Positions 1 through 45,387 of a stretch of 45,387 nucleotides of DNA are shown piece after piece. The stretch spans positions 216 to 45,602 of the forward strand of contig PMCK01000486.1 of the NCBI GenBank assembly GCA_003154095.1, written 5' to 3'. Each line of letters opens with the position of its first letter. The first letter of the stretch is position 1. Position numbers and translations under genes: made by a program. The notes beneath the pieces are model-generated. The model saw only the letters and a list, made by a program, of their open reading frames with translations. It ran no database searches and was not told where the DNA came from. This DNA is from Myxococcales bacterium. GTDB lineage: Bacteria > Myxococcota_A > Polyangia > Polyangiales > Polyangiaceae.

Positions 1-610
1 GCAAATACAGCTCGACCGCAGGCGCAATGATCGCCGCGACGGTCACGAGCAACTGGGCGTCTTGGCGTAGAAGAATGGGGTTTTCATAGTGCCGTTCGGC
101 CCCAATGGTTCCAAGAACCTGCGCGCCATGCTTAATGGGCACACAAATATAGGACGCATCCATATCTTCATCGGACGCGCGACTGAGCGTGCGATTCAGA
201 AACCGAGGTTCCTCTCTTAGGCGTGGAACGACAACGGGGTTGCCGGTTTCAACGGCCAGCCCGGTGATTCCTTCGCCCATGGAATATACACCGCGGGCGC
301 TTTCGTCTTCCGTTAGACCAAAACTTTGGTGAATGAAGATTTCCCCGGATTTTCGGTCGCACAGCGTAACCATGCCTCGAACAACCTTCATGCGCTGTTC
401 CATGAGAACTAGCAGCGATGCCAACGTCTCCGACAGGTCCCGCTTTTCGGTTAGAGCTGAAGTAATTTCATAGAGAAATGGCAAAACGCCGACTCGACAT
501 TCACCACCGTCACAATACGTAAAATCATATAACTTCTTCAAGTTCGGCCGATTTGCGGTCGCTTCTGGTGTCCGGTCGCAAGCGCGACCAGTGGCAATGT
601 CCTTGCGCAT
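1..610 (-). CDS. NifA/AnfA/VnfA-type sigma-54-dependent regulator, N-terminal GAF portion (partial, runs off the window start)
   Basis: Read directly on the minus strand from ATG at 610: MRKDIATGRACDRTPEATANRPNLKKLYDFTYCDGGECRVGVLPFLYEITSALTEKRDLSETLASLLVLMEQRMKVVRGMVTLCDRKSGEIFIHQSFGLTEDESARGVYSMGEGITGLAVETGNPVVVPRLREEPRFLNRT... Typical NifA-family GAF domain. Confidence 0.8.
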   Translation of the reverse strand, partial: MRKDIATGRACDRTPEATANRPNLKKLYDFTYCDGGECRVGVLPFLYEITSALTEKRDLSETLASLLVLMEQRMKVVRGMVTLCDRKSGEIFIHQSFGLTEDESARGVYSMGEGITGLAVETGNPVVVPRLREEPRFLNRTLSRASDEDMDASYICVPIKHGAQVLGTIGAERHYENPILLRQDAQLLVTVAAIIAPAVELYL

Positions 611-1022
611 CAATGATGTCAGCGTAGTCATGGGTGCATCAGCCCGATGGGTGTTCCTGGTGGGGGACGATCACGCGGCGCTTTACGTGCTGCCGAAAGG
701 TCTTTTGATTGCATCGACTTCTCCACGTGTGAGCCGGCACGGAACCGGCGGGCCCAAGAACACCGACACGTTAACTTTACATACTGCAAGGCAAACGCGC
801 CATCGGATTATTGTCGAATCGCGACGCGTGTCGCAGGAGCGTCGATGCTGTTTCGATGGCATTTCGGAGGGAGACGGGTCACGACGTGCGTCCGAGTGCG
901 GCGCCATACGTCTTTGAGGTGACCTATTGCAAGTGCGGGGACAGATCTCCCTTGGCAATCTGCTTGGTTGTCCGGAACACCAATGTTTCCAAAAACGTGC
1001 ACCCGGAAAGACTCCCGCCACA

Positions 1023-2051
1023 ATGACGACACATATTCCGTCCAACTTGGTTCTTGTGAACGCGAGGACCAGTCCCGATCTTGTCGCCTACTTGCCGTGC
1101 CCGATCAAGGTGCCCTTCGAGCAGGCCATCCATGAGTATCTGTTTTCGCAGGGGTCACCCGAATATTCTCTGCAAATCGAGGGTAACGCCAACAAAAACG
1201 AGGCTGACTACGAAGCACTGATTGGGGCAAAAAGTGCCGACGAGCTGCCGTCATTGTTGATCACACCTGGGGTCAACCAACTATTTGGATCGCAATTCCT
1301 GACCCACGTATTGGACAGTGGACAATACGCTGACGCCGCCAGCTATTCGAAAGACACGGCTCGACCGGAAGATGCACTGCGCGACCCACTCGGCTATGCC
1401 ACCGTGCTTGCCGCAAACGTGACGTTGATGGTCGTGGATCACTCACAACTTGGGACGCGGCCCAAACCGAAGCGGTGGGAAGACTTGCTTGCACCCGACT
1501 TTGCCGGTGCAGTGCTGATGCGGGGCAATGGTAAGACCTATTGTGAGACCACGTTGTTGGCTTGGCATCAAATGTTTGGTCAGGCGGGGCTCACTCAAAT
1601 TGGGCGCTCGGTGCGTGAAGGCTGTCATCCGGCACAAATGGCCAAGGTCGCGGGTACGGGACAGGCCGGTGGCGCTGCTGTGTATGTGATGCCCTACTTC
1701 TTTGCCCGCAATATCCGGTATCAGGACAAGATCAGTTTGATTTGGCCCGACGAAGGAGTGATTGCAAGCCCTGTAACTTTGCTCGCGAAGCGGGCGATTG
1801 CTCCTGGATTGAGACAATTTGCCGAATGGCTTGCCGGACCAACGATGGCGCGCCTATTCAGCCGTGCCGGGCTGCCCACGCCGCACCCAGAAGTGGATAG
1901 CGGGTTGCCTGCAGGTACTCGCTACCTTTGGCCCGGTTGGGAGCGCGCTCGCTCGACTGATCTGTCGTCTGAACTTTCTTCAGCTGAAGCCGCCTTTGCA
2001 TCCGGACATCGATGGCCGGTCTGCTCTCCGGGGCATTTTTCGAGATCCTGA
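1023..2051 (+). CDS. Extracellular-solute-binding-protein-like (type 2 periplasmic fold) protein lacking a signal peptide
   Basis: ORF 927..2051; in-frame ATG at 1023 (MTTHIPSNLVLVNARTSPDLVAYLPCPIKV...). Resembles Fe/anion ABC solute-binding proteins (GYATVLAANVTLMVVDHSQL..., RWEDLLAPDFAGAVLM, GGAAVYVMPYFFA). No hydrophobic N-terminus. Confidence 0.7.
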   Translation: MTTHIPSNLVLVNARTSPDLVAYLPCPIKVPFEQAIHEYLFSQGSPEYSLQIEGNANKNEADYEALIGAKSADELPSLLITPGVNQLFGSQFLTHVLDSGQYADAASYSKDTARPEDALRDPLGYATVLAANVTLMVVDHSQLGTRPKPKRWEDLLAPDFAGAVLMRGNGKTYCETTLLAWHQMFGQAGLTQIGRSVREGCHPAQMAKVAGTGQAGGAAVYVMPYFFARNIRYQDKISLIWPDEGVIASPVTLLAKRAIAPGLRQFAEWLAGPTMARLFSRAGLPTPHPEVDSGLPAGTRYLWPGWERARSTDLSSELSSAEAAFASGHRWPVCSPGHFSRS

Positions 2052-2431
2052 GCGCGCATTGCGTCTAGGCGTTCCTCACGAGGAAGTGGACCCGCGATTG
2101 ATTCGACGAAGTCTAGATCAAACCCCACACAGCGTTGCCCGTTGAGTTCCATGAGTGGGCGTCGAATCAGCGGCGGCTCGCTCAACATTAGCGTCAACGC
2201 GGCATCGGCCTCAAGTTCGTCGGGATGAACTTCGCCTGACTTTATTCGGGGAGCACTGCGATTGAACCATTCAGCCACAGGTCGCGCTCCAAAGTAGCTC
2301 AGAAGCTCCTCTCTGGACCAGGGATGCGTCAAGAGGCTACGGGCCTCTACTTGATGACCTGCAACGAGTAACATGGCTTTCTGACGAGAATTTCCAATAC
2401 AACCAGGCTTTTCATAGAATACGATACGCAT
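1922..2431 (-). CDS. ArsC/Spx-like nitrogenase-associated protein
   Basis: From ATG at 2431: MRIVFYEKPGCIGNSRQKAMLLVAGHQVEARSLLTHPWSREELLSYFGARPVAEWFNRSAPRIKSGEVHPDELEADAALTLMLSEPPLIRRPLMELNGQRCVGFD. Matches the remembered pattern of the TIGR01616 nitro_assoc family. Confidence 0.85.
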   Translation of the reverse strand: MRIVFYEKPGCIGNSRQKAMLLVAGHQVEARSLLTHPWSREELLSYFGARPVAEWFNRSAPRIKSGEVHPDELEADAALTLMLSEPPLIRRPLMELNGQRCVGFDLDFVESIAGPLPREERLDAMRAQDLEKCPGEQTGHRCPDAKAASAEESSDDRSVERARSQPGQR

Positions 2432-2444
2432 GCTAGTTCCAAAC

Positions 2445-3272
2445 TTAGGTGAGTGAATCCCCGTGTCGAAGTCGATTGCGAACAGATTGTATTCGCGTGT
2501 CCATCGATTCAAGTTCCAACAGGAGCTCCAATTCTGTTTCGCAGCGTTCAACCACGGCTTGAACACCCCCATTGCGAATCACCAGCCTGCGCTGAGCTTG
2601 TAGTGCCAACAATGGATCGTGGGTTGCCATGATCACGATCTTGTCGTTGGCCAATAGAAGCTGCAGCGCGCGTCGCCTATCAATGCCCGCATTCTCGATC
2701 TCGTCCACTAGCACAATGGGGCTACGACTAATCAGCGCAGTGTCTGCAATCATCAGAGCGCGGGATTGTCCGCCGCTCAAACTTGAAAGTGCAGTCTCGA
2801 GAGTAAAGGATTCTCCCGCCAGTTGGTTTGCTGCGTCCAAGACCTCGGTTACGGCCTTACTTCGGTCCATGATTGCACGACTCCGAGCGTGCAGCTCCAA
2901 GAAGGGGCCAACCGGCAAGTCCACCATGAATGTCATGGTCTGGGAAAGCTGTGCCACCAGCTGCGCCCCCACGTGGTACCGGCTAGTGCCTAGGGCCAGA
3001 TTGCCGTCGACCAAGATCCGGCGTCCACTTGGAGTGTCCCCACGTGCTAGCCATTCCACGTCCGCGAGCAGTCGGCTCTTACCGGCTCCCGTTGGGCCTA
3101 CAAGCGCCACGATATCTCCGGGTTCGAGTCCGATGCTCTCGAAGGATTCGGCCAGCCCTGACTTGTCGTGACCCGGAAGAATTGTCAACTTTCGCAGTTC
3201 TAGCGGCGAGCTCTGGTTCTCAACCGCTCGATGAGGAGCTTCCGCTTGAATGGCAACCTCGGCAGCAATCAA
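2445..3272 (-). CDS. Soluble ABC-type ATPase
   Basis: Walker A GPTGAGKS, signature LSGGQSRALM, atypical Walker B VLVDEIENAGIDRR; no transmembrane segments. Start overlaps the stop of the upstream GTPase gene. Confidence 0.85.
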   Translation of the reverse strand: MIAAEVAIQAEAPHRAVENQSSPLELRKLTILPGHDKSGLAESFESIGLEPGDIVALVGPTGAGKSRLLADVEWLARGDTPSGRRILVDGNLALGTSRYHVGAQLVAQLSQTMTFMVDLPVGPFLELHARSRAIMDRSKAVTEVLDAANQLAGESFTLETALSSLSGGQSRALMIADTALISRSPIVLVDEIENAGIDRRRALQLLLANDKIVIMATHDPLLALQAQRRLVIRNGGVQAVVERCETELELLLELESMDTRIQSVRNRLRHGDSLT

Positions 3273-4144
3273 GGCAGTAGCTCCAGTTTGCGCAGGTTGC
3301 CGATCTGGTAATCATTACCAAGTCGTGTCTCACCGAGACAATAGGAGCACAAGGCCGCCGGCATCGGAAAACGTAGCCGTTGACCTTGCACAGAATCCAA
3401 ATCCTTAGCGTGCTCACGCAGTACTTCGGCAAGCTCAAATGTGCCTTGCCCAGTCAGACCGTTGACTCCTAATAGCGTCGCTTTCGGATTCACCGTCTGA
3501 ACGTGAAACGCGAAGACTTCGCGTTCTGCCTGTGACACCAAATCGCCTTTCGTGACCACAACGATGTCTGCCAACTTCAGCATTGGGCCGAGCTTCTTAG
3601 GTGTGTTGATGCCGCCCAAGCAATCTACGACACACACCGCCAGTACCTCTCTCACGTGTGGCGAGCACCGATTGCAGAGCCCGGCGCTTTCCGTCACCAA
3701 GAGATCCAAATTCCGAGCGCGGCCCCAGTCAACCATTTCCTCGATGTTGCTTGCGAAAAAATGGTCGGGACAAAGAGGCCCGGACAAGCCGCTGCGGCTC
3801 GGTATCCCTAACGCCTCGTAGCGAGTGTCATCGTCGGTGCTTAGGCAGTCAATCTTTATGACGCCCACTTTCCAGTCGCTGGCCGCAAGCGCCAAGAGCG
3901 CCTTGGACGTCACCGCTGTCTTGCCCGTAGAAGGTGGGCCTGAGACGGTAATCAGTCGCATGACTTGCTTGATAGGCCCGAATAGGTTTCCAAGAACTTG
4001 CGCGCCGGTTTCATGCAGCACCCGCCGGCCACCCAACAGCTCGGCCTTGACGGCGGTTAGTTGCCGCAAGGTTGTCGCAGATCCGGGGCATAACATCGCC
4101 CTGCGCGTCGGAATTCTCGCGAGATACGGGCGGGCTTGCCCCAA
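3269..4144 (-). CDS. HypB/UreG-like SIMIBI GTPase with conserved cysteines
   Basis: P-loop GPPSTGKT, CPDHFFASNIEE, ESAGLCNRCSPH, KLGPMLKLADIVVVTKGDLVSQAEREVFAF, NGLTGQGTFELAE, C-terminal CSYCLGETRLGN. True start may be internal (MLCPG... or MRLITVSGPP...). Confidence 0.85.
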   Translation of the reverse strand: MGQARPYLARIPTRRAMLCPGSATTLRQLTAVKAELLGGRRVLHETGAQVLGNLFGPIKQVMRLITVSGPPSTGKTAVTSKALLALAASDWKVGVIKIDCLSTDDDTRYEALGIPSRSGLSGPLCPDHFFASNIEEMVDWGRARNLDLLVTESAGLCNRCSPHVREVLAVCVVDCLGGINTPKKLGPMLKLADIVVVTKGDLVSQAEREVFAFHVQTVNPKATLLGVNGLTGQGTFELAEVLREHAKDLDSVQGQRLRFPMPAALCSYCLGETRLGNDYQIGNLRKLELLP

Positions 4145-4237
4145 CGCTTGAACTCACTGTAGAGGTCCATCTAAGCTGAGCCGTCTAAGCTGACTCGATC
4201 GCAGGACTATCAAAGAACGTAGGATTGGAGAAACAAC

Positions 4238-4441
4238 ATGGAAATTAGCGCAAGAAATCAAATCAAAGGCCAGGTCGTGGAAGTGAAGCGTGGTGCAGTG
4301 AGCGCGGAGGTCGTTGTGGATATCGGTGGGCAGATGATCGCCTCCACCATTACAGTTGGCTCACTCGATCGCTTAGGCCTAAAGGTGGGCGATAAGGTAA
4401 CGGCGATCATAAAGGCGAGTGACGTTATTATTGGCAAGTAG
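4238..4441 (+). CDS. Molbindin (Mop domain) molybdate/tungstate-binding protein
   Basis: 67 aa MEISARNQIKGQVVEVKRGAVSAEVVVDIGGQMIASTITVGSLDRLGLKVGDKVTAIIKASDVIIGK: canonical single Mop domain. Confidence 0.95.
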   Translation: MEISARNQIKGQVVEVKRGAVSAEVVVDIGGQMIASTITVGSLDRLGLKVGDKVTAIIKASDVIIGK

Positions 4442-4467
4442 CCGCAGTTACTGAACAATAAGGCGCC

Positions 4468-4974
4468 TTGAACGTGCAAAGTTACAAGCACAACTCGCAC
4501 TTCGACTTCCCCGTCACAATCATTGGCCGCGTTCGCTCGCCCTTTGGTGAGGCGACGGGGACGCCAATTCAGTCGGTCTACGCCAACGGCGCCGAAGGGC
4601 AGGTCGTTGTGGATGAAGCCTATGCCGACGCACTTGGTGACGTGGAGGGCTTTGAGCGATTGTGGTTGATTTACTGGATGGATCGCGTGGCGACATCGAA
4701 GTTGCGAGTTGTGCCTTACCGGGACAATCAAGAACGCGGACTGTTCGCGACACGCTCCCCGTGCCGCCCAAACCCCATCGGCATGTCCGTGGTGCGGCTG
4801 CTGCGGCGCGAGGGGGACATCCTTCATGTGGCTGATTTGGACATACTCGACAACACGCCGCTGCTCGACATCAAGCCCTACGTGCCAGAGTTCGATGCAC
4901 ACCCGACGTCAAAGGCAGGCTGGTTCGATGCGTGTGGGGTGAATCGAACGGTCGCAGATGGGCGATTTCACTAA
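4468..4974 (+). CDS. TrmO/TsaA-fold SAM-dependent methyltransferase
   Basis: IIGRVRSPFGEATGTPIQ...VDEAYADALGDVEGFERLWLIYWMDR...RGLFATRSPCRPNPIGMSVVRLLRREGDILHVADLDILDNTPLLDIKPYVPEFDA: TrmO (UPF0066) motifs. Confidence 0.9.
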   Translation: MNVQSYKHNSHFDFPVTIIGRVRSPFGEATGTPIQSVYANGAEGQVVVDEAYADALGDVEGFERLWLIYWMDRVATSKLRVVPYRDNQERGLFATRSPCRPNPIGMSVVRLLRREGDILHVADLDILDNTPLLDIKPYVPEFDAHPTSKAGWFDACGVNRTVADGRFH

Positions 4975-5133
4975 GATATCGAAACTTGATGGGATTGGAG
5001 GGCAAGGACAAACGCTTTCCCCCCGGGTGCAAAACGTACAGGCCACGCCGTTGCTCACGAGATGTATGAAGAGTGCACGCTTCATGGAAAAAGTAGCGAG
5101 ACAGCGATTGCTTCAGGAGTGTGAGTCCGAAAG

Positions 5134-5388
5134 ATGATCGAAGGTGACACCATTCTTAAGTTCGCCGTCAGTGGCGCACAGCAGCAGCCACTCGTTCGCT
5201 GCCCTGAACGAATCAGCCTGTCGAAAGTATTCGATCACGAATTCGAGCTTTGTTGTGAGGCCAGTAGCCGAGTCAATGTTCCATATGGCCTGGTCAAGGA
5301 AGCTTGGCGCGCATCCGACGGCAAGATTGGGCTGCTGCTGGGTGCGAAACTAGTCCGTGACGGGCGGATGATCTACATAGAGGTTTGA
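5134..5388 (+). CDS. Small hypothetical protein
   Basis: 84 aa ORF following the Mop/TrmO genes on the same strand; no family recognised. Confidence 0.4.
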   Translation: MIEGDTILKFAVSGAQQQPLVRCPERISLSKVFDHEFELCCEASSRVNVPYGLVKEAWRASDGKIGLLLGAKLVRDGRMIYIEV

Positions 5389-5417
5389 TACTCCCCAGGC
5401 AGGGACCCCTTGGTCGG

Positions 5418-5735
5418 TCAGTCCACTCGGTAGGGGATGTGCTTTAGAGGCCGTATGACGCCGCCATGGAAAAGGGGCTTCGGTGTTGCTACAAGAGCCT
5501 GGTCAAGTATGAGCACCGCGTCGTTACCAGCAAGCTCGTAGACTCGGCTGGGACTGCGAGGTTTCAGATCCTGCCTGCTGCTTGTATCGAGACTCACGCT
5601 GAGTGATGGTGTCGCTTGGTCAGCTTTCACCAACACGTGCGCAATCCCGTCCGCGTCCGTCGTGCCTGCGGGCTTTCCGTCACCTCGAATCCAAGATGTG
5701 CTCCACGTTGGGCACGCCCGAGGACAACGAACAAG
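5418..5735 (-). pseudogene. Possible C-terminal remnant of a secreted carboxypeptidase-regulatory-like protein
   Basis: Open minus-strand frame, stop at 5418, upstream stop at 5736-5738, reading ...RGDGKPAGTTDADGIAHVLVKADQATPSLSVSLDTSSRQDLKPRSPSRVYELAGNDAVLILDQALV...; looks like the end of a larger protein, with no convincing start. Confidence 0.3.
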
Positions 5736-5772
5736 TCACACGCCGACCACTCTAGTTCACAACGTGGTCCGC

Positions 5773-6666
5773 CTACTGCCCATTGACTTCCTTCGAGTTG
5801 CAAGATCCCTCACCACGATAGTGTCCAATCGTGCGGGACAGCGTGCGCTCGTAGTCCCCGAGGGTATTGACGTTGCCGAGCGCGCCCGTGCCATACGTGC
5901 CCTTTTCAATGGGTATCGTGTAGAGGGGCACATCGTCGAGTTCCGCGAGTGTGATGTCTCCATCATTGTTGGCGTCTGCATCTGCTAGCGCTTGGAAACG
6001 CGGCACGGCTTCTTCGGACTGCAAATCATCGTAAAAGAAATGATCGCCATGCACTGTGAGCTCGACGTTCTGGTTGCCGCCATTGGTCACGAGCACGCCT
6101 TCTACCTCTTTCCCGTCCTGTTCCCCGTGGCAACCTTGAAACAGCGTTGCGGGAGAGAAGCTCCAATTGAAGGTCTTGGTGGCGCCGGTTGGTGACGTTG
6201 CCGTGCCTTCGACGTGAACCGACGCTTGATCGGTCCTGAGCAGTGTGACGTCAGTGTCAGCGGCAAGATCTCCGGCCGTCGCATCATCTGAAATAGGGCC
6301 CACTTGATAGCTCACATTCGGCCATGCCTTGGCTTCGAGTTCAACCGTAAAGAGGGTCTTGGGGTTGCCCGTGGCCTTCTTCGTCATATCGAAAACTAGC
6401 GGATGATCGAGCTTGGCCGCGACACTGTTGTTCTCGTCGGCAATGGATACGCTGTGGTAGTCAACCAGGAACTTTCTGTACTTGACGCTCCAATTGTCTT
6501 TCGGAAAGGCGCTGCTCGGTAGGCCATCTTCAATGAAGCTCTCGCCCCAAGTGGTAACTGTTACCGTGCCTTTGCCATTGTCGTCTCCGCAGGCAGTGAT
6601 TGATGAGACAGCAGTTGTGGCAACCAACGTGCCAAAAAGAATTCTGGATAGCTTTGTAGTAGTCAT
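5773..6666 (-). CDS. Secreted lipoprotein (type B of TBDT cassette), HxDHxF motif and EF-hand-like loop
   Basis: Lipobox SSITAC; VHGDHFFYDDL; DADANNDGDITLAEL. Downstream of the 7568 TBDT on the same strand. Confidence 0.75.
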   Translation of the reverse strand: MTTTKLSRILFGTLVATTAVSSITACGDDNGKGTVTVTTWGESFIEDGLPSSAFPKDNWSVKYRKFLVDYHSVSIADENNSVAAKLDHPLVFDMTKKATGNPKTLFTVELEAKAWPNVSYQVGPISDDATAGDLAADTDVTLLRTDQASVHVEGTATSPTGATKTFNWSFSPATLFQGCHGEQDGKEVEGVLVTNGGNQNVELTVHGDHFFYDDLQSEEAVPRFQALADADANNDGDITLAELDDVPLYTIPIEKGTYGTGALGNVNTLGDYERTLSRTIGHYRGEGSCNSKEVNGQ

Positions 6667-6675
6667 GTGCTCGCC

Positions 6676-7554
6676 TCACTTCGTATATGAAAACTCATAG
6701 CCAGTACCCTTCTTGACGCCGCGAATGAAACCCTCCCAAGCCAGGGTGCCTGCAATATCTACGACGCCGTTGGCGTCTGGCGTCGGGGCACCGGCGTCAG
6801 CACCGGGCGCGACATACGCGAAGTCGACCTCGTCGAACCAGACACTGGGAGATAACGTCAAAGTGACCGTGCCGTTGCCGTCCATGTTCACGCCGGATGC
6901 CCCGGCGGTTGTGCCGAACGCGCAACCAGCTACTTCGGCTTTGTCATCCCCATCATGCACCTCGGGTTCATCCGCCTTAGCAATGAAGTGAATCGTCGTG
7001 GCACCTTTGGTCGCCACGCCCTTCGTCAGCACCACATGACCCTCGAGGGCCGGGGCAAGGTCACCTTGTGGGGGAGATTGCCAGGTGAATTTTGCCGAGT
7101 TGGTACTGCCAGTCACTCCGTCACCGTCGGCGAGATTCACCGACCCACCCAGAAGATCGAGCGTCGTTGGCGTAAGCATCTGACCCATTGCCGCGCCGGC
7201 TATGTAATGCCCCGGGTGAGCATGTGCAGGCCTTACCAACCAATCGCTGACCATCGCCCATGCGTACTGCAGTGAACTCTTGTCCATGTGCCGCTGCGAC
7301 AGAACAGGATCACCGGCGAAGTAGTAGAGGGGACCCACAGAAAGGTAGGCCTCGGAAATCGTGATACTCCAACCGAGGGCGTTGGTCTTTGCTTGGGTGA
7401 GGTCATCTTTGACCTCGGTCCGAGTTTTTAGGGCAATGATCTGCCCAGTCGTACCACTGCTGTCGCTGCTCGATGATGAGCACCCCGCAGCGCACAGTGC
7501 CACCAGTATGCCTATCTTCGTAAGATACCCGCTTTTCATGACTTCTCCTTTCAC
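6676..7554 (-). CDS. Secreted lipoprotein (type A of TBDT cassette)
   Basis: Lipobox ALCAAGC; LSVGPLYYF, HAHPGHYIAGAAMGQML, VWFDEVDFAYV. Confidence 0.75.
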   Translation of the reverse strand: MKGEVMKSGYLTKIGILVALCAAGCSSSSSDSSGTTGQIIALKTRTEVKDDLTQAKTNALGWSITISEAYLSVGPLYYFAGDPVLSQRHMDKSSLQYAWAMVSDWLVRPAHAHPGHYIAGAAMGQMLTPTTLDLLGGSVNLADGDGVTGSTNSAKFTWQSPPQGDLAPALEGHVVLTKGVATKGATTIHFIAKADEPEVHDGDDKAEVAGCAFGTTAGASGVNMDGNGTVTLTLSPSVWFDEVDFAYVAPGADAGAPTPDANGVVDIAGTLAWEGFIRGVKKGTGYEFSYTK

Positions 7555-7567
7555 ACAAGAACTAATC

Positions 7568-10096
7568 TCAATCCACGAAGAGACTTAGTGTTCCAAGAAC
7601 CGTCCGTGGCGCCCCAACAGTGACGTAACGTTCGGGCACCAGGCGCGCTGCAGCCCCGGGGTTCCAATTGGCGCTGTACGTGAACTCGCTGTCGTACCAA
7701 TGCGCGTCGAGCAGATTGAAGACGTCGAGGCCAACCGCCAGTTCCTTTAGGCGTAGTTCCGCGACCAGATCGACGAGAAACACGTCGTGCCCCTGCTGCC
7801 CATAGGGCTGCGGGCGGTCGAACATGCCCGTAAGTGACGCGCCAAAACGACCTGTGAACGGGCGCGATAAGTAGTGAGCAATGGTCGGCGTAAACGCGAG
7901 ATCTTGCCGAATGATGAGCTGGGGAACGTACGGCAGCTTGTCACCCGCTTGATATTGGCTGTCGCTCTGTGTGAACGTTGCCCGCGTGTACGTGCCACTG
8001 CCGCTCGACACGAACCAAGGCACGGGCTTGATGACGAATTCGAGAGCCCCGCCGACTCGCTCGGACGCTGGCACCGGCTCGTTGCGCGTCGTGGCTGCGT
8101 CGAACACCAAGTCATTGTTCAAAGTAGTCCGAAACGCGGATACCGAGGCGTTGAGCGTAGCGGTCGTGTAGCGAAGACCAGCTTCCATCGAACGCACGGT
8201 GGTAAATGGCGTCTTCTCACCATTACCGAGGCTGCGCGCTTGCGGCGAGCGGAAGCCTTCGCCGTAGGAAAGCATCACATGCGTCCCTCGGACGACCGTG
8301 CCGTCAATGGTCATGCGTGGCCCGAAGTGCGTGCCCATTGCGGTGCGAGCCTGGCCGCCTGGGCTCGGAGGGCGCAGTGTTCGCGCAAAAGCATTCGGAT
8401 CGGAACCAGAGCGCGACTCAGTTGCCGGAGTGTTGTCCTGCACATTATAGGCAAGCCCGTCCACACGCAGGCCTGCGCGCACCTTGACCCACGACAGCGG
8501 CACTACGGCCAAGTCCAACCAACCGGCAGCGTCCATCGCACGGATCTTGGCGTCCACGATGGTATCCAAGACCTTCTGGTTGGAACCGATGTTCCGCTGA
8601 CTCTGATTGATCCAGTCATTGCGTGCCGATACGCCCGCCTCAATGGAGTCGTGTTCAGATAACCAATGAATCGCGCGCCGAAAATGACCAGTTAGCCCTA
8701 GTGTCGTGGATTCATTGATGAGCTGAGTGGTGTCGCCGTTAGTTGGATCGAGCAGGTAACCGGTGTAGTTTTGCTTGAGCTCGAGCCCGCGCTGGGCGAA
8801 GTAGGGCGTGATTGCCCAGTCAGAATTCTCACCAACGCCACGGTACTCGGTGACCAGCTGGTACCTCGAGGAGAAGCCGCCCTGATCGACTCCATACGTG
8901 CCGAAACGACTAATACGACCGGATTCGAGGTCCCGAAGGCTCACGACACCGGGAGAATCGAATTTGCCAGCGTACCCGGTGGCAAGCACACGCAGCTGGC
9001 CATCGCCCAGTGGAAACACCTGTTGTGCAATCGCCGAGGTGCGGCTGGCAGCACGGGAAGGCCCAAACCCGTCCGTGGACTGCGCCTCGAATGCCGCAAA
9101 CGATCCGGGAGCGGCATTTTCACGATGGTACGCAAGAAATATTCGTCGTTCACCAAATGAGCCAGTGGTTCCCTTGGCAGTGATCCCTGGTTCCCGATAG
9201 CCGAGGTCATACCGAATCGTGCCCGCAACGGCAAAGTCGCCTTGTTCGGGGCTGTAGTTGCCGGGGAGCACCGTGATGCGCGACACCACCTCGGGCATCA
9301 CGAAGTGAAGATCGGCGTAGCCCTGACCGTGAATATTCGACACCTCGTTGACGGGCGCTCCGCCCACCCAGAACTCAAGATCTTGCCCGTGCACAGCATC
9401 GAAACCCCGATAAAACACCTGGTAGGCTTTGCCTTGGCCGCTGTGCTGAGTAATGAAGACTCCAGGAACCACCTGAAGCAGATCGCCGCCCGTTCGATGC
9501 GGTGCTGCCTGAATTACGTCTTGCCCGCGCGTGGTCTCGGATGCACTTCGTGGAGGCGTGGTTCGTTCGCCGATGACGCGCACTTCTTGATGCTCGTCTT
9601 CACCATGACCGAGTGGTGTCACGGGTTCGACCGGTGAACTTGTAGTGTCCGTTCTTTTGGTTGTTGCGGCACTCTTGGCGTTGCCTTGCTCGCGTTCATG
9701 CGGCGCCACAGGCGCGTCGGAATCTAGCGGCCCTTTTGACTCGCCCCGAAACCGAACCACTGCACGCACCTTGGCGGATACTGGCACGCCCTCGTTGCGC
9801 GCCGGCGTAAACGTCCAACGTTTGGCTGCAGCAATAGCTGCTTCGTCGAAGTCAGCGCCCAGGCTTACTTCCACCTCGACTTCCGTAACAAGCCCCTCAG
9901 ACGAGATGGTCAATATCACCGGCACGACGACATCGTGTTCGGCGCGTACACCGCTTGGCCATGTTGGCGGAGGTTCTTCTAGCGGTACTGGCTTATCGAG
10001 CTCGTGTCCGTTTGCTGCCAGTGGCCAAAGAGTAACAATGGCCACCAGCGGTATGCGGGAGCACCAAGCACGCTTGAGCAGGGCAGCAATGGTCAA
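7568..10096 (-). CDS. TonB-dependent receptor with N-terminal TonB_C-like domain (cassette 1)
   Basis: N-terminus ...VPVILTISSEGLVTEVEVEVSLGADFDEAAIAAAKRWTFTPARNEGVPVSAKVRAVVRF (TonB_C), then plug and barrel (GGDLLQVVPGVFITQ...GQDLEFWVGGAPVNE...). ORF track start is GTG at 10114, but that overlaps the putative operator; TTG at 10096 (MTIAALLKRAW...) is plausible. Confidence 0.9.
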   Translation of the reverse strand: MTIAALLKRAWCSRIPLVAIVTLWPLAANGHELDKPVPLEEPPPTWPSGVRAEHDVVVPVILTISSEGLVTEVEVEVSLGADFDEAAIAAAKRWTFTPARNEGVPVSAKVRAVVRFRGESKGPLDSDAPVAPHEREQGNAKSAATTKRTDTTSSPVEPVTPLGHGEDEHQEVRVIGERTTPPRSASETTRGQDVIQAAPHRTGGDLLQVVPGVFITQHSGQGKAYQVFYRGFDAVHGQDLEFWVGGAPVNEVSNIHGQGYADLHFVMPEVVSRITVLPGNYSPEQGDFAVAGTIRYDLGYREPGITAKGTTGSFGERRIFLAYHRENAAPGSFAAFEAQSTDGFGPSRAASRTSAIAQQVFPLGDGQLRVLATGYAGKFDSPGVVSLRDLESGRISRFGTYGVDQGGFSSRYQLVTEYRGVGENSDWAITPYFAQRGLELKQNYTGYLLDPTNGDTTQLINESTTLGLTGHFRRAIHWLSEHDSIEAGVSARNDWINQSQRNIGSNQKVLDTIVDAKIRAMDAAGWLDLAVVPLSWVKVRAGLRVDGLAYNVQDNTPATESRSGSDPNAFARTLRPPSPGGQARTAMGTHFGPRMTIDGTVVRGTHVMLSYGEGFRSPQARSLGNGEKTPFTTVRSMEAGLRYTTATLNASVSAFRTTLNNDLVFDAATTRNEPVPASERVGGALEFVIKPVPWFVSSGSGTYTRATFTQSDSQYQAGDKLPYVPQLIIRQDLAFTPTIAHYLSRPFTGRFGASLTGMFDRPQPYGQQGHDVFLVDLVAELRLKELAVGLDVFNLLDAHWYDSEFTYSANWNPGAAARLVPERYVTVGAPRTVLGTLSLFVD

Positions 10097-10108
10097 CGCG
10101 CGGCACGG

Positions 10109-10134
10109 TAGCACGCAAATTTACAAGTGTGCCA
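10109..10134. promoter_or_regulatory. Putative NikR operator 1
   Basis: TAGCAC-N14-GTGCCA (GTAGCAC...GTGCCAC extended), immediately upstream of the cassette 1 TBDT. Confidence 0.7.
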
Positions 10135-10304
10135 CTCGATTCGTCGGCACGACCGATAGCGAGGGGGCTACCCGACGCTGCACAAGTTGCCTTCACCAAG
10201 TGGCACTCAGCGCTATCGAAAATGAACGCCCCGTCATCGTAACGCCTCCGTCACAGCGGCCTTCTGTTTGCAATGACTGGCGCACTAGCCGGGAGGGCTC
10301 TGCA

Positions 10305-10868
10305 ATGATAGAGTCGGGCCAAATGAAGGAAGACTTAGTCCGATTTGGTGTAGCGATGGAGGCCAATCTCGTAGACGAGCTCGACGCGCTTGCCAAGTCA
10401 CGCGATTGCAATCGTTCAGAGCTGCTGCGCGACTTGGCACGTGCCGAACTGAGTCGTACCAAGCTGGACGACAAGGTCCCTGCGTTTGCCGCGATCACTC
10501 TCGTTTACAACCATCACGTGCGCGAATTGTCAGAGCGGTTGACTACTCTTCAGCACGACCTTGGGGAACAAGTGCGCGCAACAATGCATGTGCACCTGAA
10601 CCACGAGCATTGCATGGAGATGATCGTCATGCGCGGGCGTTCGGACCAATTGAAAGAGGTCACGAGCCGCATGATTGGAACTCGGGGGGTTATCCAAGGC
10701 GCCGCTGAGTACGTTGCCGAGGACACATTGACGTTGAGTTCAACGGGCCGCCGTACACAATTCCACGAGCACGATGGGCACGCGCACGCGCATCCCCATA
10801 CGCCCGACCACGTACAGACCGCGAAGGCTCGGCGCCCGGTCAAGCGGGTAATAAGAAAGAAGCGTTAG
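10305..10868 (+). CDS. nikR: NikR nickel-responsive ribbon-helix-helix regulator with His-rich C-terminal tail
   Basis: From ATG 10305: RFGVAMEANLVDELDALAKSRDCNRSELLRDLAR (RHH); LQHDLGEQVRATMHVHLNHEHCMEMIVMRG (Ni site H, HxH, C). Tail HEHDGHAHAHPHTPDH. Confidence 0.93.
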   Translation: MIESGQMKEDLVRFGVAMEANLVDELDALAKSRDCNRSELLRDLARAELSRTKLDDKVPAFAAITLVYNHHVRELSERLTTLQHDLGEQVRATMHVHLNHEHCMEMIVMRGRSDQLKEVTSRMIGTRGVIQGAAEYVAEDTLTLSSTGRRTQFHEHDGHAHAHPHTPDHVQTAKARRPVKRVIRKKR

Positions 10869-10975
10869 CCTTGGGGCGCCGGCGGTAGCGCGCGCCAGAC
10901 TTTCACAAGCGCGCATTTGCGCATGCCTCCCCAAGCATAGGTCACGGTGCGCCCCGCGAGCGCGGCGCAATCAGA

Positions 10976-11001
10976 TGGCACGAGTTTGCCAACACGTGCT
11001 A
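10976..11001. promoter_or_regulatory. Putative NikR operator 2
   Basis: TGGCAC-N14-GTGCTA upstream of the NicO-like transporter gene. Confidence 0.7.
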
Positions 11002-11083
11002 CTACAAGGTCCATGCGCTCTCGATGCCAAAGGTTGTGCTTCAGTCCTACACAATGGCACCTTGCGGTCGGAGATTGCGTTCG

Positions 11084-11848
11084 ATGACTCCAGCACTTGT
11101 CGGTGCACTAGCTGGTTTGATGCACGTGGTGTCCGGGCCTGACCATTTGGTAGCTGTTGCGCCACTCGCCATTCGGAAGCCCGCCCTTGGATTGCGCGTG
11201 GGCACCGCCTGGGGCCTTGGGCATGCAACGGGTGTGATTGCTCTCGGATTGCTTGGAGTGGCCGCTCGATCATTTATCAACATCGACCGCATTTCCGATT
11301 GGTCTGAAGTCTTGGTTGGTGGCGTGCTCATTGGAATAGGCGTCTGGGCGCTGTGGCAATCTCGCAAGGTGGTCTTGCACCGACATCCCCATGTTCATGC
11401 GCCAAGTCAGGTGGATTCGTCCAATCGTCCCCATGAGCATCTTCACGTTCACGTGGCAAATGAATCGCACTCCGAGATCGCGCATCGTCATCACAAGCGA
11501 AGCGCTTACGGTATCGGCATTTTGCACGGTGCAGCCGGGACAGGACATCTTCTCGGTGTAGTGCCGGCCCTAGCGCTTGCTCCGCGTCAGGGGCTGGCGT
11601 ACTTGTTCTCGTACGCTGTAGCCGCCGTTGCCGCCATGGCAGGTTTTGGCTGGCTCATGGGCACCATAGGGCACCGGCTTTCTCCGCAGCTTTTGTGCAA
11701 CTTCATGCGCCTACTGGGTGTCGTGGCGGTCGGTATAGGCGTCTATTGGGTTGCGTCAGGATGGCCCGAGGCAGCTAGTTCAAGCGCATCCAGAAACGCG
11801 GAGCCGTCTGTGACGCTAGTGAAGCTGGAACACGATGGGAATCGTTAG
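11084..11848 (+). CDS. NicO/UreH-type nickel/cobalt transporter with His-rich loop
   Basis: MTPALVGALAGLMHVVSGPDHLVAVAPLA..., GTAWGLGHATGVI, cytoplasmic loop HRHPHVHAP...RPHEHLHVHV...HRHHKR, GILHGAAGTGHLLGVVPALAL. Confidence 0.88.
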   Translation: MTPALVGALAGLMHVVSGPDHLVAVAPLAIRKPALGLRVGTAWGLGHATGVIALGLLGVAARSFINIDRISDWSEVLVGGVLIGIGVWALWQSRKVVLHRHPHVHAPSQVDSSNRPHEHLHVHVANESHSEIAHRHHKRSAYGIGILHGAAGTGHLLGVVPALALAPRQGLAYLFSYAVAAVAAMAGFGWLMGTIGHRLSPQLLCNFMRLLGVVAVGIGVYWVASGWPEAASSSASRNAEPSVTLVKLEHDGNR

Positions 11849-12676
11849 GTCGAGGGCTGCACGCGGACGTGGCAAGGGAAGTGACCGACGTACCGCCTTG
11901 ACTGCCGCTTCATCCAAGTCCGTGTGACCCGAGCTTCGAGCAATTTCGAGCGACGGAGTTAGGGCATCTGACGCAAAGTAAAGCCGCACATAGACCGTGC
12001 CTTCCAGGCCGGCGTGGCGTGCCGCCGACGGATACCTCACCTGACGCTGGATCGCCCCACGAATGGCACCGAATAGACCGGCATCAGAATCGGAAACGGC
12101 TGCGCCCGTTGAACCTGCTGCATCACGCGACGAGCGACTCTCGCGACTTGACGCGACTTGAGCCGTTCCCAGAGAAACGCCATTGCCGTTGCCATTTCGG
12201 TTTACATCTTGAATCGGCGCCACTTGAGTTGAGTTGGAACCCACGAGCGGTTCCGCAAGTGCATTCTGACTGTCGTTCAGAAGCGCTGGCGTTTCGGGAC
12301 CCGGCAATGGCTCCGTCGTCTTTTCCGAAGACACGTCGGAAGTCGTTTCTGGGTGTGCTTGCGTGGCTACCTTGGCTCGGTTCGAATCGATGGAAGCGGC
12401 GAGTGGTTCCTTGCGGCCGATCCCAAGATTGAAGTCCGCTGAATGATTGGACAGCTCGGCCTCAGGCAGCGAGGTGACAACACTTTCCAATGCGATGGGC
12501 ACGCCGTGTAAACCCACGAAGTCGCTGCGCGCTACGCGGTGTGGTTGTCCAACGGCAAATACAACAATCCCTATCATGGCACACGCATGTAAGAGACCGG
12601 ACGCTATGAGTGCTTGAACTTCGTGCAATCTATTTCGTTCACTACGACAACTGGAGATCCACTCGATGACAGACAA
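11816..12676 (-). CDS. tonB: TonB energy transducer
   Basis: C-terminal RQVRYPSAARHAGLEGTVYVRLYFASDALTPSLEIARSSGHTDLDEAAVKAVRRSLPLPRP; N-terminal TM ALIASGLLHACAMIGIVVFAVG. Exact start uncertain (TTG 12676 proposed). Confidence 0.88.
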   Translation of the reverse strand: MSVIEWISSCRSERNRLHEVQALIASGLLHACAMIGIVVFAVGQPHRVARSDFVGLHGVPIALESVVTSLPEAELSNHSADFNLGIGRKEPLAASIDSNRAKVATQAHPETTSDVSSEKTTEPLPGPETPALLNDSQNALAEPLVGSNSTQVAPIQDVNRNGNGNGVSLGTAQVASSRESRSSRDAAGSTGAAVSDSDAGLFGAIRGAIQRQVRYPSAARHAGLEGTVYVRLYFASDALTPSLEIARSSGHTDLDEAAVKAVRRSLPLPRPRAALDLTIPIVFQLH

Positions 12677-12715
12677 TTTTGCACTTGCGACTACCGGTCC
12701 ACCATGATAGCCGGG

Positions 12716-12741
12716 TGCCACGGTTATACATACACGTGCCA
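12716..12741. promoter_or_regulatory. Putative NikR operator 3
   Basis: TGCCAC-N14-GTGCCA (one half-site mismatch) in the divergent tonB/TBDT intergenic region. Confidence 0.6.
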
Positions 12742-12756
12742 CGCAAGGAAATCGAA

Positions 12757-15054
12757 ATGTTACGCACTTCGTCATTGGGTATTTTGGCAGGTCTTTTGCT
12801 CACGTCGCTGGCTGCGGCTCAGGGCCCGGCTCCGGAAGTTCCACAATCCGCCTCGTCTGATCCTGCATCAACTCCGCAAACTGGTGAAAGCAACGCAACC
12901 GCAACCGAGACTCATCCGGCGGCGCCTTCACCAAGCGCTCCCGGGAAGCCGCAAGACACTTTCAACCCGCCCGGTGCGGCGCCAGCGCCGGCTAGTTCAG
13001 CTCAGGTTGCACCGACTACAACGAAGCCTGCTTTGGCAAAGACAGAGACCACGCAATCTCCGCCAGGACAAGGCGCCGCACCTGCAAAGTCAGGAATGCT
13101 GAGCCCCATTGTCGTTACGGCGAGCAAGATTGCAGAGCCCCAAAGCGAAGTTACGCAAAGCGTGCGCACCGTCGATGAAGAGGACATTGCCGTTCGCCCG
13201 AGCAACCAGCGCAATGCGTCCGAGCTGATTCGGTACGAACCAGGTGTCTTCATTAGCCCCTTGTCACGCAATGACGCCAACTGGGGCTCTTATGGAGGCC
13301 TCGGGCCGAAATACAACACGTATCTGCTCGACGGGCTGCCGATTGACGCCTTCGTAGACACGATGAGCCTCGACCCTTGGGCGTTCGAGCGGGTGGAGAG
13401 CCAGCGCGGCCCGGCGTCGGTGATGTATTCGAATTACCTGAGTGCGGATTTCGCTGGCCAGCAGTCGCCGCTGGCGGGCACGACGAACTTCATCCTGCAC
13501 AATCGCGTCGAAGAGAAGCGCACGCGACTTTCGCTTGGGGCAGGTTCGTACCGCACGCTCGAGGGGCGAGCTTACCACCAGGATCACGCGGGAAACCTGA
13601 GTTACTTCTTCGGTGCAACCTACGAGCAATCGAATTACACGAACTATGGAGCCAACCCGTCTTGGCTCAACATGCTCCACGATCCAGCGTATCAGAAGAC
13701 CAAGGCATACGGCAAGATCGCCTATTTCTTTGGACGCGACGACCATTATGTGTCGCTGTTCGGGCATCACACATCGCACACGGGTGATGTGGGGCGGCGC
13801 AATCGGGATTTTGACAACGCGTACGACACCGTCAACCTCTCGTACAACAACCGCATCGACCCTAACGTCAATAGCCAGATGAAGATCGGCCTTCGTCACT
13901 ACGACCGGCGCTGGGGTGAGGACTACTACGGCACAAAGGACGCGGCCGGCAATCTCGTACCCAATCAACTGGCGCTTCGCGAGCACGATGGCGTCCGCCA
14001 GAACATCGTGCCAATGGATCTGACGTTCAATATCCGGCATTGGGAGCAAAGCGTGTTCACCGTCGGCTCCGACGCGCAATATGCCTGGTATAGAACGTAC
14101 ACCGAGCCCGACGGAGTCCGCACCACACAGAACCGCGCCAATAGCCTTTCGAGCGGCCTCTTTGCTGAAGAAAAGATCGTTGTCGAGAAGTGGGTTCTGC
14201 GTGCGGGAGGGCGCTTGAGTTACTTGCGTAATCATTTCGACCTCATCGATGGCGGCGCACCGGGGATTGACAGTAATTCTTGGACACGCGGTCTTTGGAG
14301 TGCAGGTGTTCGGTATAACGCGCTCAAGGAACTTGGCGTCTTCGCCAATGCTGGCTCGAGCTTCGTTCCACCATCGGCTAAAGCGGTCGCCGGTACACTC
14401 AGTGCCGCGGATGCGGGTGTGACTGGCCGCAATGGTCAACTCCCGAACCCCAACCTGAAGCCCGAGAGCGGTATCGGTATGGATGTTGGAACCGACGTGC
14501 GTCCAGTAAAAGGACTTGCCCTTGGCGCGCGCGGCTTCTTCAACCAGGCCTCTGACGCCATCATCGACAACCGCGTGAGCGACAACCCGTCGCAAACGCA
14601 ATCCGCCAATTCCGGCAAAGCCCGCAGCTTCGGGCTGGAGTTGTCCGTGGACCACCGCATCGGAAACTATAGTTGGTTCGCAAACTCGACGCTGGTGCGC
14701 TCCCGAACGTCGGGCAACCCCAACCCCGATCAGAACGACACTCAGCTCTCGTTCGTGCCCAACGTGGTTGCCAACGCGGGAATCACCGCACGGCTGCCCG
14801 CGCACTTCACGCTGGCCGTGTTTGCCAATGCCGTTGGCACGTTCTACGACAGCACGTCACGCACAGGCCGAAAGTCGTTTGGCCCATTCGTTGTGCCCAA
14901 CGCACGCATTCAGAAGACGGTTCCTACGCCGGACTTCGACCTGGACTTCATCGTTGCGCTCAACAACTTCATCAACAACAAGTACGACCTGCCATGGCAA
15001 TTCCGTGATCCGGGTTTCAATGGCATGGCCTACGTCCAGATAACGACGGACTAG
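12757..15054 (+). CDS. TonB-dependent receptor
   Basis: Signal peptide MLRTSSLGILAGLLLTSLAAAQG; plug NQRNASELIRYEPGVFISPLSRNDANWGSYGGLGPKYNTYLLDGLPIDAFVD; C-terminal ITTD. Confidence 0.92.
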   Translation: MLRTSSLGILAGLLLTSLAAAQGPAPEVPQSASSDPASTPQTGESNATATETHPAAPSPSAPGKPQDTFNPPGAAPAPASSAQVAPTTTKPALAKTETTQSPPGQGAAPAKSGMLSPIVVTASKIAEPQSEVTQSVRTVDEEDIAVRPSNQRNASELIRYEPGVFISPLSRNDANWGSYGGLGPKYNTYLLDGLPIDAFVDTMSLDPWAFERVESQRGPASVMYSNYLSADFAGQQSPLAGTTNFILHNRVEEKRTRLSLGAGSYRTLEGRAYHQDHAGNLSYFFGATYEQSNYTNYGANPSWLNMLHDPAYQKTKAYGKIAYFFGRDDHYVSLFGHHTSHTGDVGRRNRDFDNAYDTVNLSYNNRIDPNVNSQMKIGLRHYDRRWGEDYYGTKDAAGNLVPNQLALREHDGVRQNIVPMDLTFNIRHWEQSVFTVGSDAQYAWYRTYTEPDGVRTTQNRANSLSSGLFAEEKIVVEKWVLRAGGRLSYLRNHFDLIDGGAPGIDSNSWTRGLWSAGVRYNALKELGVFANAGSSFVPPSAKAVAGTLSAADAGVTGRNGQLPNPNLKPESGIGMDVGTDVRPVKGLALGARGFFNQASDAIIDNRVSDNPSQTQSANSGKARSFGLELSVDHRIGNYSWFANSTLVRSRTSGNPNPDQNDTQLSFVPNVVANAGITARLPAHFTLAVFANAVGTFYDSTSRTGRKSFGPFVVPNARIQKTVPTPDFDLDFIVALNNFINNKYDLPWQFRDPGFNGMAYVQITTD

Positions 15055-15062
15055 GTGCGACA

Positions 15063-15686
15063 ATGCCTGCCCGGCAGTCTCACCCAACAAGCGGCGTTCA
15101 GTGGTTCTGGTGGCTCGCACTGGTCGCCCTGACGCTGTGCGCTGCTAGCGCATGCCGCCACCGGCAGGTGGCTACATCTACGCCGAACGTGTTCGTGGAG
15201 CTCTTTGCCGTCACGTTCGATGCCCAGGGCGTGCGCTATTGGCGCGACAGCCAGCTACTCACACGCCCGAGTGGAACTCCCGAGAACACGGTGCGGGTCC
15301 TCTTGGCGAAGCATGCGAGCGGCACCCGTGATCCGGGCACCGATGCACGCATGCTTCACTCGACGAGTTGGCGCTACGAAGACCAGGGCCGCATCGTGCT
15401 CACGTACCTTGCCTATCTGGCGCCGAACAGCCCGCTCATGTCGGGCGCAGTACGCCTGCGGCTCGAAGACATTCCCGGTCAGGCTCCCACGGATGCGCTT
15501 CATCCGCGGCCGCCGCACATCGCCGAACTCGACGTACTTTCCCATGGCCTACGCCACGTAGCGTTCTTGATGGCACGCGAGCCCGAAGGCGCCTTGGCTC
15601 GCGCGCTCGACCCTGCCGGAAGGGCGTTGCTCTGGCGCCTGACACCCACGGTCGCAGGTCAACTTTCCGCGCCGCAACGACCCTGA
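15063..15686 (+). CDS. Hypothetical membrane-anchored/secreted protein
   Basis: Hydrophobic N-terminus WWLALVALTLCAASACRH (possible lipobox); lies in the TBDT/ECF operon. Confidence 0.65.
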   Translation: MPARQSHPTSGVQWFWWLALVALTLCAASACRHRQVATSTPNVFVELFAVTFDAQGVRYWRDSQLLTRPSGTPENTVRVLLAKHASGTRDPGTDARMLHSTSWRYEDQGRIVLTYLAYLAPNSPLMSGAVRLRLEDIPGQAPTDALHPRPPHIAELDVLSHGLRHVAFLMAREPEGALARALDPAGRALLWRLTPTVAGQLSAPQRP

Positions 15687-15701
15687 AGAATGGAGAATTC
15701 G

Positions 15702-16235
15702 ATGAGATCTTCGATTTTGAATTTGTTGGTTTTGACGTCACTGGTTTCGACAATCGCCTGCGGTAGCAACGATGACGACAAGTCGGCGACGGCTACCGTC
15801 AGCATCAAGAACGACTTCAACAACGCGGAGATGGCGTATCAGCCCCCGTGGACCATCTGTGAATCGTATTACCTCGGACAGCAGTTTGGAAAGCTTGGCC
15901 TTGGTGACACGAGTGATGCGAAGAAAGTCGCTCCAGGGCTCGACAATGTGCTGCTCGTCGCAGCGTGGGACGATGCTTCGTGCAGCCCCGAGAATTCCCT
16001 TCCGCTCGCCAGCAAGAACGAGGAAGAAATCGTCAGCGGGCAGACCCGCACAATTGCTCTCAATATGGCAAACCACCAGGGCCCCTGCCCACCCCAGGGC
16101 GTCGCACCCATTCCAGAAGCCCAATACACGCGCATCTTGGCGCTTTGGCCTTCCTACAATTTCAAACCCTATGCGGAACGAACCGAGAACACCGAGTGCA
16201 CTGGCGACACGACGGATGCTGACGCGGGCAATTGA
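15702..16235 (+). CDS. Small lipoprotein
   Basis: MRSSILNLLVLTSLVSTIACGSNDDDK lipobox; 177 aa. Confidence 0.75.
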   Translation: MRSSILNLLVLTSLVSTIACGSNDDDKSATATVSIKNDFNNAEMAYQPPWTICESYYLGQQFGKLGLGDTSDAKKVAPGLDNVLLVAAWDDASCSPENSLPLASKNEEEIVSGQTRTIALNMANHQGPCPPQGVAPIPEAQYTRILALWPSYNFKPYAERTENTECTGDTTDADAGN

Positions 16236-16281
16236 GCCGTGCTCCGCGTTAGCGAGACGTGGCTGAAGGCCAAGGGCTCAG

Positions 16282-16815
16282 ATGCTCCGCATTTGCAAGA
16301 CCAGTTGTGGTTGTAGCCACAGGCAGAGGATCCCCATTTGCCTGTGGCTGGCGGCACTGCCGTGTGGCCACGCCCTGCTTGCGTGCAGCACCGCATACCC
16401 AGAAGTCATGGTCATCAATCAAACGAACGACTTCGTCCTGCTCAAGAATCTGAGTTTCAACGGTTGCCTTTGGAGCGAGGTCTTGAAAATGGGCGACGCC
16501 ACACCAGTGGGCCAATGTCTACCAGGTGATGACCGGATTCACTTCCAAAAATTCGACGCAGCAGAGTATTGTCGGGCGCAGGCCGAGGATGCAACCATCC
16601 CAGGTATCTGCCCGTGCGATGAGAGTGATGCGGGTGCAACCTCAAACTCAACCGACGTGGGCAAATTCGGGCTCGTCAACGATTTGCCATTTTGGTTCAA
16701 CTACCAGACTGAGTCGGTGAAGCACATCGGGTACGGCGAGTTCTATCGGTTCGTCATCACGCTCGACGACATGGAACAGGATTTCTCGATTCCAGGCCCC
16801 TATGGTCATGGCTAG
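16282..16815 (+). CDS. Cys-containing secreted/lipoprotein-like protein
   Basis: ICLWLAALPCGHALLACSTAYPEVMVINQTND...; stop overlaps the start of the next TBDT. Confidence 0.65.
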   Translation: MLRICKTSCGCSHRQRIPICLWLAALPCGHALLACSTAYPEVMVINQTNDFVLLKNLSFNGCLWSEVLKMGDATPVGQCLPGDDRIHFQKFDAAEYCRAQAEDATIPGICPCDESDAGATSNSTDVGKFGLVNDLPFWFNYQTESVKHIGYGEFYRFVITLDDMEQDFSIPGPYGHG

Positions 16816-18709
16816 CCCGAGAGGGCACGATTGGGCAGTGGCTGCGGCGACGCTTCTGGCGCTCACGCAGCAGCTTTTTCTCACCCGGCGCGCAGCGGCC
16901 GCAGAGGAGACTGCCGATACCGTGCCCACTCGCACGGGGCCCAAGGCGACCTCGAGCGTGGAGGTCGTTGTCACGGGTGCAAGGCCACTCACACGCGATA
17001 CGACCGCTGACACCACGCGCGTCAGTGGGCGAACCCTGCAAGAATCACCACGCGGCAGCACGCTCGACGCACTGTCTCAAGAGAGCGCAGACCTGTACGT
17101 GTCGGCGGGCGGTGTGCTACATGGTGTTTCCGACGGCAGCACCGGTGGGGTTCACATGCGCGGACTCGGAGGCAGTCCCAATTCGCAGGTGCTCGTAGTC
17201 GAGGACGGGATCCCGGACTTTCAAGGCATTTTTGGTCATCCGATCCCCGATGCCTATGCCCCAGCGCTCATCGATCAGGCACTCGTCATCAAGGGTGGAG
17301 ACTCGGTTCTCTACGGGACCAATGCCTTGGGCGGAGTGATTGCACTTTCGAGCCGCTGGCGAACGTCCAATGGCTACGAACTCATCAATGACGTGGGCTA
17401 CGGTAGCTACGCGACGCTCAAAGAATCTGCCACCTGGCTCAGCCACTGGTCGAAGACGGATCTGTCTGCATCACTGCAGACACTTTCGAGCGACGGACAT
17501 CGGCCGGGCGCCGGCGGCAACCTGGCCGTTGGTCTTGTGGGTGTTCGATATCATTTCACGCCAACGGTGTCGCTGACGATTCGCGACAAGTACACGCATT
17601 TGCACGGTGCCAATCCCGGGCCCGCGAGTCATCCGTACCTTGACCACTGGTACAATGTGTCCCGTCACAACGCGTTGCTTCAATTCGCATGGACTCCGCG
17701 TGGCTCGCGCTTGACGTTGAGCGAATTCGCCAACGTTGGAGAACATCGTCTCTACGATGGCTTTCTCTCGACAGACCACACAACCGGGACGCTGCTCGAC
17801 TTCGAGACACGCTTGCACGAGAGCACGATTCTGATTCTCGGTGCTGCTTCCAATCAAGTGGGTGGACGAGTCGAAGATCGCATAGCCGGAACCGAGACTC
17901 CCGTGTCACCCATTTGCGATGTCGCCGCCTACAACCAGTTGACCGTAAAACCCCAGGCGCCGCTGACACTGACCGCGGGAACGCGGGAACTGTACTCGTC
18001 CAAGTATGGGTCGGTGCTTCTCTACAAGGCCGGCGCGCGATTAGAGCTTCTCTCGGGGCTCTCTGCGCACGCTCGGATCACCCGCAATTTTCGCCAGCCC
18101 ACACTTCGCGAACTGTACCTGCCGTTCCCAACCGCCAATCCCAATCTGCGACCAGAGACCTCCGTCAATTCGGACGCAGGGATTGGCTACGTCTCGAAGT
18201 ATCTCAATGCAGAGGCCACCGTCTTTCGTACGGCCGCCACCGACCTGATTCGCTACTACGGTGTCTGGCCGTCGGCAGAGGTCGTGAACATCGACCATAT
18301 CGTCATCAATGGCGTTCAGGGCCAACTCATGCTCAAGCACTTAGGTCCAGTAACACTGAGGATCTCTGCCAACAAGCAAGACGTTGGTCGCTACACGCGG
18401 CAAAACCCCAACGCCAAAGTCAATACCACGCTCGAATGGAACCAGGATTTCGACCTGTCGAGTCTGACGGCAGCCCTGAGCTCCGAATGGGTGCATGGTC
18501 TATACATGGCTGACTACCATCGTCAGCCCATGGACGATGTCTTCTTCATTGACGCCACGCTTCGCTACCGGCACTTCATCCCCGAGCGACAGCTAACGCT
18601 AGAACCGTACCTCTATTTGCGAAACTTGCTTGATCATCGATACGCATACGTAGCTGATTACCCCATGCCAGGCTTCAATGCCTTCGCGGGCTTGAAGATT
18701 GAGATCTGA
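16802..18709 (+). CDS. TonB-dependent receptor
   Basis: SSVEVVVTGARPLTRDTTADTTRVSGRTLQESPRGSTLDALSQESADLYVSAGGVLHGVSDGSTGGVHMRGLGGSPNSQVLVVEDGIPDFQGIFG...; C-terminal FAGLKIEI. Confidence 0.92.
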   Translation: MVMASPRGHDWAVAAATLLALTQQLFLTRRAAAAEETADTVPTRTGPKATSSVEVVVTGARPLTRDTTADTTRVSGRTLQESPRGSTLDALSQESADLYVSAGGVLHGVSDGSTGGVHMRGLGGSPNSQVLVVEDGIPDFQGIFGHPIPDAYAPALIDQALVIKGGDSVLYGTNALGGVIALSSRWRTSNGYELINDVGYGSYATLKESATWLSHWSKTDLSASLQTLSSDGHRPGAGGNLAVGLVGVRYHFTPTVSLTIRDKYTHLHGANPGPASHPYLDHWYNVSRHNALLQFAWTPRGSRLTLSEFANVGEHRLYDGFLSTDHTTGTLLDFETRLHESTILILGAASNQVGGRVEDRIAGTETPVSPICDVAAYNQLTVKPQAPLTLTAGTRELYSSKYGSVLLYKAGARLELLSGLSAHARITRNFRQPTLRELYLPFPTANPNLRPETSVNSDAGIGYVSKYLNAEATVFRTAATDLIRYYGVWPSAEVVNIDHIVINGVQGQLMLKHLGPVTLRISANKQDVGRYTRQNPNAKVNTTLEWNQDFDLSSLTAALSSEWVHGLYMADYHRQPMDDVFFIDATLRYRHFIPERQLTLEPYLYLRNLLDHRYAYVADYPMPGFNAFAGLKIEI

Positions 18710-18716
18710 GATCAGT

Positions 18717-19244
18717 ATGACCCCAGCCCCTTCCTATCGTGATATCGCCTACTCAGGCCTGTTTGGTGCGGCCGCACTGCTATTGCCGACAGTGTTTCAC
18801 CTGATTCACCTCGGACACGTGTTCATGCCCATGTATCTGCCGCTGGTGGCCTTGGCGTTTTTCGTGCGGCCCGCGTTTGCGATGCTTACCGGCTTCATTG
18901 TACCCATTCTCTCGGGTGCAATGACAGGGATGCCTCCCTTCTACCCGCCCATCGCCTTCTGCATGGCCATCGAGATTGCGGCCATGGCTGGACTCATCGC
19001 CACCGCTCGACGGAAATGGCCAAGTCTCCGACCGCTCCTTCCATTGATTGCGGCTCTCGTTGTCGGTCGCGTCATCTACACCACATTGGCTTACGGTCTT
19101 GCTCTTGCGTTGCACTTGCCGGCAAAGTTCGTTGCTGGGCTGTCACTGCTTGCAGGTTGGCCAGGCATTGTATTGATGCTGGTTGTCATCCCCTCAATCG
19201 TCCGTATCCAGTCGCAAACCACGTCCAAGGGACTCACACAATGA
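18717..19244 (+). CDS. ECF transporter S component
   Basis: MTPAPSYRDIAYSGLFGAAALLLPTVFHLIHLGHVFMPMYLPLVALAFFVRPAFAMLTGFIVPILSGAMTGMPPFYPPIAFCMAIEI; multi-TM; adjacent T and A components. Confidence 0.85.
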   Translation: MTPAPSYRDIAYSGLFGAAALLLPTVFHLIHLGHVFMPMYLPLVALAFFVRPAFAMLTGFIVPILSGAMTGMPPFYPPIAFCMAIEIAAMAGLIATARRKWPSLRPLLPLIAALVVGRVIYTTLAYGLALALHLPAKFVAGLSLLAGWPGIVLMLVVIPSIVRIQSQTTSKGLTQ

Positions 19245-19864
19245 ACCACACCACCCCAAGCCCTCACGCTAAGGCAGCCTATTTCGACGAAATTGCGGAA
19301 TCCTGGGATTCCTGGGAGAGTCCCTCTGCAGCGCTTCGACTCGAACAGGGGCTTGGCGAACTTGAACTGCGGCCCGACGAGATCATCGTGGACGTGGGAT
19401 GCGGTACCGGCAACTTGTCGCACGCATTGCTCAGGCACCTGTCAGCAAAGGGTCGCGTGATTGGAATCGATATCGCGGCGCGCATGATCGATATTGCCCG
19501 ACGCAAGGTCCAAGATGACCGCGCCGTGTGGTACGTTGGCGACGCTGGAAAGCTCCCGCTTCCAGATGATAGCGTAGATCGGGTGATCTGCTTTTCCGTT
19601 TGGCCGCACTTCGACAACCCGTCGGCCTGCGCAGCTGAGTTTCGGCGGGTATTGCGGCCCGGAGGTTATCTGCATGTATGGCACCTACTGTCCCGGGAAC
19701 GCATCAATTCAATTCACGCATCAGCGGGCGAGGCCGTGCGGTCTGACATTCTGCATTCCGGGATTGATGTGGCCGCACTACTGACCAGCGCAGGGTTTAC
19801 CTGGAGCAGCGTAACGGACAATGACGACGTCTACCTAGTTACCGTGACTAAGCCATTGACCTGA
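19241..19864 (+). CDS. Class I SAM-dependent methyltransferase
   Basis: DEIIVDVGCGTGNLSHALL, GIDIAARMIDIARRK, EFRRVLRPGGYLHVWH; ATGA overlap with the S component. Confidence 0.9.
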   Translation: MNHTTPSPHAKAAYFDEIAESWDSWESPSAALRLEQGLGELELRPDEIIVDVGCGTGNLSHALLRHLSAKGRVIGIDIAARMIDIARRKVQDDRAVWYVGDAGKLPLPDDSVDRVICFSVWPHFDNPSACAAEFRRVLRPGGYLHVWHLLSRERINSIHASAGEAVRSDILHSGIDVAALLTSAGFTWSSVTDNDDVYLVTVTKPLT

Positions 19865-19886
19865 GAGTCGCTCTTCGAAGGCAAGT

Positions 19887-20633
19887 ATGCGTTGGTCGCT
19901 TCTCAATACTTTGAACTGCGCTTCGGGTCCCATCCGACAATTGACGCCCGCAACTCGGATCGTTGTGACCAGTCTTGTCTTCATCGCCAGCGTTGTGACG
20001 CAGCCGGCCAATCTTTTGGGGTTTGTTTGTCTGGTGGTCACGGCTCTTGGGTGGCTCATTGTCTGTGGACCGCCTTTTTGGCTGGTGCGGTCTGCACTCG
20101 TCCTCGCGCTTGCGATGCTACTTCCCGTGTTCTTGCTCAGTCCGCTCATCGAGGCCAAAGGACATTTTCTACAAGCACTAACGGTGCCATGGACGTTGTT
20201 CGCGCGAGGCATCGTGGGTATGCTTGTTTCCATAACCGCTCTTAGCGCATTGACATTGAGTGAACTTCAGGAGGGGCTGCGCACATTGAAGGTTCCTGCA
20301 TTGGTAGTGACGTTGGTTGTGCAAATCATTCACCAAGCTGAGTTGCTCATCGACGAAACGCGCCGCATCAGCGCAGCCCTGTCGTTGCGCCGCGGCCCGG
20401 AATCTACAATGTCTGCCTGGCGAATCCTTGGAGCCATGCCGCAGGTGTGGTTGCCGCGGGTCATTCATCGTGCAGAACGCCTAGCCATGACGATGGAACT
20501 GCGGGGCTACGGAATCGACGTACCCTATCAATCAACAAGGAAAACCCATTGGCGCGACGTTGTGTCGATTGCACTAGCCGGTTGCTGGGCATTAATAGTG
20601 TTGTTTCTGCAGAACAGGATCGGTCGGTCATGA
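19887..20633 (+). CDS. ECF transporter T component (CbiQ/EcfT-like)
   Basis: Multi-TM; HRAERLAMTMELRGYGID coupling-helix motif. Confidence 0.87.
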   Translation: MRWSLLNTLNCASGPIRQLTPATRIVVTSLVFIASVVTQPANLLGFVCLVVTALGWLIVCGPPFWLVRSALVLALAMLLPVFLLSPLIEAKGHFLQALTVPWTLFARGIVGMLVSITALSALTLSELQEGLRTLKVPALVVTLVVQIIHQAELLIDETRRISAALSLRRGPESTMSAWRILGAMPQVWLPRVIHRAERLAMTMELRGYGIDVPYQSTRKTHWRDVVSIALAGCWALIVLFLQNRIGRS

Positions 20634-21316
20634 GCATAGCGCTTGAGTACCAGGACGTGTCGGTAAGCTACGCGGAGGGAACCAACAAAGTTCTCAGGTC
20701 CATTACACTGTCGTTCGAGCAGGGTGAGCGAGTAGCACTCGTGGGCCTCAATGGCTCTGGAAAGACGTCACTACTGCTGGCAACGGTGGGGCTCGTGCTA
20801 TCCGAGGGCAGCATCATCGTAGGCGGAACACGATTGGAACGAAAGACGCTCGCGAAGGTTCGTGCTCAGGTGGGATTCCTGTTCAGTGTTCCCGAGGATC
20901 AACTGCTATTTCCCAATGTCCTGGATGACGTGGCGCATGGCGCAATTCGCTCCGGTCTGACTCATGACTCCGCCCGAAAAGCGGCGTTGGCGGTGATGTC
21001 CGAGCTGGGGGTTGAGTCATTGGCGCACGCCCCACTGCACTCGCTGTCCCATGGCCAAAAGCAACGCATTGCGCTCGCGGGCGCTCTTGTTACCAATCCT
21101 CCTTTGCTTCTTCTGGACGAGCCTTCTGCTGCGCTTGATCCACCGGCAAAGCGAAAGCTCGCTCAGTATCTCACGACGCTGACATCGACACTCGTGATTG
21201 CCACTCATGACCTAGAGTTTGCTGAGCGTGTCTGTCAACGGTATGTGCTGCTGGATGAGGGGCAGGTTGTTCGGCAAGGTTCTGATCTTGCGGAAGTTAG
21301 TGAGAAGTGGACATGA
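20630..21316 (+). CDS. ECF transporter A component (ATPase)
   Basis: Walker A GLNGSGKTS, LSHGQKQRIALAGAL signature, Walker B LLLLDEPSAALDP; ATGA overlap with the T component. Confidence 0.92.
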   Translation: MSIALEYQDVSVSYAEGTNKVLRSITLSFEQGERVALVGLNGSGKTSLLLATVGLVLSEGSIIVGGTRLERKTLAKVRAQVGFLFSVPEDQLLFPNVLDDVAHGAIRSGLTHDSARKAALAVMSELGVESLAHAPLHSLSHGQKQRIALAGALVTNPPLLLLDEPSAALDPPAKRKLAQYLTTLTSTLVIATHDLEFAERVCQRYVLLDEGQVVRQGSDLAEVSEKWT

Positions 21317-21488
21317 CGAGGTCCCTGCGCGTACTGCCTGCGGCAACAACGGCGCCGACTTGCCCGAGTCGCATCAATGCTCCGCGGCGGGGGACACTTT
21401 CTTGGTCGTCAGGACGACTGTGCCCAATCATGGCTGGTTCAGCTTTCTCTGGTAGAGACGAGCGCCTTTTTCGAAGCGCCCTGTTCTT

Positions 21489-22916
21489 CTAACCGAAAGC
21501 GCGCCGTGTCAGATCACTTGCGAACAGGTTGGCTGGGTCGAGTTTTTGCTTGAGCGCATTGAATTGATCCAGCCGCGCGCGGCCATAAGCGCGGTCGACG
21601 TCATTCGGTCGAAGCACGGCATCTTTCGCAAAGTAGAACTTACCTCCAGCGTCAAGAACGCGTTCGGTAAGCACTTGGGTGAGTGCCCAGAGTCGCGCCC
21701 GATTTCGTCGGGTTACTCGGAAGTCCATCGCCATCGACCAGCCATCAAGTGCGTGTGAAAGGAGATAGGCGTCAGGTCGATGTCGCTTCATCACGCCGAG
21801 GTAGGGCACTTGACGGTGGCGTTGACAAAGCGTTAGCACGTCGTGGAAACATTCGCGGGCACCGCCGTGTGGAACGAATATCTGGTATTGAATGAGGCCA
21901 CCTGGGCCGTAAGCGAGTCGCCAATTGGGCACGTAGTCGAGCAAAAACGCAAAGGCAACGTGCGATTGCACATAGGTGCTGCCGCTCGCAAGGTGCGCTG
22001 TATGAAACCTGAGCGCGTTGATAAACGCCATGCCTGGCGCATTGGTGAACGGCCGCATGAGTTTCCATAGGCCGCCCTTCGGTAACCCAAAAATGCTTGC
22101 CGGCAACCCCTGCTTCTCGACGTGAAGAGAATCTTGCGCGTCGGGATCTTCACCTGCCTCAAAGTAATTGGCCGCATGTAGAGCGCTACGACCAAGGTTG
22201 CCACGTCGAGCGAAGCAGTCGGTCCAGCCGACGACGTAGTCGCTCTTTGGAAGCAGCGCTTCGAAAAGGTCGAACGTTTCGTCCATGCTGCGGGCGGTAA
22301 CTGCCAAAACACGAAGGCGGCCACTCTTGACTTGCTTCAGCTTCAGCCTGACTCGAACGACCGCACCGAGCAGTCCGAGTCCGCCGATGACGGCGTGGAA
22401 CACATCTGGGTTCTCCTCGCGACTGCACGAGATCAAATCCCCACCCGCCGTCAGCAGGTCCAACCCAAGAACGTGATCCCCAAACGGTCCGACGCGGAAG
22501 TTGTTCTTTCCGTGAATGTTCATCGCAACACAGCCGCCCAGCGTGGGATGCATGGTGCCCGGTACTACTGCGGGCCAGTACCCGTCCTCGATGGTTCGTC
22601 GCCAGAGGCCTTCAATCGTCAGGCCCGCTTCAGCCTCCAAAATGCCTTGACCGGGTTCCCATCGCAACACTCGATTCAGCCTGGTCGTGTCAACCACCAG
22701 ACCGCGCTCATTCATCGCAGCATCGCCGTAGCTGCGTCCGGAACCGCGAAATGCAACTGTCAGTTCCTCTGACTTTGCGCGAGCCAACGTCTCCATAAGC
22801 TCTTCGGTACTGCGCGGTGCCACATAGCGACAAGCCGACAACACGGAGCGCCCAAAACCGTCAAGAACGCGCAGCGAAGCGCCCGTCCGCAAAGAGGAAG
22901 CCCAGGTCGCAGACAT
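21489..22916 (-). CDS. FAD-linked oxidase, DprE1-like
   Basis: MSATWASS...GSGRSYGDAAMNERGLVVDTTRLNRVL...GTMHPTLGGCVAMNIHGKNNFRVGPFGDHVLGLDLLTAGG; C-terminal KQKLDPANLFASDLTRR. Confidence 0.85.
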   Translation of the reverse strand: MSATWASSLRTGASLRVLDGFGRSVLSACRYVAPRSTEELMETLARAKSEELTVAFRGSGRSYGDAAMNERGLVVDTTRLNRVLRWEPGQGILEAEAGLTIEGLWRRTIEDGYWPAVVPGTMHPTLGGCVAMNIHGKNNFRVGPFGDHVLGLDLLTAGGDLISCSREENPDVFHAVIGGLGLLGAVVRVRLKLKQVKSGRLRVLAVTARSMDETFDLFEALLPKSDYVVGWTDCFARRGNLGRSALHAANYFEAGEDPDAQDSLHVEKQGLPASIFGLPKGGLWKLMRPFTNAPGMAFINALRFHTAHLASGSTYVQSHVAFAFLLDYVPNWRLAYGPGGLIQYQIFVPHGGARECFHDVLTLCQRHRQVPYLGVMKRHRPDAYLLSHALDGWSMAMDFRVTRRNRARLWALTQVLTERVLDAGGKFYFAKDAVLRPNDVDRAYGRARLDQFNALKQKLDPANLFASDLTRRAFG

Positions 22917-23662
22917 TAGAAATTGAGCCTCTTGAATAGAAAGGAAGGCAAAGCACGCACGATGGCGGCAACCAGCGCCCACCGAGACGGTACGAAGGCG
23001 CATGCGCTCGATCCCCGCTTCGCCAGCGCCAGAGTGCGCTTCGCGACTTTATCGGCCGACACGAGCCAGAAGAGGCCTTTCTTTCCGCGCGTCATAGCAG
23101 TATCCACGAAACCAGGCTTGATAGTGACAACATTGACTCCGTATCGCGAGCAGCGATTGCGGAGTGATTCCAGATACGTCGTCAGAGCCGCTTTGGAAGT
23201 ACAGTAGCCCGGGAAACCGCGCCGACCACGCTCACCAGCAATGCTCGAGATCCCAATGATGGTTCCGGCACGACCCGCCTCAAAGCGCGCCGCAGCGACA
23301 TTCATCCAAGCCATAGCGCCAAGCAGATTGGTGGCAATGGTCGCGTGGTCCTTTGCGAAACTGTACTCGCCCTCTGCACAATCGGGCATGATGCCCGCCG
23401 CGTACACCAGAGTGTCCACGCCATCGAGCTCGCTCGCGATCTGCTCGAATAGCCCAGGGACTGAGTCGAACTCCGTAACATCGTGCACGAAGTGCTTGAT
23501 AAGATTGGGCGCACACTGAATTACTCGCGCGAGCTCGGATTGTCTTCTTGCAACGATAGCCACCTGGGCACCGGACTCAGCCAGACGTCGGGCAATCGCT
23601 TCACCAACGCCCGAGGAGGCACCAACGACGATGGCTTTAGATAGGCGAATCGGCGATGACAT
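22916..23662 (-). CDS. Short-chain dehydrogenase/reductase, DprE2-like
   Basis: AIVVGASSGVGEAIARRLAESGA, ISSIAGERGRRGFPGYCTSKAAL; stop overlaps the start of the oxidase gene. Confidence 0.87.
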   Translation of the reverse strand: MSSPIRLSKAIVVGASSGVGEAIARRLAESGAQVAIVARRQSELARVIQCAPNLIKHFVHDVTEFDSVPGLFEQIASELDGVDTLVYAAGIMPDCAEGEYSFAKDHATIATNLLGAMAWMNVAAARFEAGRAGTIIGISSIAGERGRRGFPGYCTSKAALTTYLESLRNRCSRYGVNVVTIKPGFVDTAMTRGKKGLFWLVSADKVAKRTLALAKRGSSACAFVPSRWALVAAIVRALPSFLFKRLNF

Positions 23663-23784
23663 GAATCAACTTTCGGTTCGGGGATGACTCAATTCACGAC
23701 AAAAGAAGGCTTCGATAACCTTAGGGCAGGGGTGAAGTAGCAAGAACTTTGGGTCATAGGCGTTTCTAGCGACGCCAGCGATGG

Positions 23785-23810
23785 TAGCACAGTTATGAAG
23801 AAGCGTGCTA
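23785..23810. promoter_or_regulatory. Putative NikR operator 4 (perfect palindrome)
   Basis: GTAGCAC-N14-GTGCTAC; core TAGCAC at 23785-23790 and GTGCTA at 23805-23810. Confidence 0.75.
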
Positions 23811-23924
23811 CTCCATAGTTAGGTGTGCATAAGTTGCGAGAAACCTAACGACGCATTGAGTAGGTCTTGCGGATCGACATTGGTATTGACAAGGCGCACG
23901 CCCGGTGCCACGAAAAGCAGGCGG

Positions 23925-24335
23925 ATGCCGAAAAGCCGATATCGTGCAGCCCTGGCCGTGCTCGCTGCCCTCTGGGTGGTGGCCCTCGGATTGGGCGATC
24001 TGGCGCGCGGCCTGCATCTGCTGGCAGAGCCGCACGTCATTTGCTCCGAGCACGGCGAGCTCATCGAGGGCACGAAACCGACTGGCGTTTTCGCGACCGC
24101 TGGGGTGCAAACTCAATCCTCGGCATTGACGGCACGTCATTCCGCGATTGGACACCACGTTCATTGTGCAATCGCGGCAAAACCGGCGAATTTGATGTGG
24201 ACTGCAGTGCCCATTGGTCTGGCCGTGGGCACAGTCGAGATACCGCGCAGCTGCCCTGCTGTTGCCTTCAACGCTTGTAGCGTTCCGCAGAAGCCAATCC
24301 TAGCCGTTGCACCGAAGCAGTCGCCGCCAGTCTGA
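23925..24335 (+). CDS. Small His/Cys-containing exported or membrane protein
   Basis: MPKSRYRAALAVLAALWVVALGLGDLARGLHLLAEPHVICSEHGELIEG...IGHHVHCAIAAKP; hydrophobic N-terminus; directly follows NikR operator 4. Confidence 0.6.
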   Translation: MPKSRYRAALAVLAALWVVALGLGDLARGLHLLAEPHVICSEHGELIEGTKPTGVFATAGVQTQSSALTARHSAIGHHVHCAIAAKPANLMWTAVPIGLAVGTVEIPRSCPAVAFNACSVPQKPILAVAPKQSPPV

Positions 24336-24571
24336 TCCGCTTGCATAATCGTTATAAGCAGCCACGAAACCTCTATTGCGGATGCCTGCAATTGACTTTG
24401 CAATGCACGCTATTGGCGCGGGCTGACTTCGTAAACAACAGAGTTATGGCCCGAGTGCACCTGGCTACTGGGTGTTCGTGCGCCATCTGAATATTGTCGC
24501 ACCCACAGTTAGGCGGTTCTGCCTCTTGCTGCGGGCAAGCGTTCCTCTAACGCACTCAGGAATGTGTCGCC

Positions 24572-27214
24572 ATGTGTCACTCAACTTGGCCTGCGCAGCA
24601 CCGTCTGCGCTCGTTTGCTCGCAATCCCATTCGTATCGCCCTTGCAATCTCGACCGCCTTCGGGTGCTTCACCTATCTGTGTGAAGAAGCATGGGCTCAG
24701 TCTGCCCAGGACGAAGTCACACCCCCAAAAGTCCTAACGCACGTCGATGCTGAGTATCCACAGTCCGCCTTGGCGAAGCATGAGCATGCAGATGTGGTGT
24801 TGGCTGTAACAGTGGACGCAGATGGCCATGTGTCGAAGACCGACGTCCTTCAATCCGGAGGTGCAGACCTCGACGAAGCCGCAATTATCGCTGTCCGGCA
24901 ATGGACGTTCGTGCCAGCCAAGCGTCGAGGAATTCCCGCTGCGAGTCGGATTCGAATTCCGTTTCACTTCGCGCCCCCGGCGCCACCCCCTGAGTGGGTC
25001 TCGGCGCCGCCCGATGCCGAAACCACATTGCCTTCGAAAATGGCCGCGCAGCAGGCACCTGCCGCTCACCGGGCAAGCCCAACTAGTAGCAAGTCGGCTC
25101 AAGAAGTTTCAGACACAGAAGTCACGGTGACGGGTCGCCTCGTGGCGCCCTACCGCGGCGCGTCGGACTTCAATATTCCTGTTGGTGAGCTTCGAAACGT
25201 TCCCCGTCAAAACGCGACCGAGTACTTGAAGCTCGCGCCCGGTATTCTGCTCACGAACGAAGGTGGCGAAGGGCATGCCGAGCAGGTGTTCTTGCGGGGC
25301 TTTGATGCGCGCGAAGGACAAGACGTCGAATTCTCCGTTGACGGCGTTCCCATCAATGAAAGCGGCAACCTGCATGGCAATGGTTATGCGGACACACATT
25401 TTATTATCCCAGAGCTGATCGGTTCGTTGCGCGTCGTTGAAGGGCCGTTCGACCCGCGACAGGGCAACTACGCCGTTGCGGGCAGCGCCAACTACGAGCT
25501 CGGGCTCGACAGGCGTGGCCTGACCGCAAAGTACACGGCCGGTAGCTGGGACACGCAGCGCCTGCTGCTGCTTTGGGGACCCAGCGGCGAGAGTACTCAT
25601 ACGTTCGGCGGGGCCGAAGTATATTCGACCCAAGGTTACGGTCAGAATCGAGATGCCCAGCGCGCGACCGCCATGGGCCAATACGAGGGCAAGCTCGGAG
25701 CCAACGGATCGTACCGAATAACGGGCACGGCGTACGCGACCCACTACCACTCTGCAGGGGTGATTCGCCAAGATGACTATGACACGGGCAGGATTGGATT
25801 TTACGACAGCTACTCCATTCTCCTTCACCAAGCGGTCAAACCAGGCGGTGACGCCTCGCGGTACTCCATCGCAGCCGACGTCGAAACCCGCAAGGGCAAC
25901 ACCACCTATTCCCAACAAGTATTCGTGATTGGACGCGACATGCGGCTGCTCGAAGACTTTACGGGGTATCTCCTTGACACCCAATTGCCGCTGCAGAGCC
26001 TGCATGCCCAACGAGGGGACATGATCGATCTTCATGTGCACGAGCTCACCCTCGGCGCGCGCGGCGCATCCCGTCTCACCGGCACAGCGCTCGGCCTCGA
26101 ACAGCAGCTCGAGCTTGGCTACTTCGCACGCGGCGATATCGTGACTGGCACGCAGCAGCGCATCGCGGCCGCGACCGGCTACCCCTATATGACGGACACC
26201 GACCTTACATCGAACCTCGGGGACGTGGGTCTTTACGCGGATGCCAATCTCAAGCTCCTGCCGTGGCTCAGACTTCAGGGCGGGGTGCGAGAGGACCTGT
26301 TTGCATTTCAGGTGAATAACTTGTGCGCGGTGCAGAGCGTCGCGCACCCCTCGCCCAGCACGCCGCTCGATCAGAGCTGCCTCAGCCAAGCCGACCGCGG
26401 ACTTGCGCGAGAGCCGAACCAGCCAGCGAGCACTTCGAGCATCGCTACGCTGCCGCGTGCATCCATGCTCGTAGGCCCTTTGGAGCATTTCTCGTACAGT
26501 CTCAGCTACGGCAAGGGCGTGCGTTCGGTTGACCCGAGCTATGTCACACAGGACGTCAAAACCCCATTTGCTAGCGTCGTTGCCTACGAAGGTGGAGTTA
26601 CCTACACGAACACTGTTGCAGGCATGTCCTTTGTTGGGCGCTCGATCTTCTTTCAAACGCACGTTGACAAGGACCTTATCTTCAACGAAACCGTCGGGCG
26701 CAATGTGCTCGGCGTCGGCACAACGCGCACGGGTTGGGTCGGCGCGCTGCGAGTCACTGGCACACACTTCGACGAATCCGCAAATCTGACGCTCGTGCGC
26801 TCTACGTATGACGACACACATCTTTTGGTTGCGTACGTGCCGGACGCCGTGCTGCGTTCGGACAGCGTATACATCTCGGAGCTTCCGTTCTCAATGAATC
26901 GGCATCCTGTGAATGCGATGGTTGGGGCAGGAATTACTTATGTTGGTCCCCGTGCGCTGCCATTTGGACAGCGTAGCGATTCTATCTTCACTACGGATGT
27001 GACGGGTGCCCTGACGTGGACGAATTTCGAGCTTGGACTTTCCATCACAAACCTGTTCGGCGCCCGCTATCGGCTCGGCGAATACAATTATGCATCGAAC
27101 TGGAATCCGCCGGGGTCCGGTCAACAGCCATCGCTCGTGCCCGAACGACAATTCACCGCCGGTCCACCGCGCGGCATCTTTGGCCATTTTGCGATCAACT
27201 TTCAGGGGACCTGA
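24572..27214 (+). CDS. TonB-dependent receptor with N-terminal TonB_C-like domain (cassette 2)
   Basis: PKVLTHVDAEYPQSALAKHEHADVVLAVTVDADGHVSKTDVLQSGGADLDEAAIIAVRQWTFVPAKRRGIPAASRIRIPFHF (TonB_C) plus plug ATEYLKLAPGILLTNEGGEGHAEQVFLRGFDAREGQDVEFSVDGVPINESGNLHGNGYADTHF; paralog of the 7568 gene. Confidence 0.92.
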   Translation: MCHSTWPAQHRLRSFARNPIRIALAISTAFGCFTYLCEEAWAQSAQDEVTPPKVLTHVDAEYPQSALAKHEHADVVLAVTVDADGHVSKTDVLQSGGADLDEAAIIAVRQWTFVPAKRRGIPAASRIRIPFHFAPPAPPPEWVSAPPDAETTLPSKMAAQQAPAAHRASPTSSKSAQEVSDTEVTVTGRLVAPYRGASDFNIPVGELRNVPRQNATEYLKLAPGILLTNEGGEGHAEQVFLRGFDAREGQDVEFSVDGVPINESGNLHGNGYADTHFIIPELIGSLRVVEGPFDPRQGNYAVAGSANYELGLDRRGLTAKYTAGSWDTQRLLLLWGPSGESTHTFGGAEVYSTQGYGQNRDAQRATAMGQYEGKLGANGSYRITGTAYATHYHSAGVIRQDDYDTGRIGFYDSYSILLHQAVKPGGDASRYSIAADVETRKGNTTYSQQVFVIGRDMRLLEDFTGYLLDTQLPLQSLHAQRGDMIDLHVHELTLGARGASRLTGTALGLEQQLELGYFARGDIVTGTQQRIAAATGYPYMTDTDLTSNLGDVGLYADANLKLLPWLRLQGGVREDLFAFQVNNLCAVQSVAHPSPSTPLDQSCLSQADRGLAREPNQPASTSSIATLPRASMLVGPLEHFSYSLSYGKGVRSVDPSYVTQDVKTPFASVVAYEGGVTYTNTVAGMSFVGRSIFFQTHVDKDLIFNETVGRNVLGVGTTRTGWVGALRVTGTHFDESANLTLVRSTYDDTHLLVAYVPDAVLRSDSVYISELPFSMNRHPVNAMVGAGITYVGPRALPFGQRSDSIFTTDVTGALTWTNFELGLSITNLFGARYRLGEYNYASNWNPPGSGQQPSLVPERQFTAGPPRGIFGHFAINFQGT

Positions 27215-27217
27215 TCA

Positions 27218-28054
27218 ATGTACCTCCGAACGATACAAACTCTATTCGCGCTGGTCTGCGTGCCTGCCTGTGTCGGTACGACGGGCGGACAAGTCATAGA
27301 CTTTGATGCGGCAGCGGCAGGGCCGAAGGACGCGAACGGCGAGTTCGTATTCGACATCGAACTCACCAACGGAACCCGTTGGAACGTCGATCTAACGAGG
27401 GCAACGCTGCACGTGGGCGCTCTGTACCTCGACGATAGCTTGCCTGTGTCGGGCGCTCAAAACACCGCGTGCATTTTACCCGGTGCGTACGTTGCCGAGG
27501 TTACTACGGGTCTTGACATAAACCTCTTGTCCAACGCTCGACAACATTTTCCTTCGTACGGTCACGGCACAACGCTTGGGGTTCAGGCTGCGCAGGTCTG
27601 GCTTACCCACGGCGACGTGGACACCATTGCCGATCCCAATCCGTATCCGATTCTGGATGTCGAAGGAACGGCGGCGCTCGGTAACGACGTGCGACCGTTC
27701 GTCGGACAGATCACCATCTCGAACAATCGCTCCAATACCACCGGCAATTTTCCCGGGGCCTATCCAATCTGCAAACAACGAATCGTAAGTCCGATCCCCA
27801 CCTCAGTCGGCGTGCAACCAACCGGTGGACTGCTCCTCACTATCGATCCTCGGCTCTTGTTCACCAACGTGGACTTTGGTCAGCTCGCAAGGGTGTCCGA
27901 CGTGTACGTGTTCAGCGACGATCCGACCAATAGCAATCCCAATTCGCCCACTTATTATTCGCAGCCGAGCGCAAACCTCTACGGAAACCTGAAGTCCGCC
28001 GGCACCGCGAACGGCCCAAACCTGTACTCATTCCAGTGGGATCCCACTCTCTAA
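27218..28054 (+). CDS. Secreted lipoprotein (type A of cassette 2)
   Basis: LFALVCVPACVGTTG lipobox; LHVGALYLDD, GHGTTLGVQAAQVWLTHGDVD, LLFTNVDFGQLA shared with the 6676 protein. Confidence 0.75.
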   Translation: MYLRTIQTLFALVCVPACVGTTGGQVIDFDAAAAGPKDANGEFVFDIELTNGTRWNVDLTRATLHVGALYLDDSLPVSGAQNTACILPGAYVAEVTTGLDINLLSNARQHFPSYGHGTTLGVQAAQVWLTHGDVDTIADPNPYPILDVEGTAALGNDVRPFVGQITISNNRSNTTGNFPGAYPICKQRIVSPIPTSVGVQPTGGLLLTIDPRLLFTNVDFGQLARVSDVYVFSDDPTNSNPNSPTYYSQPSANLYGNLKSAGTANGPNLYSFQWDPTL

Positions 28055-28088
28055 GCCTATTTCGTTTCAGTAACCAAGGAGAAGTCAT

Positions 28089-29378
28089 ATGACCCCAATT
28101 CGACACATTAGAAGAACCTTGCTGAGCGCTCTTGCGATTCTCGGTGCGGGTGCTTGCTCAAGCACGAACACTCCCGTTACACAGGCAAATACGGGTGGAT
28201 CGGACAACACCGGGGGTGCTGGGGCTGGCGACAGCGATAGTGGACGTGGTCTCAAAGCATTCAGCGCACCAGCGGATCCAGGCCCCGGTGGCATTCTGTT
28301 CGCTGCCTCCGGCGAAGTGCTTGCGCTCAATGGTTACGACTTTCCGCCAGCATCGGCTGACGCCGCAGCGTTCGTCGATGGGTGGCAGGTGCGATTCACT
28401 CGGCTGCTGGTGACGATTGACAAGATTGCATTGTCGTCCAATCCGGACGCACAAAGCGACAATCAATCGGTAACTGGTTCTGTGGTTGCAGAGGTGGATG
28501 GTCCTTGGGCAATTGATCTACACCGCAGCGATCCGAGTTACTTGCTGGGCAAAGGCGGTGCCGGTGAACAGGCGGTGCCGATTGCGTCACTGTCGAAGCA
28601 AAACAAGAACGGTAATCAACCCTTCGACACGACCGGGGGCACGCGGTACGCGTTCGGTTTCGATACCGTTGACGCCACTTACGACGCTTACAACGTCAAT
28701 TTGGATGCCCCGGGTCTCGAAGACTACGACGAGATGGTTCAGAACCAATGCGTCGTTTTTTACAGGGGCACGGCGACATTTAGGGGTAACAAGACCGACT
28801 CGAATTGTTACCCAGTTGATCGACAGAGTTGGCCCGACGTCGTGAACTTCACGCTTTGTTTCAAGTCACCCACCTCGTACATCAATTGTCAGAACCCTGA
28901 CAACGGCTCGGCACCTGCGTTCCCCAACGAAGAATTCGAGCGCGGAATCGCCTTTGTGTCGAACAGCTCGGTCATTGGCCAAGTGACGATTCATACCGAT
29001 CACCCATTCTGGGACAGCGTGCTTCACGATTCGCCCGCGCACTTCGACCAATACGCTGCGCGCGCGGTCGGGCAAGACGCAGGGATTCCTACGGTCACCT
29101 TGGAGATGACAAAGGGGGTCGACTACACGGACTACACCGACGCGCTCGGCAAAACCCTCAATTGGCGCTATTGCATAACCCCACCAACGGACGTGCACCC
29201 GCAGTTTACCGGCGCAATGCGGTTCGACCCCCAAAGCGTGCCTCACGCGACGAATAACGACCCATCAACAGGGCTGCGCGATTACTACGACTATGCCACC
29301 TACGACCAGAGCACGCAGGGTCATTTGAATTCCGACGGCCTCTGCTACATCAAGCGGCACTATCCTTCGCCGAATTAG
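28089..29378 (+). CDS. Secreted lipoprotein (type B of cassette 2), HxDHxF motif
   Basis: LSALAILGAGACSSTN lipobox; VTIHTDHPFWDSVLHDSPAHFDQYAARA aligns with VHGDHFFYDDL...RFQALADA of the 5773 protein. Confidence 0.75.
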   Translation: MTPIRHIRRTLLSALAILGAGACSSTNTPVTQANTGGSDNTGGAGAGDSDSGRGLKAFSAPADPGPGGILFAASGEVLALNGYDFPPASADAAAFVDGWQVRFTRLLVTIDKIALSSNPDAQSDNQSVTGSVVAEVDGPWAIDLHRSDPSYLLGKGGAGEQAVPIASLSKQNKNGNQPFDTTGGTRYAFGFDTVDATYDAYNVNLDAPGLEDYDEMVQNQCVVFYRGTATFRGNKTDSNCYPVDRQSWPDVVNFTLCFKSPTSYINCQNPDNGSAPAFPNEEFERGIAFVSNSSVIGQVTIHTDHPFWDSVLHDSPAHFDQYAARAVGQDAGIPTVTLEMTKGVDYTDYTDALGKTLNWRYCITPPTDVHPQFTGAMRFDPQSVPHATNNDPSTGLRDYYDYATYDQSTQGHLNSDGLCYIKRHYPSPN

Positions 29379-29431
29379 CAGAGGACCCCGGGTTATTAGC
29401 GGAACTTGCGAACCCATATTCCTGCGGGCTT

Positions 29432-29492
29432 CAGTTGTCCGGTGCTCCACAGACCAACCAGGCCTCGAGCGCCTTGCGTTCACTCAATTCCA
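29432..29492 (-). pseudogene. Duplicated C-terminal remnant of a cytochrome gene (copy of 34460..34520)
   Basis: 61 bp with 4 mismatches to 34460..34520; encodes LSERKALEAWLVCGAPDN versus LNERKALEAWLVCGAPDN. Confidence 0.75.
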
Positions 29493-29593
29493 AAATACCC
29501 GTCTCAACTTGGACGGTCCTAGCTTGCAGCGAAGAATCGTCGTGGCTCGGCCTTGGGACGGACGGGACAACCGCCAGAGCTCGCCACCCGAGC

Positions 29594-29689
29594 ATCCTAT
29601 GCCGAGGCTTTGCGTTACTCACGTGTGAGCAGTCCGGAGAGCAACGGCTGGTGGCGTTCTCGTGCAAGGGCCGCGGCTTTTGCCCGTCT
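29594..29689 (+). mobile_element. IS91-like transposase fragment (zinc-finger segment)
   Basis: ILCRGFALLTCEQSGEQRLVAFSCKGRGFCPS, the characteristic Cys segment of IS91-type transposases; no full-length frame. Confidence 0.65.
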
Positions 29690-29967
29690 CATCGACTTAT
29701 CCTGAGCAGGGGCAAGCGCCGTGTGCGCGACGAGCAAAACATCAAAGGTAAAAAGTGGAGCAGTCAGCGTGGTGCAGAGCGTGAGCTCCGCCTTGCGACT
29801 CAATCCGCATCCGCATGCCATCGTCGTAAGAAGTTCGCATGCAATCCCGGAAACTCAAACGCAGCTCGCAAAGCAAGAAAAGTCGATTCGGTCTGTTGGA
29901 GAATGCGGTGAATTCGCATGTCTCAAAGAACGAGATCGCGCGATCTCTCGCGGCCGCAAGTGCGATT

Positions 29968-32064
29968 TCAGTGTGCAAGCAGCACGGCGTTCTCGGAAAC
30001 GATGAGCAATCCTCCGTTCGTCGTGAGGCAGACAGAGGAAGGTTCCGACAGCTGCGCTGGCAGTGCCCCCAATTTCACACCGAACGCAGCGGTCGTACCA
30101 ATCGGGGTTGTGACGGCTCCGGTCGATGCGTCCACATGTCGAATGGTGTTGTTGTGCGTGTCGGAAACGAACAGGTCACCTAGCCCATTGGCCGTAATCC
30201 CGAACGGCAACGAGAAGGTCGCATGAGAGCCGGCACCATCTGTGGAACCGCAGGTCACGGGTATTCCGGCTAGAGTCGAAACCGTCGAAGTCGCAATCTG
30301 GATTTTTCGCACGGTGCACCCGCGATTGTCGACGACAAAGAGGTTGCCTCGGCCATCAGCGGCAATCCCCGTCGGCGCGTAGAAACTCGCGTCGCTTGCA
30401 ATACCGTCTGCCGTGCCCATCACACCCCATTGTCCGACGAAGTTCGAGATTTGCTTGCTTTGCAGATTGATCGAGACGACGACATTGTCGGAAAAGTCGG
30501 CCACGTACAATTTGTTACCGTCGAGAGCGAGCCCGGACGGAGCGTCGAGACTGCGAACCGACGACCCCGGAACCCATGATGGCGTGCTCACGACGCCCGA
30601 GCGCAGCTCGATCTGCCGAACCTGACGATTGATCGTGTCGGCGACATACAGAACCTGTTGGTCGCGATCGAGTGCGAGCCCCTGAGGCCCGTGGAAACGC
30701 GCAGACCCTGCGGGACCGTCGATGTTACCGCTTTGCCCCAGAGCTCCCGCGAGCGTCGTTACCGCCCCGGTGTCGAGTTGGATTTTGCGAATCGTGTGGT
30801 TCCCAGTGTCAGCCACATAGACGTTCGTGTCATCCGCGGCCAAGCCCTGGGGTGCATCGAATCGGGCGTCACGACTGTCTCCGTCTTCGCTGCCGATTGA
30901 CTTGGCCCCTGCATAGGTCGATACCGTCCCGTCCCCCAGGGAGAGCGTGCGAATCACGAAGTTCCCCGAGTCAACAATCAGGATTGCCGAGCCGTCGTTC
31001 CATAGCCCCGCGGGTGAATTGAAAAGCGCCGAAGACCCAGCCCCATCCTGGTACCCCGCCAGAGCGGCACTTCCCACCACCTGGGACACCTCACCCATGG
31101 AGGACACCCGCACGATACGGTTCTCGCCACTCAAACTCTGAGCAGATAAGGACACCAGCACGTCGTTTCCAAGAAGGGCGATGCCCTGGGGAACGTTCTG
31201 AAACGTCGCTAGGGTAGTCACTTGCCCTGTCTCGGGGACGACTTTGCGTAGCGCCATATTGAACGAGTCGGCGACCAACAGATTGCCCGACGAATCGATT
31301 CGTATGGCTTTGGGTTTGAAGAAGGAAGCCCCCTGCCCAATTCCGTCAAGGAGTTCGGTCTGATCCGTACTGCCCGCAACGGTGGCGACCACACCCGTGC
31401 TGAGCGACAGCACGCGAATGGCGTTGTTGTCTGTATCGGCAATGTAGAGCTTGCCATCGTTGCTGAGAGCAATACCTTCTGGCTCCGCAAAACGTGCCTC
31501 GCTGGCGTTGCCATCGACTAAACCACCCTCGCCGGCTGCCCCTGCGATGGTTGTTACAGCACCGCTTGCCAAGTCGATTTTGCGAATCGTGTTGTTCTCG
31601 GTATCGGTCACGTACAGTTGCCCATCCGAAAACGCGAGCCCGCTCGGGAGATTGAAGCTGGCCTGTGTGCCGACCCCGTCCGCGGATCCCGGAAGCGGGT
31701 ATGTTCCTGCTACTGTCGATACGGTCCCGGTGTTTCGATTGATCGCCCTTATGATGTTGGCATCAGCAACATAGAGGGTGGAGGCGTCGTCACTGACAAT
31801 CTCCCATGGCTCTTGGAAATGCGCTGACGAGAGGGCTCCGTCGACCCACCCGCGCCCACCTGGCCTGCCCGCGAGAAGATCCAGCGTCGTTAGGTGCGGC
31901 GCAACCGTCTCCTGGGTGGCAGTCGGGGTGGATTCGGTCGAGCCGCCGCACCCTGAAATACTGACCGCCAACACGAAGGCACTGACTAAGGGCCGTGCAG
32001 ACGCTACTGCATGCCAACAGGAAGTGCCCGCTGGGCAAGTAATCCTAGTCTTTGATATAATCAT
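29968..32064 (-). CDS. NHL-repeat lipoprotein
   Basis: Lipobox VSISGCGG; many repeats of the type LYVADTGNHTIRKIDLASGAVTTLAG. Confidence 0.88.
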   Translation of the reverse strand: MIISKTRITCPAGTSCWHAVASARPLVSAFVLAVSISGCGGSTESTPTATQETVAPHLTTLDLLAGRPGGRGWVDGALSSAHFQEPWEIVSDDASTLYVADANIIRAINRNTGTVSTVAGTYPLPGSADGVGTQASFNLPSGLAFSDGQLYVTDTENNTIRKIDLASGAVTTIAGAAGEGGLVDGNASEARFAEPEGIALSNDGKLYIADTDNNAIRVLSLSTGVVATVAGSTDQTELLDGIGQGASFFKPKAIRIDSSGNLLVADSFNMALRKVVPETGQVTTLATFQNVPQGIALLGNDVLVSLSAQSLSGENRIVRVSSMGEVSQVVGSAALAGYQDGAGSSALFNSPAGLWNDGSAILIVDSGNFVIRTLSLGDGTVSTYAGAKSIGSEDGDSRDARFDAPQGLAADDTNVYVADTGNHTIRKIQLDTGAVTTLAGALGQSGNIDGPAGSARFHGPQGLALDRDQQVLYVADTINRQVRQIELRSGVVSTPSWVPGSSVRSLDAPSGLALDGNKLYVADFSDNVVVSINLQSKQISNFVGQWGVMGTADGIASDASFYAPTGIAADGRGNLFVVDNRGCTVRKIQIATSTVSTLAGIPVTCGSTDGAGSHATFSLPFGITANGLGDLFVSDTHNNTIRHVDASTGAVTTPIGTTAAFGVKLGALPAQLSEPSSVCLTTNGGLLIVSENAVLLAH

Positions 32065-32077
32065 GGCGCGCTCCTGG

Positions 32078-33973
32078 TCAACGAGATGTCCACTGGGCCA
32101 TGTGGTTGTGGCTGCCTATGTCTTGATATGGGATCCAAAAAGCGACGCCTGATGGATCACCGCCGCTCGCCTCATCACCTTCGAGAACGGGCGCCATCCA
32201 AACTTGAGGATGTTGGCACGACTTATCAACGAAGTTGCGATGCACGCTTCCGGGCCACTCGAGCGAATCGGCGGGGTAGCATTGGTACATGCCGTCTTTG
32301 TGATTGAGAAGGCGAACGCCGTAGTCGCGCGTTGATGAAAACGTGATCCAAAACAGCCTCTTACCCTTGTAGTGCTGCACGGTGGGCAAGAAACGTGGAA
32401 ACGAGTTAGATACCCTCGCGTTGACGCTTGCGGGCGTCCCGTTCGCCTGTTCAAGATCAACCGGTGAGGCGCCGCTGGCGTTCGCAACGAGCAGGACCCG
32501 CGCTGCCGGATTCGCGAAGCTGTCGTTCGGGCAGGTCGCCTTGGGTATCGTGCCCATGCAGCCCGCCAGTGAACTGACACTCGAGTCGAGCGGGGCCCGA
32601 TCAAAGAGCACGAACGTGGGCGGAAGATCGGGCGAATACGTCGGGTAGTAGTTGTTCTCGCCCTGTGAAGCCACAAGTGGGATGGCAGGTCCCAGCACGG
32701 AGCTTGAGAGGGATGCGGTAAACAAGCTGCCGCCGAAGATGTGGTCGTCGTCGTTGCGGGCGGCCTCGTCCCAACTTCCAACCGCCGCCGGTTGGACGTA
32801 GACGATCGACGTTCCGTCGGCCGAAAGCGCGGGCATGGTGGCGCGCGTGCCGCTCGTAGCCGCAGATGCCGACCCGATGAAAGCGCCAGTGGTGCTGTCC
32901 CAAGCCGAAAAGCTGTTCGCCGGAACCGCGGATGGGTACGTAGCGCCTTCCGACTGCGGGCAAAGTTCGTTGCCTTGCGGTGCACACGGCAGCCCATTGG
33001 AGGTTAGATACGAACTCGAGGTGGTCGCAAGCGCAGTCCACCCAGGTGGCTGCCCTTGCGCCAGGAGGGCGGCGGCTTTGGATGGCCAGTTCGCTATGTC
33101 TACCAATGCGCCCTCGAGGCCCGCGTAGTCGGGGTCGGTGTCGTCGGCGGGGAAAGCGAGCATGCGCGACCCGTCGTGGGCTAGCGTGTGGCAGCCAGTG
33201 CACTGTGGTTTCCCGAAGGTTGGGGATGAGAAATCCTGTTCGGTCCGGTTCATGTCGCCAAACTTTTTGGTATAGATTTGGCCAGAGAGGCCAAGCGACG
33301 CAGGAACCGACTTCCAATAAAACATCGTCCCATCGACGTCCTCTTCAGCCAGCGAGATCCGAATCGAATTTTCGGACGTCGATGCGCAAGCGCCGTCGGT
33401 GGTTCCCCGGACGGTGATCGTCAGCGGATTTCCGCCTCGGTTTGCCTCAGCGAGAGCATTCCACGAGTCCTTATCCAGAGTGAGCTCGCACCCTCCTGAA
33501 GTGAAACCCTGTTGATCTGTCGTCTCCGCACTGCATGCGGTTACGATGCGCCAATCGGTGAAAGGGGCCTGTTCGGACTGCGAAAAATCAACCTCGAAAT
33601 GCGAAAAGGAGGCGCCGTGCGGCACCCATTGCACCGAAAGCGTACCGAGGTTGGGGGGCAGAAGGGCCCCGTCGGGCGGGTAGATGATTTTGACCGGAGG
33701 CGCAGATTGACACTCGGTCGAGGCTTGTTCCGGAAACGAGCAGCCTTGGCAATCGGGCGCAGTAACCGTTCCAATCGCGTTGCCTTGCGACGCATCAATC
33801 ACGTCCGGTACGGAAGCATCGGGAGCCGTTCGAGGGGCGTCGTCCGCGGAGACTTCTCCCCGGCACCCGACCAAAAGGATTGCGAACAGGGGACCTAGGA
33901 GGTTTGTGGCGGGAATGGCTTGACCCCAAACTCGTTGGAAGAACCGGAACGCCCTCTGGCCCATATGGGTCAT
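32078..33973 (-). CDS. TolB-like lipoprotein with a single CxxCH heme motif
   Basis: Lipobox FAILLVGC; GKPQCTGCHTLAHDGSRMLAF; WD40/TolB-like blades (ATMPALSADGTSIVYV, NNYYPTYSPDLPPTFVLFDRA). Confidence 0.8.
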   Translation of the reverse strand: MTHMGQRAFRFFQRVWGQAIPATNLLGPLFAILLVGCRGEVSADDAPRTAPDASVPDVIDASQGNAIGTVTAPDCQGCSFPEQASTECQSAPPVKIIYPPDGALLPPNLGTLSVQWVPHGASFSHFEVDFSQSEQAPFTDWRIVTACSAETTDQQGFTSGGCELTLDKDSWNALAEANRGGNPLTITVRGTTDGACASTSENSIRISLAEEDVDGTMFYWKSVPASLGLSGQIYTKKFGDMNRTEQDFSSPTFGKPQCTGCHTLAHDGSRMLAFPADDTDPDYAGLEGALVDIANWPSKAAALLAQGQPPGWTALATTSSSYLTSNGLPCAPQGNELCPQSEGATYPSAVPANSFSAWDSTTGAFIGSASAATSGTRATMPALSADGTSIVYVQPAAVGSWDEAARNDDDHIFGGSLFTASLSSSVLGPAIPLVASQGENNYYPTYSPDLPPTFVLFDRAPLDSSVSSLAGCMGTIPKATCPNDSFANPAARVLLVANASGASPVDLEQANGTPASVNARVSNSFPRFLPTVQHYKGKRLFWITFSSTRDYGVRLLNHKDGMYQCYPADSLEWPGSVHRNFVDKSCQHPQVWMAPVLEGDEASGGDPSGVAFWIPYQDIGSHNHMAQWTSR

Positions 33974-34268
33974 GCGTCAACCTGGTAGATGGCGCATTGT
34001 AATGGAAAACTGGTAAGCACCATTATCAGTAAGTACCTTTGCGCGAACGATCGGCTCACGCGGGACCCGATTTTCGCCGAACGTGTAAGTGACCGAAAAA
34101 ATGCGCGCGCAAGTCGTTTGACCCGGGGAGCGAGGCGACGAAGAGGTAAAATGGCGCCCTTCGCCAGCATTGCGAACCCCGGCCGCAGCCCCGGGACTTG
34201 ATCGGATCACGCTGAGTGCGGCGGGCTTGCATTGGCAGCGCGCAGAGTGGGCGGCATCCAACGCGTCG

Positions 34269-34415
34269 AGGCGCCCCGTCTATTGCCGCCGAGAGCCCGA
34301 GCACGGAACGCTGTACGAAGTCGTTCGAGACAACCTGCAAACGCTCTACGCGGCCGTCGAACATGGTTTTGCCTCGCCGCCGCGCGCATTCGTCCGTGAC
34401 GAGTTCGAATGCTAC
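34269..34415 (+). mobile_element. IS91-like transposase fragment (N-terminal segment)
   Basis: RRPVYCRREPEHGTLYEVVRDNLQTLYAAVEHGFASPPRAFVRDEFECY, typical N-terminus of IS91-type transposases; truncated. Confidence 0.65.
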
Positions 34416-34457
34416 TCCAGTGTTGACGAAGAGTCAAAGCGAGGCACTCGAACTGAG

Positions 34458-34850
34458 TTAGTTGTCCGGCGCTCCGCAAACCAACCAGGCCTCGAGCGCC
34501 TTGCGTTCATTCAATTCCAAGGCAACGCCGGAACTCGGCGGCGGTTGGGTGCAGTTGCGCAAAACTTGTAGAATCGTGATTTGCCAATCCGAAAGGCTCT
34601 GTTGATCGTTCAAGGGCCAGAGTCCCGCGTCGTTGTTCTGTGAGTGACATCCACCGCAGCGCGATTGCACAATTGGCACGACATCACGCGAGAAGCTTGG
34701 AACTGCCACGGGACAACTCGCCACGGTAGTACCGGGACAGGTGGTTGTCTGCGCGTCCTGTTCGACAATCGAATCGGGTGAACTGTGGCACCCGATAAGT
34801 GATATCGCCGTCGCAAACTGTGTAAGTGAGACGCTGAGCTTTCCGCGCAT
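34458..34850 (-). CDS. Small c-type cytochrome-like lipoprotein
   Basis: From ATG 34850: MRGKLSVSLTQFATAISLIGCHSS...FSRDVVPIVQSRCGGCHSQNNDAGLWPL...ALEAWLVCGAPDN; CxxCH. Confidence 0.75.
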   Translation of the reverse strand: MRGKLSVSLTQFATAISLIGCHSSPDSIVEQDAQTTTCPGTTVASCPVAVPSFSRDVVPIVQSRCGGCHSQNNDAGLWPLNDQQSLSDWQITILQVLRNCTQPPPSSGVALELNERKALEAWLVCGAPDN

Positions 34851-35316
34851 GGTTCTATATGCATATGGTTCCGCAGACTGCCGAGCGCCAGGTGACCTGC
34901 CTGGCGTGGGCCATAAGCCCCAGCCGTCGCGTGGTAACACTTTCGAGATCGTCAAGGAAAGGCACTCCGCGATCTCGTCCTGGCGGGCCGTGTCCATTGC
35001 GAGTGCAGCAGTAGACGAGGGCACCTGGGCCATATCGTCGTTTTCTAACTCAGGAGACTCTTCGAAGGGACCTAATCGATTGCAATACAAGTCAACTATT
35101 TTCAGAACCGTCCCGGCAGTAAGGTGGAGGTCCCGGATGCAGCGGGCGCTGAGGGCATTCAGTATGAGTCGCGATCTCGTATGGTCGCACGTAGTCACGC
35201 AAACTAACGCGTACACGCCCTATTCGTACTGCGTGCTCGCCATGTCCGAGTGAGCAACGCACTTCGAGTCGTGGTCAGACTTTTTTCAGAAGCAATGCGG
35301 AACCCCTTGAATCCAA

Positions 35317-35335
35317 GTGCGACAAATTGTCGCAC
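35317..35335. promoter_or_regulatory. Putative copper-island operator, perfect 19-bp palindrome
   Basis: GTGCGACAA-A-TTGTCGCAC, 55 bp upstream of the CDS at 35391. Confidence 0.7.
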
Positions 35336-35390
35336 CCGACTAAATGGGCTTGCCGCCAACCGTATGCCGCACTAGCTCCAGGGCACTCAC

Positions 35391-36869
35391 GTGCGCCACA
35401 ATCGTCCTGCTCGCGCGATCCGTCAAGCCCGTGTCTTACCCGACGTAGGTAAACCAAACCGTGCGTGCCAATGCGCTGCACTTTGGCTGCTCGCGCTCTC
35501 TGGGTTCGGGTGCGTGGACGAAAGACCAGCGATTGAAGCGAAGTTTCAGGAAATCTCGTTTGACGAGCAGCCCGCGTTGCAGCTCGACCAAAGTGCAGTT
35601 GCCGTCTCGGCTCACGCGAGCTCGGGTTTGCCCGTCACTTATCAAAGTTTGACGCCGAATACCTGCTCCGCTGATCGACAATCGGGCCTTGTTACAGGCG
35701 AAGTATCCGGGACTTGCTCGATTGAGGCAGACCAACTAGGGAATGCGGAATTCGGCCCGGCGCGACCAGCGACTCAAAGCGTAACCTTTCGATTCAGTGA
35801 CTCTCTCAGATTCGAATCCGCACTTTCGCTGGGCTTGTATGACACAGTCACGACTCAAGCCGTCAATCCTGCCGGCAACCCAATCACGTACTCAACGACA
35901 ACGCCCTCCGTCTGCTCGATAGATGCAAAGACCGGGCTTGTCGTCGCCCTTGCGCTTGGAACGTGCACCGTCACGGCCGCTTCGGGTGAAATCCAGATTT
36001 CGCAAAGCGCAACTATCGAGGCTTCGAGCACGAGTTCGACTCCGTCGCCGCCCACGGGTGTCACAGCAACGTTTGCAGGTACAACTAAGTCGGTGATTAT
36101 CACCGCGCAGTCGACAGCGAGTGGCGGAAGCCCAATTACCGAGTATTCTGCGGCGTCGACGCCGAATGGTATTACAGCCAAGAGCATGTCTCTGCCGGTC
36201 GTTGTCACTTGCCCGGCGGGTTGCACCGGATATGCATTCGCTCTCGTTGCCACGAATTCGTTGGGCTCGAGCGCACCGTCGGTGGCCGCAGACGTTATCG
36301 CAAACTACGGAGTCACTGCCGTGTTTCATGAGCCAGATACGCAGCCCAATGACTCGATATTCGTTGGGCGATACAAGTTCAACGCGACCAGGTTTACGGT
36401 CTCTGGGTTGAGTGGGCGACTGAGTGAGGCGATGACCGGTAGCTCGAGTCCGTATCCCAATGACACAATGAATTGGCTGATGCTCAATCATCAGCTGTCC
36501 GCACAGTCCTTTGAAGCCGGTGATGTGAAGGGGCTCTTGGTAACGACGTTTCTGCTCCCGACAACGAACACTCTTGCGAGCAATCCTGCGTTCGGAGGTA
36601 CAGACGGTTGGACTCCAGGCACGGGCATGGGGCTTTACTACGGCTATCCCGGAACGAACCCCGCGAACGCGTACGTTAGGGTTTTCGTCAGCACCCAAGA
36701 TCCATCGGCAACTCCGAGTACAACGGCAATCGACAAACTGGCGTATGCGGACTGCACACCGGGAGGCATGATGGGTGCGAGCTGCATGACGGGCACGTCG
36801 AATGCGGGCTATGGGAGCCTTGGCACTATGAGTGGATATCCTGTGTCGCAGGTTACGGTTCAACAATAA
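35391..36869 (+). CDS. Lipoprotein with Ig/FN3-like domains and C-terminal Cys/Met motif
   Basis: ALWLLALSGFGCVDE lipobox; PPTGVTATFAGTTKSVIITAQ...; C-terminal YADCTPGGMMGASCMTG. Confidence 0.75.
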   Translation: MRHNRPARAIRQARVLPDVGKPNRACQCAALWLLALSGFGCVDERPAIEAKFQEISFDEQPALQLDQSAVAVSAHASSGLPVTYQSLTPNTCSADRQSGLVTGEVSGTCSIEADQLGNAEFGPARPATQSVTFRFSDSLRFESALSLGLYDTVTTQAVNPAGNPITYSTTTPSVCSIDAKTGLVVALALGTCTVTAASGEIQISQSATIEASSTSSTPSPPTGVTATFAGTTKSVIITAQSTASGGSPITEYSAASTPNGITAKSMSLPVVVTCPAGCTGYAFALVATNSLGSSAPSVAADVIANYGVTAVFHEPDTQPNDSIFVGRYKFNATRFTVSGLSGRLSEAMTGSSSPYPNDTMNWLMLNHQLSAQSFEAGDVKGLLVTTFLLPTTNTLASNPAFGGTDGWTPGTGMGLYYGYPGTNPANAYVRVFVSTQDPSATPSTTAIDKLAYADCTPGGMMGASCMTGTSNAGYGSLGTMSGYPVSQVTVQQ

Positions 36870-36897
36870 GCATTCTGTATCGAAAGAGGGATGGAGT

Positions 36898-38163
36898 ATG
36901 AACGGCAAAGCATTGATAACGACAGCAGTTTTAGGCGCCCTCGCGTGGGCTTGCAGCAGCGACAATGACGCGCAGCTATCCGGCGCCGCAACAGGCGGAG
37001 CTAGTAGCGCAACGGGTACTGGCGGCAAGAGCGCCACCGGCGCCAGTACTGAGGCGGGCACTTCGGCAATCGCGGGCACGACGGGTCTGGGCGGCGGTGC
37101 TGCAACCGGCGGTATGGCGATGACGGGTGGCTCCGCTCCCATGGGTACGACGGCCACTGGCGGCATGATAGCTACTGGTGGAGTCAGCACCTCTTCCGGT
37201 GGCATGGCGATGACAGGCGGCGCAACGGGCATGGGCACCATGGCCATGGGTGGCATGATGATGAATATGGGTGGAATGGTCGGCACTCTCCCGGCAGGCG
37301 GAAGCGCATCGAGTTCCGGTGGTTCGAGCGGAATTGGCGGAACCAGTTCCACCAGCACGGGCAACAAACCGTTCGAGATGAGCGTTGGACCCGGTGGCGC
37401 GCCTGGCACCGCAATTGTGAACGTCACCGCGCGGTCGCAGAGCGACTCGGGCGCCGTTACTGAATACTCCGTAACCGCGCAACCCGGTTCCATCAAGGTG
37501 ACCAGCTCTACTTTGCCTATCATGGTGACGGGCCTGGTTGCGCAGACGGATTACACGTTTACCGTGGTGGCCCATTACGAAGATGGCAGCGCACAATCCG
37601 CTATGACGGGGGAGCTTGGTTTCTATGATGTCGTTGAAACCTTTGACGAGCCCATGACGCAACCGAACAATACCATCTTCACCGGTTCGTTCGCGTACGA
37701 CTTCACAGCAGAAGCAGTGTCGAGTCTTGCCGGAACGCTAACGGAGTCAATGACGAAGATCAACGGAGTGTATGCATCACCCATGACCACCGTGTCGTTG
37801 GGCTATCAACTCTCTTCGGTTGCGGCGAATCTCGGTGGCGTCAACGGACTGCTCGTGACGACGTTTGGCCTTCCGACGACGGACACATTTACCGGCGGCG
37901 GCTTTGCCCCTGGAGGAACGCAGTATTACGGCCTTCAAGAAGGAACACCGAATAACCACAACGCGTACGCGATGATCTTTGTGAACACCCAAGACCCCAT
38001 GACTTCACTGGCGCAGGCTCAGATCGACAAGCTTGCCTACGCGGACTGTACTGCGGGTGGAATGATGATGTCGTCGTGCATGACAGGTACGACTGCGGCT
38101 GGCTACGGTCGCTCGGGAACCATGGGCGGATATCCGATGAGTCAAGTAATCACGAGGCGCTAG
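36898..38163 (+). CDS. Lipoprotein with Met/Gly/Thr-rich linker and C-terminal Cys/Met motif; paralog of preceding gene
   Basis: MNGKALITTAVLGALAWACSSD lipobox; linker GGMAMTGG...GMGTMAMGGMMMNMGGM; C-terminal YADCTAGGMMMSSCMTG. Confidence 0.8.
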   Translation: MNGKALITTAVLGALAWACSSDNDAQLSGAATGGASSATGTGGKSATGASTEAGTSAIAGTTGLGGGAATGGMAMTGGSAPMGTTATGGMIATGGVSTSSGGMAMTGGATGMGTMAMGGMMMNMGGMVGTLPAGGSASSSGGSSGIGGTSSTSTGNKPFEMSVGPGGAPGTAIVNVTARSQSDSGAVTEYSVTAQPGSIKVTSSTLPIMVTGLVAQTDYTFTVVAHYEDGSAQSAMTGELGFYDVVETFDEPMTQPNNTIFTGSFAYDFTAEAVSSLAGTLTESMTKINGVYASPMTTVSLGYQLSSVAANLGGVNGLLVTTFGLPTTDTFTGGGFAPGGTQYYGLQEGTPNNHNAYAMIFVNTQDPMTSLAQAQIDKLAYADCTAGGMMMSSCMTGTTAAGYGRSGTMGGYPMSQVITRR

Positions 38164-38248
38164 CCGCGACACATGATCCTGATTTCGGTCGATGGCGGCA
38201 GTAAGGCGCAGCTAGGCAATTGGACCGCGAGCTTGTCGATAGCTTTGA

Positions 38249-40474
38249 GTGGCGGTGGCGGTGCGTAAACTCACGCGCATTTGTGCAGGGGTGCTCTTGC
38301 TCCCCACTTCCGCAGCGGCCGCCGAGGTCGTTACGGTGGCTCCGATTGACGTGGCCGCTACACCTGAAGCCAACGATTCGACGGACACGTCGCTCGGCGC
38401 GGACACCATCCAAGACTCGAGTGCCGAAGAAGGGCGACCCGGGCCGAGCGGCGACGCTGCTCGGCTTCTGCTCGATTCGCCCGCCGTTGGCCTTCGTTCG
38501 AATGGACCCATCTCGAGTCTGCCGGCGATTCACGGCCTTGCCGATGATCGTCTGCGAATCCAAGTGGACGGCGTCGAGCTTTCAACGGCTTGCCCCAACC
38601 ACATGAATTCTCCGCTTTCGTACGTGGATCCCAGCACCGTGGGCAAGGTCACGGTGTTTGCGGGGGCAACTCCCGTGAGTGTCGGAGGCGACAACCTTGG
38701 AGGTACGGTGCAGGTAAGTTCGACCGAACCCAAGTTTGCGACCGGAGATAAGCCCTATCGCTTCGATGGTCAATTGGGCTCGTTCTACCGCAGCAATGGG
38801 AATGCCTTTGGATACAACTTCCGTGCAAGCGGTGCTGGGCGATGGCTTGCCGTGACGTACGCCCAATCGCAATCGCAGTCGGACAACTACGTGGCGGGTG
38901 GCAACTTCAAACCGACGAGTGCGGGTCGAGAAGGCGCGTTGCTCTTGCCTGCAAACGTGGTTGGCTCGTCCGCTTACAAGGGGGCGTTGAATCGCGCGCT
39001 CGGCATCGCCGCATTGTACGAGGGGCATAGTCTGCAATTGAATCTGTCGCGCCAAACAGTTGGTTTCGAGGGCTTTCCCAACCAACGCATGGACATGACG
39101 CAGAACGACAATAACGTTGCAGCCATCCGCTATCGGGGCCAATTTGCATGGGGTGACTTACTTGCGCGGGCCAGCTACCAAAGAACCGACCACGCAATGG
39201 ACATGGGTCCGGATCGCTATTCATATGGAACGGGTATGCCCATGCGTACTCGCGGTAAAACTCGTGGCGCGGGCCTGCAAAGCAACGTGCTGCTCTCCGA
39301 TAAGGACGGGTTGCGGTTGGGAGGCGAATACCAAGAGTACACGCTATTTGACTGGTGGGACCCGGTGAGCAATTCAGGGAGCATGGGTCCAAACACATTT
39401 TACAACATCGATTACGGGCGCCGGCGGAAGGTCGACGCTTTTGCCGAATGGGAAGCAACGTGGACTCGAGCGTGGACTAGTCAGATAGGTATTCGCAGCG
39501 ACAACGTCGCCACCAATGCCGGACCCGTCCAGGGATACAACAGCTCCTTCAATGATGTGTGGGCTCAAGATGCAGCCGCGTTCAATGCGACGAAGCGCGA
39601 CCAACTGGATAAGAACCTAGACCTTACGGCACTGCTCCGCTTTTCGCCCAAAGAGACACTCGATTATCTACTCGGCTACTCGCGCAAATCACGATCTCCC
39701 AACCTTTACCAGCGGTACGCCTGGGCCAACAATCCCATGGCCGCACTGATGAACAACTTGGCGGGTGACGGCAACGGATACATCGGCAATGTCGATTTGA
39801 AACCCGAAGTGGCGCACACATGGAGCCTGAATGCCCGTTGGCGTGACGCCGGCCGTCAGCGTTGGGAGCTCGATGCAACGAGCTACTTCACGTACATCGA
39901 GGACTACATCGACGCCAGACGCTGCGAATCGCTGCAATGCAGCGCCACCGCAAACCAAACGGCGGGCTTCGTCTTGCTTCAGTACCTGAATCGAACAGCC
40001 AGAATTCACGGTATCGACGTATCGGGGAGGCTCCTTTTCGCAAAGTCGGCCCGCATGGGAGCACTCACGGGGGTTGGCGTCTTGAGCTATGTCAACGGGC
40101 AGAACGTAACCACTGGCGATGGGCTTTATGACATCATGCCGTTCAATGCCAAGTTTAGGCTCCAGCACTCGATAGGCGGGCTTGAATCACAGGCTGAGGT
40201 TATCGCCGTTGCTGACAAGAGCCACGTTTCTCACGTTCGCAACGAAATAGAAACGCCTGCATATTGGCTGCTCAATCTTCGCGCAAGCTATCGATGGGAG
40301 GTGGCTCGGTTGGATGTGTCCGTCGAAAACCTGGTCAACCGACTGTACTACGCGCCGCTCTCGGGGGTCTATGTTGGGCAGGGACCATCAATGACGACCA
40401 ACGGTGTTCCCTGGGGCGTGGCGGTTCCGGGACGTGGGCGCTCATTCGACTTCGCCTTCAACTACTATTTCTAG
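38249..40474 (+). CDS. OprC/NosA-like copper TonB-dependent receptor
   Basis: Plug with LRIQVDGVELSTACPNHMNSPLSYVDPSTV (CxxxM) and loop TDHAMDMGPDRYSYGTGMPM (HxM), the signature residues of OprC/NosA. Confidence 0.88.
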   Translation: MAVAVRKLTRICAGVLLLPTSAAAAEVVTVAPIDVAATPEANDSTDTSLGADTIQDSSAEEGRPGPSGDAARLLLDSPAVGLRSNGPISSLPAIHGLADDRLRIQVDGVELSTACPNHMNSPLSYVDPSTVGKVTVFAGATPVSVGGDNLGGTVQVSSTEPKFATGDKPYRFDGQLGSFYRSNGNAFGYNFRASGAGRWLAVTYAQSQSQSDNYVAGGNFKPTSAGREGALLLPANVVGSSAYKGALNRALGIAALYEGHSLQLNLSRQTVGFEGFPNQRMDMTQNDNNVAAIRYRGQFAWGDLLARASYQRTDHAMDMGPDRYSYGTGMPMRTRGKTRGAGLQSNVLLSDKDGLRLGGEYQEYTLFDWWDPVSNSGSMGPNTFYNIDYGRRRKVDAFAEWEATWTRAWTSQIGIRSDNVATNAGPVQGYNSSFNDVWAQDAAAFNATKRDQLDKNLDLTALLRFSPKETLDYLLGYSRKSRSPNLYQRYAWANNPMAALMNNLAGDGNGYIGNVDLKPEVAHTWSLNARWRDAGRQRWELDATSYFTYIEDYIDARRCESLQCSATANQTAGFVLLQYLNRTARIHGIDVSGRLLFAKSARMGALTGVGVLSYVNGQNVTTGDGLYDIMPFNAKFRLQHSIGGLESQAEVIAVADKSHVSHVRNEIETPAYWLLNLRASYRWEVARLDVSVENLVNRLYYAPLSGVYVGQGPSMTTNGVPWGVAVPGRGRSFDFAFNYYF

Positions 40475-40475
40475 C

Positions 40476-41240
40476 ATGGCGCGCCGCGGCTCTTCCTTGT
40501 CGAAATCAGCCAGATTCTCCTGGTGGCTGGGTTGTTCTATCGCGGTGCATGTCGGTCTACTCAATGCCCGCTCAGCAGAACAACATGAGCTGGGGTCGCG
40601 GATGGGTCGCCCAATGACATTCGAACTGCTCGAAGTCCCCAAGGAGATTCCGGTGTCCATCGCCGTGAGCTCTGGTCAGGAATCACCTATCGATCTGGGC
40701 TCGACTCGAGTGCCGAACCGAGCATCTGCCCGAAGCAGTCGAATGCCTGACTCCCAACCCATCGCGGTGCACCAATCGCAAGCAGTGCCGCCCACCACAC
40801 CGGAGGCTGCAGCTCATCCGGGCCCGTCAGAGCAGGGCGAAGATATTGGACCGACGTCGTCGGGTGGGCGTACCGCGGTCTCCGCCGAAGCCGCACCCCT
40901 ACCGAAGGCATCGGTGGGTACGAGCCAAACACCGGGAACTAACATCTCGCATGCGAGAGCAGACTATTACAGTTTGCTAAGAGCCGCAGTCGAGCGGCAC
41001 CGGGAGTATCCGCGAGCGGCGAGGCGCGCACGCCTGCAAGGCACGGTGGTTCTGCGGTTGTCAGTGTCGCGCGCGGGCCAATTGCTTTCGGCAAGCGTGA
41101 GCAAGTCTTCAGGAGAAGACACCTTGGATAATGCCGCGCTGTCGGCGGTACGAATGACTGGAACATTTCCTGCCGCACCAGCCGAAGTGGGAGGCGTAGC
41201 GATCACTCTCGAATTGCCATTCGTATTTCGATTGAGGTAG
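40476..41240 (+). CDS. tonB: TonB energy transducer
   Basis: MARRGSSLSKSARFSWWLGCSIAVHVGLL...; C-terminal HREYPRAARRARLQGTVVLRLSVSRAGQLLSASVSKSSGEDTLDNAALSAVR. Confidence 0.88.
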   Translation: MARRGSSLSKSARFSWWLGCSIAVHVGLLNARSAEQHELGSRMGRPMTFELLEVPKEIPVSIAVSSGQESPIDLGSTRVPNRASARSSRMPDSQPIAVHQSQAVPPTTPEAAAHPGPSEQGEDIGPTSSGGRTAVSAEAAPLPKASVGTSQTPGTNISHARADYYSLLRAAVERHREYPRAARRARLQGTVVLRLSVSRAGQLLSASVSKSSGEDTLDNAALSAVRMTGTFPAAPAEVGGVAITLELPFVFRLR

Positions 41241-41273
41241 TTGGTGCGAGGCTGGCACGAGCAAGACTGTGCT

Positions 41274-42146
41274 TCATGGAGGTTGAGCCACGAGCACCCC
41301 ATGCTTGCGGCAAATGCTGAGACAACTCCGGATGAGATCTGGGAGCGAGTCCTTCGACTCGGCTGGGGTCACAGCGTCGAGTCGGTCGATGGCTTCTGCC
41401 AGTGAAGATTGGTCGAGCAGTGACAAGAGCGTAAATTCCAGTGGCTCTAGCGCGAGGCGTCCAAAACCTGACGAGGTTCGTTGAATCAGCCAGTGCTTTG
41501 GCGTCAGGTAACGTTCTGGCAATACCGCTGCGCTCTCATCCTCGGGTCGAATGGCATCGCGGATGTCAAGCAGTGGCCAATGCTCCTGAATGAGCGCCAC
41601 GTTGGTGGCCAACCGAAGCTTGATTGTCCCCACCTGCACTGCATCAGCGTTGAGCGGCTCTGAAGCAGAAACTGGCGCCTGAAAAATCTTTCTAAACGAC
41701 TCGTCAATGCTGGTGGCCTCCCTAACCGCACGCTGCGGCGGTATTCTTGCTGCGTCAGAATCCCGTTCCGGCGCGCCATATCCCTCGCGCACGAAGTCGG
41801 CAAACCCGTCAGCCGCGTGCGAAAGATCGAAATGCTGCGGTGGCGATTGCAGCAGGAACTTCATTGCGTACCCGTTGAATGTCCAATGGCCGAGCAAACG
41901 CGCGAGCGACGGAAATTCGGTTTGCAATGCGCTCAGCAGTCGAAACCAATACTGTCGGTTGTAGATAGCGAGTCGTTCTTTGGCGTGATGGGCAACGCTG
42001 TCAACGACGGCGTCTATGATGTGCCTTTCATAGGCATCGATATCCGCGCGAAGCCAACCGGTTTCGCGGCGAAGTGGTACCCGCAGCAACCGCCCGAATT
42101 TCTGCTGGAGTTCTTCAACCCAGCTTGGCAGAGCGGGAACTAGCAT
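41274..42146 (-). CDS. DUF2063-type MNIO partner protein (BufC/HvfC-like)
   Basis: ERLAIYNRQYWFRLLSALQTEFPSLARLLG is typical of DUF2063; overlaps the DUF692 gene by 7 bp. Confidence 0.78.
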   Translation of the reverse strand: MLVPALPSWVEELQQKFGRLLRVPLRRETGWLRADIDAYERHIIDAVVDSVAHHAKERLAIYNRQYWFRLLSALQTEFPSLARLLGHWTFNGYAMKFLLQSPPQHFDLSHAADGFADFVREGYGAPERDSDAARIPPQRAVREATSIDESFRKIFQAPVSASEPLNADAVQVGTIKLRLATNVALIQEHWPLLDIRDAIRPEDESAAVLPERYLTPKHWLIQRTSSGFGRLALEPLEFTLLSLLDQSSLAEAIDRLDAVTPAESKDSLPDLIRSCLSICRKHGVLVAQPP

Positions 42147-42994
42147 GCTCGCGCACCCATTGCCTTTCTGAGTTCGTCAACGAGGACGGGCAACGGTGGG
42201 ATCTTGTCGTCCCATTCGAGGAGCGTTGGAAATGGTCCTCCGATTTGCCAGGCATACTTGTAGAGCGTCCAAACGCTGTCCGCCACCAGATGGTCGTGCG
42301 TGTCAACGATAAGTCCCGATGGGTCGCGCGAGTGCCCTGCCATATGCACCTGCAACACTCGAGAGAAATCGATGCGCTCGAGATACGTCTTGGGATCGAA
42401 AGAATGGTTGTGACTCGAGACGAAGACATTGTTGACATCGAGCAGGAGCCCGCAATCGGCTTGCTCGACAATGGCTGATATGAAGTCCCACTCGGTCAGC
42501 GTTGAGCTCTTGTACGAGACGTAACTCGAGAGGTTTTCGAGCCCAAAGGGACGACCGAGACGCTTCTGAACGTATGCGGCGCGCGCAGCAGCAACCTCGA
42601 CAAGTTCTGGGACATGAGGCACCGGCAGCAAATCATGGTGTCTATGATGTTCACTCGAGGTAAAGCACAGGTGGTCGGTTACGAATGGCGCATCGACGAG
42701 ATCGGCAAGTCGACAGAGCCGATCCAGGTACTCTTCGTCCGGGAAATCAGCGCCCAGGAGGTTGAGCCCGACCCCATGCAGTACAATCGGGTACTTCGCG
42801 CGTACCCGGCCCAGGTAGTGCAAAGGCGAGGCTGCGTCCGTCATGAAGTTCTCGCTGATTGCCTCGAAGTAATCAACTTCAGGCAATGATTCGAGCACTT
42901 CAGTGTAATGGACTTGGCGCAGCCCCAAGCCGAGAGCATTTCTAGCAATTCTGAGCCGGGGGCTTCCTCGGGTGGATGGCAAGCAGGTCGTCAC
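42140..42994 (-). CDS. DUF692 multinuclear non-heme iron oxidase (MNIO; MbnB/BufB-like)
   Basis: ALGLGLRQVHY, VDYFEAISENFM, VLHGVGLNLLG, VTDHLCFT, GLENLSSYV, DCGLLLDVNNVFVSSHNHSFDP, RVLQVHMAGH, VDTHDHLV, LLEWDDKIP. Confidence 0.95.
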   Translation of the reverse strand: MTTCLPSTRGSPRLRIARNALGLGLRQVHYTEVLESLPEVDYFEAISENFMTDAASPLHYLGRVRAKYPIVLHGVGLNLLGADFPDEEYLDRLCRLADLVDAPFVTDHLCFTSSEHHRHHDLLPVPHVPELVEVAAARAAYVQKRLGRPFGLENLSSYVSYKSSTLTEWDFISAIVEQADCGLLLDVNNVFVSSHNHSFDPKTYLERIDFSRVLQVHMAGHSRDPSGLIVDTHDHLVADSVWTLYKYAWQIGGPFPTLLEWDDKIPPLPVLVDELRKAMGARAC

Positions 42995-43713
42995 ATGCTA
43001 CCTGCGTCGCCCACTTCCTCATTGACACCCAAGGTTCCGTACTCTTCCGCTTCGACCTGTAGCGAGCGGACGTACGTCACGACTCGCTCAATTTCGGCGC
43101 GCGAGTACTTTTCGTGGAAGCCGGGCATATTCGCGTAGCTCGTCCCATTCGAATTGATGCCGTCACTTCCGAATGCAACAGTGTTGACTAGCTGGGCTTC
43201 TGGCTGTTGCAGAAAATTCTGTGCTGCCGCGATGAGGTCAGTTCCCTGCGGAACATAGTAGGTGAACTTGCCGGAACCGTGACAACCTTGGCAACTCGTG
43301 CTGAAGACTTCGGCTCCGGTGCGGCCTGTGTCTGCCGGCAACACCACGCAACTCATGCCTCCGCAAGTGTTCATCGCCTTGCAGGTGTGCTCGATGAGCT
43401 GGTGACTGAATTTGTTGAAAGACATGCCCTTGCAACTATTGTTGCCCGCACAAGCGGCATGGGTTTGTACTAATCCCCCCCGAGCGTCACACTCTGACGT
43501 AAATTTCTCGACCGTCATCTCGTTGTTGATCACGACCGAAAGGACTTTCGGGCCGTCGGGAGCGGCTTGGTCGTCGCTTCCACAACCAACGCCCGCCCCT
43601 AAGAGTCCCGCGACGGCGGCTGAAAGCAGGGTCGCTCTGCGTAAGTCCTTTCCCAAAATGCCCGGCTCTGAAGTCTCTTTCCCGGCGGTCTGCGAGTTCG
43701 TCGATTCGCGCAT
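42991..43713 (-). CDS. Candidate MNIO substrate: signal peptide + Cys-rich repeat + c-type cytochrome domain
   Basis: KDLRRATLLSAAVAGLLGAGVGCGSDD; CAGNNSCKGMSF and CKAMNTCGGMSC; STSCQGCHGSGKFTYYVPQ...SYANMPGFHEKYSRAEIERVVTYVRSL. ATGA overlap with the DUF692 gene. Confidence 0.85.
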   Translation of the reverse strand: MRESTNSQTAGKETSEPGILGKDLRRATLLSAAVAGLLGAGVGCGSDDQAAPDGPKVLSVVINNEMTVEKFTSECDARGGLVQTHAACAGNNSCKGMSFNKFSHQLIEHTCKAMNTCGGMSCVVLPADTGRTGAEVFSTSCQGCHGSGKFTYYVPQGTDLIAAAQNFLQQPEAQLVNTVAFGSDGINSNGTSYANMPGFHEKYSRAEIERVVTYVRSLQVEAEEYGTLGVNEEVGDAGSM

Positions 43714-43784
43714 GGTCGTCCTTTCCTGCTGGCATCACTGATGCCAGGTGCCGCACTACCTGGGGCCCGTCCAAAAGAGCGCAA

Positions 43785-43803
43785 GTGCGGCATGTTGTCG
43801 CAC
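43785..43803. promoter_or_regulatory. Putative copper-island operator, second copy
   Basis: GTGCGGCATGTTGTCGCAC, 16/19 matches to the 35317 palindrome, 71 bp upstream of the 43713 start. Confidence 0.6.
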
Positions 43804-43919
43804 CGAAGCGCAAGGCGAGTGCGAGAGTCTGCTGTCCCCGTTGGTCCCAAGATGAAATAGAGGCACGTTCCAAAAGGCCAACTGGCGCCCCCTCAGGTCC
43901 TTACGTTTCTCCGAAGCAG

Positions 43920-44270
43920 CTACTTCCTTTGCTTCAGGTCCATCTTGCAGATGGGGCACGTACCGTTTCCTTGTTTCATCTGCGCCCAATGCACCGTGCC
44001 CATGTCGCAATACCAGGCTCCAGCGGGCACCTGTTTAGGCTGAATAGGTGGATCGAACTTCTTGCCGTCCGGCGGCACGTCAACGACTGGCAGTTTCGCC
44101 GTCGAACTCGACGCAGCGGTTGGAGTGATACCGTTGCCCGAGCCGGACTTGTCACATGACAGTTGGGCACCCGCGCAGGCAAATACAGTCACCGTTGCGG
44201 CGAGCCCGATCACCATTGGACGAGCGCCTGTTACTCGAGAAGCGAACTTGCTGATTGTCGTCGTTTGCAT
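43920..44270 (-). CDS. Lipoprotein with heavy-metal-binding (HMBD-like) motif
   Basis: From ATG 44270: MQTTTISKFASRVTGARPMVIGLAATVTVFACAGAQLSC...PAGAWYCDMGTVHWAQMKQGNGTCPICKMDLKQRK. Confidence 0.75.
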   Translation of the reverse strand: MQTTTISKFASRVTGARPMVIGLAATVTVFACAGAQLSCDKSGSGNGITPTAASSSTAKLPVVDVPPDGKKFDPPIQPKQVPAGAWYCDMGTVHWAQMKQGNGTCPICKMDLKQRK

Positions 44271-44420
44271 GGGGTGCGCGCTTGGTGAAGCCAGCGCCAT
44301 ACCTATAGCAACAGGACCACATTGACAAGGTGCGCGGCCCTAGACGCAACAGAAATCCTTGAAGCGGCCGTGCAAGTTCAAAGACTCGAGATCCCAAGCG
44401 ACCAATTGCATACCGCGTGA

Positions 44421-44439
44421 GTGCGACAATCTGCCGTAT
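44421..44439. promoter_or_regulatory. Possible degenerate copper-island operator, third copy
   Basis: GTGCGACAATCTGCCGTAT: left half-site identical to the 35317 palindrome, right half degraded; sits between divergent genes at 44270(-) and 44595(+). Confidence 0.4.
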
Positions 44440-44594
44440 GGTCACTGTTACAATGATCCAAGCGATAACTCATCCAATGATCCGACTTCTTGAGTCACGG
44501 ACACGTCACTTGACTCATGGTGTTCGTCACGAATATTGCCTCTGCAAAACTTCGGAGCTTTCGGGTGAGTCCTATTCGTGATCGAGGAATCAAT

Positions 44595-45374
44595 ATGTCG
44601 TCAATTGTTCGGTATCTCTGTGTTGGGCTAGCTATACAAGCGTGTTCGGGTCAGACGAATTCGTCAGCAGGTGTAGCGTCTCCCCAAGCGTCAACTCCCG
44701 CGATAGCCTCGTCAGCTGCATCGGGCTCTCCCACAGCCGCGGTACCCTCAGCGGCCCCTACGAAGTCGACCGAGGACGTGCCTGTTACGTTGTCGAGTCC
44801 GCCTCCACCAGCGCCATCGAGCGCAGCGAATACACCACCACCTGCTGACACCAACACACCTAAGCTTGGATCGATTCGGGGTACGCTCATCACGCATCCC
44901 TCGCAATCCGCGCAGAGTGCGGTCGTGTTCCTGGAGAACGCACCCATTGAGAAAGTCGTGGATGCAAAACTCGACGACCACAAAATGACGTTCTTCCCGT
45001 TCGTTTCGGTGATGACGGTGGGCGGAACTCTAACGTACGTCAACAGCGAGCCCTTCCCGGACACCGCCTACTCGCTCAGCAACGAAAAGTGCGACTTTGG
45101 CATGGTAGAATCGCATGGAATTCGAAAACGCAAGTTCCCGAATGCGGGCAACTACACGATTCTGTGCCGCCTGCACCCAAACCAACTGGCGTTTCTCATC
45201 GTGACACCTTCAAGTTACTTTGCTCGCACAAACAAGAGTGGCGAGTATGCGCTCGAGAACGTGCCTTATGGTACCTACGAGCTTGTCGCGTGGGCGCCAC
45301 GAGTGAAGGGCGACCGACGTTCGGTAACCGTTGCAGGCGATGAAACGGTAGTGAATTTCGAACTCAAACGCTAA
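44595..45374 (+). CDS. Lipoprotein with cupredoxin-like domain and C-terminal carboxypeptidase-regulatory-like segment
   Basis: Lipobox LAIQACSG; Pro/Ala/Ser-rich linker; FFPFVSVMTVGGTLTYVNSEPFPDTAYS...FPNAGNYTILCRLHPNQLAFLIVTPSSYFA; SGEYALENVPYGTYELVAW. Confidence 0.78.
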   Translation: MSSIVRYLCVGLAIQACSGQTNSSAGVASPQASTPAIASSAASGSPTAAVPSAAPTKSTEDVPVTLSSPPPPAPSSAANTPPPADTNTPKLGSIRGTLITHPSQSAQSAVVFLENAPIEKVVDAKLDDHKMTFFPFVSVMTVGGTLTYVNSEPFPDTAYSLSNEKCDFGMVESHGIRKRKFPNAGNYTILCRLHPNQLAFLIVTPSSYFARTNKSGEYALENVPYGTYELVAWAPRVKGDRRSVTVAGDETVVNFELKR

Positions 45375-45387
45375 AGCGACGGCAGCT

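Follow-up and report, generated by a model that had tools for sequence, protein, structure and literature searches.

MNIO products are mostly regarded as small copper-binding peptides, and the locus described here raises the question of what such an enzyme modifies when the gene coupled to its own encodes an exported protein with a cytochrome c domain. The locus lies in a window of 45,387 nucleotides, the whole stretch of DNA analysed, from a Myxococcales bacterium (contig PMCK01000486.1), and comprises genes for a precursor (A), an MNIO (B), and a DUF2063 partner (C), the features of which are collected in Table 1. We consider it probable that the locus belongs to the bufferin type (captophorin class), with an MNIO that acts on a protein and not on a small peptide, and that its role is copper handling for respiration.

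Table 1. Features of the A-B-C locus and neighbouring genes (positions in the window)
Feature	Position	Strand	Basis or remarks
Precursor A	42991..43713	-	240 aa; lipoprotein-like signal, six-Cys bufferin-like domain, cytochrome c domain
N-terminal signal region of A, up to putative lipobox Cys44	43582..43713	-	C44 invariant in 11-row alignment
Six-Cys domain, C75-C122	43348..43491	-	Cys conserved across 29 homologues
Unit 1, C88-AGNNS-C94-KGMS	43420..43452	-	hhalign to Buf2 unit 1
Unit 2, C111-KAMNT-C117-GGMSC122	43348..43383	-	hhalign to Buf2 unit 2
Class I cytochrome c domain (CcoP / c6-like)	43060..43326	-	PF13442/PF00034
Heme c attachment motif CQGCH (C141-H145)	43279..43293	-	C141, C144, H145 in 19/19 fused homologues
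Met196, predicted axial heme ligand	43126..43128	-	19/19 fused homologues
MNIO B (PF05114; BufB-type)	42140..42994	-	284 aa, GTG start
DUF2063 partner C	41274..42146	-	290 aa; PF09836 57.3 bits (cut-off 27.2)
Small lipoprotein-like protein, HMBD-like CPICKMDL motif	43920..44300	-	PF19335 E 0.014, 15.8 vs 23.6 bits (below cut-off)
Divergent lipoprotein-like protein, cupredoxin-like region + CarboxypepD_reg	44517..45374	+	PF13620 35.5 bits; amicyanin E 0.098 (weak)
TonB-dependent receptor + TonB, convergent with C	38249..41240	+	PF00593, PF03544

The original prediction had described a translationally coupled minus-strand trio, and three open reading frames are found at the predicted positions, with Pfam matches over the cut-offs confirming a CxxCH cytochrome c domain in A and the identities of B (DUF692) and C. 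The match of B to PF05114 is strong (E 4.6e-93, 311.7 bits, cut-off 25), and the BufB equivalog model NF050167 is passed by a narrow margin (312.1 bits against 310). The iron ligands reported for VcMbnB (H55, H91, E135, D165, N168, H194, D209, and E238; PMC8888699) have conserved equivalents in B in alignments with 3bww, 8hci, and 7dz9 inspected by eye, those of E135 and E238 being read from the 3bww and 8hci rows. C also gives a weak HvfC-type RRE match (25 bits against a cut-off of 142). The reading frames of B and C share the 7 nt predicted; the overlap of A and B, which had been given as ATGA, reads GTGA, the stop codon of A (TGA, 42993-42991) overlapping the start of B (GTG, 42994) within 4 nt, and the ATG at this junction is the last codon of A. 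Since the frames overlap, there is no room for another open reading frame between A and B. The locus thus has the MNIO, DUF2063 partner, and Cys-rich precursor that make up the gene set of a captophorin (MNIO-PME1) locus.

Of 290 genomes of the class, 21, that of the window included, had a match in a protein search, and further homologues came from profile searching across the phylum and from scanning named genomes. Once duplicates, judged by the sequence surrounding the Cys motif, were removed, 29 distinct homologues of A remained, 19 fused to a cytochrome (the window protein included) and 10 standalone, which supplies the motif survey, with the frequency of fusion to CxxCH domains, that had been proposed with the original prediction. 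The fused proteins, with members in Sorangium cellulosum and a Kofleriaceae MAG, come from Myxococcota or unclassified "delta" genomes and from one Silvanigrellales MAG (Bdellovibrionota), on which alone the barely sampled spread beyond Myxococcota rests. A plasmid search gave no homologue of A. From its recurrence in at least 19 genomes we conclude that the fused architecture is real, a conserved and largely undescribed bufferin-type variant in which, as predicted, the Cys units have a covalent link to a heme domain. Artefactual fusion through sequencing error or frameshift was ruled out by the 19 fused homologues and their uniform boundary. Because ten homologues lack it, the cytochrome is dispensable for the Cys domain; the last Cys is followed by only 3-4 residues in these standalone forms.

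The two Cys units sit within the six-Cys domain as had been claimed. All 29 homologues, the window protein included, share C75, C88, C111, C117, C122, G80, G96, H109, and G119, and 28 share C94. The sole loss of a domain Cys among the 29 is that of C94 in L074/L095, where unit 1 reads SCAGAVVGRG. Neither Foldseek nor a profile search against the PDB found a convincing PDB match for the domain. A single-sequence AlphaFold model was discarded (pLDDT 33), and a 16-row model (69.6) served only for placing the cytochrome fold. The C-terminal domain has the CxxCH motif, the predicted axial Met, and the family score over cut-off of a class I cytochrome c (PF13442, 34.3 bits, cut-off 27; PF00034, 34.6 bits, cut-off 21.3); an AFG triplet is identical in all 19 fused homologues, and by analogy with the class I fold Met196 would be the heme ligand. 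Cytochrome c6 is among the top Foldseek matches, with a probability of 1.0 but an E value of about 0.02. Genes for cytochrome c assembly were found in the window genome. One homologue (L025:4210-5010) has CASMCH, a CxxxCH motif, in place of CxxCH.

At the N-terminus, A has a putative lipidation site at C44, and its signal peptide likely doubles as the leader, as the Sec signal does in bufferins according to a passage of PMC13419390 citing Junger et al. An HMM derived from Buf2 signal peptides gave 12.0 bits for the window protein and at most 8.4 bits for controls excluding Buf2 members; many family members scored lower, and the A family was not clearly separated from control lipoproteins. The motif A..GL[LFIM], picked after viewing the family, occurs in 16 of 25 family members, 3 of 12 Buf2 proteins, and none of 29 controls. 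A leader recognition common to the A family and Buf2 is at most suggested by these comparisons. Some fused precursors (L026, L027, L028, L033, and L072/L073 from Sorangium) have additional N-terminal domains. Four members of alignment A1 match PF11617 (Cu-binding_MopE) and EF-hand models; the PF11617 region is D-rich and may have calcium instead of copper as its ligand.

The link between A and the MNIO recurs with the domain. MNIO and DUF2063 genes adjoin the A homologue, or lie within about 4 kb of it, in 25 of 29 cases (17/19 fused, 8/10 standalone). The commonest gene order is A-B-C; B-C-A is found in L029 and L103, A lies about 3 kb from C in L030 and L032, and at eight standalone loci (L036-L039, L041-L044) A is convergent with C, abutting or overlapping the end of the DUF2063 gene. 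In L074 (1379-3160, 593 aa) and L092 the MNIO and DUF2063 partner occupy a single reading frame, a natural B-C fusion. One of the four homologues not beside an MNIO (L034) shares its contig with one at a distance of about 22 kb, and the other three (L031, L035, L040) are on short or fragmented contigs. An MNIO is encoded in all 20 other domain-carrying genomes tested and in the window genome, which has one PF05114 gene; the original prediction had named the reverse pattern, homologues of the Cys region consistently without DUF692, as one that would count against it. In a tree of 48 MNIOs, 25 from the A family and 23 associated with Buf2, all of the former fall into one group (support 100/99) and all of the latter outside it; standalone forms are nested among fused ones and may have lost the cytochrome.

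On these genomic grounds the view that the Cys domain of A is the MNIO substrate is well supported. Were the domain instead an unmodified, disulfide-bonded structural module, and the substrate of the MNIO some other molecule, its six Cys could form three disulfides, its partly structured appearance in the model (of moderate confidence) would be expected, and the four homologues without an adjacent MNIO would pose no difficulty. The strict Cys conservation together with the overlapping A and B frames, the frequency of MNIO adjacency, the tracking of precursor type by MNIO phylogeny, and the homology of the units to Buf2 make this explanation improbable.

That homology also bears on which Cys would be modified. 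In an hhalign comparison of the A family with Buf2 (alignments A2 and A3) both CxGxNxCxG units aligned (93.6%, E 2.1e-7), and 16 of 17 domains match the BufA2 model (NF050166) at E ≤ 1, the best at 5.5e-5; the window protein (12.2 bits whole, 18 bits for its domain) stays under the 60-bit cut-off of that model. By these sequence measures the Cys domain of A is a remote Buf2 relative. It has both units but not the six-Cys spacing of Buf2, in which the third Cys follows unit 1 and the sixth follows unit 2 and a linker. In Buf1 the central Cys are modified and the outer two form a disulfide (PMC12452194). Because only the unit Cys are shared with Buf2, and given the Buf1 precedent, we infer that C88, C94, C111, and C117 are the modification targets and that C75 and C122 form a disulfide. 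The original prediction had taken all six Cys as the modified core; the two units are likely the target of the MNIO, and C75 and C122 are probably structural.

We propose the following as a hypothesis of how the locus works. The DUF2063 partner would recognise the signal/leader of A in the cytoplasm, and the MNIO would oxidise Cys of both CxGxNxCxG units, most likely the four named above, to thiooxazole/thiol groups, thiooxazoles being the copper ligands of bufferins (PMC12452194). A would then be exported by Sec and anchored in the envelope through lipidation of C44, the C75-C122 disulfide would form as it does between the outer Cys of Buf1, and the cytochrome c maturation system would attach heme at C141/C144. 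The mature lipoprotein would hold Cu(I) beside a Met/His-ligated heme and would buffer copper for respiration, possibly setting the redox state of copper during its storage or release. The "scavenger or carrier" role given to A in the original prediction is a guess; bufferins have been described as chelators of excess copper (PMC12452194).

A could be a plain copper buffer, in which the modified Cys domain sequesters copper as other bufferins do and the cytochrome is an independent electron-transfer domain merely co-localised by the fusion, with no electron transfer between heme and copper. The existence of standalone versions with equal Cys conservation, the modularity of other bufferin fusions (MerC, EF-hand, FGE-sulfatase; PMC12452194), and the linker ahead of the Cys domain, which differs widely between homologues, all fit this explanation, whereas the greater frequency of the fused state (19 against 10), the uniform tail of the fused proteins (107-145 residues beyond the final Cys, including the heme motif), and the nesting of standalone among fused forms in the MNIO tree, which is compatible with an ancient fusion, do not favour it; we rate its chances as substantial, if short of even. 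A could also be a two-cofactor redox protein, with Cu(I) on thiooxazole/thiolate and heme c in one chain, in which copper-heme electron transfer loads, reduces, or releases copper for the respiratory chain and expression is under RegB/RegA redox control. We think this unlikely.

A RegA/PrrA- and RegB/PrrB-like pair (best model scores below cut-off) neighbours the locus on the contig of the window (G000:C227, L086:3633-5449), about 1.7 kb away from where A starts, with RegA beginning about 30 bases beyond the end of the window; the window genome has only two RegA-like regulators at E ≤ 1e-25. Genes of this type also occur in L071, where they lie immediately upstream of A, and in L103, upstream of B. 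MbnH passes its cut-off in L071 and L031, and MbnP passes in L071 and has a homologue in L031. L025 has as neighbours a heavy-metal ATPase and further genes next door, which from their sequences we take to be CcoI-like and a cbb3 oxidase, respectively. Copper and respiration neighbours thus recur in some loci, a minority noticed post hoc (RegB/RegA in three, MbnP/MbnH in two, cbb3 in one).

Within the window, the copper genes that had been predicted on both flanks are less clear. The small lipoprotein-like gene, 206 bp upstream of A and possibly an operon member with it, is below the Pfam cut-off, the divergent gene resembles amicyanin weakly, and for the TonB receptor (38249-40474) a copper receptor model with a cut-off of 472 gives 86 bits and heme-receptor models give more, 115 bits. 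If A were a chalkophore acquiring copper, this receptor and the TonB beside it could import the loaded product or copper; both genes adjoin the trio, and the MbnP and MbnH families found near two homologues take their name from methanobactin loci. Release of A is, however, unlikely in view of its apparent membrane anchor (the conserved C44) and heme domain, the receptor does better on heme than on copper models, and no homologue of it was found at the other loci searched, so that we regard a chalkophore as highly doubtful.

If the preferred reading, a bufferin-type locus with a protein substrate, is correct, a conserved family with a protein target and a second metal cofactor would bring redox proteins within the reach of MNIO chemistry and would connect copper buffering with respiration in a way open to testing. 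The A family is also one that size-limited mining would tend to miss; the first screen of PMC12452194 was limited to precursors of under 200 residues.

Among known systems, the closest relatives of the heme domain of A are CcoP of the cbb3 oxidase and cytochrome c6. The domain in A is mono-heme, anchored by a predicted N-terminal lipid site, and preceded by a Cys-rich domain, and it is not part of an oxidase subunit as CcoP is. Methanobactin MbnABC shares MNIO chemistry on Cys and a link to copper, and MbnP/MbnH-family genes adjoin two A homologues, but B is far from MbnB (46.9 bits against a cut-off of 325) and A is an exported protein where MbnA-type precursors are small leader-core peptides; a search of the incomplete window genome, run without a positive control, did not find MbnP. 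DoxX genes are common in bufferin loci, and none was noticed near this one.

The resemblance is greatest to Buf2 (BufA2, NF050166; Buf_6/12Cys; the "Cys-Lys" captophorins, PMC13097082), with which A has in common two CxGxNxCxG units, six Cys, an exported precursor, and an A-B-C gene order that includes MNIO and DUF2063; among Buf2 proteins, about 16% are predicted lipoproteins (PMC12452194). The A family differs in its separate MNIO group, its scores under the BufA2 cut-off, and the placing of its remaining Cys, C75 ahead of unit 1 and C122 at the close of unit 2; in Buf2 one comes after unit 1 and the other some way beyond unit 2. L055 and L064, from the same family as the window genome, have tandem canonical Buf2 domains. 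Antoine et al. describe MerC fusions for Buf2 and, for Buf1, a few instances of Buf1|Cytochrom_C and Buf1|Cytochrom_C|FGE-sulfatase (e.g., WP_017136223.1, WP_160059411.1; PMC12452194). These, compared here by their description, likewise combine a bufferin precursor domain and a PF00034 cytochrome c domain in a single protein, but with a four-Cys DUF2282 (Buf1) domain, for which a Pfam scan of A gave no match up to E 1; the A family has a six-Cys, Buf2-like domain and an MNIO clade to itself, and it numbers at least 19 fused members. In the openly readable papers searched, no Buf2-like|cytochrome c family is described. The idea of a bufferin|cytochrome c fusion is already published, and the A family is a Buf2-like variant of it.
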